From Bacteroidota bacterium (GTDB lineage: Bacteria; Bacteroidota; Bacteroidia; JAHEXY01), in the NCBI GenBank assembly GCA_023251875.1, contig JAHEXY010000017.1, positions 1 through 49,492 of the forward strand: a DNA stretch of 49,492 nt. Reading direction: 5' to 3'. The notes under the pieces are model-generated. The model searched no databases. It was not told where the DNA came from and saw nothing but the letters and a program-made list of their open reading frames with translations. Every line of letters begins with the position of its first letter. Position 1 is the stretch's first letter. Positions 1-49,492 of the stretch are shown here, piece after piece. Both the position numbers and the translations under genes were made by a program.

Positions 1-120
1 ACCTCTTTTCATTCCATTGGGTTAGGATATTCCTTGTGGAGTTGCTCTCCAGCAGAGCTCCACTATGCTTCGCCTAACAATGTAAAGTTAAAGAAAAGCA
101 CAGTTCATTTTACAATCCCG
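1..120 (+). repeat. Terminal inverted repeat, left copy (120 bp)
   Basis: These 120 bases are the exact reverse complement of 49372-49491; I compared them block by block and found no mismatch. The unit contains a hairpin: GTGGAG pairs with CTCCAC, enclosing TGCT/AGCA, and TTAGG/CCTAA lies further out. No coding frame of note is present. The repeat runs to the window edge, so it probably continues or ended the assembly there. Confidence 0.95.
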
Positions 121-158
121 AAAAGAATTTTTATGTAATTAAAAGTTTATTCTATAAC
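120..158 (+). repeat. 39-bp dispersed repeat, copy 1
   Basis: This stretch directly follows the terminal repeat and recurs at 2827-2865 with four substitutions in 39 bases. Here it ends 35 bases before the MBOAT start codon. It may be one end of a larger repeat element rather than a promoter, because the second copy stops only two bases before the rimO start. Confidence 0.7.
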
Positions 159-193
159 ACATATGCATACGATAAGTATTGATTTGTCAAACT

Positions 194-1648
194 ATGCTTT
201 TTAATTCCCTAGAATTTCTTTTCTTTTTTCCTGCAGTATTTGTACACTATTATTTTTTGCGCCAAAGCCAGCGCTTATGGATGCTGCTTATTGCCAGTTG
301 TATTTTTTACATGGTGTATAGGCCTGAATATATTTTAATTATTCTCCTCACTATTATAATAGATTATTTTGCAGCTTTTCAAATTCAAAAACATGCTGGG
401 AGTAAACGCAAGCAATGGCTCTTAGCAAGCATTATTGCCAATGTGAGCATTTTAGTTTTTTTTAAATACAGTAATTTTGCCATTGCAAACTGGAATTGGC
501 TCAATGATAAAATAAATTTACACCTCTCTTCCCCAATACTCAATATTGCATTACCTATCGGACTTTCATTTCATACTTTTCAAGCCATGAGTTATACTAT
601 TGAAGTATACCGTGGTAAACATGAAGCTGAAAAACATTTTGGAGTGTATGCGTTGTATGTTTTGTTTTTTCCGCAAATGGTGGCGGGACCAATTGAAAGA
701 CCTCAAAATATTTTACCGCAACTAAAAGTTAAACATCAATTTAATTATACCGAAGTTGTTGAAGGTTTAAAACAAGTGCTATGGGGATTTTTCAAAAAAT
801 TAGTGATTGCCGATCGCTTGGCATTATTTGTAAATGCAGTTTTTGATCATCCACATGATTATTCAGGAGCAAGCGTGTGGATTGCCATTTACTTTTTTGC
901 TTTCCAAATTTATTGCGATTTTTCGGGCTATTCTGATATTGCTTTGGGTTGCGCACGTATGTTAGGCATTCGCTTAATGACCAATTTTAATGCTCCTTAT
1001 TTGTCTAAATCAGTAAAAGAATTTTGGTCGCGCTGGCATATTTCCCTTTCAACTTGGTTTCGTGATTACGTTTATATTCCATTGGGAGGAAATAAAGTTT
1101 CAAATTTAAAGTGGGTACGAAATATTCTAATCGTATTTGTTTTGAGTGGTTTTTGGCATGGCGCCAATTGGACGTTTATTGTTTGGGGATTGTTGCATGG
1201 ATTGTATTTGATAATAGACCACTTCTCCCCGACCCTCTCTCCTTCGACTTCGCTCAGGATAAACTCGGAGAGGACTTTGGAAGCTTCGATTAATTATCCT
1301 GCCAAATTTTTTAAGTGGTTTCTTACTTTCAATTTAGTTTGTTTTGCTTGGATTTTTTTTAGAGCAAATTCAATTAGCGATTGTTGGATGATTATTCAAC
1401 ATGCAAGTATTCCTGATTTTAATATCCCTAAACTTTATGAAGTAAGCAGTAAAAGTCAGTTTTATTTATCATTCGCGCTTATATTTTTATTAATGACTTT
1501 TGAATATTTCCATCAAAGAAAAAATTTATTTGAAAGAATTCAAGTAATGCCAATGATTCCAAGATGGAGCATTTACATTGCAATATTTTGGATCATATTA
1601 AAATTTGGCATGTTTAGTCAACAACAGTTTATTTATTTTGTGTTTTAA
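194..1648 (+). CDS. MBOAT-family membrane O-acyltransferase (AlgI-like)
   Basis: This is a polytopic inner-membrane protein of 484 residues. I chose the ATG at 194 because MLFNSLEFLFFFP is the usual AlgI-type N-terminus; an in-frame TTG at 179 would add five residues. Family signatures are present in order: LPIGLSFHTFQ, FPQMVAGPIERP, YCDFSGYSDIALG, EFWSRWHISLSTWFRDYVY and SGFWHGANWTF, the last carrying the expected catalytic histidine. Members move acyl (usually acetyl) groups across the membrane onto exported polysaccharide or teichoic acid. The SGNH-like gene downstream fits the second half of such a system. Between the WHGANW block and the C-terminal helices lies a short segment encoded by a palindromic repeat (about 1222-1276), which looks like an in-frame insertion. 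The acceptor polymer cannot be told from the sequence. Confidence 0.93.
   Translation: MLFNSLEFLFFFPAVFVHYYFLRQSQRLWMLLIASCIFYMVYRPEYILIILLTIIIDYFAAFQIQKHAGSKRKQWLLASIIANVSILVFFKYSNFAIANWNWLNDKINLHLSSPILNIALPIGLSFHTFQAMSYTIEVYRGKHEAEKHFGVYALYVLFFPQMVAGPIERPQNILPQLKVKHQFNYTEVVEGLKQVLWGFFKKLVIADRLALFVNAVFDHPHDYSGASVWIAIYFFAFQIYCDFSGYSDIALGCARMLGIRLMTNFNAPYLSKSVKEFWSRWHISLSTWFRDYVYIPLGGNKVSNLKWVRNILIVFVLSGFWHGANWTFIVWGLLHGLYLIIDHFSPTLSPSTSLRINSERTLEASINYPAKFFKWFLTFNLVCFAWIFFRANSISDCWMIIQHASIPDFNIPKLYEVSSKSQFYLSFALIFLLMTFEYFHQRKNLFERIQVMPMIPRWSIYIAIFWIILKFGMFSQQQFIYFVF
1222..1276 (+). repeat. Palindromic repeat inside the MBOAT gene
   Basis: The segment starts CTTCTCCCCGACCCTCTCTCC, contains CTTCGACTTCGCTCAGGAT and closes with CGGAGAGGA, so CTCTCC and GGAGAG form an inverted pair. 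It resembles the CCCTCTCC...GGAGAGGG units at 1651-1680 and 30661-30691. It keeps the frame and adds roughly 18 residues rich in Ser, Thr and Arg. Edges are approximate. Confidence 0.65.
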
Positions 1649-1650
1649 CA

Positions 1651-1680
1651 CCTCTCCCTAGCCCTCTCCGAAGGAGAGGG
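1651..1680 (+). repeat. CCCTCTCC palindromic repeat between MBOAT and SGNH genes
   Basis: A perfect 8-bp stem (1662-1669 with 1673-1680) closes on a GAA loop and is preceded by CCTCTCCCTAG. The whole unit is nearly the reverse complement of 30661-30691. It could act as a hairpin between the two cotranscribed genes, but lacks a T-run and so is not a standard terminator. Confidence 0.85.
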
Positions 1681-1691
1681 AAGGAAATGGA

Positions 1692-2588
1692 ATGAAAAAT
1701 TTTTACATCAAATTATCCATTTTTATTTTCATCAATGTATTGGTGCTAGTTGGGCTTTTGTCTTTTTCTTTCTACTCAGATAAAAAATTAACATTCGAAA
1801 ATTGGGAAACAGAATCTTCTTTATTTGTAATGCATCAAAACGAACATTATGATGTAATGATTATGGGAAATTCACACGGTCGACAATTTTCTCGCGGAAG
1901 CAATCATAAGTATTTTGAAGAAAAAACCGGTAAGAAAATGATTAATGTTGCCAGGGGCTTAGGAGGAGGAGGCATTACAAATATGCTCATTAATCTCGAA
2001 TACTTTTATCAAAAAAATAATGCTGTTGATACGATTCTCTATTTTATTGACCCTTATGTTTTTTATTATGAAGAGTGGAATGAGGCCAGTGTGTTTTTAG
2101 ACAATGAACCTTTAGATCCCTTGTATTTTGAATTGTGTTTAGAAAATCACATCAGCAAAAATGCTTTGGTAAATTATGTGAGAACGAAATTTTCTGATGA
2201 GTGGCTGGGTAAAGAAAAAATGGAATATCACTTTAATAGTCTTACAAAAATTGATGATGAAGCTGTTGCAAAAAGATTGCATACATTATATATGAGACCA
2301 CCACAAGAAAAAGATTTTTTAAAATATGCTGCTCGGCTTGAAAAACTAATTCAACTTTCATCAATAAAACAAACTCATATTGCTTTTATTCTGCCACCTA
2401 CTTTGTTAGGGGAGCAGCCTCAAACAAAAAGACTATTGACCTTTTTACAGCAAATGCAAAACAAATATGGAATTAGTTATTTTAATCACTATGATAAAGT
2501 AAAAGAGCCAGGCATGTTTACTGATCACGATCATTTAAATGAGGCAGGAGCTAAGTTCTATATTAACTTTTTAACTACTAGCATTTAG
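1692..2588 (+). CDS. Membrane-anchored SGNH/DltD-like protein, partner of the MBOAT
   Basis: The product has 298 residues with one N-terminal membrane helix (about residues 5-26) and a periplasmic domain. IMGNSHGRQF supplies a GxS-type block I serine, and DHDHLNEAG near the C-terminus supplies the Asp/His pair, as in AlgJ/AlgX/DltD-type SGNH proteins that work with MBOAT acyltransferases. The ATG at 1692 has AAGGAA upstream; a 43-base spacer filled by a palindromic repeat separates it from the MBOAT stop. Its inferred role is transferring or handing off acetyl groups to an exported glycan. Overall similarity to a named family is weak by eye, so the call rests on the motifs and the neighbour. 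Confidence 0.75.
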   Translation: MKNFYIKLSIFIFINVLVLVGLLSFSFYSDKKLTFENWETESSLFVMHQNEHYDVMIMGNSHGRQFSRGSNHKYFEEKTGKKMINVARGLGGGGITNMLINLEYFYQKNNAVDTILYFIDPYVFYYEEWNEASVFLDNEPLDPLYFELCLENHISKNALVNYVRTKFSDEWLGKEKMEYHFNSLTKIDDEAVAKRLHTLYMRPPQEKDFLKYAARLEKLIQLSSIKQTHIAFILPPTLLGEQPQTKRLLTFLQQMQNKYGISYFNHYDKVKEPGMFTDHDHLNEAGAKFYINFLTTSI

Positions 2589-2594
2589 AAATCG

Positions 2595-2602
2595 TATCTT
2601 TG
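2595..2602 (+). promoter_or_regulatory. TATCTTTG -7 box
   Basis: This exactly matches the Bacteroidota -7 consensus TAnnTTTG, seven bases after the SGNH stop codon. No convincing -33 TTTG is seen. It could drive rimO with a long leader of about 260 bases, or a short RNA ending near 2665. Confidence 0.5.
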
Positions 2603-2622
2603 TATTAGATCTATGTACTTTC

Positions 2623-2666
2623 TCTGTGGTTCAGTGAAGATTACAGATATAGAGGGTTTTTTTGCT
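2623..2666 (+). terminator. Weak hairpin with T-run after the SGNH gene
   Basis: TCTGT (2623-2627) can pair with ACAGA (2643-2647) around an inner TTC/GAA, and a seven-T run begins at 2657. It may end transcription from the O-acetylation pair or a short RNA from the box at 2595. The stem is short, so confidence is low. Confidence 0.3.
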
Positions 2667-2676
2667 TTTTAGTTAA

Positions 2677-2819
2677 ACCTCTACGAGGTAAAACATACAA
2701 AACGATAAATGCTTCTACAATACTTCATGCCCTACGGGCAATCAATTTAAAATACGCCATAGGCGTTGTATTATTGTAGAAATATAAATGCAATAGTTAA
2801 ATAATTACCGCGTAGCGGT
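2677..2819 (+). repeat. Array of four small hairpins nested in a larger inverted repeat
   Basis: Four 13-base hairpins share one design, a perfect 5-bp stem with a 3-base loop: ACCTC-TAC-GAGGT (2677-2689), TGCCC-TAC-GGGCA (2728-2740), ACGCC-ATA-GGCGT (2754-2766) and ACCGC-GTA-GCGGT (2807-2819). Stem sequences differ while the shape stays. TTCTACAATA (2713-2722) and TATTGTAGAA (2772-2781) form a further arm pair around the second and third hairpins. No reading frame of note crosses the region. Confidence 0.8.
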
Positions 2820-2826
2820 TCAAGTA

Positions 2827-2865
2827 GAAAAGAATTTTCATGTAATTAAAAAATTATTGTATAAC
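2827..2865 (+). repeat. 39-bp dispersed repeat, copy 2
   Basis: This matches 120-158 at 35 of 39 positions. It follows the hairpin array and stops two bases before the rimO ATG, so the 5' untranslated region of rimO is largely repeat sequence. Confidence 0.7.
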
Positions 2866-2867
2866 GG

Positions 2868-4178
2868 ATGCGCACTAAAACACTCAAAAAAAATAAAGTA
2901 AATGTAGTTACCTTGGGTTGCTCTAAAAATATTGTTGACTCAGAAGTATTGATGACACAATTGAAAGCGAATAAGTTTGATGTTACACATGAGGCCAGTG
3001 ATGATACTGCTCAAATTGTAATTATTAACACTTGCGGTTTTATTGAGAATGCCAAACAAGAATCAATAGATACGATTTTGCGTTATTCTGAGGCTAAAGA
3101 AAAAGGCTTGGTAGATAAGGTATTTGTTACGGGTTGCCTTTCGCAACGTTATAAACCAGAATTAGAAAAAGAAATCCCAAATGTTGATGCCTATTTTGGC
3201 ACGCGTGAATTGCCTCGTTTGTTAAAAACATTGGGCGCTGATTATAAACATGAATTGGTTGGCGAAAGATTAATTACTACCCCTTCTCACTATGCATACT
3301 TAAAAGTTTCAGAAGGGTGTAACCGCCCTTGTTCATTTTGTGCCATACCCTTAATGCGAGGCAAGCACGTTTCAAAATCAATTGAAGATTTGGTAAAAGA
3401 AGCCAAAGGCTTGGCAAAAAATGGAACCAAAGAAATTATGTTAATTGCACAAGATTTATCTTCTTACGGAATTGATTTGTATGAAAAAAGAAATTTACCT
3501 GAACTACTTAAACATTTATCAGATGTTGAAGGCATAGATTGGATTCGCCTGCATTACGCTTTTCCTGCTCAGTTCCCAATAGAGGCCTTAGACGTAATGA
3601 ATGAACGCAGCAATATTTGTAAATACATTGATATTCCATTGCAACATATTAGTGACAATGTATTAAAATTGATGCGCAGAGGACATACTAAAAGAAGAAC
3701 AATAGAACTACTCGATCAGTTTAGAGAAAAAGTTCCAGGCTTGGCTATCAGAACGACCATGTTAGTGGGCCATCCCGGAGAAACAGAAAAAGATTTTGAA
3801 GAATTAAAAGAATTTATTCAACAAGCAAAGCTCGATCGTATTGGAGTTTTTACCTATTCACACGAAGAAAATACGCATGCACATACTCTTGTTGATGATG
3901 TGCCAGCAGAAGTAAAACAAGAACGTGCAAATGAGTTAATGGCCATTCAACAAGATATTTCTTATGAATTGAATCAGAAAAAAATTGGTAAAATATTAAA
4001 AGTTTTATTCGATAGAAAAGAAGGGGAATATTTTATTGGTCGCTCTGAATTTGATTCTCCAGAAGTTGACAATGAAGTATTGGTAGATGCAAAAAGTGAA
4101 TATGTACGTGTAGGAGATTTTGCAAATGTGTTGATTGAAGAAGCTGATTTTTATGACTTGAAGGGACGGATTGTTTAG
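2868..4178 (+). CDS. rimO: Ribosomal protein S12 methylthiotransferase RimO
   Basis: This radical-SAM enzyme adds a methylthio group to the conserved aspartate of ribosomal protein S12. The 436-residue length is normal. The N-terminal domain holds the three cluster cysteines C18 (TLGCSKN), C56 (NTCGF) and C90 (VTGCLSQRY). The radical-SAM CxxxCxxC motif is C151, C155 and C158 in SEGCNRPCSFCAIPLMRG. IDIPLQHISD follows, and a C-terminal TRAM-like segment covers roughly residues 370-436. SFCAIPLMRG together with the S12-type spacing favours RimO over MiaB. The ATG at 2868 abuts a dispersed repeat, with no Shine-Dalgarno site. It stands alone: the hydrolase gene downstream is 78 bases away across another repeat. 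Confidence 0.97.
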   Translation: MRTKTLKKNKVNVVTLGCSKNIVDSEVLMTQLKANKFDVTHEASDDTAQIVIINTCGFIENAKQESIDTILRYSEAKEKGLVDKVFVTGCLSQRYKPELEKEIPNVDAYFGTRELPRLLKTLGADYKHELVGERLITTPSHYAYLKVSEGCNRPCSFCAIPLMRGKHVSKSIEDLVKEAKGLAKNGTKEIMLIAQDLSSYGIDLYEKRNLPELLKHLSDVEGIDWIRLHYAFPAQFPIEALDVMNERSNICKYIDIPLQHISDNVLKLMRRGHTKRRTIELLDQFREKVPGLAIRTTMLVGHPGETEKDFEELKEFIQQAKLDRIGVFTYSHEENTHAHTLVDDVPAEVKQERANELMAIQQDISYELNQKKIGKILKVLFDRKEGEYFIGRSEFDSPEVDNEVLVDAKSEYVRVGDFANVLIEEADFYDLKGRIV

Positions 4179-4184
4179 AAAAAT

Positions 4185-4215
4185 TTACCACAGAGACACA
4201 AAGACACAGAGAAAA
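4185..4215 (+). repeat. CACAGAGACACAAAGACACAGAG repeat, forward copy
   Basis: This purine-rich unit has a near copy in the opposite orientation at 40959-40983, which lacks eight internal bases. It fills much of the gap between rimO and the hydrolase gene. No palindrome or coding role is evident. Confidence 0.75.
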
Positions 4216-4256
4216 AAATAAAATGCAAATTTAAACGGCTTTAAATATTTATCTGT

Positions 4257-5636
4257 ATGAATAGGACATATATAATTTTAATTATAGTTTTTTCATTTTT
4301 AATTTCTAGGGTAAGTGCACAAGATATTACCGGAATTTGGGCAGGAGCTATCTCTGCTCATGGTATGCAAATGCATGTTGTTTTTCATGTTAATAAAGAA
4401 GGCTATAATCAGTTTTCTGCTACTATGGATAGTCCTGATCAGGGAGTTAAAGGAATTTTGATTGATTCAACTTTATTTAAAAATGACAGCCTTACTTTTA
4501 TATTGAAAAAAATTTCAGGAAAATATCTGGGGAAGTTTGATAAAGACAGTAATGCTTTTATTGGTGTTTGGCAACAAGGTCCAAGTAAATTTTCGTTGAC
4601 TTTAAAGAAGTCAGATGTTGCTCCAACTATCAATCGCCCACAAACTCCAAAACCACCTTATCCGTATAAGGAAGAAGAAGTAAGCTATGAAAACAAAACT
4701 GCTAATATAACAATTGGAGGAACTTTGACTTTACCACAAGGCAATGGGAAATATCCTGCAGTAATTATGATTACCGGTAGTGGAAAGCAAGATAGAGATG
4801 AAACCATTTTTGCACATAAACCATTTATGGTTATTGCCGATTATCTTACCAGAAATGGAATTGCAGTTCTTCGTGTTGATGATAGAGGTATGGGAAAATC
4901 TACCGGAGATTTCTCAAAATCGACAGGAGAAGATTTTGCAAGTGATGTAAGGGCTGGCATAGAATATTTAAAATCGCGTAATGAAATTGATAAAACAAAA
5001 ATTGGTTTAATTGGTCATAGTGAAGGTGGAATTATTGCACCCATGATAGCTTCACAATCAAATAATGTTGCATTTATTGTATTAATGGCTGGTCCAGGGG
5101 CAAATTTATTTGATGTTATAAAAATGCAACAAGCACTTCTTTTAAAAATGAATGGAGCTAGTGAGGAAGAAATTAGAATGGATACTATTCGAGATTCTGA
5201 AATTCAGAAAATTATTATTAATGCTAAAAATGATGTTGAAGCAAAAGAAAAAATAACAACATTATTGTTAAAAGATTCTATTGAAGGAGAAGAAGCCAAT
5301 GGCTCAATTAATTTTTATGTAAATCCATGGATGAAGTATTATGCAACCTATAGTCCGGTTGACGCATTAAAGAAAGTTAAGTGCCCGGTGCTGGCTATCA
5401 ATGGAGGTAATGATATGCAAGTGTCGCCTAAACAAAACATACCTGTAATTGAATCTGCACTAAAAGCTGGAGGGAACAAAAATTACAAAACAATTGAGAT
5501 TCCTGGATTGAATCACTTATTTCAGCATTCTGAAACAGGGTCTCCTTATGAATATGCTAAAATTGAAGAAACCATTTCTCCGGAAGTGTTAAAAACAATG
5601 AATGATTGGATTTTAGAAATAACGGGTAAAAAATAA
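4257..5636 (+). CDS. Secreted alpha/beta hydrolase with N-terminal lipocalin-like domain
   Basis: The 459-residue protein begins with a signal peptide ending in VSAQ (about residue 22). Residues 23-120 form a beta-rich domain of the kind often placed before Bacteroidota alpha/beta hydrolases, and residues 145-455 form the hydrolase fold. The nucleophile elbow is GHSEGG (S255), with acid D386 in NGGNDMQVSP and H420 in PGLNHLF, giving a complete triad. RVDDRGMGKSTG is the usual oxyanion-side signature. Substrate is unknown; esterase or peptidase activity is possible. It converges with the TonB receptor gene, with nine bases between the stops and no clear terminator hairpin. Confidence 0.9.
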   Translation: MNRTYIILIIVFSFLISRVSAQDITGIWAGAISAHGMQMHVVFHVNKEGYNQFSATMDSPDQGVKGILIDSTLFKNDSLTFILKKISGKYLGKFDKDSNAFIGVWQQGPSKFSLTLKKSDVAPTINRPQTPKPPYPYKEEEVSYENKTANITIGGTLTLPQGNGKYPAVIMITGSGKQDRDETIFAHKPFMVIADYLTRNGIAVLRVDDRGMGKSTGDFSKSTGEDFASDVRAGIEYLKSRNEIDKTKIGLIGHSEGGIIAPMIASQSNNVAFIVLMAGPGANLFDVIKMQQALLLKMNGASEEEIRMDTIRDSEIQKIIINAKNDVEAKEKITTLLLKDSIEGEEANGSINFYVNPWMKYYATYSPVDALKKVKCPVLAINGGNDMQVSPKQNIPVIESALKAGGNKNYKTIEIPGLNHLFQHSETGSPYEYAKIEETISPEVLKTMNDWILEITGKK

Positions 5637-5645
5637 TTACCTGTT

Positions 5646-8075
5646 TCAAAATGTAAGAATATATTGTACTGCAGTTGTTCTGGGAGATTCTATTTTCATG
5701 GGCCGAAGAGAATAATCAACATTAAATATATTATTACAAATCACAGATAACTTATGTTTGGTGTTAATTTGATAGCTGATTCGCGCATCAAAAATATTAT
5801 ATCCGGTATGCGTTTTCCAATAATTAATCGCTTTTAAATCTTCAACAAATGTAAGTGCAGCAGTGAGTTCTTCTAGTTCCTCAAAAGCCTTATCGATATT
5901 TTGCATTTTACTATAATACCGATAGCTTAAACCCACATTAAATTTATAGCACTTAAATTCGACATCTGCTTTTATCAAATTTTTGAATCGGTATTTTAAA
6001 ACATTACCTGTTGTATCCATGCTGCTGTTTTTGTATGCCAATTGTTTTCCAGCTCCACCAAACGCACTATCAGTAGCATAAACATAGTCAGGATTTAATG
6101 CAATAGGTTCAACATAAGTGTAGCCTAACAATGCGGTAAATCCAAACTTTCTATTATTTTCATCCGTTGAAAGCACTATAGATATATCTGTTCCTCTTAC
6201 TCTAGAATCCCCGGTATTTACAAATTTAAAACCCAACAATGCAATTGATGGCTCCCATTGCCCAAATAAATACTCAATGGTATTTTTATATTTTTGATAA
6301 AATCCTGCTACATCAAAATAACCTTTTATATTTCCTAATTTAAAGCCTTGTTTTAAACCCAGTTCAAAATTATTACTCTCTTCAGGTTTTAAATCTGGAT
6401 TTGGAAATACGCCAAACAAACCGGCTTTTGTAGAAATATATCGTTCGGTAATAGTAGGATATCTAAAACCTTCTCCATATGAAGTACGAACATAAGTTGC
6501 TCTTAACACCTGTAAACTAGCACCGGCTCTATAAATGGGCGCAAGCACGCTTTGAAAATTATTCATTTGAAAATATTCATAACGAAATCCGGCAGAAATA
6601 TTTAAAATACTCCACATTTTTTTATCTATCTGCATATAACCACTACCATTTGTGATTTTATTATCAGAGGATCCGCTTGAAGCATACAATTGTGCATGTG
6701 AATTAGAAATGCTACCCACTACTCCTCCTGTAAAAGTAAAATCTAATTTTTTAAAAATGCGTTGCAATTGATATTCTCCATAATAAAGTGTTCCTGTATT
6801 GGATTGGTTATTGGTAATGGTATTATCTGTATGAAAAATACGCGTAACCAAGCTGTGGCTAATTCCATTTCCATTATTGTATTTGATGAATGGATCGAGA
6901 TTAAATATTTTTTGATTTTCTAAAAACACGGCTCCGGGATATCCTTGATACAATCCTAAAGAATCATTATCCCATGCTAATACCATATTGGTTTTATTAA
7001 GCATGCCATTTCCATTTATACCATAATTTAAACCTGCAATTTTAGAGGAGCGATAACGCAAACTGAAATTTAAGCGCCCTCTGATCTCTTGCATGTCCTT
7101 GTTTGAAAACGTAGGTATTTCTCCAATAACACTTTGTGCATAATCCGGAACAGGAGCTTGTGGCGGAGGAGGCCCAATATATCCTTGATCTAAATTAAAA
7201 TTTCCGCCAATCACAAAATCAAGATTCTTTTTTATAATTCGGGAATGTAAAAAATTAAGATTCGTAAACACCGGAAAAGATTTATCATACCAATTTAATG
7301 CAGGTTGAGGAGGTAAACTATAATTTCCAATAGAATAATTGATCATTGTTTTGGGAGTGCTTCTTGGATAAGCGGATCGTACATTAATAATACCATTTAA
7401 AGCAGAAGAACCATATAAAACAGAAGATGCCCCCTTTATGATTTCAATCTGTTCAATATTTTCAACTGGAATATAAGACCATTCGGGGCGACCAGCATCA
7501 CCACTTAATAAGGGAATGCCATCGACAATAATGGCAACTCTACTTCCTACACCAAAAGTAAATCCACTTCCTCCACGTATTTGAGGATCGTTATCAATAA
7601 TAGTTAATCCCGGAACTTGCTCTAAAGCAGTTTCTATACTGGTTGTATTTTTATTATTAATTAAATTAGGTTTTAGAACTTCCATAGATACTGTCATCTC
7701 TTCTAATTTTTGATCAAATTTTCCCGAAGAAACTACAATGGTTTCTAAAAATGTTTCGGTGGAATGTAGGTCTATATCTCTTTCTGTTATAGTATTTGCT
7801 TGAATATGCAGCGCAAAAGTATCATTAACATATCCCATATACATACATAAGAATTGATGATAACCTGTATCTACTTCCATAATATAGTTACCATCAATAT
7901 CAGAAGCGGTGCCCTTTTTTAAACTATTTATTAAATGAATAGAGGCACCCGGAATGTATTCTTTTGTAATAGCATCTTTAATTTTGCCTTTTAATATTCC
8001 GCTTACTTGGGCAGAAAGAGAAATATTTAAAATTAGAAATGTAATTAAAAGAAGAAAAAGTTTACGAATAAGCAT
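5646..8075 (-). CDS. TonB-dependent outer-membrane receptor
   Basis: An 809-residue receptor starts with a signal peptide (cleavage after about residue 22, SLSAQ). Residues 27-110 match a CarboxypepD-regulatory-like beta-sandwich (GKIKDAITKEYIPGASIHL...GTASDIDGNYIM). The plug follows at about 125-235 (SIETALEQVPGLTIIDNDPQIRGGSGFTFG, GASSVLYGSSALNGIINV), then a 22-strand-type barrel ending in an aromatic C-terminus. Plug phrases such as VAIIVDGIPLLSGDAGRP resemble cobalamin/heme-type receptors more than SusC. The gene for a T9SS cargo protein lies 33 bases upstream on the same strand, so the two are probably cotranscribed. The ligand cannot be assigned. Confidence 0.93.
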   Translation of the reverse strand: MLIRKLFLLLITFLILNISLSAQVSGILKGKIKDAITKEYIPGASIHLINSLKKGTASDIDGNYIMEVDTGYHQFLCMYMGYVNDTFALHIQANTITERDIDLHSTETFLETIVVSSGKFDQKLEEMTVSMEVLKPNLINNKNTTSIETALEQVPGLTIIDNDPQIRGGSGFTFGVGSRVAIIVDGIPLLSGDAGRPEWSYIPVENIEQIEIIKGASSVLYGSSALNGIINVRSAYPRSTPKTMINYSIGNYSLPPQPALNWYDKSFPVFTNLNFLHSRIIKKNLDFVIGGNFNLDQGYIGPPPPQAPVPDYAQSVIGEIPTFSNKDMQEIRGRLNFSLRYRSSKIAGLNYGINGNGMLNKTNMVLAWDNDSLGLYQGYPGAVFLENQKIFNLDPFIKYNNGNGISHSLVTRIFHTDNTITNNQSNTGTLYYGEYQLQRIFKKLDFTFTGGVVGSISNSHAQLYASSGSSDNKITNGSGYMQIDKKMWSILNISAGFRYEYFQMNNFQSVLAPIYRAGASLQVLRATYVRTSYGEGFRYPTITERYISTKAGLFGVFPNPDLKPEESNNFELGLKQGFKLGNIKGYFDVAGFYQKYKNTIEYLFGQWEPSIALLGFKFVNTGDSRVRGTDISIVLSTDENNRKFGFTALLGYTYVEPIALNPDYVYATDSAFGGAGKQLAYKNSSMDTTGNVLKYRFKNLIKADVEFKCYKFNVGLSYRYYSKMQNIDKAFEELEELTAALTFVEDLKAINYWKTHTGYNIFDARISYQINTKHKLSVICNNIFNVDYSLRPMKIESPRTTAVQYILTF

Positions 8076-8108
8076 GGTATGAAAATAGGTAGATATAAAT
8101 CTCTTCTT

Positions 8109-9080
8109 CTATAAAATTAGCTTTCCTGATTCTTGTATATCTTCTCCACAAAGTTGATAAAAGTATAACCCTGAATTTAATCTAGAAAAATCTATTGACG
8201 TTTTCTCAGATTTAGAAAGTTGTTCAATTGAAATTAGTTTTCCAGTTACATCATAAATTAAAAGAGTTCTTTTTTTCTGAGTTGCATAAATGAAATCAAT
8301 AGAAATTATTTTATTATGAACAGATACATTTGCCCTGTTTTCACTTAATCTGTTTTCGCTAACTCCTGCTGAATTGTATACAACAGCTAAATCATCTAAC
8401 CACAATTTGCTTCCGCCTGTTGAAGTGAGCTGATCGTTAGATGAAGTAATGTTAAGCATGATATAAGATGGATTATTTGAAGAAACATAAGTAAATGCCA
8501 CTGCAAAACGAGTCCATGTAGCAATATCACTTGCAGGTGTTAAAAATTCTGCTTCTCCAATTTTATTTATACTTGAATCAGGATGGTAGGCTGAAGCTGC
8601 TTCCGGATCGTAATAATTTCCAGTGTGTAATATGGCCTTTACTTTTCCAATTTCATCTTTGCCTCCTTGTGTGTATTGGTACCATCCTACTAAACTATCG
8701 GGCCGGCCAACAAAATCCATTCGTCTAATATCAGACAAATCAGTATTCTTAATAGTGCCAACATAGCCATCTTCTTTACTGGTTGTAGGCGCATTTATAA
8801 TTCCTGTTGTTATTGATCCATTCACAACTGCAAATACAAATGTTTTGGTTTCTATACGAACTGAGTATGTGCCGGCATGAAATACTGAAGCATCTCTAAA
8901 ACAAGTTTGAGGGCCACTGGTTGCCCAATCAGTTCCTGTTTTATTGGAATTAAAAAATGTAGGCTCTTCTTTATCTGAACCAATATTTTCCCACAATTCA
9001 AAATCTCCATTTTGAATAGTTGTTTGGGCAAAAGTGGAATAAGTAAAAACAATTGAAATCAGGGTAATAATTTTTTTCAT
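8109..9080 (-). CDS. Secreted protein with T9SS type A sorting domain, possible PCMD-like domain
   Basis: The 323-residue product has a signal peptide (MKKIITLISIVFTYSTFAQ). Residues 20-235 are a beta-sandwich region containing NGDFELWENIG and GRPDSLVGWYQYTQGG, resembling the putative carbohydrate metabolism domain (PCMD) seen in Bacteroidota surface proteins; this is recognition by eye. The last 80 or so residues (VYDVTGKLISIE-like block, LNSGLYFYQL, ESGKLIL) are a classic Por/T9SS sorting domain, so the protein should be exported across the outer membrane. It is the first gene of a two-gene unit with the TonB receptor, suggesting a surface partner in capturing the same ligand. Confidence 0.85.
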   Translation of the reverse strand: MKKIITLISIVFTYSTFAQTTIQNGDFELWENIGSDKEEPTFFNSNKTGTDWATSGPQTCFRDASVFHAGTYSVRIETKTFVFAVVNGSITTGIINAPTTSKEDGYVGTIKNTDLSDIRRMDFVGRPDSLVGWYQYTQGGKDEIGKVKAILHTGNYYDPEAASAYHPDSSINKIGEAEFLTPASDIATWTRFAVAFTYVSSNNPSYIMLNITSSNDQLTSTGGSKLWLDDLAVVYNSAGVSENRLSENRANVSVHNKIISIDFIYATQKKRTLLIYDVTGKLISIEQLSKSEKTSIDFSRLNSGLYFYQLCGEDIQESGKLIL

Positions 9081-9221
9081 GGGTTCTGTAATAGAATTAA
9101 TAATAAATCATTTGTACGATTTAGAGTTTATACTTTATAAAAGTAAAAGAATTTTAAAACAATGGGGTGGAAATAGGATGATCATTCTTTGAAGTTCAAG
9201 GTAATGTTATTAATACTGAGG

Positions 9222-9237
9222 CTATAAATTTTTATAG
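9222..9237 (+). promoter_or_regulatory. CTATAAA-TT-TTTATAG inverted repeat upstream of the PIN module
   Basis: Perfect 7-bp arms around TT lie about 40 bases before the small ORF at 9278 and 130 bases before the antitoxin gene. Toxin-antitoxin operons are usually autoregulated at such sites, so this is a candidate operator, but AT-rich palindromes also arise by chance. Confidence 0.25.
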
Positions 9238-9277
9238 ATAGTTATAAGATTAACATAATGCAAAATCTATATTTCTT

Positions 9278-9361
9278 ATGAAAAAGATAAAATTATCTCA
9301 TTTTTTAGAAGAAGGAAGTTGTCTTAATAGAGATGATTTGGTACTTTTAATGATAAATTAA
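9278..9361 (+). CDS. Possible 27-residue leader-like peptide
   Basis: The frame MKKIKLSHFLEEG... ends in NRDDLVLLMIN and stops seven bases before the antitoxin ATG. Its MKKxKLsxF...LnRddL pattern resembles the leader part of Bacteroidota double-glycine natural-product precursors, but the GG and any core peptide are absent. It could be a degenerate precursor, a translational-coupling leader for the toxin-antitoxin pair, or chance. No homologue can be claimed. Confidence 0.3.
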   Translation: MKKIKLSHFLEEGSCLNRDDLVLLMIN

Positions 9362-9368
9362 GAATTAT

Positions 9369-9593
9369 ATGCCTGCTAAAAGCTCCAATATTAGTAACCT
9401 TCAGTTAGAGATCATTAAATTATTTAACTATGAGTTGGATAAAACGCAACTCAATGAAATTAAAAATGTACTTGCTAATTACTTTGCTCAAAAGGTTACT
9501 GATGAATTGGATGGCTTATGGGAAAAAAATAAATGGGACAATAAAACCATTTCAAAATGGTCTAAAGAACACTTGAGAACTTCATATAAGTAA
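9369..9593 (+). CDS. Putative antitoxin of the PIN module
   Basis: This 74-residue, charged, helix-rich protein is encoded 20 bases before a PIN-domain toxin gene. It has no signal peptide or membrane segment. I do not recognise a named family. The central ELDKTQLNEIKNVLANYFAQ segment is likely an amphipathic helix, and the Trp- and Lys-rich C-terminus (WEKNKWDNKTISKW) is the part most likely to contact the toxin. The antitoxin role is inferred from order (small upstream gene), size and partner. Confidence 0.7.
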   Translation: MPAKSSNISNLQLEIIKLFNYELDKTQLNEIKNVLANYFAQKVTDELDGLWEKNKWDNKTISKWSKEHLRTSYK

Positions 9594-9613
9594 CATTTAC
9601 GAAATAAGCTTAT

Positions 9614-10033
9614 ATGAGAATCGTATTGGATACTAATTGTTTATTAGTTTGCTTACCTAAAAAATCAAAATACAGACCGGTATTTGATGCCTTCCTAAAA
9701 AATAAATTTACTTTAATTGTTAGCAATGAAATTATTAATGAGTATGCAGAAATTATTGGCCAAAAAACAAATGCAATTATTGTTACCAATGTGTTAGAGC
9801 TATTTGTTGCACACTCTAATGTTGAAAAGGCTGAAGTTTATTATAAGTGGCATCTCATAAAAAGAGATCCGGATGACAATAAGTTTGCTGATTGTGCAAT
9901 AGCTGGAAATGCAGATTTTATTGTTACAAATGACAAACATTTTCCAGACTTAAAAAAAGTATCCTTTCCGATAGTTAAAACAATTACCCTAGATGCATTT
10001 CTGAAAATGATAAAAAAAATAAAAAACGAATGA
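9614..10033 (+). CDS. PIN-domain protein, probable toxin ribonuclease
   Basis: The 139-residue protein is of the 'PIN family toxin component' type. The fold starts with MRIVLDTNCLL (D6). Further acidic residues are at the expected places: E43 in NEIINEYAEI, D88/D93 in DPDDNKFADCA and D107 in ADFIVTNDKHF, together forming the metal site of PIN nucleases. Family members usually cleave RNA and are held inactive by a small protein encoded just upstream, as here. Its stop codon overlaps the bshC start by four bases (ATGA), so the toxin and a thiol-biosynthesis gene appear translationally coupled. All catalytic acids look intact. Confidence 0.88.
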   Translation: MRIVLDTNCLLVCLPKKSKYRPVFDAFLKNKFTLIVSNEIINEYAEIIGQKTNAIIVTNVLELFVAHSNVEKAEVYYKWHLIKRDPDDNKFADCAIAGNADFIVTNDKHFPDLKKVSFPIVKTITLDAFLKMIKKIKNE

Positions 10034-11643
10034 TTTCTACTACAACATTAAACGTTAGTTCTGTTTCATTTTCTCAATCCAAACAATTTTCTCCCATTCT
10101 TATTGATTATTTAAATGGAGATGAAAAACTAAAATCATTCTATAAATATGCTCCTAAAATAGATGCTTTTGCTGAAGTAATTGAAAATAAAAAAAAGCAA
10201 ATTATTGATAGAAATACATTGGTAAAAGTTTTAAACGAGCAGTATGCTCATGCCGCTATTAAACCAACTGTAGAAGTTCAAAAGAATATTGATTCTCTTT
10301 TAAACGAAAATACTTTTACTATTACTACCGGACATCAATTGGCATTGTTTACCGGGCCGCTTTATTTTATTTATAAAATAGTTACTACAATAAATACTGC
10401 AAAGCAATTAAAAGAAAAATACCCTTCAACTAATTTTGTTCCTGTATTTTGGTTGGCCTCAGAAGATCATGATTTAGAAGAAATCAATCATGTCAATTTG
10501 TTTGGAAAAATACTTTCATGTGATTTAGGAAAAGGCTCCCCCGCAGGTTTGGTATCTACAAAGCTTGTAGAGCCTATGTTAGCTGAACTTAAAACAATTT
10601 TAGGAGAAAGTGAAAACGCAAATTATTTATACAATCTATTTCAAACAGCTTATACCAAACAAAGTAATCTTTCTGATGCTACCAAATATATTGTTCATGA
10701 ATTATTTAAAAATGATGGAATAGTAATTATTGATGGAAATTACAAAGAGCTGAAAAAACAATTTACTTCTGTAATAAAAGATGAACTAAAAAATCAATCA
10801 GCATTTAAAATTGTAAGCGAAATAAATAAAGAATTAGAAAAAAACTATAAAATACAGGCAAGCCCAAGAAATATCAATTTGTTTTTTATTGACCCCTCCC
10901 AACCTCCCCGAAGGGGAGGAGATGTTTCTCGAAAAAGAATAGTTAGCCGTGAAGAAAGTACTGAAAAAGAAAATACAATTTCTGTTACTGAAGTTATTGC
11001 TTTAGTAGATACTTTTCCTGAACAATTTAGCCCGAATGTTTTATTAAGGCCATTGTATCAAGAAAGTATTTTGCCTAATCTTGCTTATATAGGAGGCCCT
11101 GCCGAAGTAGCTTATTGGCTTGAATTAAAAAATTTATTTAAATACCATAATATTCCTTTTCCAGTTGTAATGATGAGGAATTCTGCCATGTTCTTAGATG
11201 AAAAAAGTTCAAGGTTCAAGGTTGAAAGTTCAAAGTGGTTTAATCCAATTGACGAATTAATTAATGAATATGTGACTGAAAATTCAGCGGTAGAAATTTC
11301 TTTTGTAAAAGAATACGAACAATTGAAATTGTTTTATGCTGATCTTGAAAAAAAAATTTCTCAAATTGATTCAACACTATCTCAAAGTGTAAAAGCTGAA
11401 TCGGCAAAGCATATTGCTGATCTCGAAAAATTAGAACAAAAATTAATTAAAGCGGAAAAGCGGAAACATGAAACTGCCATTAATCAAATAAAATCCATAA
11501 AAGAAAAGTTATTTCCTAATGGAGTAATGCAAGAGCGGCACGAAAATTTCATGCCGCTCTATTTAAAATATGGAAATAATTTCTTCAAATTATTGAATGA
11601 GAACTTTGATTCTTTTAATTCAGCAATAAATATTTTTATGTAA
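10030..11643 (+). CDS. bshC: Bacillithiol biosynthesis cysteine-adding enzyme BshC
   Basis: BshC ligates cysteine to GlcN-malate in the last step of bacillithiol synthesis. The 537 residues include the family hallmark TITTGHQLALFTGPLYFIYK (about residues 97-116) and FVPVFWLASEDHDLEEINHV, followed by the PEQFSPNVLLRPLYQ and AYIGGPAEVAYW blocks and a C-terminal coiled-coil region (about 430-500, rich in K/E). Two segments look inserted: about residues 288-300, encoded by a CCTCCCC palindrome, and about 393-403, encoded by a GTTCAAGG tandem tract. Neither breaks the frame, and both lie between conserved blocks. The start codon overlaps the toxin stop. bshA and bshB are not in the window. Confidence 0.93.
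   Translation: MISTTTLNVSSVSFSQSKQFSPILIDYLNGDEKLKSFYKYAPKIDAFAEVIENKKKQIIDRNTLVKVLNEQYAHAAIKPTVEVQKNIDSLLNENTFTITTGHQLALFTGPLYFIYKIVTTINTAKQLKEKYPSTNFVPVFWLASEDHDLEEINHVNLFGKILSCDLGKGSPAGLVSTKLVEPMLAELKTILGESENANYLYNLFQTAYTKQSNLSDATKYIVHELFKNDGIVIIDGNYKELKKQFTSVIKDELKNQSAFKIVSEINKELEKNYKIQASPRNINLFFIDPSQPPRRGGDVSRKRIVSREESTEKENTISVTEVIALVDTFPEQFSPNVLLRPLYQESILPNLAYIGGPAEVAYWLELKNLFKYHNIPFPVVMMRNSAMFLDEKSSRFKVESSKWFNPIDELINEYVTENSAVEISFVKEYEQLKLFYADLEKKISQIDSTLSQSVKAESAKHIADLEKLEQKLIKAEKRKHETAINQIKSIKEKLFPNGVMQERHENFMPLYLKYGNNFFKLLNENFDSFNSAINIFM
10891..10921 (+). repeat. CCTCCCC palindromic repeat inside bshC
   Basis: CCTCCCC (10903-10909) and GGGGAGG (10913-10919) flank GAA, with CCCCTCCCAA in front. 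This is the same architecture as 1651-1680 with a changed stem. It is read in frame as DPSQPPRRGGD within an otherwise Lys- and Asn-rich protein. Confidence 0.8.
11205..11236 (+). repeat. AGTTCAAGGTTCAAGG tandem tract inside bshC
   Basis: Units of GTTCAAG / GTTGAAA / GTTCAAA recur four times. The tract is in frame and encodes SSRFKVESSK. Such GTTCAA tracts are usually intergenic; this one lies in coding sequence. Confidence 0.6.
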
Positions 11644-11646
11644 AAG

Positions 11647-12843
11647 CTATTTTTCGTATACACTAAATCTTACATATCCATTTCCTGCTGCAGTAAGAAT
11701 ATTAGGACTAGAATAAGTTGTTCCACTAAATTGAGAACCAAAACTTGTTTCCTGAACCCCTAAATAACCCAATACATCATCAGCATTATTTAATGAAATG
11801 GTAGTTGTTTCTCTACCAAAAAATGTATAGGTACTGCCATTTGATGTATATTGATTGTAATTTCCTCCACCGCCATCCATTTCTACAATATAGAAAACAA
11901 TATCTCCATTTACTTTATCACTACTTCCTGTTCTATCGCTTACATTATAAGTAAACAAATCCCATAATTTATCTGAAGACCATTCACCTTGCATACTTTG
12001 TGATACTGAAAATTGTGATCCTAAATATAAATAGCCTGAATAAGGAGAGGAAACATTGCTTTCGTCTTTTACGGCAAAATAAACTTCAGCTGCACCTAAT
12101 AACCAAGATTCTTGAAGGTCGTCTATTTTTAATCTTTTTAAGCGTAACGTTTTTGCAGAGGAAGAACCTTCTGTTTTCATTTCACTATTATTTACAGATG
12201 CTATTGAAGAAAAATCTTCAAATTGCATTATTTTTCCATTTGCATCAATTCGTTCACAGTTTCCAATAACTATAACAGGAAATTCAGGTGCCTTTTTGCT
12301 ATTTAATGTAATTTCGTTTCCATTGCTATCGTATGCAATTATATCTATGTCGTTTTCTATATTAACACCATTTGGAATAAATGTAACAAGAGGGATTTGA
12401 CTATCATCTTTTGCATTCCAGTTTTCGAAATTTACTGGAATGGATAATTGAATGTTTTTGGTTTTTTTAATTAGAAAATCAATGCTTGAGATATTTCCTT
12501 CACCATTTTTTTCTGCAGAATACAAATAGGTATCAAAAGATAGGTTTTCTGTTGATTGAGCAAGTTTCAAATCTTTTAGTAATACATCGTAATCGCCATC
12601 AAATTTTTTAGCAATTTGAGACTTGATCATTTCTCTAAATGATTCAGATTTCATAGAAATGGCCAATTGTTTGGCAAGTGTTTCCATTTTATCATTTAGT
12701 TCAGTGTTACTTGCAGTAATTTGTGTTGCTGCTTGTGGTTGTTGAGTAATGCTTGTTATATCTTCTTTAGCACAAGAAGATATAAGCAATACGCTTGCTA
12801 TTACACCCCAACCATAATTGGAGAACAATTGTTGTCTTAACAT
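11647..12843 (-). CDS. Lipoprotein of an unknown three-paralog family, copy 1
   Basis: The 398-residue product has a lipoprotein signal ending in LLISSC. I do not recognise the family with certainty; it may relate to DUF3103. Shared blocks with the copies at 15498 and 16683 are: a helical N-terminal part (LAKQLAISMKSESFREMI, FDGDYDVLL), a beta region (LSIPVNFENWNA, PLVTFIPNGV, IIAYDSNGN, EFPVIVIGNCERI), then LRLKRLKIDDLQESW-LGAAEVYFAVKDES, PYSGYLYLGS, GDIVFYIVEMDG and the C-terminal FSGTTYSSPNIL...VRFSVYEK. No catalytic triad or known binding motif is visible. It converges with bshC, with three bases between the stops. A TATGTTTG box sits upstream at 12986-12993. Confidence 0.85.
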   Translation of the reverse strand: MLRQQLFSNYGWGVIASVLLISSCAKEDITSITQQPQAATQITASNTELNDKMETLAKQLAISMKSESFREMIKSQIAKKFDGDYDVLLKDLKLAQSTENLSFDTYLYSAEKNGEGNISSIDFLIKKTKNIQLSIPVNFENWNAKDDSQIPLVTFIPNGVNIENDIDIIAYDSNGNEITLNSKKAPEFPVIVIGNCERIDANGKIMQFEDFSSIASVNNSEMKTEGSSSAKTLRLKRLKIDDLQESWLLGAAEVYFAVKDESNVSSPYSGYLYLGSQFSVSQSMQGEWSSDKLWDLFTYNVSDRTGSSDKVNGDIVFYIVEMDGGGGNYNQYTSNGSTYTFFGRETTTISLNNADDVLGYLGVQETSFGSQFSGTTYSSPNILTAAGNGYVRFSVYEK

Positions 12844-13162
12844 AATGTAAAAAGATTAGATTAATTATTATTTGTTTACATAAGGAGTAATTTGTTTGAT
12901 CTAAATTTTAAGTAGGAATAAGTTTCATGCATTAAACTTAATCCATTAATTCATACATGAAGCTATCAGGCAATTGAAAGCAGTGCAAACATAAAGTGGG
13001 TGTATTCTTACCTGTCTAGTTATTGTTTTTTTATACCGTATAGAATATAAAAATATTTAAATCAAGTATATACATGATTCAGCTTCTGAATCTAAAAATG
13101 TAGAAATGAATGATGGAAATAGGGGAAGGGAACTTTGATTTTTTTATGGCTCATTTATTATT
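12844..13162. other. 319-bp intergenic region
   Basis: It separates two leftward genes. It holds the -7 box at 12986-12993 for the lipoprotein gene and a perfect GATTCAG-CTT-CTGAATC hairpin at 13076-13092 with no T-run. I see no reading frame, RNA gene or repeat copy here. Confidence 0.6.
12986..12993 (-). promoter_or_regulatory. TATGTTTG -7 box for lipoprotein copy 1
   Basis: The reverse strand reads TATGTTTG, matching TAnnTTTG, and would give a leader of about 135 bases. No matching -33 element was found, so this is a single-box prediction. Confidence 0.4.
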
Positions 13163-13639
13163 TCATTTAGCCGAAACCTCTTCATTGTGCAACCATATTG
13201 CTTTTTGGAGATGGTTATAGGATTTTGTAGAATGCGCTCCTGCCAATAGTATAATGCCTTCGGATCCTATAAAACCTCCAATTAAAACAACATTTGAAAC
13301 GGATTCATTTGAGCTAGATTGATTTAAAGTAGAAACTAATGCGTATGCCGTTCCTGTTATGCCACATAGAATAAATCCTACAGTTCCTAAAATTGTACTT
13401 TTATTTTTCTCCTTTTTATATAGTTCAAATTCTTCTTTAGAAGGGGCTTCAATAGTAAATTCATTTTCTAAATCTTTAAACTTATATGGTTTCCCATCTT
13501 TAATGTACGACCAACTCCAAAATGTTTTGTAAAGATAAATGGCCCCTTTTTCATATTTCTCTTTTGCGGTTTGTGCAAATAGAAATTGCGGTAGTGTAAA
13601 AACAAAACATAAAGCGGACAAACAAAGTGTTTTTTTCAT
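13163..13639 (-). CDS. Small exported or membrane protein of unknown function
   Basis: The 158-residue product has a signal peptide (MKKTLCLSALCFVFTLPQFLFAQ), a charged stretch (about residues 24-80, KEKYEKGAIYLYKTFWSWS and FELYKKEKNKS) and two hydrophobic segments at about 83-103 and 118-137 (ILGTVGFILCGITGTAYAL and VVLIGGFIGSEGIILLAGA), rich in Gly as in helix-packing segments. I do not recognise a family. It lies between two of the paralogous lipoprotein genes and next to an aldehyde dehydrogenase on the other strand, with no sign of a shared operon. Confidence 0.7.
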   Translation of the reverse strand: MKKTLCLSALCFVFTLPQFLFAQTAKEKYEKGAIYLYKTFWSWSYIKDGKPYKFKDLENEFTIEAPSKEEFELYKKEKNKSTILGTVGFILCGITGTAYALVSTLNQSSSNESVSNVVLIGGFIGSEGIILLAGAHSTKSYNHLQKAIWLHNEEVSAK

Positions 13640-13681
13640 AGAAATATTTTTTTAAGGTTTAATTTTCACGATAAACGTCAT

Positions 13682-13689
13682 TATCTTTG
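13682..13689 (+). promoter_or_regulatory. TATCTTTG promoter box for the aldehyde dehydrogenase
   Basis: An exact TAnnTTTG match 62 bases before the chosen ATG implies a leader of about 55 bases that contains the repeat at 13723-13748. Confidence 0.6.
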
Positions 13690-13722
13690 TCATATTGTTT
13701 TTCATAAATATTTTTTCCTTTT

Positions 13723-13748
13723 CTAATAACCAACAACCAATAACTAAT
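13723..13748 (+). repeat. AATAACCAACAACCAATAAC repeat (family D), upstream of ALDH
   Basis: This unit of AACAAC/AATAAC words also occurs at 42056-42087, 42141-42169 and 44021-44053. Here it forms the 5' leader of the dehydrogenase gene and ends three bases before the ATG. Confidence 0.6.
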
Positions 13749-13751
13749 CAT

Positions 13752-15308
13752 ATGATTCCTCCAACAAAAACAGAAATACAAGCACAAGAAGCTTTAGAAT
13801 TATTTTCAATAGGCTATTCTAATAATGGTGTTTCTACAGGGCAAAACTGGTTTGGCTCTTCAGATACAATAATTGAATCCTATTCTCCTGTTGATGGAAA
13901 ATTAATTGCGAAAGTAGAAGCTGCTACCGCTGCTGATTATGAAAATTCAATTACCACGGCAGAGAAAGCTTTTAAGCAATGGAGGCAAATGTCGGCTCCA
14001 GCACGTGGAGAAATTGTTCGCCAGTTGGGCAATGAGTTTAGAAAATATAAAAAAGAATTGGGTTTGCTTGTTTCTTACGAAATGGGAAAGAGCTTGCAAG
14101 AGGGCATGGGTGAAGTGCAAGAAATTATTGATATCTGCGACTTTGCAGTTGGCTTATCTCGCCAATTGTATGGATTAACCATGCACTCAGAAAGACCTAA
14201 CCATCGCATGTATGAACAATACCATCCAATAGGAATTGTTGGCGTTATTTCTGCATTTAATTTTCCTGTAGCCGTGTGGGCTTGGAATGCCATGCTGGCC
14301 TGGGTATGTGGCAATGTATGCGTATGGAAGCCTTCTGAAAAAACACCTGTTGTTGCACTGGTTTGCCAAAAAATTGTTTCAAAAGTTTTTCAAGAAAATA
14401 AGTTGCCGGAAGGTTTATCATGCTTAATTGTTGGAGATGCTAAAATTGGAGAATTCATGGCAAATGATAAAAGAGTGCCATTGGTTTCTGCAACCGGATC
14501 TACCAGAATGGGCAAAGCAGTGGGAGAAGTGGTAGCAAAAAGATTAGGAAGATCATTGTTAGAATTAGGTGGAAACAATGCCATTATTTTAACACCGTCT
14601 GCCGATTTAAAAATGGCTCTAACCGGAATTATTTTTGGCGCAGTAGGCACAGCAGGACAGCGTTGCACAACCACGCGTAGATTAATTATTCACCAATCTA
14701 TTTATGATAAAGTAAAACAAACTTTGGTAAATGCATATCCACAAATAAAAATTGGTAATCCATTAAATGAACAAAATCATGTTGGTCCTTTGATTGATAA
14801 AGATGCCGTAGGATTTTATTTACAAGCTATTGAAAAAGTAAAAATAGAAGGGGGCGAATTTGCTATTGAAGGAGGTGTACTCGAAGGAAAAGAATATGCT
14901 TCCGGTTGTTATGTTCAACCTTGTATTGCAGAAGTTGAAAATCATTTTTCTATTGTGCAGCATGAAACATTTGCCCCTATTTTATATCTCATGAAATACG
15001 ATAAACTAGAAGACGCTATTGCTATGCAAAATGGAGTGCCGCAAGGTTTGTCTTCTTCTATTTTTACAACTGATATGCGAGAAATGGAAACTTTTTTGTC
15101 TCATGCCGGATCTGATTGTGGTATTGCCAACGTAAATATTGGTACTTCAGGTGCCGAAATTGGAGGTGCATTTGGCGGAGAAAAAGAAACAGGTGGCGGC
15201 CGTGAATCAGGTTCTGATGCTTGGAAAGCATACATGCGCAGACAAACCAATACCATTAATTACGGAACTACCATGCCACTTGCACAGGGAATAAAGTTTA
15301 ACGTATAA
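13752..15308 (+). CDS. ALDH7-type aldehyde dehydrogenase (aminoadipate-semialdehyde / piperideine-6-carboxylate type)
   Basis: The NAD-dependent dehydrogenase has 518 residues from the ATG at 13752 (MIPPTKTEIQ). An in-frame TTG at 13697-side sequence would read through the repeat, so I rejected the longer form. Motifs are intact: ISAFNFPVAVWAWNAMLAW, WKPSEKTP, SATGSTRMGKAVG, catalytic E271 in LLELGGNNA, nucleophile C305 in GTAGQRCTTTRR, and GGAFGGEKETGGGRESGSDAWK. The wording GQRCTTTRR and NYGTTMPLAQGIKF is typical of ALDH7/antiquitin-like enzymes that oxidise alpha-aminoadipate semialdehyde in lysine breakdown. No other lysine-catabolism gene is adjacent, so the exact substrate remains inferred. 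Confidence 0.9.
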   Translation: MIPPTKTEIQAQEALELFSIGYSNNGVSTGQNWFGSSDTIIESYSPVDGKLIAKVEAATAADYENSITTAEKAFKQWRQMSAPARGEIVRQLGNEFRKYKKELGLLVSYEMGKSLQEGMGEVQEIIDICDFAVGLSRQLYGLTMHSERPNHRMYEQYHPIGIVGVISAFNFPVAVWAWNAMLAWVCGNVCVWKPSEKTPVVALVCQKIVSKVFQENKLPEGLSCLIVGDAKIGEFMANDKRVPLVSATGSTRMGKAVGEVVAKRLGRSLLELGGNNAIILTPSADLKMALTGIIFGAVGTAGQRCTTTRRLIIHQSIYDKVKQTLVNAYPQIKIGNPLNEQNHVGPLIDKDAVGFYLQAIEKVKIEGGEFAIEGGVLEGKEYASGCYVQPCIAEVENHFSIVQHETFAPILYLMKYDKLEDAIAMQNGVPQGLSSSIFTTDMREMETFLSHAGSDCGIANVNIGTSGAEIGGAFGGEKETGGGRESGSDAWKAYMRRQTNTINYGTTMPLAQGIKFNV

Positions 15309-15369
15309 GTTTCAAGAGTCTTTGCCCAACTTTATGAAAATTGAAATTGAAGTATGTAAGTTGGGATAA

Positions 15370-15420
15370 AATCTTTACAGATATGGAATCAAATTCCATA
15401 TCTATAAAGATTATTTTTAA
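15370..15420. terminator. Strong hairpin terminator between convergent genes
   Basis: Arms of 20 bases (15370-15389 and 15393-15412) pair with one mismatch around a CAA loop, followed by ATTTTTAA on the plus strand and TTTTAT on the minus strand. It probably serves both the dehydrogenase gene and the lipoprotein gene at 15498. A weaker CCAACTT/AAGTTGG pair lies just upstream. Confidence 0.85.
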
Positions 15421-15497
15421 AACATATTGCTAATCATAGTAAAACGAAAACTCCTTTTTATTTTAAAACTCATACTAAAATAATCTTACTTACGTAA

Positions 15498-16655
15498 TTA
15501 TTTTTCGTATACACTAAATTTTACCTCACTATTTGTAGATGTTAAAATAGTAGGATTTGAATAGGTTGTTCCGGAAAAAACACTGAATTGGGAAGCCAGC
15601 GTACCTACTGCTCCAATATAATCATCCGGGTCTCCAAAAGCTGACTGACTATATCCCCAAAAAGAATAAGTGCGATTACTAAAAGAATAGGTACGTAACC
15701 AACTGGGATCTACAGGACAGGTGCAAGCGCCTAATGGCCAATTATCCCAAATGTCCACTTCTATAAAGTAGAATACAATGTTTCCATCAATATTATCTCC
15801 ATTGGTATTAGTGGCATTGAAATCAAATAAAGTCCATAATTTATCTCCACTCCAAACCCCTTCCTGATCTTGTTTTATACTTATTTCGTTACTTACATAT
15901 AAATATCCATCATAGGGATTATCAATATGAGATTCATCTTTAACTGATAAATAAACTTCAGCAGCTCCTTTTGTCCAAGGTTCTTGGATATCATAAACGC
16001 GTAATCTTTTTAACATTAAAGTTTTTGAAGAAGTTTCGGTTTTGTTGGAATTCACATGCTCATTCGTACTCAATTTTTCATTAAATCCAACAACCACAAC
16101 AGGAAATTCAGGTTTAACATTTGCATCTAACTGAAGGCTATTTCCATCTTTGTCATAAGCATCGATATATAATAATTCTTCATCATCTACTCCGGCAGGA
16201 AGAAAAGCCACATAGGGCGATTCCTCATTATAATTCCATTTCTCAAAATTTACCGGAATTGAAATTTGAATCCTTGAAAAGGCAGTTGTTAAGTCATTCA
16301 AATCAGTTATTATTGGATGCTCATTTGTCTGATATTTACTGTATTTCTCTAGCAATTGACTAAATCCAATTCCATTTTTACTTTTAATATTATTCATATC
16401 TGTAATTAAAACTTCATATTCATCATTGCTTTTGTATTGTTCAAAAGCATCATGAATATATGCCCTAAACTCCTGACCTGTTAAAGCCGTAGCTAAATGT
16501 TGTGACAATCTAGCAATAGCTTCATTCTGTTTAACAAATGGATTTACTGTTTCAATTGATTCGTTTGAATTATCTAATGAATTATTATTGATGTTTTCTT
16601 TTTGACAACCCAAAATAGATAAGAGTGTTAACAGCGTAATTATTGTGTTTTTCAT
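15498..16655 (-). CDS. Lipoprotein of the three-paralog family, copy 2
   Basis: The 385-residue lipoprotein has signal MKNTIITLLTLLSILGC. It shares with copies 1 and 3 the helical N-terminal block (LSQHLATALTGQEFRAYI), the central ISIPVNFEKWN / PYVAFLPAGV / DAYDKDGN / FPVVVVGFNEKL blocks, LMLKRLRVYDIQEPW-GAAEVYLSVKDES, PYDGYLYVSN and the C-terminal FSGTTYSNPTIL...VKFSVYEK. Unlike the others it has a Cys-containing insertion, WPLGACTCPVDPSW, before the last beta segment; the two cysteines could form a disulfide. It lies 27 bases after copy 3 on the same strand, so the pair is likely one operon. Function unknown; an exported binding or structural protein is the most that can be said. Confidence 0.83.
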   Translation of the reverse strand: MKNTIITLLTLLSILGCQKENINNNSLDNSNESIETVNPFVKQNEAIARLSQHLATALTGQEFRAYIHDAFEQYKSNDEYEVLITDMNNIKSKNGIGFSQLLEKYSKYQTNEHPIITDLNDLTTAFSRIQISIPVNFEKWNYNEESPYVAFLPAGVDDEELLYIDAYDKDGNSLQLDANVKPEFPVVVVGFNEKLSTNEHVNSNKTETSSKTLMLKRLRVYDIQEPWTKGAAEVYLSVKDESHIDNPYDGYLYVSNEISIKQDQEGVWSGDKLWTLFDFNATNTNGDNIDGNIVFYFIEVDIWDNWPLGACTCPVDPSWLRTYSFSNRTYSFWGYSQSAFGDPDDYIGAVGTLASQFSVFSGTTYSNPTILTSTNSEVKFSVYEK

Positions 16656-16682
16656 ATTTCATTGTTTTAAATTGTAACTATT

Positions 16683-17816
16683 TTAATATTCGTATAAACT
16701 TATTCTTATGTCTTGTTGGTTCGATTCAATTATTATTGGATTTGAATAAGTTTTTCCTGAAAAAGAAGAAGATAAATCACCTTCTTTTACTCCAAAATAA
16801 CCTAATTCATCATCAATATCTTGTCCCCAAAAAGCATAATCTATACCATTAAATGTGTAAAGATCTATTCCATAAGGGCAATAGATAAATCGGGAGTTCC
16901 CATCTTGTTCTTCAAAATAGAATACTATATCGCCATGCGGATCTGTGTTCCAATGAAACATATTTATCAATTGATCTCCCGACCAAACATTCTCCATGTC
17001 TCTCGGTACTGAAAACATTATACCGTCAAAAATATATCCGTAATTTGGAGAAGCCGGATTTGATTCATCTTTTACATCTACCCAAATTTCTGCTGCACCC
17101 AATATCCAACTTTCATGTAAGTCAATAACTCTATATCGTTTTAATTTTAACATTTTAGCGCTAGAAGTAGATGAAGTATTTTCTGTTTTATTTGAAGAAC
17201 TGTGTTTAATTAATAGTTCGCCTTTTTCATTTATTCTTTCACAAAATCCAATTATTATGATTGGTTCACTAGGGATAGTTGTAGTAGAAATTTGAGATAC
17301 ATTTCCATTTTGATCGTAGGTATTTATAAAAGGTTCTTTTTCAATATCAGTACCATAAGGAATAAATGCTACTTTGGGTATTTGGTTTTTAGTCTCCCAT
17401 TTCTCAAAATATACAGGCATTGAAATTTGTAATGTAGGAAGCTCTTTAAGAAGCTTATCATATTCAGTTTTTTCTATGTTAATACTTAAACTTTGTTTAT
17501 TTGAATAATTGCCGGGTTCTGTTAAATATGATTTTATTCCCTTTTCATTTAATGTTGAAAAAAGAACATCATAATCAGCATCAAATTTTTTTGATATTTC
17601 TTCTCTTAGCAATATTCTTACATCTTCATTTTGCAATTCAATGGCTAATTTTTTTGCCATTTTTTCTAATTGATTATTAATGGACTGTGTTTTCTCTACA
17701 TCAATATTAATACTAGTTGTATTATCAATTGAAGGACTGAGGTCTTGAACCTCTTGTTTTTGGCATGAAAAAAAAGTTGTAATTCCGACCAATAGAATCA
17801 TTTGACGTATTTTCAT
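16683..17816 (-). CDS. Lipoprotein of the three-paralog family, copy 3
   Basis: The 377-residue product has lipoprotein signal MKIRQMILLVGITTFFSC. It is closest in outline to copy 1: MAKKLAIELQNEDVRILL and KKFDADYDVLF at the N-terminus, ISMPVYFEKWE, PKVAFIPYGTDIE, PSEPIIIIGFCERINEKGEL, LKLKRYRVIDLHESWILGAA and AEIWVDVKDES, ending in FSGKTYSNPIII...IRISLYEY. A poly-Ser/Thr linker (SSNKTENTSSTSSAK) separates the two halves, as in copies 1 and 2. It is the promoter-proximal gene of the pair with copy 2. No -7 box was found upstream, but a CTAACAA/TTGTTAG inverted repeat lies 56 bases before the start. Confidence 0.83.
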   Translation of the reverse strand: MKIRQMILLVGITTFFSCQKQEVQDLSPSIDNTTSINIDVEKTQSINNQLEKMAKKLAIELQNEDVRILLREEISKKFDADYDVLFSTLNEKGIKSYLTEPGNYSNKQSLSINIEKTEYDKLLKELPTLQISMPVYFEKWETKNQIPKVAFIPYGTDIEKEPFINTYDQNGNVSQISTTTIPSEPIIIIGFCERINEKGELLIKHSSSNKTENTSSTSSAKMLKLKRYRVIDLHESWILGAAEIWVDVKDESNPASPNYGYIFDGIMFSVPRDMENVWSGDQLINMFHWNTDPHGDIVFYFEEQDGNSRFIYCPYGIDLYTFNGIDYAFWGQDIDDELGYFGVKEGDLSSSFSGKTYSNPIIIESNQQDIRISLYEY

Positions 17817-17871
17817 AAAAAAATAGTTAATTAATAGTTAATTGTTATTAAGAAGATACAAGAAGTATTTT

Positions 17872-17889
17872 CTAACAAAATCTTGTTAG
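17872..17889. promoter_or_regulatory. CTAACAA-AATC-TTGTTAG inverted repeat
   Basis: Perfect 7-bp arms with a 4-base spacer lie 56 bases upstream of lipoprotein copy 3 (minus strand). Two direct TAGTTAATT words (about 17824-17842) sit between it and the gene. Candidate operator; nothing in the sequence identifies a regulator. Confidence 0.35.
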
Positions 17890-18044
17890 TTGTAAGGGCA
17901 ATGTATCGGAAAGAACTATTGTGTTCTAATACAAATTGCAGGAAAGTTCTCTAATCTTTTTAATGGAACAAGCCAACAATAATGCCATAATCAACTGTAA
18001 AACAAAACAATGAAAAATTCATGCGTATTCTTTTGGGGGTAGGC

Positions 18045-18082
18045 CTTTCACAAAATATTTGTGAGAGGTTTTATTTTTTATA
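18045..18082 (+). terminator. Hairpin plus T-tract in the leader region of the amt gene
   Basis: CCTTTCACAAA (18045-18055) pairs with TTTGTGAGAGG (18059-18069), with one mismatch and a 3-base loop, followed by TTTTATTTTTTAT. It has the form of an intrinsic terminator on the plus strand, yet no plus-strand gene lies between 15308 and here. It could be an attenuator in a long amt leader or the end of a small RNA. Confidence 0.6.
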
Positions 18083-18113
18083 ATTTAAGCCATGAATCCA
18101 AACCCAATTATGC

Positions 18114-19436
18114 ATGGTGAAAATTTCTCCTAAGAAAAAAACATACGGACCTCTTGCATTCCTTTTATTATTAGCTGTCAGTTTTGTTGCTTGCTTCTAT
18201 CCTACAATACATCCTGATGCAATAGAAAGTTTTGATACAGGAAATATTGCCTGGATGATTTTGTCTTCTGCACTTGTATTATTAATGACTCCCGGTCTTT
18301 CTTTTTTTTATGGAGGAATGGTAAAGCCTAAAAATGTTATTTCAACCATGTTGCAAAGCTTTATTGCTTTGGGAGTAATTAGTATACTTTGGTATGTAGT
18401 GGGTTTTAGTTTAGCATTTGGTGATAGCATTGGAGGTTTTATTGGCAATCCCCTTACTTATTTTATGTTTGATCATGTGGGTACTGCAAGTAATCCTCGC
18501 ATAGCGAGTTCAATTCCATTTGTATTGTTTGCAGCTTTTCAATTAAAATTTGCCATCATTACGCCTGCTCTTATTACAGGCTCATTTGCAGAACGTGTGC
18601 GCTTTTGGAGTTATCTGGTTTTTATTTGCATGTTCTGTATTTTCATTTATTGCCCCCTTGCGCATTGGACATGGCACCCTGATGGATTTTTATACAAAAT
18701 GGGCGTGCTTGATTTTGCCGGAGGAACTGTTGTACATATATCAGCCGGCTTTGCTGCTTTAGCAGGCGCAATTGTGTTAGGAAGAAGAAAATCTCATATA
18801 GAAAAGGAAGAATTTTCACCGGTAAATATTCCTTATGTTTTATTAGGTACAGGTCTACTATGGTTTGGCTGGTTTGGTTTTAATGCAGGTTCTGCACTTA
18901 CAGCTTCTCCATTAGCAGTACTAGCCTTTGTAAATACCAACTTGGCATCTGCATCAGCCATGATTGCATGGGTGCTACTTGATACTTGGAGGGGAAGAAA
19001 CCCCTCTGCATTAGGAGCCTGTATTGGAGCTGTAGTGGGATTGGTTGCTATAACACCTGCTGCAGGTTATGTAGATTTTGGCCCAAGTATTTTTATTGGT
19101 GTATTGGCAAGTATGGTAAGCAATATTGCTGTTCACTGGAAAACTACACGATCGAAATTAGATGATACCTTGGATGTTTTTCCCTGCCATGGTATTGGCG
19201 GAATTACAGGAATGATTGCTACAGGAATTTTTGCAAAAAATGGAGGATTGATTACCGGTTCAACAGATTTATTTTTTAAACATCTATTGGCCTTACTTAT
19301 TGTGGGGACATTTACTTTTGGTGGGTCGTATCTCATTTATAAATTTATTGATTTATTTTTACCCTTACGTGTGGGAGAAAAAGCAGAGGAAAAAGGTTTG
19401 GATATAACACAACACAGCGAATCGGTTTTGGCATGA
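18114..19436 (+). CDS. amt: Ammonium transporter (Amt family)
   Basis: The 440-residue inner-membrane protein has about 11-12 membrane helices. Amt/Mep/Rh signatures are present: DTGNIAWMILSSALVLLMTP and GLSFFYGGMVKPKN at the periplasmic entry; AHWTWHPDGFLYKMG, then DFAGGTVVHISAGFAALAGA with the first pore histidine; GTGLLWFGWFGFNAGSAL; and FPCHGIGGITGMIATGIFA with the second pore histidine. The extended N-terminus (MVKISPKKKTYGPLAFLLLL) gives an extra hydrophobic segment that may be a signal peptide. No glnB/glnK PII gene is next to it, although such pairing is common. The ATG at 18114 is preceded by the hairpin at 18045-18082, which may attenuate expression. The gene appears monocistronic. 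Confidence 0.96.
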   Translation: MVKISPKKKTYGPLAFLLLLAVSFVACFYPTIHPDAIESFDTGNIAWMILSSALVLLMTPGLSFFYGGMVKPKNVISTMLQSFIALGVISILWYVVGFSLAFGDSIGGFIGNPLTYFMFDHVGTASNPRIASSIPFVLFAAFQLKFAIITPALITGSFAERVRFWSYLVFICMFCIFIYCPLAHWTWHPDGFLYKMGVLDFAGGTVVHISAGFAALAGAIVLGRRKSHIEKEEFSPVNIPYVLLGTGLLWFGWFGFNAGSALTASPLAVLAFVNTNLASASAMIAWVLLDTWRGRNPSALGACIGAVVGLVAITPAAGYVDFGPSIFIGVLASMVSNIAVHWKTTRSKLDDTLDVFPCHGIGGITGMIATGIFAKNGGLITGSTDLFFKHLLALLIVGTFTFGGSYLIYKFIDLFLPLRVGEKAEEKGLDITQHSESVLA

Positions 19437-19568
19437 AAGAAATACAATATTTATAAAAATTAAAATTATATGAAATTCCAAGTTACCCTCTACCTTAGGA
19501 CAGGGCATAAAAAATAAATTGAAATAAATAATTATCTTATCAAAAATTTGATTCTAAAAAATAAACAC

Positions 19569-21107
19569 ATGAAAAATTTTACGCTCTTTTTCACATTTGT
19601 TTTTTCAATTATTGTTCTTACGGCAAACGCTCAAGTACTCGAAAAGGATTCTCTTGCGCTGGTTGATTTGTATAATAGCACATCAGGGGCTTCATGGAAA
19701 ACAAAAACAAATTGGCTGAGCGGAAATGTTTCAACATGGTATGGAATTTATTTAACGGGAAATAGGGTAAATAAAATAAAACTTTCTTCAAATACTTTAA
19801 ATGGAGTTTTACCTAATTCCTTTGGAGACTTAGATGCAATAACATATATTGATATTCATAGCAATATAATTTCAGGTGCATTACCAGAGTCCTTCGGAAA
19901 TTTAATTAATCTTAACTATTTGCATATCGGAAGCAATAGTATAGATTCTATACCTGCTTCCTTCGGAAATTTAAGCTCCTTAGCAACTGCTTATTTATTT
20001 TATAATGATATTAAAACATTGCCTGATACAATCAGACATTTGTCTAACCTAACCACATTTCAAATTAATAGTAATTTAATTACTGAATTTCCTTATTGGA
20101 TTGGATCAATGCCCCAACTCTTTAATGTTGATTTTTCTTATAATTCATTTAATACTAGCTTTCCGGATACTTTATATAATTTACCCAATCTGCTTGTTAT
20201 TGGCCTTAGAAATTGTGGTATTTCAGGTTCTCTTAATAGTAATGTTGCCAATTGGCCTGCTATGGTAAATTTATATTTTGATGATAATGATATGAGTGGA
20301 GTTATACCAAGTGAGATTGGTAATTTAACTGATCTTCAAAATCTTTGGCTCAATGGAAATAATTTTACAGATTCTATACCTGTTTCAATTAATAATTGCA
20401 GTGTTTTAGAAAAACTAAGACTAGCCGATAATGATTTTGATGGACTACCCAATATTACTGCTCTTACCTCATTAACAGAACTAACAACAGAAAACAATCT
20501 ATTTACATTTGAAGACTTTGAACCTAATATGGGAATGGCATTAACAACATTTACTTACTCTCCTCAGGATAGTGTTTATAAAACTTCTTATCCAGTAATA
20601 AAGTCTGGAGATAGTCTCGTTTTAACTGCTAAAATTGGAGGAACAGCCAATCAATACCAGTGGTATAAAGATGGAAGTGCTATTGTGGGGGCGACTAATT
20701 TTATTTATAAAATAAGCAATGCTGCACCGGGAGTTGAAGGAACCTATACTTGTGAAATTACCAACACAACTGTATCGGCACTTACAATACACCGGAGACC
20801 TGCATTTGTAGATTATTTTGATCCAACAAATATTGTTGAAAATAATTTTATGCAAGGAATAAAGATTATCCAAAATCCTGTTGAGAACGGTTTGTTAACA
20901 ATACATTTCTTAAATGAAATCTCAAATGCAAGTAATATTTCAATTGTAAATTCTATTGGGCAGCAATTGTATTCTCAAACTCTAAAAAATATTCATTCCA
21001 ATTTTTCACAAATTATTGATGTGAGTAAATTGACTAATGGTTTGTATACTGTGGTAATTCAAAACGGAGATCGAAAATGTTTTGCGAAGGTTGTGTTGGA
21101 GAAATAA
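19569..21107 (+). CDS. Leucine-rich-repeat surface protein with T9SS sorting domain
   Basis: The 512-residue product starts at the ATG at 19569 with signal peptide MKNFTLFFTFVFSIIVLTANAQ; a TTG 21 bases upstream is in frame but precedes no signal. Residues 23-70 resemble the LRR-capping segment (DSLALVDLYNSTSGASWKT...NWLSGNVSTWYGI). About ten plant-type LRRs of 23-24 residues follow (LPNSFGDLDAITYIDIHSN, IPSEIGNLTDLQNLWLNGN). Residues about 345-405 form an Ig-like domain (YQWYKDGSAIVGATNFIYKI, GTYTCEI). The C-terminal 80 residues are a Por/T9SS type A sorting domain (IVNSIGQQLYSQTL, LTNGLYTVVI). It is likely displayed on the surface for adhesion or binding; no partner gene is adjacent. Confidence 0.9.
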   Translation: MKNFTLFFTFVFSIIVLTANAQVLEKDSLALVDLYNSTSGASWKTKTNWLSGNVSTWYGIYLTGNRVNKIKLSSNTLNGVLPNSFGDLDAITYIDIHSNIISGALPESFGNLINLNYLHIGSNSIDSIPASFGNLSSLATAYLFYNDIKTLPDTIRHLSNLTTFQINSNLITEFPYWIGSMPQLFNVDFSYNSFNTSFPDTLYNLPNLLVIGLRNCGISGSLNSNVANWPAMVNLYFDDNDMSGVIPSEIGNLTDLQNLWLNGNNFTDSIPVSINNCSVLEKLRLADNDFDGLPNITALTSLTELTTENNLFTFEDFEPNMGMALTTFTYSPQDSVYKTSYPVIKSGDSLVLTAKIGGTANQYQWYKDGSAIVGATNFIYKISNAAPGVEGTYTCEITNTTVSALTIHRRPAFVDYFDPTNIVENNFMQGIKIIQNPVENGLLTIHFLNEISNASNISIVNSIGQQLYSQTLKNIHSNFSQIIDVSKLTNGLYTVVIQNGDRKCFAKVVLEK

Positions 21108-21185
21108 ATTTTATTTTTCAATATAATTTCTGATAATGCACCTATAATGTCATGTAAATAAATCTCTTTTTGTATTCGATTTATT

Positions 21186-21193
21186 TACCTTTG
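21186..21193 (+). promoter_or_regulatory. TACCTTTG -7 box for the kinase/regulator pair
   Basis: This matches TAnnTTTG 82 bases before the kinase ATG. A TTTG at 21169-21172 sits upstream at 13 bases, shorter than usual spacing, so only the -7 box is supported. Confidence 0.45.
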
Positions 21194-21274
21194 CATTCAA
21201 TTAGTACTCCCCTGTTGTTTTTTCCCCTACATGTTATTTTAGTAATTATATTTTTCTAATAAAAACAGCCATAA

Positions 21275-23320
21275 ATGAGTAATAAAATGTTTTCAAAATT
21301 TAAACCGAGCATAATAATCAATTACTTTTATATCACTCTAAATAGCTATAAACTTATTGTAGTTTATTTTTTATTGGGCCTTCTTTTTTCTCATTCATTA
21401 ATTGCCCAAACCTCTCCAATTGACTCGCTTAAAAATGTATTAAAAGTAGAAAAGGAAGATACTAATAAAGTAAACTCTCTAAATAGACTTGCAAAAGAAT
21501 TTTTGAATATTAGTGAATATGATACCGTTAGGTATTATGCCGTTCAAGCAAAAAACATTGCGGAAAATATAAAATTTAAGAAGGGAATTGCCAATGCCTA
21601 TAATTTAATGGGTATAGCATATTTAGATCAGGGAAATAACACGGAAGCATTAAAAAATATTTTTATTTCCTTAAAAATAAACGAGGAAATCGGTAACAAG
21701 AAAGGTATTGCCAATGCGTATACCAATATTGGAATTCTGTATGATTTTCAAGGCAATTTTCCGGAAGCTTTAAAAAACCACTTTGCCTCATTAAAAATAA
21801 GCGAAGGGCTTGGTAATAAAAAAAATATACTAGGATCTTATACTAATATTGGAAGTGTTTATTCTAATCTGCATAATTATTCAGAAGCTCAAAAATATAT
21901 TTTACTAGCCTTAAAAATAGCAGAGGAAATTAATGATAAGGCAAGTCTTGCCAGATCCTATTGTAATCTTGGAATTAATTATGAAAACCAAGGTAATCAT
22001 TTGAATGCTTTAGAAATGCTTTTTAGCGGATTAAAAATAAGTAAAGAAATAGGTGAAAAAAGAGGCGTTGCCAATATATATTCAAATATTGGCAATGTAT
22101 ATGCCCTTCAAAAAAATTATAAAGAAGCAATGCAAAATATTTTGGAGGCAATAAAAATTGATACTGCAATTGGAGATTTGTTAGATATCTCCCATTGTTA
22201 TATAAATATTGGAAGTATCTTAATTGAACAACAAAATTATCTGAGCGCAATAGATTATTTGAATAAAGGACTACAAATAGCCCAAGTAGTGGGAAATAAA
22301 GCAGGAATTAAAGTTAGTTATGATGGCCTATATAAAGCTTATAAAAGTTTAGGTAACTGGCAGCTCGCCTTTGAAAATTACAAATTGTATTCAGATATGA
22401 AAGATAGCTTGTTTAATGAAGACAAGAGTGAAGAAATAGGCAGAATAGAAGCCAAAGCGGAATTTGATAAACAACAAGCTATAACAGATGCCCAGCATCA
22501 AAATGAAGTGAAGCTAGTAGAACAAGAAGCCACTTTAAAACAATTAAAAACCGAGAAAGAAAAAAGTTTGTTGCAATATGCTTTTATAGGTTCATTGCTT
22601 GCATTACTATTTTTATCATTATTGGGATATTTGCTGTTCAAGCAAAAACAAACCCAATCAGAAAATGCAAAAATTGTTTTGGAAAATAAATTACTCCGCA
22701 CGCAAATGGATCCACATTTTATTTTTAATTCTCTTGGCTCAATTCAGGCAATGATTGTTGAAGAAAATTACCATGCTGCATTGATGTATCTTGGAGAATT
22801 TTCAAATTTATTGCGAATGACTTTGCAAAACTCTTTTCAAGTACAAGTAAAATTAAATGATGAAGTGAAATTTTTGAATCATTATTTGTCACTTGAAAAA
22901 TTACGATTAAATGAGAAACTAAATATAAAAATCGAAAAGGACGAAATGCTCGATAATATAAAAGTCCCTCCCATGATCATTCAGCCCATTATTGAAAATG
23001 CCATTAAACATGGCATCATGCATAAAACAGAGGGTATGGGTAATGTATCTATAGAGTTTAAAATGGATGAACCCAAGGAAAACATTATTTGTACTGTTGA
23101 AGATAATGGTGTTGGACGAACAAAATCAAAAGAATTAAATATTTGGAGAAAAAAAGATTATGATTCAAAAGGAATAGAAATAACAACAAGCCGAATAAAC
23201 ATGTTGAATCACGATAGAAAAGAAAATTTGTATGGAATTAATATTGTTGATTTATATGATGATCAAAAAAAATCTCTTGGCACAAAAGTTGAAATTAAAT
23301 TTCCAATAATTTATAGCTAA
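21275..23320 (+). CDS. TPR-containing LytS-type sensor histidine kinase
   Basis: The 681-residue protein has an N-terminal signal or membrane helix (about residues 26-44, YKLIVVYFLLGLLFSHSLIAQ), then periplasmic TPRs from about residue 60 to 380. Seven units repeat with an almost exact 40-residue period (YxNIGxxYxxQGNxxEALKNxxxSLKIxEEIGNK). A coiled coil (385-430), a membrane helix (about 432-456) and a His_kinase domain follow. The phospho-acceptor is H481 in MDPHFIFNSLGSIQ; the N-box is IIQPIIENAIKHG, and GVGR marks the ATP lid. The ligand is unknown; TPRs suggest protein or peptide sensing. The partner LytTR regulator starts one base after the stop, so the pair is certainly one operon. Confidence 0.95.
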   Translation: MSNKMFSKFKPSIIINYFYITLNSYKLIVVYFLLGLLFSHSLIAQTSPIDSLKNVLKVEKEDTNKVNSLNRLAKEFLNISEYDTVRYYAVQAKNIAENIKFKKGIANAYNLMGIAYLDQGNNTEALKNIFISLKINEEIGNKKGIANAYTNIGILYDFQGNFPEALKNHFASLKISEGLGNKKNILGSYTNIGSVYSNLHNYSEAQKYILLALKIAEEINDKASLARSYCNLGINYENQGNHLNALEMLFSGLKISKEIGEKRGVANIYSNIGNVYALQKNYKEAMQNILEAIKIDTAIGDLLDISHCYINIGSILIEQQNYLSAIDYLNKGLQIAQVVGNKAGIKVSYDGLYKAYKSLGNWQLAFENYKLYSDMKDSLFNEDKSEEIGRIEAKAEFDKQQAITDAQHQNEVKLVEQEATLKQLKTEKEKSLLQYAFIGSLLALLFLSLLGYLLFKQKQTQSENAKIVLENKLLRTQMDPHFIFNSLGSIQAMIVEENYHAALMYLGEFSNLLRMTLQNSFQVQVKLNDEVKFLNHYLSLEKLRLNEKLNIKIEKDEMLDNIKVPPMIIQPIIENAIKHGIMHKTEGMGNVSIEFKMDEPKENIICTVEDNGVGRTKSKELNIWRKKDYDSKGIEITTSRINMLNHDRKENLYGINIVDLYDDQKKSLGTKVEIKFPIIYS

Positions 23321-23321
23321 C

Positions 23322-24068
23322 ATGATAAAAGCAATTGTAATTGATGATGAATGCAATGCAAGAACAGCATTAAAAAAATTAGTAGAAAAATATTGTGATT
23401 CAGTTTCAATTATAGCTGAGGCTAGCTCCGTAACAGCAGGTGTTGAATTAATAAAAAACCTGAATCCTGATTTGGTTTTTTTAGATGTGGAAATGCCGGA
23501 GCATAATGGATTTTCTTTATTTGAAAAAATAGCACCCATAACTTTTGAAGTAATTTTTACTACAGCATACGATCAATACGCACTTAAAGCCATCAAATAT
23601 TCAGCTCTTGATTATCTTTTAAAGCCAATTAATATTGTCGATTTGCAAACCGCCATTGCTAAAGTAACAAGCGTAAAAAAATTAGCGCTTAATCAAAATC
23701 GTTTTGAAGTGTTGGTAGGTAATGTAAATAACAATATGCACCAATTAAATAAAATTGCCATTCCTTCTATTGATAGTTATGTAATGGTAAAAATTACTGA
23801 CATTCTTTATTGTGAGGCCGATGGTAATTATGCGTATATCTATTTACTCAATCAAGAAAAAATTCTTGTAAGTAAAACCCTAAAGTGGATTGAAGAATTA
23901 CTGCCCGAAAGTACTTTTTTCAGAATTCATAAATCGTATATCATTAATTTGAATTTGATGAAAAAGTATTTAAAAACCGAAGATCAAGTGTTGATGGAAA
24001 ACGAAATTTTACTTGCTGTTTCCGATCGTCAAAGAAAAGAGTTGATAGGTAAAATTGTAAGCAAGTAA
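23322..24068 (+). CDS. LytTR-family response regulator
   Basis: The 248-residue protein has a receiver domain (residues 1-120) with acidic pocket DDE at 8-10, phospho-acceptor D55 in LVFLDVEMPEHNG, a conserved Thr in IFTTAYDQYAL and Lys in YLLKPI. A LytTR DNA-binding domain covers about residues 148-245 (VKITDILYCEADGNYAYIYL, FFRIHKSYIINLNLM). It is the cognate regulator of the TPR kinase encoded one base upstream. LytTR proteins bind short direct repeats; I did not identify a target site in this window. Confidence 0.95.
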   Translation: MIKAIVIDDECNARTALKKLVEKYCDSVSIIAEASSVTAGVELIKNLNPDLVFLDVEMPEHNGFSLFEKIAPITFEVIFTTAYDQYALKAIKYSALDYLLKPINIVDLQTAIAKVTSVKKLALNQNRFEVLVGNVNNNMHQLNKIAIPSIDSYVMVKITDILYCEADGNYAYIYLLNQEKILVSKTLKWIEELLPESTFFRIHKSYIINLNLMKKYLKTEDQVLMENEILLAVSDRQRKELIGKIVSK

Positions 24069-24215
24069 TTTTTTCTCCATTTCGTTTACACATCAAAACG
24101 ACACGTTAAAACTGTAATACTGCCATTATGCTAATTCAGCAAAAATGAATATGCTTTATGTCGCAAATTTGCAGAAATAATAATTAATACTAATAAACTT
24201 AAAAACTTAAAAATT

Positions 24216-24839
24216 ATGAAAAAATCTATCTTTTCAACAAAAATGTCGATGTTAGTTATTTCCGGAACACTAAGCGCCTTGTTATTCAATTCATGCTCAT
24301 CTACTATGGATGTTGCAAGTAAAAAATACGGCAATAGAAATTTTGTTAGTGCTAACATGCAAGAACAAAATACTTCTAATCGCAAGAAAACAACTGTAAG
24401 CGAATTACAAAACACTTCTATTAATACCATTTCTGCAAATACTCGTAATGAAGTAAAAGCAAATGATACCAATACAAATTTATCTATCAGTACAGAAAAC
24501 CCTGCAGTTGCCTCAGTTGAAAAAACTACAACAACAGATTATAAAATAAATAAGAATTTAAATGTAAATAGAACAAGTGTCGCTTCTGCAAAGAGCAATC
24601 CAACACAAATAAAAGAAGTTAAAAAAACAAGTAATGTAAAATCAGTAAGTTCTCCAAGCTTAGCAAGTAAGATTTTAGGCAATCCGGGACTAATGGTTCT
24701 TGCTTTCTTTCTCCCAATGATTGCAATTGGCTTAGCTACTAAATGGGATATGAAAAAAGTAGGTATAGGATGTTTGTTATTTTGTTTAGGCTGGTTACCG
24801 GGTATGATTTATGCAATGATTGTAATTTCAAAATCATAG
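24216..24839 (+). CDS. Lipoprotein with C-terminal Pmp3/YqaE-like membrane domain
   Basis: The 207-residue protein starts with a lipoprotein-type signal, lipobox LLFNSC at C27. Residues 28-155 are a low-complexity Ser/Thr/Asn/Lys linker likely to be disordered. The C-terminal 50 residues hold two membrane helices, NPGLMVLAFFLPMIAIGLAT and GIGCLLFCLGWLPGMIYAMIVI, that match the Pmp3/YqaE (UPF0057) pattern, in which LPPLAV and LGYIPGIIHA are conserved. A lipid-anchored N-terminus joined to integral membrane helices is topologically odd. A strong terminator follows at 24860. Pmp3 proteins affect membrane potential or stress tolerance in other organisms; the role here is unknown. Confidence 0.8.
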   Translation: MKKSIFSTKMSMLVISGTLSALLFNSCSSTMDVASKKYGNRNFVSANMQEQNTSNRKKTTVSELQNTSINTISANTRNEVKANDTNTNLSISTENPAVASVEKTTTTDYKINKNLNVNRTSVASAKSNPTQIKEVKKTSNVKSVSSPSLASKILGNPGLMVLAFFLPMIAIGLATKWDMKKVGIGCLLFCLGWLPGMIYAMIVISKS

Positions 24840-24859
24840 ATTTTAGTTTCGTTTTGTTG

Positions 24860-24903
24860 ACAATTCCTGATAGAAAGTATTTTTTCATCAGGAATTGTTT
24901 TAA
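24860..24903 (+). terminator. Intrinsic terminator
   Basis: Perfect 12-bp arms ACAATTCCTGAT (24860-24871) and ATCAGGAATTGT (24887-24898) are followed by TTTTA. It ends the Pmp3 gene and lies 30 bases before the promoter box of the adhesin gene, cleanly separating the two units. Confidence 0.9.
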
Positions 24904-24932
24904 AAAGCTTTTTACATATTACAAAGCTTTAT

Positions 24933-24940
24933 TATCTTTG
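24933..24940 (+). promoter_or_regulatory. TATCTTTG promoter box for the adhesin gene
   Basis: An exact TAnnTTTG match, 43 bases before the ATG at 24983 and just after a strong terminator, which supports a separate transcription unit. Confidence 0.65.
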
Positions 24941-24982
24941 CCATCCCCTTTTTTCCTGAGTCTCTGTCCTTGATTTTAAATT

Positions 24983-27900
24983 ATGCGCTACCTTCTATCT
25001 TTATTTTTATTTTTTATTTATTTTTCTGTTTCTTCTCAAAACAATCTTGATTTCGAAAATGGAAGTTTTACTGGATGGAATGGTTCCTATGGCTATCAAT
25101 ATAGCCCACAACAATACTCGGGAATTCAGCAAACCACTTCTGTTACAGGTTATATTCCTCATGCTATTATGTCGTCAGGAAATGATCAATATGCGGGTTC
25201 TGCAATTCCAACAGTTTGTCCCTGGGGCGGAAAATATTCAGTTAGATTAGGTGATCCTAAAGGTTATTGCAGTGGCACTTTATCTCAAACTTTTAAAGTG
25301 AGTTCTTCTAATGCGTGTTTAATGTATTCTTATGCTGTTATGCTTCAGAATTACGGACACCCAACAAATATGCAACCCTATTTTCAAATACGTATTTATG
25401 ATGGGAGTAACAATGAAATAAATTGTGCTACTTATGATGTAAATGCAACAACAGCAAGTTCAATTGGTGGTTTTGTTAATATTTCCGGATCAAGCACTTC
25501 AACTGGCGCCCAACTCACATATTCAAAATGGACACAAGTTCTCGTTCCATTAGATAGTTATATTGGCCAAAATGTTACTATTGAATTTGAATTTAGTGCT
25601 TGTCAACCTGGGCCTGATATTGGCTACGCGTATATCGATTGCGAAGCCAATCCCTTAGAGATAGTATCATCATCGCCATCAAGTTGTGGAGGACAATCAT
25701 TCACACTTACTGCTCCTGTTGGGGCACAAACATACTCATGGTCAGGTCCGGGAGGATTTTCAGGCAGTACCCAAGTGGTTACAGCCAATGATCCCGGAAC
25801 ATATACATGTACCATTTTAAGTAAAAATACAAGTGGCGTCAATTGCACATCTGATTTAAGTATTACCATTACCGGTAACCCTACAAATCCTAATGCAGAT
25901 TTTTCTTATACCGGTCCCTGTACAGGTACGGTCACACAATTTACAGATGCATCTACCATTTCGGGTTCTACCATTAAAACTTGGCAATGGGATTTTGGAG
26001 ACGGCAATACTTCAACACAACAAAATCCAACAAACACGTATTCTTCAACAGGTAATTATACCGTTAGCCTCACCGTTACAACAAAAGAAGGATGCGATGC
26101 TACTACCACTCAAACAGTAAAAATATCAAATGGGCCAACACTTTCACTTACTACCACTGATGAAAACTGCAGTAAACAAGATGGAACGGCAAGTGTTACA
26201 GCAAGCGGGGGATCTGGAACATATACTTATCAATGGTCAACAACTCCTAAGCAAACTACTTCAACAGCAAGTGGTCTTGTAGCAGGAACGTATACTGTTT
26301 CAGTTGACGATGGTGTATGTGCTGCAACAAGCAAAGCAACAGTATCTGCAAAATCAGGCCCCACTTTAAAAACAAATTCTACCACCGAATATTGCGGAGC
26401 TTCAGATGGCACTGCAACTGTTACCGCAAGCGGAGGAACTAGTTCAAATTATACTTATTCATGGAATACTACACCTATTCAAACAACAGCCACAGCAATA
26501 AATTTGAGTGCAGGAAATTATAAAGTAACAGTAGACGATGGCATTTGCAATTCAACATCAACAGTTACCGTTGGTTCATCTGCAGCACCTACATTAACCT
26601 TTACCACAACCAATGAACAATGCGGAGCAAAAAACGGTACAGCAACTGTTAAAGCAAGCGGAGGAACCGGAACCTATGCCTATGCTTGGAATACTGGGGC
26701 TTCGACAAGCTCAGTCACCAATCTTGCTGCTGGTACTTATTCAATTTCCGTTAATGATGGATTTTGTACTACTGTTGATAGCACTGTTGTTTCAAGTAAT
26801 AATTCTCCTATTTTAATAATGAATAAAACAGATGAAAATTGTTTACAAGGTGATGGCACTGTAACAGCTACTGTAAGTGGAGGAACTGGCACGTATTCTT
26901 ATTTATGGAATAATGGATCTACTGCTTCTGCTCTTATCAATGTGTCTTCAGGAATTTATAGTGTAAATGTTGATGATGGTATTTGTAAAGTTTCAAGTTC
27001 TATTACAATTAATACCTCTGTAGTCCCAACTTCCAATTTCACAACAAAAAACGTTTGCCTTTATGATGATGCCATATTCACCAATACTTCAACCATAAGT
27101 TTAGGAACTATATCTTCTTACCAATGGTATTTTGGTGATGGGAACAATTCAACCCAACAATCGCCCACGCACTCATTCAGTAATTCAGGAATTTACAATG
27201 TGAATTTAATAGCTGTTTCAGGAAGTAATTGTGTTGATACTTCATCTCAAAGCATTACAATTTTTGCTGTCCCGCAAGCTTCCATTACCACAACAAATGT
27301 ATGCGATATGCAAGAAGCTAATTTTATGGATGTATCCAAATTAAATGGAAGTACTATTAATGCTTGGCAATGGAATTTTGAAACAGGATCAAGTTCCATT
27401 GAACAAAATCCTTCTGTTGTTTTTTCTACTTTTGGAAAGTATTCTCCATCACTTATTGTTACTACTACTGATGGTTGCTCAGACACCGCAACAACATCAA
27501 TAGAAATTTATCCTGTACCCATTGCTGATTACACAACAAACAATGTTTGTTTAAATGAACTGAGCAGTTTTACAAACCTTTCGTATTTAAGTTCTGGAAC
27601 CATGACTTACCAATGGGATTTTGGCGATAGTGCTTCATCCAATATGCAATCACCCACTCACCAATTCACACAATCGAACATGTATAATGTAAGATTGATT
27701 CCTACATCCGATAAAGGTTGTGCAGATACTATTACACAAGTTTTAACTATCTATCCTTTGCCTGATGTAAATTTTATTCCAAATCAATATAATGGTTGCA
27801 TTGATTTAGATATTTATTTTACTAATAACACAACCATTACTTCTACAAATATATCATCTTACATTTGGAATTTTGGAGATGGAACTACTTCTAGCCAACA

Positions 27901-28534
27901 ATCACCCAATCATCAATTCAACAATTCAGGTATTTACAATATTTATCTTACTGCTACTTCTGATAAAGGTTGTGTAAATACAAATGATACAGCAGTGGTA
28001 ATAGAAGCCTATTCATTGCCTGTTGCCGATTTTTCATATGCACCCGATTACATCACCATCATGAATCCTAATGTTGAATTTACTGATTTATCATCTGATG
28101 CAAGTGTATGGAATTGGGTACTGGGAGATGGTAGTAGTAGCACAGAACAAAATCCAAAATATACTTATGCAGATACGGGTAATTACAATATTGAATTATG
28201 GATTAGTAATATAAATGGCTGTGTTGATTCTATAAGCAAATCATTACGAGTTGAGCCTGAATTTATGATTTACATACCCAATACATTTACGCCAAACAAC
28301 GATGGCGTTAACGATCAGTTTTATGCCAAAGGCTGGGGAATTATTGAACTAAACATGAATATTTTTGATCGCTGGGGAAATAGAATTTATACATCATCAG
28401 GTGTAACAGCTACTTGGAATGGAACAATAAATGAAAACAATGCCCAAGAAGATGTTTATATATACGAATTTAACGTAAAAGACGTTTTTAATACACAACA
28501 CTTCTATAATGGAAAAGTAAGTTTGGTAAGGTAG
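24983..28534 (+). CDS. Large PKD/SprB-repeat surface adhesin with gliding-type T9SS C-terminus
   Basis: The 1183-residue product has signal peptide MRYLLSLFLFFIYFSVSSQ. Residues 20-215 form a jelly-roll-like N-terminal domain (NLDFENGSFTGWNGSYG). An Ig-like region (215-300) and a PKD domain (WQWDFGDGNTSTQQNPTN) follow. Residues about 385-675 hold four to five SprB-type repeats (TxxNCGxxDGTATVTASGGTGTYTYxW...AGxYxVxVDDGxC), then five or so PKD domains (YFGDGN, WDFGDSASS, WNFGDGTTS, WVLGDGSSS; one has WNFETGSS instead). The C-terminal 90 residues (IYIPNTFTPNNDGVNDQF...NIFDRWGNRIY...YNGKVSLVR) are the gliding motility-associated/T9SS type B domain. It is a secreted adhesin, possibly moved by or attached to the gliding machinery. 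It is much shorter than SprB itself. Confidence 0.94.
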   Translation: MRYLLSLFLFFIYFSVSSQNNLDFENGSFTGWNGSYGYQYSPQQYSGIQQTTSVTGYIPHAIMSSGNDQYAGSAIPTVCPWGGKYSVRLGDPKGYCSGTLSQTFKVSSSNACLMYSYAVMLQNYGHPTNMQPYFQIRIYDGSNNEINCATYDVNATTASSIGGFVNISGSSTSTGAQLTYSKWTQVLVPLDSYIGQNVTIEFEFSACQPGPDIGYAYIDCEANPLEIVSSSPSSCGGQSFTLTAPVGAQTYSWSGPGGFSGSTQVVTANDPGTYTCTILSKNTSGVNCTSDLSITITGNPTNPNADFSYTGPCTGTVTQFTDASTISGSTIKTWQWDFGDGNTSTQQNPTNTYSSTGNYTVSLTVTTKEGCDATTTQTVKISNGPTLSLTTTDENCSKQDGTASVTASGGSGTYTYQWSTTPKQTTSTASGLVAGTYTVSVDDGVCAATSKATVSAKSGPTLKTNSTTEYCGASDGTATVTASGGTSSNYTYSWNTTPIQTTATAINLSAGNYKVTVDDGICNSTSTVTVGSSAAPTLTFTTTNEQCGAKNGTATVKASGGTGTYAYAWNTGASTSSVTNLAAGTYSISVNDGFCTTVDSTVVSSNNSPILIMNKTDENCLQGDGTVTATVSGGTGTYSYLWNNGSTASALINVSSGIYSVNVDDGICKVSSSITINTSVVPTSNFTTKNVCLYDDAIFTNTSTISLGTISSYQWYFGDGNNSTQQSPTHSFSNSGIYNVNLIAVSGSNCVDTSSQSITIFAVPQASITTTNVCDMQEANFMDVSKLNGSTINAWQWNFETGSSSIEQNPSVVFSTFGKYSPSLIVTTTDGCSDTATTSIEIYPVPIADYTTNNVCLNELSSFTNLSYLSSGTMTYQWDFGDSASSNMQSPTHQFTQSNMYNVRLIPTSDKGCADTITQVLTIYPLPDVNFIPNQYNGCIDLDIYFTNNTTITSTNISSYIWNFGDGTTSSQQSPNHQFNNSGIYNIYLTATSDKGCVNTNDTAVVIEAYSLPVADFSYAPDYITIMNPNVEFTDLSSDASVWNWVLGDGSSSTEQNPKYTYADTGNYNIELWISNINGCVDSISKSLRVEPEFMIYIPNTFTPNNDGVNDQFYAKGWGIIELNMNIFDRWGNRIYTSSGVTATWNGTINENNAQEDVYIYEFNVKDVFNTQHFYNGKVSLVR

Positions 28535-28566
28535 TTTTGATGTTTATCTTATCCGCTATCGAGTAT

Positions 28567-29799
28567 CTAGGCACTTAATTTTTCTTTTTTATCTAGTGCC
28601 TGTTCTGCTTTTTCCATTGTACATTCTTGTTCAAGCATAATTGAATCAATAAAAAATTTGACAGCCCAATTAGGGAAAGCAAATTTTTCATATCGCCCCC
28701 ATAAAGGAAAAGATCCGGAAAGGGCGCCTTTTGTTTCAGGCAAATTAAATTCTTTTCTGTCTTGAATAAAGAGCAACCAATTGTTGATTTGTTTGGCGGC
28801 ATTTAAATAATGTACCTCTTCGGTAAATTGATAAAACTTCATCCATACAATTGCCATTTGTGCACAACCTGCGGTATTCAAATATCCTGTACCATTCCAA
28901 TTTTTATTGTACCTGTTGTGTAGGTATTTATCTTTATGAAATTGCGTGAGCAGCATATCCGCAGCTTTTTTAGCAGCTTCAATGTATTTTTCATATCCAA
29001 AATAAGCTCCACCATCAATGAGTCCATCAATAGTATAAGCTATTGGATGAATGCAAGGCCTATTATCATGATTGGTATTATCGCATTGTTGAAACCATCC
29101 ACTCTTTTCATTTTGCTGGCGATAAATAACCCAATTCAAATTCATGTTTGCTGTACGCTTGTAGCGCTCATCACCAATAATTTCATAAGCCATTAAAAGC
29201 GGCACATCTACATAAGTATCAAATGCTCTAATGGGAGCAGGATAAGCAAATTGTTCCCAATAGCCACGATGGTATTGATTATCGCACAACCAATCGCATG
29301 CTTTTTTTATAGGCTCAATATATTTTTTATCACCTGTATATTGATATGCACGCGCTAATCCGCGCACTACTTGTGCTGTATTAAAAATTACTTCCGGTTT
29401 TTGGTCATCTACTCGCATGCCTTGCCATCCGCCACTTTGCTTTTGAATGGTAATAAGCCAATCAGCCGCTTCTATTGCTGCTTGAATAGATTCATTATGA
29501 TTGTATTTTATACCATAATCAATTAAAGTAGGAATGAGATAACCTGTAGTTTCAGGATAGGGGCTCGTCCAGCCTGTGATCAAATGATAAGAGCCTATTC
29601 CTTTAGAAGTTTTCATGGCTTTTTGACTGCTCAATAACCAATCTATTGCCTGGTCAATCCCTTTTTTACGATCGAATACTTGATCTTCATTAGGTAATTT
29701 ATTGGCGCGTTTAAATTCGTTTAAAACAAGTTTTCTCTTTTGAGGGTCAGAAAAGGAAGAAGCAAAAAAATGAATGTATGAAGTCAATGAATTGATCAT
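28567..29799 (-). CDS. Alpha/alpha-toroid protein, glycan- or terpene-type fold, function unknown
   Basis: The 410-residue soluble protein has no signal peptide. It is built of helical repeats with the pattern aaDWLitiQkqsGGW, KKACDWLCDNQYHRGYW, NLNWVIYRQQNEKSGWFQ and INNWLLFIQDRKEF, characteristic of (alpha/alpha)6 barrels such as prenyltransferase/squalene-cyclase-like folds and unsaturated glycuronidases. HPIAYTIDGLIDGGAYFGYE near the middle is the most conserved-looking active-site candidate (His and Asp). I cannot assign a reaction; a carbohydrate-active enzyme is my guess. The gene converges with the adhesin gene and has a TACGTTTG box at 29826-29833, suggesting monocistronic expression. 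Confidence 0.75.
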   Translation of the reverse strand: MINSLTSYIHFFASSFSDPQKRKLVLNEFKRANKLPNEDQVFDRKKGIDQAIDWLLSSQKAMKTSKGIGSYHLITGWTSPYPETTGYLIPTLIDYGIKYNHNESIQAAIEAADWLITIQKQSGGWQGMRVDDQKPEVIFNTAQVVRGLARAYQYTGDKKYIEPIKKACDWLCDNQYHRGYWEQFAYPAPIRAFDTYVDVPLLMAYEIIGDERYKRTANMNLNWVIYRQQNEKSGWFQQCDNTNHDNRPCIHPIAYTIDGLIDGGAYFGYEKYIEAAKKAADMLLTQFHKDKYLHNRYNKNWNGTGYLNTAGCAQMAIVWMKFYQFTEEVHYLNAAKQINNWLLFIQDRKEFNLPETKGALSGSFPLWGRYEKFAFPNWAVKFFIDSIMLEQECTMEKAEQALDKKEKLSA

Positions 29800-29825
29800 C
29801 GTATAGTTTACTCAAGATATATGTA

Positions 29826-29833
29826 CAAACGTA
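29826..29833 (-). promoter_or_regulatory. TACGTTTG -7 box for the toroid gene
   Basis: On the minus strand the match to TAnnTTTG lies 26 bases before the ATG at 29799. It gives a short leader, typical of this group. Confidence 0.55.
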
Positions 29834-29888
29834 AGCTAACGCAGGTACATACACAATGATTTCATTTTGTTTTTATAAACAATCGATG

Positions 29889-30620
29889 CTATGAAACAAT
29901 CGGATTTGTTTGAGATATAGGCAAATACTGTATGTTGAAAAGAGTAGCAAGGTGATGCTTCAATTTTTCTTTTACTTCATTTATATCTACTTCTGTGTTG
30001 AGTTCATATGATAATGATGTAACAGCTTTATCTGTAATACCACAAGGAACAATATTATTGAAGTAAGAAAGATTGGTATTGATGTTAAACGCAAAGCCGT
30101 GCATACTCACCCAGCGGCTGCAACGAACCCCCATGGCACAAATTTTTCTTGCTTTTTCAGGATTTTCAATATCAAGCCAAACACCGGTCATTCCTTTAAT
30201 GCGGCCCGATTGTAAACCATAATCAGCAAGGGTAAGAATAATGGCTTCTTCTAAAAAACGTAAATATTTATGGATATCAGTAAAGAAATTTTCAAGATCA
30301 AAAATGGGATAGCCTACAATTTGTCCGGGACCATGATAGGTAATATCGCCACCTCTATTGATTTTATAAAAAGTGGCTTGTTGATTTTCTAAAGAAGCTT
30401 CATTTGCTAATAAATTTTTTTCATCTCCACTTTTTCCTAAAGTAAAAACATGGGGATGTTCACAAAAAAGTAAATAATTGGGAGTTGTTTTTTGTTCTTC
30501 TTGCGGAGATTTTCTGTTTTGAATTTTGATTTCAATAATCTCGTTGAATAATTTTTCCTGGTAATCCCAAGCTTGCTTGTAGTCGATAAGGCCTATATCT
30601 TGAAATATTACGTTGGGCAT
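29889..30620 (-). CDS. lipB: Octanoyltransferase LipB
   Basis: LipB moves octanoate from acyl carrier protein to lipoyl domains, starting lipoate synthesis. The 243-residue protein has the family blocks CEHPHVFTLGKSG, INRGGDITYHGPGQIVGYP, GMTGVWLD, catalytic lysine K159 in ARKICAMGVRCSRWVSMHGF, and catalytic cysteine C183 in NNIVPCGITDKAVTSL. About 15 residues around 34-48 (NRKSPQEEQKTTPNY) form a charged insertion absent from the shortest homologues. It has its own -7 box at 30632-30639. lipA is not in the window. Confidence 0.97.
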   Translation of the reverse strand: MPNVIFQDIGLIDYKQAWDYQEKLFNEIIEIKIQNRKSPQEEQKTTPNYLLFCEHPHVFTLGKSGDEKNLLANEASLENQQATFYKINRGGDITYHGPGQIVGYPIFDLENFFTDIHKYLRFLEEAIILTLADYGLQSGRIKGMTGVWLDIENPEKARKICAMGVRCSRWVSMHGFAFNINTNLSYFNNIVPCGITDKAVTSLSYELNTEVDINEVKEKLKHHLATLFNIQYLPISQTNPIVS

Positions 30621-30631
30621 TGTTTATGCAT

Positions 30632-30639
30632 CAAAAATA
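30632..30639 (-). promoter_or_regulatory. TATTTTTG -7 box for lipB
   Basis: A minus-strand match to TAnnTTTG lies 11 bases before the lipB ATG, implying an almost leaderless transcript. The AT-rich context makes a chance match possible. Confidence 0.4.
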
Positions 30640-30660
30640 ATTTATTGAAGTGTCCAAGTT

Positions 30661-30691
30661 CCCTCTCCTTCGGAGAGGGTTAGGGAGAGGT
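30661..30691 (-). repeat. CCCTCTCC palindromic repeat after the PGI/PMI gene
   Basis: CCCTCTCC-TTC-GGAGAGGG (30661-30679) plus TTAGGGAGAGGT is nearly the exact reverse complement of 1651-1680. It directly abuts the isomerase stop codon. Confidence 0.9.
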
Positions 30692-31675
30692 CTAAATATT
30701 CGCCAATTCTGATTTCAAACTCACAATTATATTTACTTCAGTAGCATCAATTTTCTTTTTCTCAGCTAGTAAATAAGAAACCCAATCGCAAAGATGAATT
30801 AAATAATATGTTTTTTCTATTGACGTTTTTCCTTTAGAGAATATTTCAATAATGGTATCTGTACATTCAGAAAATACTTGTTTAGAGAACTCCATTCGTT
30901 TTTGCGTACGGCTATTATCATCCTCATTACGCAATAAAACTACGCCTACATTCTTGTAATCTTGTTTCCAGCCTACCAGTTCATTATGATTCATTTCCGG
31001 CAAGGCATGATGCCAACAAAGCATTTTTGCATTTTCATTTATTTGTTGACGAAAGCGAATAGATACTCCTTCATAAGGAGCTGCACTGTATATAGCCGGG
31101 ATTTTTCCGTATAACTTTTCTGTAACGGTTGTAGCTTCCTTAACAATAGCGTCTTCATTTTTATCAAGCAATTGGATTGTATTTTCAAGGGCAGATTCAA
31201 ATTTATTTGAAATAATACCAAAGCCTTTTAATACATATAAAAGTTGCACTGATGAAAAACCAAATGCTGCACGAGGAGGCATTCCTGAAGGAATAGCAAT
31301 ATGGTCTAGATTTTCTTTTTTTGCTTTTTCTAAAACGGTACCTCCAGAAGCAATACAAACAATTTTAGAGCCTCTTTTTTGGGCCAATTCCATAGCATTA
31401 ATGGTTTCTTCGGTATTACCGGAGTATGAAGATACAATGGTTAAGGTATTGGGACCAACAAATGCCGGTATAGCGTAATCTTTAGTAACATGAATAGGCA
31501 CTTGGGCTTCATCTGTTACTAAAGACGAAATTATTGTTCCTCCAATACCGGAACCGCCAAGCCCTGAAATTAATATATTGTTTATTACGATTTTAGGAGC
31601 ATTAAATTTTGCGCCTTTGCCAATTGTAATTGCTTGTTGTATGTGTTTACTAAAATCTTTAATGAGTTTTTCCAT
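30692..31675 (-). CDS. Bifunctional phosphoglucose/phosphomannose isomerase
   Basis: The 327-residue SIS-domain enzyme starts at the ATG at 31675 (MEKLIKDFSKHIQQAITIG); a further in-frame ATG ten codons upstream would cover the promoter region, so I prefer the shorter form. The first SIS domain carries LISGLGGSGIGGTIISSL and IVSSYSGNTEETINAMELA with the sugar-phosphate Ser/Thr loop. PSGMPPRAAFGFSSVQLLYVL is the PGI/PMI-family hallmark. The C-terminal SIS domain contains FRQQINENAKMLCWHHALPEMNHNELVGW as its expected Glu/His block (split here in two by eye). It interconverts hexose phosphates in the cytosol. The CATTTGTA box at 31695-31702 lies upstream, divergent from lysS. Confidence 0.9.
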   Translation of the reverse strand: MEKLIKDFSKHIQQAITIGKGAKFNAPKIVINNILISGLGGSGIGGTIISSLVTDEAQVPIHVTKDYAIPAFVGPNTLTIVSSYSGNTEETINAMELAQKRGSKIVCIASGGTVLEKAKKENLDHIAIPSGMPPRAAFGFSSVQLLYVLKGFGIISNKFESALENTIQLLDKNEDAIVKEATTVTEKLYGKIPAIYSAAPYEGVSIRFRQQINENAKMLCWHHALPEMNHNELVGWKQDYKNVGVVLLRNEDDNSRTQKRMEFSKQVFSECTDTIIEIFSKGKTSIEKTYYLIHLCDWVSYLLAEKKKIDATEVNIIVSLKSELANI

Positions 31676-31694
31676 AATCAAATTTATTACTCCA

Positions 31695-31702
31695 CAAATG
31701 TA
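31695..31702 (-). promoter_or_regulatory. TACATTTG -7 box for the PGI/PMI gene
   Basis: A minus-strand TAnnTTTG match 20 bases before the ATG at 31675, which supports that shorter start because the longer frame would begin at the box itself. Confidence 0.6.
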
Positions 31703-31835
31703 CAAATTATATCTTTTTATAGTGTATCACTTTTTCTGCTTTCATTTTTACTCTAATTCTACTTTTGTTATAATAGTAGCTAAGAACTTTTTGCGTGTTC
31801 GCGTGTTTGCAAGAAAATAATATCAAAACCATTTC

Positions 31836-31843
31836 TATCTTTG
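31836..31843 (+). promoter_or_regulatory. TATCTTTG promoter box for lysS
   Basis: An exact TAnnTTTG match 22 bases before the lysS ATG, with TTTG at 31806-31809 as a possible but over-spaced -33 element. Confidence 0.65.
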
Positions 31844-31864
31844 CGTTCAGAAAATCATTTTATT

Positions 31865-33370
31865 ATGCAACATTTATCCGAACAAGAAATTCTTAGACGC
31901 AAATCATTAGAAGAGCTTATTAAATTAGGTATTGATCCCTATCCTGCTGAACTATTTAAGGTAAACGTTTCTTCTGCAGAAATTCTTAAAAACTATAACA
32001 TCAATAAATTAGACTATAAAAACGTAAGTATTGCCGGCCGTATCATGACCCGAAGGGTAATGGGGAATGCTTCTTTTGCTGAGATACAAGATGCAGAAGG
32101 TAAAATTCAAATTTATATTAAACGAGATGAAATTTGCCCCGGAGAAGACAAAACATTATACAATACGGTATTTAAAAAATTATTGGATATTGGAGATATT
32201 ATAGGAATAGAAGGATATGTATTTACCACTCAGGTAGGAGAAATTTCTATTCATGTGAGCTCTTTAAAAGTGCTTTGTAAATCCTTGCATCCCCTACCCA
32301 TTGTAAAAGAAAAAGATGGACAAACTTTTGATGCTTTTGAAGACCCGGAGCAGCGTTATCGTCAGCGTTATGTTGATTTGATTGTGAATCCAGCTGTGAA
32401 GGATGTTTTTATTAAGCGTACACAGCTTGTAAATACAATGAGAAATTATTTGAATAACAAAGGTTATTTAGAAGTTGAAACCCCAATTTTGCAGCCTATA
32501 TATGGAGGTGCAGCCGCTCGCCCATTTAAAACACATCACAATACATTAGACATGCCATTGTACATGCGTATTGCCAATGAATTGTATTTAAAAAGATTGA
32601 TTGTTGGCGGATTTGATGGTGTATACGAGTTTTCAAAAGATTTTAGAAATGAAGGTATGAGTCGTTTTCATAATCCTGAATTTACGCAAATTGAATTGTA
32701 TGTGGCTTATAAAGATTACTATTGGATGATGGATTTGGTGGAGGAGATGGTAGAAAAAATTGCAATGGATTTACACGGTACCACTGAAGTAAAAGTGGGA
32801 GAAAATAGTATTAATTTTCAGCGCCCATGGAAACGTTTCACCATGTTTGAAGCCATACAGCATTACACTGGTGTAGATATTTCAAATATGGATGAAACCC
32901 AATTGCGCGAAGCCGCAAAAAATATGGGTGTTCATGTGGATGCGAAATTGGGCAAAGGAAAAATTATTGATGAAATGTTTGGCGAAAAGTGCGAGCATTT
33001 ATTAATTCAACCTACCTTTATTACAGATTATCCGGTGGAAATGTCGCCCTTGGCAAAAAAACACAGAAGTAAAGCAGGATTGGTTGAACGCTTTGAAGCC
33101 ATTTGTAATGGGAAAGAAATTTGCAATTCGTTTTCTGAATTAAACGACCCCATTGATCAACGCCAGCGTTTTGAAGAACAATTAGAGCTGGGTAAACGAG
33201 GCGATGATGAAGCCATGGTATTGGATGAGGATTTTTTAAATGCCTTAGAGTATGGCATGCCTCCAACTGCAGGTTTGGGAATAGGAATAGATCGTTTAAC
33301 CATGATTATGACCAATCAACATTCTATACAAGATGTATTGCTGTTTCCGCAGATGAAGCCGAAGAAGTAA
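31865..33370 (+). CDS. lysS: Lysine--tRNA ligase (class II)
   Basis: LysS charges tRNA-Lys. From the ATG at 31865 ([15 protein letters not shown]) the protein has 501 residues, the normal size; an upstream in-frame TTG lies inside the promoter box. The OB-fold anticodon-binding domain (about 55-160) has [22 protein letters not shown]. Class II motif 1 is near [18 protein letters not shown]-like sequence at about 205-220 ([20 protein letters not shown]), motif 2 is [20 protein letters not shown], and motif 3 is [13 protein letters not shown]. The [20 protein letters not shown] segment is also standard. Single-gene unit with its own promoter. Confidence 0.98.
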
Positions 33371-33459
33371 GCTTTCTTTGAAAGGGATATTTAAATTCTC
33401 AATGGAGTTCTTAATTATATGCATTTTGTTATATTGTAGGACAATCAAAGTCAGGTCCT

Positions 33460-34425
33460 ATGAAAAAAATGCTACTACTTATTTTATTGCTATCTGCAAT
33501 ACAATTAAAAGCCCAAAATAATTTATTCGTTTTCCCATGGCCCCATATTAATGAATTGGAAGCAAAAAAGATCAATGCACTAAAACCTGCTACTTATCCA
33601 ATCATTGATCTAACAAAAGCCATTACAACTATGCCTGAAGATAAAGGCATAGATATAGCACTTGTACTTGATGCAGAAATGAATGCTGATTGGCTAAAAT
33701 ATAGTCAAGGCAAATTGGATAAATTTAGAAAAAAATATGGGGCAGAAATATTTAAACTAATCATATATCTTAATAACAATGCAATAGAAATAGACAATTA
33801 CTCCATAAATTGCTTTAATGAACTTCCTGAAATATTTAATCAATATGGGCAAGTTCGTCCCAGTGGAGCAAAACTAATTATGACGAGTGATGGAAAGCTT
33901 GTGGTTTTTCACAGAGAAAACGCAGCCAATTATATGAGCAACAATAACACAAAGTTTTTAATTGACGGGGAGAATATTTTTAAATTTGTAGTAACAAAAA
34001 ATGGGCAAGCATACGCAGAAACTTCTTTAACCTATAGCCTTAGTAAGTATGACCCACATGGAACATATTGTGACATGGGGAAACCCAAATATGATGATGT
34101 TGTTTATAATGAAAAAATAAAAAAAGCATTTACAAAATTTAAAGAAGGAACTCAAGTTATTACAATTATATGCATGCTTCCGGATATTGGCATTCAATAT
34201 AATGGTGACGGAATACCTGCTTTTAAATACAACAGAGCACAAATAATTTATAAATTAAGTGATGGCAAAATGTATTCTATGATAATGGTAACTATGGAAG
34301 ATTATTTAGGTGGCGGCATATATAAAGAAACCATAAGATTAGAAACTCAAAATGGAGGAGATCAAGTAGAGATTGATGCGAAATGCGTTGAGGCCTATTT
34401 GAAAAAGTATGGCGTAAAAAAATAA
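33460..34425 (+). CDS. Secreted protein of unknown function
   Basis: The 321-residue product has signal peptide MKKMLLLILLLSAIQLKAQ and no further membrane segment. I do not recognise a family. The N-terminal half contains DLTKAITTMPEDKGIDIALVL and a FRKKYGAEIFKLIIYLNNN segment; the C-terminal half has several predicted beta strands (TQVITIICMLPDIGIQYNG, AQIIYKLSDGKMYSMIMV) and ends CVEAYLKKYGVKK. Cysteines are few. It lies alone, 89 bases after lysS and before a -7 box that belongs to the next gene. Confidence 0.7.
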   Translation: MKKMLLLILLLSAIQLKAQNNLFVFPWPHINELEAKKINALKPATYPIIDLTKAITTMPEDKGIDIALVLDAEMNADWLKYSQGKLDKFRKKYGAEIFKLIIYLNNNAIEIDNYSINCFNELPEIFNQYGQVRPSGAKLIMTSDGKLVVFHRENAANYMSNNNTKFLIDGENIFKFVVTKNGQAYAETSLTYSLSKYDPHGTYCDMGKPKYDDVVYNEKIKKAFTKFKEGTQVITIICMLPDIGIQYNGDGIPAFKYNRAQIIYKLSDGKMYSMIMVTMEDYLGGGIYKETIRLETQNGGDQVEIDAKCVEAYLKKYGVKK

Positions 34426-34512
34426 AATTTATTTTACCCATTAAGTAGGCTCATATAATTCTCTTGTCGATTTTTTATTGAAATTGTATACAATATTATT
34501 GCCAATAGAAAC

Positions 34513-34520
34513 TATCTTTG
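34513..34520 (+). promoter_or_regulatory. TATCTTTG promoter box for the hotdog/acyl-CoA ligase unit
   Basis: An exact TAnnTTTG match 36 bases before the GTG at 34557; a TTG lies near 34484, about 26 bases upstream. Confidence 0.6.
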
Positions 34521-34556
34521 TTCTAGCCCCCACTTAAATTTAAAATTAATTTTATT

Positions 34557-35396
34557 GTGGCTAATATTTCTGCAAGACTTTCAATTGTTAAAAATGTTTT
34601 TAAATCTGTTTTTAATTTAAACAAGAAATCGTTTCTGTTAGCTAATACAATTCCTTCTAAAATAAGCAACACGCAAGCCATTTTTTTTAGTAAAAACCTT
34701 TTAAAAAACTATACCGAAATAATTAATTGGAATAGAGAAGAAATTCCGCCTTTGTTCCCATACGTATTATCAACACACATTCATTTTGAATTGGTAAACG
34801 ATAAACGTTTTCCCTTTTCTCCATACGGATTGTTGCATAAGAAAGAACAAATTTGGTGTAAAAAATCGCTAACATATAATTCGAATTGGAGCATTACTGC
34901 ATTTATTGAAACCTATAGAATTCTCGAAAATGGAATTGAGTTTGATTTGGTTAGTGAACTTACTATTGAAGGGGAATTGGTTTGGAAAAGTACAACAACT
35001 GCATTTAAAAGATTAAAACAAAAAGAAAGAAGTTCAAAGCCGGCTGATACAATTGATACTGAAAAAGGAATTCTAATTGATGTTCCGGCATACTACGGAA
35101 GAAAATATGCAAGTATATCAAACAACATTGATCCCATTCATATTTCAACATTTTTAGCAAAACTACAAGGACATAAAACAGCTATCATGTATGGCATGTG
35201 GGCAATGGCAAGATCTTTATCTGAAATTAAGGAAATAAAATATCCATTAAACATTATTTCCTATTTTAAAGCATCAATTCCTATTCCATCAAAAATTGTA
35301 ATGCTCAAAAAGAAGGAAGATAATGTTCAATATATAAGTGTGTATTCAAGTGATGCAAAAGTTCTCTATGCTAAAGTTGAGGTGGGGATGGGGTAA
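34557..35396 (+). CDS. MaoC/hotdog-like acyl dehydratase family protein
   Basis: The 279-residue cytosolic protein starts with GTG at 34557, the first start after the promoter box. It resembles double-hotdog MaoC-like proteins. The N-terminal half has VLSTHIHFELVNDKRFPFSP and LTYNSNWSITAFIETYRILENGIEFDL-type strands. The C-terminal half contains YGRKYASISNNIDPIHIS, where the Asp-Pro-Ile-His phrase is the hydratase motif, followed by KTAIMYGMWAMARSLSEI, the hotdog helix. The motif gives D and H in the hydratase-2 arrangement, so dehydratase or hydratase activity on acyl-CoA or acyl-ACP is plausible. It is encoded 88 bases upstream of an acyl-CoA synthetase. Confidence 0.75.
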   Translation: MANISARLSIVKNVFKSVFNLNKKSFLLANTIPSKISNTQAIFFSKNLLKNYTEIINWNREEIPPLFPYVLSTHIHFELVNDKRFPFSPYGLLHKKEQIWCKKSLTYNSNWSITAFIETYRILENGIEFDLVSELTIEGELVWKSTTTAFKRLKQKERSSKPADTIDTEKGILIDVPAYYGRKYASISNNIDPIHISTFLAKLQGHKTAIMYGMWAMARSLSEIKEIKYPLNIISYFKASIPIPSKIVMLKKKEDNVQYISVYSSDAKVLYAKVEVGMG

Positions 35397-35484
35397 AATA
35401 ATTTCTATTTATAAGGGAGACATTTGTGTAATATATTCTTCGTGATAATTCGTGTCACAAAAAAATTAGAATAAAATTAATAAT

Positions 35485-37131
35485 ATGAAAAGAGACTTAC
35501 TTCCATTAGAGCAATTCTATTATTTTGAAAAAGAAAGAGCTCAAGAAATATTTATGAAACAACCATTCGATAATGAATGGAAAAATTATACTTGGTATGA
35601 AGTTGGGCAAGAAGCCAGAAAAATGGCGCAAGCATTACAAAAATTAAACTTACCTGAAAAAAGTTGTATTGCATTGCTTTCTAAAAATTGTGCGCATTGG
35701 ATCATTGCTGATTTAGCCATTTGGATGGCCGGGCATATTTCAGTGCCCTTATACCCTACACTTTCTGCTAATTCAATAAAAGAGATTTTAAATCACTCCA
35801 ATGCAAAATTAGTTTTTGCCGGCAAATTGGATGATTGGAAATTACAGAAAGAAGGAATTGCAAGTGAAATCCCCAAGATTTGTTTTCCATTTTGGAAAAA
35901 TGAAAATTGTATTTCATGGAATGCATTTGTGTCTAATGCCACACCGTTAAAAGAAAATATACTTAGAGATAAAGACGATATTGCTACCATAATTTATACC
36001 TCAGGAACAACAGGAAAGCCCAAAGGGGTTGTACATTCATTTGAAAGCATTTCATTTCCCATGATTGAGGCGGTTAAGGTTTTGAAAATTAGTACGGATG
36101 ATAATTTCCTATCCTATTTACCATTATCACATATTGCAGAAAGGCTATTGATTCAATTGGGCGGGATTTATACCGGAGGCACTATTTCATTTGTTGAGTC
36201 ATTAGATACCTTTGCCAAAAATCTGAGAGAAACCAATCCCACTATCTTTTTAGCTGTACCAAGAATATGGACAAAATTTCAATTGGGTATACTCGAAAAA
36301 ATTCCACAAAAAAAATTAAATATTTTATTATCCATTCCTATACTTAATTCCATCGTTAAAAATAAAATTAAAAAGCAATTGGGTTTAATGAATGTGAGAA
36401 TTCCTGTTACAGGAGCTGCTCCTATTGCTAAAGAAACATTAATTTGGTTTAAAAAAATTGGAATTGAAATACAAGAAGTGTATGGCATGACTGAAAATTT
36501 TGGTTTTGCAACCTATAACTTCCCGGGAAAAATAAAATACGGAACAGTTGGTTGTGCTTGGCAACATTCTGAAATTAAAATTGGAGATAACAAAGAAATA
36601 CTAACCCGGTCTAAAGCAACCATGAAAGGTTATTACAAAGAGCCGGAATTAACAAATGATATACTTACTCAAGATGGATGGCTGAGAACAGGAGATCAAG
36701 GAGAATTAACGCAAGATGGATATTTGAAACTTGTAGGGAGGGTAAAAGATTTATTTAAAACTGCAAAGGGAAAATATGTAGCACCAAGTCCAATAGAAAA
36801 TCATTTATCTAAATCCGATTTAATTGAACAGGTTTGTGTAATGGGAGAGGGAATTCCACAACCAATTGGAGTAGTATTGTTATCTGCAATAGCTAAAGCA
36901 AAAAAACAAGATGAATTAATTGCCGAATTATCTTTACTATTAATGGAGGTTAATAATAGAATAGAAAGTTATGAGCATTTAAAAACAATTGTTGTATTGA
37001 GTGAGGATTGGAATATAGAGAATGGTTTAATGACGCCAACAATGAAAATTAAACGACCGGAGATAGAAAAAAAATATTCGTTTAATTTAGAAAAATGGTA
37101 TGGATCGAAAACAAAAATTATTTTTGTGTAG
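35485..37131 (+). CDS. Long-chain acyl-CoA synthetase (AMP-binding)
   Basis: The 548-residue adenylate-forming enzyme activates fatty acids. Motifs in order: P-loop IIYTSGTTGKPKGVVHSF (about residues 169-186), LSYLPLSHIAER, TNPTIFLAVPRIW, VYGMTENFGFAT, GWLRTGDQGELTQDGYLKL, and VGRVKDLFKTAKGKYVAPSPIE carrying the hinge and the start of the C-terminal lid. The LPLSHIAER and AVPRIWTKF phrases are typical of long-chain (FadD15-like) rather than short-chain ligases. A final catalytic lysine is expected near the C-terminus (GLMTPTMKIKRPEIEKKY, the K of TMKIKR). With the hotdog gene upstream it suggests activation plus modification of an acyl chain. Confidence 0.93.
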   Translation: MKRDLLPLEQFYYFEKERAQEIFMKQPFDNEWKNYTWYEVGQEARKMAQALQKLNLPEKSCIALLSKNCAHWIIADLAIWMAGHISVPLYPTLSANSIKEILNHSNAKLVFAGKLDDWKLQKEGIASEIPKICFPFWKNENCISWNAFVSNATPLKENILRDKDDIATIIYTSGTTGKPKGVVHSFESISFPMIEAVKVLKISTDDNFLSYLPLSHIAERLLIQLGGIYTGGTISFVESLDTFAKNLRETNPTIFLAVPRIWTKFQLGILEKIPQKKLNILLSIPILNSIVKNKIKKQLGLMNVRIPVTGAAPIAKETLIWFKKIGIEIQEVYGMTENFGFATYNFPGKIKYGTVGCAWQHSEIKIGDNKEILTRSKATMKGYYKEPELTNDILTQDGWLRTGDQGELTQDGYLKLVGRVKDLFKTAKGKYVAPSPIENHLSKSDLIEQVCVMGEGIPQPIGVVLLSAIAKAKKQDELIAELSLLLMEVNNRIESYEHLKTIVVLSEDWNIENGLMTPTMKIKRPEIEKKYSFNLEKWYGSKTKIIFV

Positions 37132-37181
37132 TTATTTAAGGACTTTCCAAAAATTGATTTTTTTGTGTCATCTTCCTTAAT

Positions 37182-37198
37182 CCCTCTCTAAGAGAGGG
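37182..37198. repeat. CCCTCTC-TAA-GAGAGGG palindrome between convergent genes
   Basis: A 7-bp perfect stem of the CCCTCTCC repeat family, placed between the stops of the acyl-CoA ligase and DUF4249 genes. T-runs lie upstream rather than immediately downstream, so its value as a terminator is doubtful. Confidence 0.6.
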
Positions 37199-37226
37199 AC
37201 ACAAATTGTAATTTTTAGAACTGCCC

Positions 37227-38141
37227 TTAATAACTTACTACAATTGTATCAGCCAAAACTTCGCATCCTCCAAAAAATCCAATAGCTCCTTCACTTAAAT
37301 TTGTTGGTAAATTAGCAGGGCTGGCTTCAAATACATTTCCATTCCATTGGGTTTCCGAAAGCAGGGCACGAATGTAATTTGCATGCTCTGGTGTGAGTGA
37401 ATATTTTTTTTCTACAATAATTGTTCCAGCGGGAAAAATAGCATTTTCTTTTTGTGCGGCAAAAATCTCATTTACATCAATAGTTTTTAATGTATAGATA
37501 TAACCTAAAAAATGATTTTGGCTAGAGTCTAAATTTTCATATCCGGTAACTTTTGACCAATCGAATAACAATTCGTGCATGGCATTTTCAGCAAAAAACA
37601 CGTCTATTTTCCAATCGTAATAAAATGTTGAATCAGCACTATTAAAAAAATAAGTTATGGGAATAATGCTATTTACAGAACTTAAATACGTTTGAGCTGT
37701 ATAGGTTTTGCTCTTATATGAAATGGATAAGGTGTAGGTTTTATTTTCTGTTGCTTGTATTGAGTCTGTTAAATAAATACCCGAACCAATGGGCGTTTCA
37801 CTTAGTGTAAAAGTTGTATCGCCATTTGTTATAGTAACAGTAGCCCCACTTATCGCTTCTGGTATTTGATTTAACTCTGTTGTTGGCAAGCTTAAAGTAA
37901 TGGCATGTTGTTTGTATTCATTTGTGATGATTCCATCAACAACAATGTTTGTATTCGATACTGTTTGTGTAGGCCAGTCTACTTTTTCAACACAAGAAGC
38001 AAAGAAGAATAAAATCATTAAAATGGCAATTGTTTTTTTTGTAGCATTATGCTGAACTTGTTTCGGCATCTTAGTTGCTGCAGATTCTGAAACAAGTTCA
38101 GGATGACGTTCTATTTGAGTTAGTGCGCGCATCATTTCCAT
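37227..38141 (-). CDS. DUF4249 lipoprotein, partner of the TonB-dependent receptor
   Basis: The protein is anchored by a lipoprotein signal (KKTIAILMILFFFASC), followed by the DUF4249 hallmark NTNIVVDGIITNEYKQHAIT, EAISGATVTITNGDTTFTL and YTLSISYKSKTYTAQTYL. DUF4249 lipoproteins lie beside TonB receptors of Fec-like units and probably act at the cell surface with them. The gene overlaps the receptor stop (ATGGAAATGA), so translation is coupled. From the ATG at 38141 there are 304 residues, but about 35 precede the hydrophobic signal, and most of these are encoded by a palindromic repeat (38051-38107). Possible starts are M1/M3 at the overlap or the Met of MPKQVQHN within the repeat. Which is used decides whether the signal peptide works normally. 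Confidence 0.85.
   Translation of the reverse strand: MEMMRALTQIERHPELVSESAATKMPKQVQHNATKKTIAILMILFFFASCVEKVDWPTQTVSNTNIVVDGIITNEYKQHAITLSLPTTELNQIPEAISGATVTITNGDTTFTLSETPIGSGIYLTDSIQATENKTYTLSISYKSKTYTAQTYLSSVNSIIPITYFFNSADSTFYYDWKIDVFFAENAMHELLFDWSKVTGYENLDSSQNHFLGYIYTLKTIDVNEIFAAQKENAIFPAGTIIVEKKYSLTPEHANYIRALLSETQWNGNVFEASPANLPTNLSEGAIGFFGGCEVLADTIVVSY
38051..38107 (-). repeat. TGAACTTGTTTC palindromic repeat in the DUF4249 signal region
   Basis: Perfect 12-bp arms TGAACTTGTTTC (38053-38064) and GAAACAAGTTCA (38089-38100) lie within a longer imperfect palindrome ending AGGATGAC. The unit is read in frame as HPELVSES...MPKQVQHN at the front of the lipoprotein. Confidence 0.85.
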
Positions 38142-40822
38142 GAAAAATTATATTGTATAGATGGCACAATGCCTAATAAAGAAATTTGTGTTGGGATATT
38201 ATTAGGATTTGTTAAAGTATTCATGGGTACGGAAAAACTCCCATCTGCGTTTTCAATTTTATTAAAGGTTGTTGTAAAAGGGTTTTTATGATTGTATACA
38301 TTGTAAATAGAAAATGTAATGCTGTGTTTGAATTTCTTATCCGGATTTTTATTTAATTGAAATGTAGCTGCAATATCTAAACGATGGTAATCGGGTAAAC
38401 GTTCATTGTTTTTTTCTGCATAAATAGGTACTTGCGTTCCTTGGTAATAATAATAAGATGTTGGTGTGGTAATGGGTGATCCTGTTGCGTAATAAAAACA
38501 AGTAGAAAATGTCCAGCGTTTTTTAGTTTGGTAATTTAATGTGATAGAAATGTCGTTGGGCCTATCGTAATAAGGAAAGTAAGAATTCCCATTGTTAATG
38601 CCTTCTGTTTCGCAAATTACTTTTGAAAGGGTGTAGGCGATAGTTCCGTTTAAATGGCCTTGTGTTTTACTGAGTAAAAATTCTATGCCATAGGCCCAAG
38701 CTTTTCCAAATCTTAATTCTCCTTCCATTAATGGATTTAATAACAAACTGGCATGATCAACATAGTCGATTTGATTATGCATTTGCTTGTAATAGGTTTC
38801 TGCACTAAAATCTATGCTATGCTTTTTGAAATTATGGTAATAACCTATTGCAAGTTGATCTGCCGTTTGTGGCTTAATATTAGGGCCACTCGGAAGCCAT
38901 ATATCCAATGAGGTAAAGGGGCTATTCATATTCGATAACAATTGCAAATACTGGGCTGTTCTTTCGTAACTTAATTTTAGTGATGAGGTGCTATCAAAAG
39001 CATAACAAATACTTGCACGGGGTTCCGGAGTAAAATAACTATTGTATACTTGTCTATCTCCGGGAGTAATGGTATCGTAAACATTGTGATTTTCATCAAA
39101 TAAATATACCCTTGTTGGTCCGAGATTTTGCCACCAGCTTATTCGCATTCCGTATTGGGTAGAAAATTTGCTTCCTATTTTTTGTTCATCAGAAATATAG
39201 AAGGCTAATTCTCTAGCGTGTTGTTTGGGAATTTGAGAAATGGAGCTTTGGTAAATTTGACTTTCGGCATCTAAATAAATATTACCGGGATCAAAAAAGT
39301 GAGCTTTTAGTAGCATGCCAAATTTTAATGTGTTTTTGGGTGTGATAAAATAAGTGAAATCTGTTTTTCCACTCAGATTAGAAATTATTTCACTCCAGTA
39401 ATTGTCTTTACCCAAATAAAAGATATAATTGTATTTACTTGCGTAGATAACGGTATTTGAAAAAACCTTTTCGCTAAATAACTGATTCCATCTGGCTGTT
39501 ATAGCATTATTTCCCCAGCTTAATCCTGTTTTTCCAACACCTGTTTTTAAGCTTCCAAAATAATCTTTGCCTGCATAAAGGGTGAGAAACAAACGCGACA
39601 TATCGCTAAATTTAAAATTAAATTTGGTACTGAAATCATAAAAATATAAACTATAAATTTTTCTGTTTTGTGCGGCTAAAAGCCATTCTAAATTTGACCT
39701 GCGAGATGAAATATAATAAGAGCTTTTTTCCTTCTTTATTGGCCCTTCAACAGAGAGTCTTGAGGTAATGGGACCTATACCTCCATTCATGGCAAAATGA
39801 TTCATGTTACCATCTTTGGTTCTAATATCAAGCAAGGATGACAAACCACTTTCTTTGCTTACCGGAATATCTGATTTATAAACTTCCATGTCTTTTATGG
39901 CATCACTTGAGAAAGAAGTGAAAAACCCAAATAGGTGAGATGGATTATAAATAGGAGCTTCATCTATTAAAATAAAATTTTGATCTTTAGCTCCACCTCT
40001 TACATAAAAATAGGCTGATCCATCTCCATATCCTTTTATTCCGGGTAATGTTTGTAATGATTTAATTACATCTGCTTCTCCCATAAAAACGGGCAACAGT
40101 TTTATATCTTGTTGTTTAATGTTAGCCTCGCTCATTTGACTACTTTGTAACTTTTCTATTTTAGCATCATGAACTACCTCTGCAGATTTTAATTGTATGG
40201 AATTAGGATTCAGGTTTGAATTGATGCGTTGATCAGCATGAAGCGGTACGGTCATGTTTGTTTTTTCATATCCTAAAAAACTTATTTCAATGTTGTAATC
40301 TCCCTCGGGTAAGGTGAGAGAATAAAAGCCATAAGCGTTGGTGCTTGTGCCTGCTCTTAAATCAGTAACAAAAATATTTGCTCCAATCAATAATTCATGT
40401 GAGGTTTGGTCTGTTATATAACCGCTAATGGTATACTTGTTTTTTGTAAGGCTAGTTTGTTTTTTTTCTACTTCGGTTGTCTCAGAAGTTTGATTTGTAT
40501 TTTGTTTGTGTGGTTTTAAAATAATTTGCTTTTCAACTATTGCATAATCTAAATTGAGTTGGGCACATATATCATCCATAATGAACTGTATGCTTTTATT
40601 TTTTGCATTAATAGAAATTTTTTGAGAAGTACGCACTTTTTCATTACTCAATGCAAAATGAATATTGCCTTTTTGTTCAATTTCATTTAACACTTCATCA
40701 AGTGATTGATTATTGGCTGAAATGCTAATTTTTTGATTAAGATCAATGGTTTGAGAAAATGCATAAAAGGGACATGTTCCTATAAATAATAAAAGTAGTA
40801 ATGAGCATAGGATTCTAATCAT
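38132..40822 (-). CDS. TonB-dependent receptor with N-terminal signalling (STN) domain
   Basis: The 896-residue outer-membrane receptor has a signal peptide (LLLFIGTCPFYAFSQ). Residues 25-100 form an STN signalling domain (SISANNQSLDEVLNEIEQKGNIHFALS...KSIQFIMDDICAQLNLDY). A CarboxypepD-like domain follows (about 130-215, ISGYITDQTSHELLIGANIFV). The plug (about 240-345) contains VIKSLQTLPGIKGYGDGSAYFYVRGGAKDQNFILIDEAPI, here split for reading, and the barrel follows. The STN domain links ligand binding to the FecR-like protein and ECF sigma factor encoded just upstream. The ligand is unknown; siderophore, other metal complex or glycan are all possible. The gene precedes and overlaps the DUF4249 gene. 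Confidence 0.94.
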   Translation of the reverse strand: MIRILCSLLLLLFIGTCPFYAFSQTIDLNQKISISANNQSLDEVLNEIEQKGNIHFALSNEKVRTSQKISINAKNKSIQFIMDDICAQLNLDYAIVEKQIILKPHKQNTNQTSETTEVEKKQTSLTKNKYTISGYITDQTSHELLIGANIFVTDLRAGTSTNAYGFYSLTLPEGDYNIEISFLGYEKTNMTVPLHADQRINSNLNPNSIQLKSAEVVHDAKIEKLQSSQMSEANIKQQDIKLLPVFMGEADVIKSLQTLPGIKGYGDGSAYFYVRGGAKDQNFILIDEAPIYNPSHLFGFFTSFSSDAIKDMEVYKSDIPVSKESGLSSLLDIRTKDGNMNHFAMNGGIGPITSRLSVEGPIKKEKSSYYISSRRSNLEWLLAAQNRKIYSLYFYDFSTKFNFKFSDMSRLFLTLYAGKDYFGSLKTGVGKTGLSWGNNAITARWNQLFSEKVFSNTVIYASKYNYIFYLGKDNYWSEIISNLSGKTDFTYFITPKNTLKFGMLLKAHFFDPGNIYLDAESQIYQSSISQIPKQHARELAFYISDEQKIGSKFSTQYGMRISWWQNLGPTRVYLFDENHNVYDTITPGDRQVYNSYFTPEPRASICYAFDSTSSLKLSYERTAQYLQLLSNMNSPFTSLDIWLPSGPNIKPQTADQLAIGYYHNFKKHSIDFSAETYYKQMHNQIDYVDHASLLLNPLMEGELRFGKAWAYGIEFLLSKTQGHLNGTIAYTLSKVICETEGINNGNSYFPYYDRPNDISITLNYQTKKRWTFSTCFYYATGSPITTPTSYYYYQGTQVPIYAEKNNERLPDYHRLDIAATFQLNKNPDKKFKHSITFSIYNVYNHKNPFTTTFNKIENADGSFSVPMNTLTNPNNIPTQISLLGIVPSIQYNFSWK

Positions 40823-40958
40823 TGAAAGCTTCTTATAATAATTCTATGAAGCTACGAAAAAAATAAACCGGAGAGGAGCAAAGGCGAAGAGAAATTTTTC
40901 AATTTTGGGTAGCGAATAGTTGAATCAAAATTGATTAAGTAATATAAGAATAATGGGA

Positions 40959-40983
40959 TTTTCTCTGTGTCTTTGTGGTAAAA
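40959..40983 (-). repeat. CTCTGTGTCTTTGTGG repeat, reverse copy
   Basis: This is the reverse complement of the 4185-4215 unit minus eight internal bases. It ends at the FecR stop codon, between the anti-sigma and receptor genes. Confidence 0.7.
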
Positions 40984-40984
40984 T

Positions 40985-42007
40985 CTAACACCCCTTTCCG
41001 CTAATTTCAATACTATTTTCTTTGGTAGTAATTTTAACATCAATAGTATGCTCTATTACATTAAGAATTTGCTCTAAACTTTGTTGGTCGAAAGAAACAC
41101 TAAGGCGGCAATTTTCAACCACTTTATCTTTAATAATAATATTTCTGTGGTAAGCGTGATTGAGATCGTTAACAATATCTTTTAAAGCAATTTCTTTAAA
41201 CAATAATTTTTTCGTGAGCCATGAATGGTAGTTATCATCTTCTGTAACTAAATCTTGAGTTAGCGTATGTTCGGTTTTTGAGTAAGTTGCTTTATCTCCT
41301 TTGTGCAAGGTTACCATTTGATTGGGGTTGAGGGTGCTTTTTACAATTACAGTACCGGTTTCAACCATTACTTTTATTTCATTTTCATTAGGATTGGCTT
41401 GTACATAAAAAGAAGTTCCGGTAACGGTAACGGTAATATCATTTGCATCCACAATAAATGGTTTAGATTTATCGTGAGCAACACTAAAAAATGCCTCGCC
41501 TTTTAAAGCAACTTGCCTATTTATTTTTCCAAAATCTTTATGATAAGTAATTACAGCATGCTGATCGAGGGTTATTTTGCTGCCATCGGGCATAGGACTT
41601 TCTTTCACATTAGTTAGTGCGGCAACTTCGATAGCCGTATTTTGATTGAGATAGAAATAATAAAATCCAGCAGATGGAATAATCAATAAAAGAATAACCG
41701 CGGCAATTCGTAATACTTGTTTAAAGCTAAAACGTTCAGAATGTTCAGGGTCAAGAGCTTTAATCTTGGCTTCTTGTTTTTCTTCAATTTTTACTTTGTA
41801 CTTAAACTTATTCCATTCAGTATCTACGTCAATGGCAATATCTTGAAACTGAGCAGAGCTTTCCCATGCTGTTTTATAAGCCTCAAATTCTGCTTTATTG
41901 GCTTCGTTAGAGTTTAACCAAGTGTTAAATTGGCTAATCTCTTGTTCAGAAGCTTCTTTGGCAAGATATTTAGAGATTAATAGTATATGTTCTTCATCAA
42001 GTATCAT
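40985..42007 (-). CDS. FecR-family anti-sigma / signal-transducing protein
   Basis: The 340-residue inner-membrane protein has a cytosolic sigma-binding N-terminus (about 1-92, LISKYLAKEASEQEISQFNTWL), a single membrane helix (about 96-116, VLRIAAVILLLIIPSAGFYYFY), a periplasmic FecR domain (ESPMPDGSKITLDQHAVITY, VALKGEAFFSVAHDKSKPFIV) and a C-terminal DUF4974-type segment (LLFKEIALKDIVNDLNHAYH) that resembles an STN domain and should contact the receptor. It holds the ECF sigma factor inactive until the receptor signals. It is encoded 138 bases after the sigma gene, with a family D repeat in the gap. Confidence 0.94.
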   Translation of the reverse strand: MILDEEHILLISKYLAKEASEQEISQFNTWLNSNEANKAEFEAYKTAWESSAQFQDIAIDVDTEWNKFKYKVKIEEKQEAKIKALDPEHSERFSFKQVLRIAAVILLLIIPSAGFYYFYLNQNTAIEVAALTNVKESPMPDGSKITLDQHAVITYHKDFGKINRQVALKGEAFFSVAHDKSKPFIVDANDITVTVTGTSFYVQANPNENEIKVMVETGTVIVKSTLNPNQMVTLHKGDKATYSKTEHTLTQDLVTEDDNYHSWLTKKLLFKEIALKDIVNDLNHAYHRNIIIKDKVVENCRLSVSFDQQSLEQILNVIEHTIDVKITTKENSIEISGKGC

Positions 42008-42055
42008 AATGGTGGCTAATGTTAATACACTTTAGCTATCTGTTTCCCCTATGGT

Positions 42056-42087
42056 TTAGTTATTAGTTGTTAGTTATTAGTTGTTAG
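42056..42087 (-). repeat. TTAGTTATTAGTTGTTAG repeat (family D), sigma/FecR spacer
   Basis: Tandem TTAGTTATTAGTTG words occur here and pair in inverted orientation with 42141-42169. The two copies could form a stem of about 11 bases around a 53-base loop. Confidence 0.65.
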
Positions 42088-42140
42088 CGCTTGTTTATCA
42101 GTAATTTAATATTTTAATTCTTTATTTTTTGTATTTCCCG

Positions 42141-42169
42141 AACAACTAATAACGAGCAACTAACAACTG
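42141..42169 (+). repeat. AACAACTAATAACGAGCAAC repeat (family D), covering the sigma-factor 3' end
   Basis: The repeat spans the last codons and stop of the ECF sigma gene; read on the minus strand it encodes QLLVARY and the TAG stop. Confidence 0.7.
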
Positions 42170-42742
42170 AATTATAATTAAAATCTTGGCATAATCACTC
42201 AAATTTTCTCGCAATACTTTTAATGCTTTCGACACCTGATTTTCAACTGTTTTTATTGATATGCCTAATTTTTCTGCAATTTCACGGTATTTTAATCCTT
42301 CAATACGATTGAGTTGAAATACTTCTCTGCATTTTTCGGGTAAAGTTTGAATGGCTCCATTGATTCTGTTTTCTAATTCTGTTTCCGCCATTTTTTCTTC
42401 TATATCGTGGTCATCAACCTTATTTAACACTTCAATGTGTTCGCTTGCATTGCCATCAAATTTTTTTTGATCACGAATGTAATTCATGCACCGGCTGTAT
42501 ACAGCAGCAAATAAATAGGATTTTACATTCTTGCCAAGATCAATGGTGCTTCTTTTTTCCCAAATGTTTACAAAAACGTTATGTACAATTTCTTTGCATA
42601 CATCAGTATCGTGAATGTATTTTCTGGAAAAAAGGCAAAGAGAATTGAAATGGGTTTTGAAAATTTGCTCAAAAGTTTTTGCATCCAGTGTTTGCTGAAG
42701 TGAAATTATTTTGGCATTTGTATTTTCAGAAGGTAAAGACAT
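42146..42742 (-). CDS. ECF sigma factor (FecI-like)
   Basis: The 198-residue sigma-70 family factor has region 2 at about 24-92 (FEQIFKTHFNSLCLFSRKYIHD...VFVNIWEKRSTI, KSYLFAAVYSRCMNYIRDQKK) and region 4 at about 130-185 (INGAIQTLPEKCREVFQLNRIEGLKYREIAEKLGISIKTVENQVSKALKVLRE), shown here only as landmarks. It directs RNA polymerase to the receptor operon once released by FecR. The last seven residues and the stop lie in a family D repeat. The TACATTTG box at 42761-42768 gives a very short leader. It is the first gene of the four-gene signalling unit. Confidence 0.94.
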   Translation of the reverse strand: MSLPSENTNAKIISLQQTLDAKTFEQIFKTHFNSLCLFSRKYIHDTDVCKEIVHNVFVNIWEKRSTIDLGKNVKSYLFAAVYSRCMNYIRDQKKFDGNASEHIEVLNKVDDHDIEEKMAETELENRINGAIQTLPEKCREVFQLNRIEGLKYREIAEKLGISIKTVENQVSKALKVLRENLSDYAKILIIIQLLVARY

Positions 42743-42760
42743 TCTATATTACTAATAGGG

Positions 42761-42768
42761 CAAATGTA
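42761..42768 (-). promoter_or_regulatory. TACATTTG -7 box for the ECF sigma gene
   Basis: A minus-strand TAnnTTTG match lies 18 bases before the sigma ATG, inside the 33-base gap after the CNNM gene on the same strand. It indicates housekeeping-type transcription of the regulator. Confidence 0.6.
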
Positions 42769-42775
42769 TTTATTT

Positions 42776-44011
42776 CTATTCATCTTTTATTGTAAGATGA
42801 ATAGTTTCAATATGGTTAATATCAATTTCTGTAATTTTAAATTGGTAGGGGCTAATTTTAATAATCTCATTTACTTTAGGTATACTTTCATGGTGATGAA
42901 TGATAAAACCTCCAATGGTCTCATAATCGTCTGATTCGGGTAAATTAAGATTGTATTTTTCATTTAAATAATCTATTTCTAAACGAGCAGATAATGTATA
43001 TTCGGTTTCGCTATGTTGTATTTCTACAAGATTTTCTTTGTCGTGTTCGTCTTCAATTTCTCCAAAAATTTCTTCTATAATATCTTCCATGGTTACAATA
43101 CCGGAAGTGCCTCCCATTTCATCTACAACAACAGCAATGCTTTTATGTTGTTGAATAAAGTCTTTGAGTAGTTCATTAGCCGGCATGGTTTCCGGAATAA
43201 AATTACTAATAGGAAGTAAAATAGATTTTACATTTTTAGGCCTTTTAAAAAGTTCATAGGAATGTATGTAACCAATAATGTTATCAATGTTTTTATCGTA
43301 AACCAAAAGTTTAGAAAATTTAGTCTCGTAGAATTTAATTTTTAATTCTTCTAATGTGTCTCCTATTTCAATTGCGGCTATTTCTGTTCGGGGTACCATA
43401 CATTCTCGTACTTTTACTTCATCAAAATCTAAGGCATTTTGAAAAATATGAATTTCATGGTCTAAGTCTTCTGGCTCTTTACTTTTTGATGTGGCTTCTT
43501 GAACAAAATGATCAAGATCAATTTTTCCAAAAGATAGTTTATCTGTATTTATTTTTAAACGAAATACATTGCTTACAATAAAATCGATGGCTTTAGATGG
43601 TAAATAAGCGATATAAGCCGGTACAGAAAAAAATAAAACCGTTTGAGTTGGATTAATGGTAAAAAGAGATTTAGGTAAAAATTCTCCGGTAATCAAAATT
43701 AACATAGTAGATAGAACAGTTTGTATTACCATTACTATACCATCTGAGTGAACAAATTTTCCGATAACAGGTTCTAAAATTTGCGCCATTGCCAATGAAT
43801 AAACCACTAAGGCGAGGTTATTACCAATTAGCATGGTAATTAAAAATTTTTTAGGATTATGAATAAACTCGGCAACTAATTGAGCGGATAACTTTCCTCT
43901 TTTTTTTTCTAATTCAATTTGAAGTTTGTTAGAGGATAGAAACGCAATTTCGGTACCTGCAAAAAAGGCTGAACAGATTAAGGTAATAATAACAATTAAC
44001 CAAGGATCCAT
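42776..44011 (-). CDS. CNNM/CorC-type transporter with CBS domains
   Basis: The 411-residue inner-membrane protein has an N-terminal CNNM (DUF21) domain with three to four helices (CSAFFAGTEIAFLSSNKLQIE, KKFLITMLIGNNLALVVYSL, LITGEFLPKSLF). A CBS pair covers about 190-315 (VRECMVPRTEIAAIE, KSIAVVVDEMGGTSGIVTMEDIIEEIFGEI, split for reading), and a CorC_HlyC FAD-like domain covers about 325-410 (DDYETIGGFIIHHHESIP). Family members move Mg2+ or Co2+ or regulate their efflux. GldE of gliding bacteria belongs to the same family, but this neighbourhood (LptC, coaX) is not the usual gldE one. It follows the small membrane protein gene after 89 bases containing a family D repeat. Confidence 0.93.
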   Translation of the reverse strand: MDPWLIVIITLICSAFFAGTEIAFLSSNKLQIELEKKRGKLSAQLVAEFIHNPKKFLITMLIGNNLALVVYSLAMAQILEPVIGKFVHSDGIVMVIQTVLSTMLILITGEFLPKSLFTINPTQTVLFFSVPAYIAYLPSKAIDFIVSNVFRLKINTDKLSFGKIDLDHFVQEATSKSKEPEDLDHEIHIFQNALDFDEVKVRECMVPRTEIAAIEIGDTLEELKIKFYETKFSKLLVYDKNIDNIIGYIHSYELFKRPKNVKSILLPISNFIPETMPANELLKDFIQQHKSIAVVVDEMGGTSGIVTMEDIIEEIFGEIEDEHDKENLVEIQHSETEYTLSARLEIDYLNEKYNLNLPESDDYETIGGFIIHHHESIPKVNEIIKISPYQFKITEIDINHIETIHLTIKDE

Positions 44012-44020
44012 TTTATTTTT

Positions 44021-44053
44021 GTTGTTGGTTGTTCGTTATTGGTTGTTTGTTGC
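44021..44053 (-). repeat. GTTGTTGGTTGTTCGTTATTGG repeat (family D), upstream of the CNNM gene
   Basis: Composed of TTGGTTGTT / GTTATTGG words like the other family D copies. It lies in the 5' region of the CNNM gene, ten bases before the start. Confidence 0.6.
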
Positions 44054-44100
44054 TTATAAACAATATATTAATATTTTTTTTCAACAACTAAAACGGATAA

Positions 44101-44301
44101 TTATTTATCGTTTTTTTCTGCCCATTTACGTTGTTGCCTCCGGAGCATAAATAAAAATCCGCCTACAAGGGTAAAAAGTAAAAATAGTAAAGCTTGTTGT
44201 TTATCTCCGCAATTTAAGGAGTAAGCTGCCATTAACATACAAGCTATGCCAACTACAAGCCAGGTATATTCTAATATTTTAAGGACGAGTATTCTGTTCA
44301 T
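44101..44301 (-). CDS. Small two-helix membrane protein
   Basis: The 66-residue protein has helices at about 8-27 (ILEYTWLVVGIACMLMAAYS) and 36-53 (QALLFLLFTLVGGFLFML), with a basic tail (RRQQRKWAEKNDK) facing the cytosol. The gene overlaps the end of lptC by 23 bases in another frame, which supports cotranslation. I know no function; small proteins of this type occur in Bacteroidota between lptC and CNNM genes. Confidence 0.75.
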   Translation of the reverse strand: MNRILVLKILEYTWLVVGIACMLMAAYSLNCGDKQQALLFLLFTLVGGFLFMLRRQQRKWAEKNDK

Positions 44302-44842
44302 CTTTTACGTTTATGGTTCCTTTTATATTTTTAATTTTATAATGCGAAAATTCTTGATTGGCTTCTAGGCCTGTTCCGTAAATAATTTCATCGGCAGTGG
44401 TAATTTTTACAAACTCATCAGTATAAATAATTTGTTTTTTTTCGTCCCATGTTAAATGTTCTGTATTTAATTGTTCTCCTTTTTCATTTATTACTACTAC
44501 GTTGCCTTTAGCTTCTGTAATACCGGTATTGGGATAACGAATCGCATAGTTGGCCGTTACTTTTGAATAAGCCCTCATGGAGTCGTTATAAAAATTAACT
44601 TCCATACCTTCTTTTAATTCAAAGTAAGGATTGTTAGGTGCATTATATACATCGAGTAAGGGTGTGGTTAGGATAATTTTTACATGTGCAGAATCACTTA
44701 AAATCATTCTTACGTTTTTACTTGATTCAACAGGTAAAGTTGCATAATCAACATCAAGGGCTATTTTACTAATGTCGTTTTCACAAGAGGAAAAAAATAA
44801 AATGATAATTGAGAAAAGAGATGCTAAAACTGTTCGGTACAT
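44279..44842 (-). CDS. lptC: LptC-like lipopolysaccharide export protein
   Basis: The 187-residue product is lipid-anchored: MYRTVLASLFSIIILFFSSC gives a lipobox FSSC. The periplasmic beta-jellyroll repeats (MEVNFYNDSMRAYSKVTANYAI, GNVVVINEKGEQLNTEHLTW, DEFVKITTADEIIYGTGLEA) match the LptC/OstA pattern. It would bridge the LptB2FG transporter and LptA. I start at the ATG at 44842; a frame open to 44914 adds residues from a CCCTCTC-type repeat and the tail of the upstream gene, which I regard as non-coding. Lipoprotein-type LptC is usual in Bacteroidota. Confidence 0.88.
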   Translation of the reverse strand: MYRTVLASLFSIIILFFSSCENDISKIALDVDYATLPVESSKNVRMILSDSAHVKIILTTPLLDVYNAPNNPYFELKEGMEVNFYNDSMRAYSKVTANYAIRYPNTGITEAKGNVVVINEKGEQLNTEHLTWDEKKQIIYTDEFVKITTADEIIYGTGLEANQEFSHYKIKNIKGTINVKDEQNTRP

Positions 44843-44849
44843 TTTTTTT

Positions 44850-44879
44850 CCCTCTCTAAAGAAGAAGGTTAGGGGATGG
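44850..44879 (-). repeat. Decayed CCCTCTC repeat between the OMP and lptC genes
   Basis: CCCTCTCTAAAGAAGAAGG then TTAGGGGATGG keeps the outline of the CCCTCTCC family, with an imperfect stem. It fills the 37-base gap between the two genes. Confidence 0.55.
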
Positions 44880-46151
44880 CTAGTCATATTTTCTTTTGAT
44901 AAACCATTTGTCATTTAACGTAAAGCCAAGACAAATTTTTCCATAGTTTTCATTTAATGCATCGGTATAAGCAGATGCTGCTCTTCCAAATTCAAATGCA
45001 ATATTGAGAATAGATTGTGATCTTATTACAGGAAAGCCGGCTCCTATTGATAAGCCATATTGAGTTAGGTTATTACCATCAAGCTGTACAAATGAATTGC
45101 TATAATTTAGCCCGGCTCTGTAACGAACTTTATTAAAATAAGAAGTTGATGTTTTATTGTTTCGAACATATTCTGCTCCTACAGCTATGCTCATAGAATT
45201 TTTAAGTAGGTCATATTGATCAAAAGGTGATGAGTAGGCCGACCATTGTTGCCAACTATAATCTGCTCCAATTAGCCAATGGTCATTTTTTGCAAATGAA
45301 AAACCAATTCCAATTCGTTGAGGAATAATAAAATTACCACTCACAGAACTATCTTGAATAATACTATCTACAATAGCTCCGGTTGATGCAGTAAAACGTG
45401 TTGTAATAATGTCTTTTACAGCATGTACATTTGTTGTATTGCTATAGGTAGCTCCTAAAGTTAAGGTATAATCGGTTTTTATTGGAATTTTATATTGAAT
45501 TCCCCCATTCAATAATACATCACTTACATTTACTGTTTTATTTGCCAATACACTTATGTTGTTATCTCCCGTTGGAAATAATACTGCACTATTATTCGTC
45601 ATAATACCAAAGAGGTAACAGATGTTTAATCCTAGGGATAAATTTTTTGTTACTTGCACTCCGTTGCCAAAGTATAACATATTGATTCCTCCGCTACCGT
45701 CATATTGATATGTAACACTATCACCTGTTTCAATAGCGCTCGTACTCGTTAATTTATATCCAATGGAGCTATAGGGTAATAATCCAATACTCATTCCCCA
45801 TTTATTGGGAATAATGGGTATGCCCAAAGCTAAGTAGGAAAATGCCGTTCTGTTAATGCGTATAGTATCTAATGGAGATGCGTAATACGACATTTTAGAA
45901 CTCATACCAAATTCAAAGGTTGTTAAAGCAATAGAAGTATACGATGCCGGATTTAAAAAATTAACAGCATTAGCAGTATGAACGCCATAAGCCAAACCTC
46001 CTTTACCCATGTTCATACTAAAACCATTGTAATTTAATTCCCCCACTCCATATCGAGAATAAGGAGAATGGGTTAATGTTTGAGAATAGGATGAAGTATA
46101 AAAACTTAAGCAGATAAAAAAGAGAAAGTATACGAATGATTTATTTGCCAT
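44880..46151 (-). CDS. Outer-membrane beta-barrel protein, FadL-like outline
   Basis: The 423-residue protein has a signal peptide (FVYFLFFICLSFYTSSYSQ) and alternating strands. The N-terminal THSPYSRYGVGELNYNGFSMNMGKGGLAYG and NAVNFLNPASYTSI blocks (each read in part) recall OmpP1/FadL-like proteins, in which NPA occurs near the N-terminus; the rest (WLIGADYSWQQWSAY, YRAGLNYSNSFVQLDG) is barrel-like. It overlaps the coaX end by 11 bases. A conserved order coaX-OMP-lptC suggests a link to envelope lipid or LPS export, but the transported molecule is unknown. Confidence 0.82.
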   Translation of the reverse strand: MANKSFVYFLFFICLSFYTSSYSQTLTHSPYSRYGVGELNYNGFSMNMGKGGLAYGVHTANAVNFLNPASYTSIALTTFEFGMSSKMSYYASPLDTIRINRTAFSYLALGIPIIPNKWGMSIGLLPYSSIGYKLTSTSAIETGDSVTYQYDGSGGINMLYFGNGVQVTKNLSLGLNICYLFGIMTNNSAVLFPTGDNNISVLANKTVNVSDVLLNGGIQYKIPIKTDYTLTLGATYSNTTNVHAVKDIITTRFTASTGAIVDSIIQDSSVSGNFIIPQRIGIGFSFAKNDHWLIGADYSWQQWSAYSSPFDQYDLLKNSMSIAVGAEYVRNNKTSTSYFNKVRYRAGLNYSNSFVQLDGNNLTQYGLSIGAGFPVIRSQSILNIAFEFGRAASAYTDALNENYGKICLGFTLNDKWFIKRKYD

Positions 46152-46869
46152 GATGATTTAAAACAAGGTTCAATCCCTTTAATACTAAAAATGGGTCGGT
46201 AAAGATCGGTTTTTTTATGGCTTTTACAAAAAAGGCCGAATCCCCACCGCTCAATATAGTTTGCAAATTGGCATAACGTTGAGATAAAGCATCTATTGTT
46301 CCTTCTATTTCATAAGCAATACCGCTAATTACTCCAGCTAAAATAGAGTCAGAAGTGGATTGGCCGTATTCATTGTTAAAAGATCTTAATTCTACTAAAG
46401 GCAGTTTTGCAGTAAATGTATTTAATGCTTTTAAACGCATTTGAGCTCCAGGAGAAATTTTGCCTCCTAGATATTCCCCCTCTTGAGTTATTATTTCATA
46501 CGTAATGCACGTTCCCATGCTTACTACTAAAATATTTTTATTGGGAAATAAATGAGCTGCTCCAATTGCAGCAGCCAATCTATCAGGTCCAAGTGTTTCT
46601 GGTGTTTGGTAAGTAATCTTTAATGGAATTTCAGTTTGAGGGGTAAATTCAATAATATTTTGAAAGCGTGATTCCAATAATTTAAGAATAGCATCATTGG
46701 TATTTGTTACAGAGCAAAAAATAGCTTTTGAAAGTTTAGGATATTGAGAAATATAATTTTGTAGTTCTTTAATATCTGTATTTGAAAACACGGAAACATC
46801 AACCATTTCATTGTTTTCGAAAACTGCATATTTTGCTGTGGTATTGCCTATGTCGATGACTAGGTTCAT
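46141..46869 (-). CDS. coaX: Type III pantothenate kinase
   Basis: CoaX phosphorylates pantothenate in coenzyme A synthesis. The 242-residue ASKHA-fold enzyme has phosphate-1 loop MNLVIDIGNTTAKYAVFE, the type III hallmark TLGPDRLAAAIGA, VVSMGTCITYEII, GGKISPGAQMRLKAL and SILAGVISGIAYEIEG. The final GGDSAFFVK closes the nucleotide site. It starts directly after the RhuM stop codon (TAAATG junction on the minus strand), so its expression is physically tied to that accessory gene. It overlaps the OMP gene by 11 bases. Confidence 0.96.
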   Translation of the reverse strand: MNLVIDIGNTTAKYAVFENNEMVDVSVFSNTDIKELQNYISQYPKLSKAIFCSVTNTNDAILKLLESRFQNIIEFTPQTEIPLKITYQTPETLGPDRLAAAIGAAHLFPNKNILVVSMGTCITYEIITQEGEYLGGKISPGAQMRLKALNTFTAKLPLVELRSFNNEYGQSTSDSILAGVISGIAYEIEGTIDALSQRYANLQTILSGGDSAFFVKAIKKPIFTDPFLVLKGLNLVLNHHGK

Positions 46870-47865
46870 TTATGGTTTCTTTATCTTTTTAATTTCTTTG
46901 TCAAAGTCTGATTCAAATTCTTGATCTTGTATTACTCTGTACTTTTCAAATTCATTTTCGGCTTTTAGTTTAGCTTCTAACATACTAACCTTTCCTTTGT
47001 CTTTTAAAATGGGATAATGAGAGAGTTGCAAAAAATTATTGAGAAATTTTGCCCAGTCTTTCATGTACAACAATTGTTGGCGTTGTGCATTGTTCTCTGC
47101 TAAGTCTAAATAGGCCGAAACAATTCTATTAAGTTCTTGTATATGGGCCTCGTTTAAATAGTTTTTTGCAATAGAAACATCCGACTTCATTATTTTGCCA
47201 CTAGGAGCATATTTCCAAGTATGTAAACCCATATAAATTTTAGTAGCATCGGCTTCTGAATAAATAATTTCAGCAGCAGTTTTTCCTGTAATGGCCCAAT
47301 GCATTTTATTTTGTACTTCCGCAAAAAAATCTCTGGTGTCTTTTGCCTCTTTATTATAATCAACCGCTAAGGCATATATATCCGTTATTTTTTGATAAAA
47401 TCTTCTTTCGCTCGCACGTATTTCTCTAATACGTTCGAGGAGCTCATCAAAATAATCTTTTCCAAATTTTTTCCCTTGCTTTAGCCTCTCATCGTCTAAA
47501 ACAAAACCTTTAACAATAAATTCTTTAAGTGTTTGGGTAGCCCATATTCTAAATTGAGTTGCTTGCTGACTGTTTATTCTGTAACCAACAGCAATTGTAG
47601 CATCAAGATTATAAAATTCAACACTTCGTTTTATATTTCTCTTGCCTTCTTTTTGAACTATTTCCATTTTGGAAATAGTTGCCTCTTTTTGTAGTTCTCC
47701 CGTTTCGAATATATTATTTAAATGTTTTGAAATAGCAGGTATTTCAACATTAAATAAAGTTGACATTGCCTTTTGGCTAAGCCAAAATGTTTCGCCTTCA
47801 TATAAAACCTCTACTTTTATATTGCCCTGCTGGTTTGAATAAAATATGATATTACTTGGTGTCAT
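46870..47865 (-). CDS. RhuM-family protein
   Basis: The 331-residue protein starts at the ATG at 47865 (MTPSNIIFYSNQQGNIKVEV); an upstream in-frame ATG adds 17 aromatic residues. The N-terminal domain (about 20-75) carries an HTH-like segment, WLSQKAMSTLFNVEIPAISK, then HLNNIFETGEL and the RhuM hallmark VEFYNLDATIAVGYRINSQQ, ATQFRIWATQTLKEFIVKGF. The C-terminal half (ERRFYQKITDIYALAVDY, AITGKTAAEIIYSEADA) completes the family pattern. RhuM proteins occur in pathogenicity islands and with mobile or defence genes; their biochemical activity is not settled. It lies upstream of coaX and divergent from a Fic gene, with a 329-base region between them. Confidence 0.88.
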   Translation of the reverse strand: MTPSNIIFYSNQQGNIKVEVLYEGETFWLSQKAMSTLFNVEIPAISKHLNNIFETGELQKEATISKMEIVQKEGKRNIKRSVEFYNLDATIAVGYRINSQQATQFRIWATQTLKEFIVKGFVLDDERLKQGKKFGKDYFDELLERIREIRASERRFYQKITDIYALAVDYNKEAKDTRDFFAEVQNKMHWAITGKTAAEIIYSEADATKIYMGLHTWKYAPSGKIMKSDVSIAKNYLNEAHIQELNRIVSAYLDLAENNAQRQQLLYMKDWAKFLNNFLQLSHYPILKDKGKVSMLEAKLKAENEFEKYRVIQDQEFESDFDKEIKKIKKP

Positions 47866-48078
47866 ATATGCGTTTGAAAAAAATTGAGAAAAATAAAAGT
47901 ACCAAAATTTATACAAAACTTTTTTTACTACTCCCCATAATAAGCTTTCAATTTTTATCGGTTTCTTTGGTTCTAATTGAGGCTATAGAGTCATTAATTT
48001 GTGCGAACAGAAAAATTTGTTTTTTTGGGTGAAAAAATTCTGTGGTTCTCCGTTCAATAAAAAAAGTAACATGGATTT

Positions 48079-48180
48079 TTTAGTGCCTAAAACCATAGCA
48101 AACACTAAATATTCTATTTTTTAGTGTTTGCTACCCAAAAAGACATAAATTTGCTGTGGAAAAAGCGAGTAAACACTAAA
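48079..48180. promoter_or_regulatory. Operator-like array of AAACACTAAA half-sites at the Fic promoter
   Basis: Perfect 14-bp arms TAGCAAACACTAAA (48096-48109) and TTTAGTGTTTGCTA (48120-48133) are separated by 10 bases. A third half-site AAACACTAAA lies at 48171-48180 and a partial TTTAGTG at 48079-48085. The right arm covers a TTTG at 48127-48130 that may be the -33 element, and the third site falls just after the expected transcription start. This layout suits repression by a dimeric regulator. Confidence 0.65.
48146..48153 (+). promoter_or_regulatory. TAAATTTG -7 box for the Fic gene
   Basis: A TAnnTTTG match lies 41 bases before the ATG, with TTTG 15 bases upstream inside the palindrome arm. 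The start of transcription would fall near 48160, between half-sites. Confidence 0.6.
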
Positions 48181-48194
48181 AAAGCCAAAAACTG

Positions 48195-49334
48195 ATGTCA
48201 GAAATACTGTATTCCATCAATAGAGACCGACTCAAACCTTGGAACGAATTGCCTTTATTACCCATAAATGAACAATTATACCAAACTATTGAAGTATACG
48301 AACAACTTGTGCGGGCAAAGGCCGCTTTAGGAAAATTACAAGGAAGAAGTATTGCTATTCCCAATCAAGGACTATTAATAAACAGTATTAGCTTACAAGA
48401 GGCAAAAGCATCCAGTGCCATTGAAAATATTTTTACAACAGATGATGAACTTTATAAAGCTTATAGCGAACAGAGCTCACAAACAGAAAATCAAAATGGT
48501 CCGCCTAAAGAAATTCTAAAAGCACGAGAAGCTCTTTGGAGTGGACATAATTATCTTAAAGAAAGATCAGGTTTCAACAGAGAATATTTTATTAAAATAT
48601 TTCAAGAAATAAAAGGAACTACGGATGAAATACGCTTGCCTTTTACTGAAACAGTAATACGTCAAGAAGGGAGTGGAGGAAATGCCGGTCAGGTTAGTTA
48701 TACGCCTCCTCGTGGTGAAGGCATAATAGAAAATAAATTAGATAACCTTATTGATTTTGTAAACGATGATGAGAAATATAAAATAGATCCACTTTTAAAA
48801 ATGGCTATTGCACACTTTCAATTTGAAGCAATACACCCTTTCAGAGATGGCAATGGAAGAACTGGGAGGATTTTTAATATTCATTATCTCACTAAAAAAG
48901 AATTATTAGACTTGCCTATCTTATTTCTCAGCCGATACATCATGGATAATAAAGAAGATTATTATGCAGGATTAATGGGGGTATCTCAAAGAGGTAATTG
49001 GAAAACATGGATTCTTTACATGTTAAAAGCTATAGAGGTAACATCTAATATTACTTACCAGAAAATAAATGATATACTTTCTGCTAAAGAAAGCATGCTC
49101 AACTATATTAAAACTAAAAATAAAAAGATTCGTCAGCCGGAACAATTGGTGGATATGCTTTTCACCCAACCCTACATTAAGGTAAAACATTTAACAGATG
49201 CCAAAGTATATGCTGAGGTAACGGCAAGAAATTATCTAAATGAATTATCTGATATTAAAGTATTAGAAAAAAAAAATATTGAGGGGCGACATTATTATTT
49301 AAACCAAGAATTGTTTAGAATATTATCAGAATAA
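48195..49334 (+). CDS. Fic-domain protein, probable AMP-transferase
   Basis: The 379-residue protein carries the Fic motif HPFRDGNGRTGR (H204 catalytic, acidic D208, anchor Arg at the end), so it should transfer AMP or another nucleotide moiety to hydroxyls on proteins. The inhibitory helix motif SSAIEN (S73-N78, with E77 as the ATP-blocking glutamate) lies N-terminal to the Fic core, which makes it a class II, self-inhibited member. Residues 1-60 form a Fic_N-type segment (LKPWNELPLLP), and the C-terminal 90 residues look like a winged-helix domain (QLVDMLFTQPYIKVKHLTDA, VTARNYLNEL). That domain could let the protein bind its own promoter array. No separate antitoxin gene is needed for class II. 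Confidence 0.94.
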   Translation: MSEILYSINRDRLKPWNELPLLPINEQLYQTIEVYEQLVRAKAALGKLQGRSIAIPNQGLLINSISLQEAKASSAIENIFTTDDELYKAYSEQSSQTENQNGPPKEILKAREALWSGHNYLKERSGFNREYFIKIFQEIKGTTDEIRLPFTETVIRQEGSGGNAGQVSYTPPRGEGIIENKLDNLIDFVNDDEKYKIDPLLKMAIAHFQFEAIHPFRDGNGRTGRIFNIHYLTKKELLDLPILFLSRYIMDNKEDYYAGLMGVSQRGNWKTWILYMLKAIEVTSNITYQKINDILSAKESMLNYIKTKNKKIRQPEQLVDMLFTQPYIKVKHLTDAKVYAEVTARNYLNELSDIKVLEKKNIEGRHYYLNQELFRILSE

Positions 49335-49371
49335 TAGTGCGGTTGCAATTGACTAGTAATTCCGGGTTGTA

Positions 49372-49491
49372 CGGGATTGTAAAATGAACTGTGCTTTTCT
49401 TTAACTTTACATTGTTAGGCGAAGCATAGTGGAGCTCTGCTGGAGAGCAACTCCACAAGGAATATCCTAACCCAATGGAATGAAAAGAGGT
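49372..49491 (-). repeat. Terminal inverted repeat, right copy (120 bp)
   Basis: This is the exact reverse complement of 1-120. The 37 bases between the Fic stop and this repeat hold nothing recognisable. It ends one base before the window end. Confidence 0.95.
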
Positions 49492-49492
49492 C

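Follow-up and report, generated by a model that had tools for sequence, protein, structure and literature searches.

A CGTC-type REP dimer in frame between receptor-overlapping ATGs and the predicted signal peptide of a DUF4249 lipoprotein gene

CGTC-tagged REPs, short repeats common in bacteria, were described by Di Nocera, De Gregorio and Rocco in 2013 in Bacteroidetes among other phyla, and head-to-head dimers were predominant (PMC3733652). The same work reported these repeats without a dedicated transposase and equated RPE-4 and RPE-6 of Rickettsia with CGTC-4 and CGTC-1. Intragenic REPs, some of them N-terminal, were already described there, and many of the N-terminal cases may be untranslated (PMC3733652).

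Two further systems are close to the locus studied here (PMC2229807). The Rickettsia palindromic elements (RPE; Ogata 2000) are likewise palindromes translated in frame within protein genes and tolerated there; they are numerous and often longer, and their residues mostly stay in the mature protein, whereas the residues of the REP described below should leave with the signal peptide. In the Yersinia gene YPO1552 (Delihas 2007, via PMC2229807), a small RU-2/YPAL repeat also lies in frame at the signal peptide of an exported protein, but there it supplies a portion of a putative new protein's signal peptide, and the present REP does no more than extend the n-region of a lipoprotein that is conserved. 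In-frame and N-terminal REPs have been published before, as has a signal peptide derived from a repeat. This locus neatly illustrates a known phenomenon and is not a new system.

The REP dimer at the receptor-lipoprotein junction

The window, which means here the whole stretch of 49,492 nucleotides analysed, contains the following features at the junction, all on the minus strand.

37227..38141 (-), DUF4249 lipoprotein ORF, 304 aa from ATG 38141 (Pfam PF14054, E 3.5e-15)
38132..40822 (-), TonB-dependent receptor gene directly upstream, with STN, carboxypeptidase-regulatory, plug and barrel domains
38130..38141 (-), upstream candidate starts, in-frame ATG at 38141, 38135 and 38132, around the receptor stop TGA (38134-38132)
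38045..38108 (-), CGTC-type REP head-to-head dimer, a 64-nt inverted repeat, from covariance model, fold and arm pairing
38108-38082 (-), REP unit 1, CGTCATCCTGAACTTGTTTCAGAATCT, followed by a 10-nt spacer
38071-38045 (-), inverted REP unit 2, AGATGCCGAAACAAGTTCAGCATAATG
38067..38069 (-), ATG within the REP (MPKQVQHN), in frame and next to the hairpin loop on the 3' arm
38033..38047 (-), out-of-frame ATG (38047-38045) at the REP end, then CTAC and an A8 tract (38040-38033)
37992..38045 (-), ATKK, the positively charged last part of the n-region, then the hydrophobic core TIAILMILFFFAS followed by lipobox Cys50 (codon 37994-37992)

The lipoprotein ORF scored 56.7 bits against PF14054 (cut-off 28.5), and it lies downstream of a TonB receptor gene, a gene order shared by its homologues. 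The hydrophobic core and the FASC motif suggest that the product is lipid-modified and exported. The receptor ends with TGG AAA TGA, and the lipoprotein frame ATG GAA ATG ATG spans this stop; ATG 38135 forms a classic ATGA overlap with it, as in the homologues L071 and L079, in agreement with the coupling proposed earlier.

The earlier note had placed a palindrome with 12-bp arms between this start and the signal peptide. This palindrome is confirmed, and it exceeds the stated size: the arms are 23 nt each (38049-38071 and 38082-38104), 87% complementary and 10 nt apart, and the whole element begins about 23-24 nt past the receptor stop. Its folding energy is -22 kcal/mol, compared with -10.7 +/- 2.9 for shuffled sequences (z -4.0), and none of 200 shuffles was as low. 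In a search of the window, the dimer matched a covariance model built from 18 dimers with 71.6 bits (E 3e-17).

Each half, 27 nt long, forms a small hairpin whose stem has 8 bp and whose loop is CTTGT, namely ATCCTGAA-CTTGT-TTCAGAAT (7/8 pairs) and ATGCTGAA-CTTGT-TTCGGCAT (8/8, including one G-U). This agrees with the stem of CGTC-tagged REPs, which has 8-9 bp with A-T pairs first and a loop of 4-5 nt. The class is further defined by an unpaired CGTC at one end of each unit, TGTC and CCTC variants being accepted; CGTC is present in unit 1 (38108-38105), and unit 2 has a decayed CATT, two transitions away. The short unpaired tail is mostly CCA in the class; the two units here end in CTG and CTT, and related dimers have CTN. 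We identify the element as a CGTC-tagged REP head-to-head dimer, like the described repeats in the tag of unit 1, the 8-bp stem with A-T first pairs, the 5-nt loop, head-to-head arrangement, Bacteroidetes host, lack of transposase linkage and the occasional occurrence of in-frame and N-terminal copies. The differences are that this genome holds only four dimers, that one unit has lost the proper tag, that the tail is not CCA, and that the copy in the window precedes a lipoprotein signal peptide.

Read in the lipoprotein frame, the dimer encodes about residues 12-32 (R-HPELVSES-AATK-MPKQVQH-N), after which ATKK and the core follow. The n-region has 36 residues before the core from ATG 38141, close to the 35 estimated earlier, and 12 from ATG 38069, the Met codon that the repeat does bring in frame, as had been claimed. 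An n-region of 33-36 residues with acidic residues is unusual, which speaks against the upstream starts, whereas the length from the REP's own ATG would be ordinary.

Distribution of the repeat and relation to transposases

The covariance model search of the genome gave exactly four matches, all full-length dimers: the one in the window, C20:67995, C11:569662 and C10:216995. Only the window dimer is intragenic, and the other three are located between genes. Its architecture (27-nt unit, spacer and 27-nt inverted unit) matches 41 dimers of other genomes. Of 395 Bacteroidia genomes, 36 contain the pattern CTGAAACAAGTTCAGNATGACG, certain genera having tens of copies; the reversed-pattern controls gave 0 matches. 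A related pattern occurred, among the matches listed, in Spirochaetes, Ignavibacteria, Alphaproteobacteria including Rickettsia, Patescibacteria and others; that search considered only copies followed by an A-rich stretch, and no rates are drawn from it.

Among 67 motif copies in other Bacteroidia, 34 were located between same-direction genes, 25 between convergent and 4 between divergent genes, and 3 inside ORFs. Same-direction or convergent gaps therefore hold 59 of the 67, many close behind a stop codon. REPs usually follow a stop codon in the gap between two genes of the same direction, so the location in the window is typical, except for the missing spacer before the signal peptide.

Covariation among the dimers was no better than in shuffles, because the arms hardly vary from dimer to dimer. 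Rfam holds no family for the repeat, the only hit being a chance miRNA match far under the cut-off, and none of the plasmid records encodes the REP peptide. As separate observations, one locus of another genome (L144; G330 C4:345000-349000) contains an array of several CGTC-type REPs, most of them 84 bp apart or multiples of this distance, and a 258-codon open frame runs antisense through them. On a contig titled Nanoarchaeota (L168, JAHIPG010000372.1), the REP motif lies at the beginning of a 577-codon open frame, also with the REP-like peptide VILTLSGSEGEE; this copy could reflect misbinning or cross-domain spread.

The repeat had been called mobile in the earlier note. This word is not borne out: the class is reported without a dedicated transposase (PMC3733652), and the REP motif was found in the flanks of none of the seven Y1 transposase (Y1_Tnp) genes of the genome, so that the copies here stand without transposase association. 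Assignment to a RAYT-mobilised (GTAG) REP or REPtron, recognised by copies flanking a RAYT gene together with GTAG, was tried and rejected. Several of the Y1 transposase genes are flanked by other short palindromes. At six of these RAYT-like genes (L088-L093, G000), several stand amid palindromes of their own (ACCGCTACGCGGT, GTTCCGTAGGAAC, CCCGAAGGGG) that differ from gene to gene.

Probable start codon and predicted fate of the leader

The lipobox Cys lies at a distance of 50 residues from ATG 38141, 48 or 47 from the overlapping ATGs, and 26 from ATG 38069. In 29 other receptor-linked lipoproteins, from the class and from the same genome, the start-to-Cys distance is 13-28 residues, with 19 the commonest. 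The REP extension is absent from the homologous lipoproteins. What is unusual at this locus is how near the receptor stop DUF4249 genes start, in most homologues no more than about 10 nt away; as lipoproteins of this family start within a few bases of this stop, a REP at its usual site fell between start and signal peptide. A receptor-protein scan of the collected genome contigs found no relative, and the genome is the sole member of its order there.

The only other long leader belongs to another DUF4249 paralogue that this genome encodes (G000 C22:181727-181831; L085:1366-1470), with 44 residues from start to Cys and a 30-residue n-region. Its leader TPPLRRVKVQWTFEPVR derives partly from an unrelated dispersed repeat (CCCCTTCGGAGGGTAAAAGTCCAGTGGACTTTTGAGCC), 50 bp of which recur elsewhere in the genome with 90% identity, and long inverted repeats were looked for in that leader without success. 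A repeat is thus present in the leader of two of the genome's six DUF4249 genes, two unrelated repeats in the same place, which points to tolerance of such insertions by the leader. The earlier note would have taken orthologues with the same extension from unrelated DNA as speaking against its proposal; this was found in part, in a paralogue of the same genome and not in an orthologue. The 90% copy itself (C7:238598-238647; L166:1501-1550) lies antisense, in open frame, midway through the gene of a 380-residue FAD-dependent oxidoreductase (DAO).

Initiation in Bacteroidetes does not rely on Shine-Dalgarno sequences, and A at -3, -6 and -12/-13 together with low structure is favourable (PMC6847099). 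As the next in-frame Met lies within the hydrophobic core, the usable in-frame ATGs are only upstream of the REP or inside it. The unfolding cost of the initiation region is about 8 kcal/mol at the coupled ATGs and about 19 at the REP ATG 38069. We also simulated a REP that is merely intergenic, with real dimers, random flanks and a simple base-composition model: the signal-peptide frame was open through the dimer in 12% of cases and also reached an ATG near the upstream stop in 0.7%, a figure that gives support and not proof, since the model is simple and the finding was picked for its oddness.

The low unfolding cost, the improbable open frame, the ATGA overlap shared with L071 and L079 and the nearness of most homologous starts to the receptor stop make us prefer the coupled start, with the REP ATG as its main rival. 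The REP dimer at the junction is probably read through from the coupled start at 38135/38132; the leader would then be cleaved and the mature lipoprotein left unaltered. Ribosomes finishing the receptor would restart at the overlapping ATGs and melt the REP hairpin, and the n-region would grow by about 20 residues encoded by the REP. The signal core would still direct export, and signal peptidase II would cut before Cys50. Judging from known lipoprotein processing, every REP-encoded residue would be discarded with the leader and the mature lipoprotein would be the same whichever start is used; the insertion would be tolerated because it sits in this disposable leader.

The suggestion of the earlier note that the repeat moved the start site is favoured by the sequence context and disfavoured by structure. 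Translation from ATG 38069, a codon belonging to the REP consensus, would give the leader MPKQVQHNATKK-TIAILMILFFFAS-C of 26 residues, which with its net positive n-region fits the family range, and A at -3 and -6 is a favoured Bacteroidetes context (PMC6847099). This ATG, however, lies in the strong hairpin with the high unfolding cost given above, an in-frame ATG within the REP is expected in one third of random cases of the simulation, and a start there would not account for the frame being open, against the odds, as far as the ATGA overlap. We consider it unlikely.

The REP might also be untranslated and intergenic, with the true start at ATG 38047 and the frame lost by one A missing from the A8 tract through assembly error, polymorphism or slippage. 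This ATG has the best sequence context among the candidate starts (A at -3, -6 and -12). With 9 A it would read MLQKKTIAILMILFFFASC, a leader of 19 residues that is typical of lipoproteins and of the commonest family length. Many N-terminal REPs may be extragenic and misannotated according to Di Nocera (PMC3733652), and sampled REP-fused frames (L170, L182, L190, L270) have a further Met near a family-like start after the repeat; in the window gene no further Met stands between the REP and the hydrophobic core, its one distinctive feature compared with sampled REP-fused genes. But this reading requires a frame error in an otherwise intact assembly, and the frame as sequenced is open to the overlapping start, which the simulation rarely produced by chance. 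It appears to us quite improbable.

The stable hairpin shortly behind the receptor stop might instead be kept as an RNA element tuning the lipoprotein level relative to the receptor, a form of intercistronic REP control in which coding would be incidental. REPs elsewhere were proposed to act post-transcriptionally (PMC3733652), but the junctions of most homologues are short or different and have no room for a conserved hairpin, the hairpin is found at one gene only in this genome, and covariation among the dimers is not beyond chance. Such a role is very improbable here.

Possible meaning for leaders of receptor-coupled lipoproteins

REPs read in frame are found in other genes. In argS of a Moranbacteria genome (L242:4784-6295), a REP dimer is read in frame between the N-terminal domain and the catalytic one, with the same peptide pair (RPELVSGS..MLKQVQHD), and REP peptides are also in frame in leuS of Winogradskyella (L203) and in a methylmalonyl-CoA mutase fusion (L107).

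Under the preferred coupled start, the lipoprotein gene may be an example of how a gene absorbs a repeat without harm: in frame, behind a coupled start and on the discarded side of a cleavage site. We might tentatively speculate, although we regard it as doubtful, that the cleaved leaders of receptor-coupled lipoproteins are a safe harbour that captures dispersed palindromes as translated sequence, here with an alternative start codon. If n-regions prove to be enriched in repeats, this would tell in a simple way at which sites of coding sequence selfish or inert DNA can hide, and it would call for caution in the automatic annotation of start codons in Bacteroidetes, whose starts have no Shine-Dalgarno marks.
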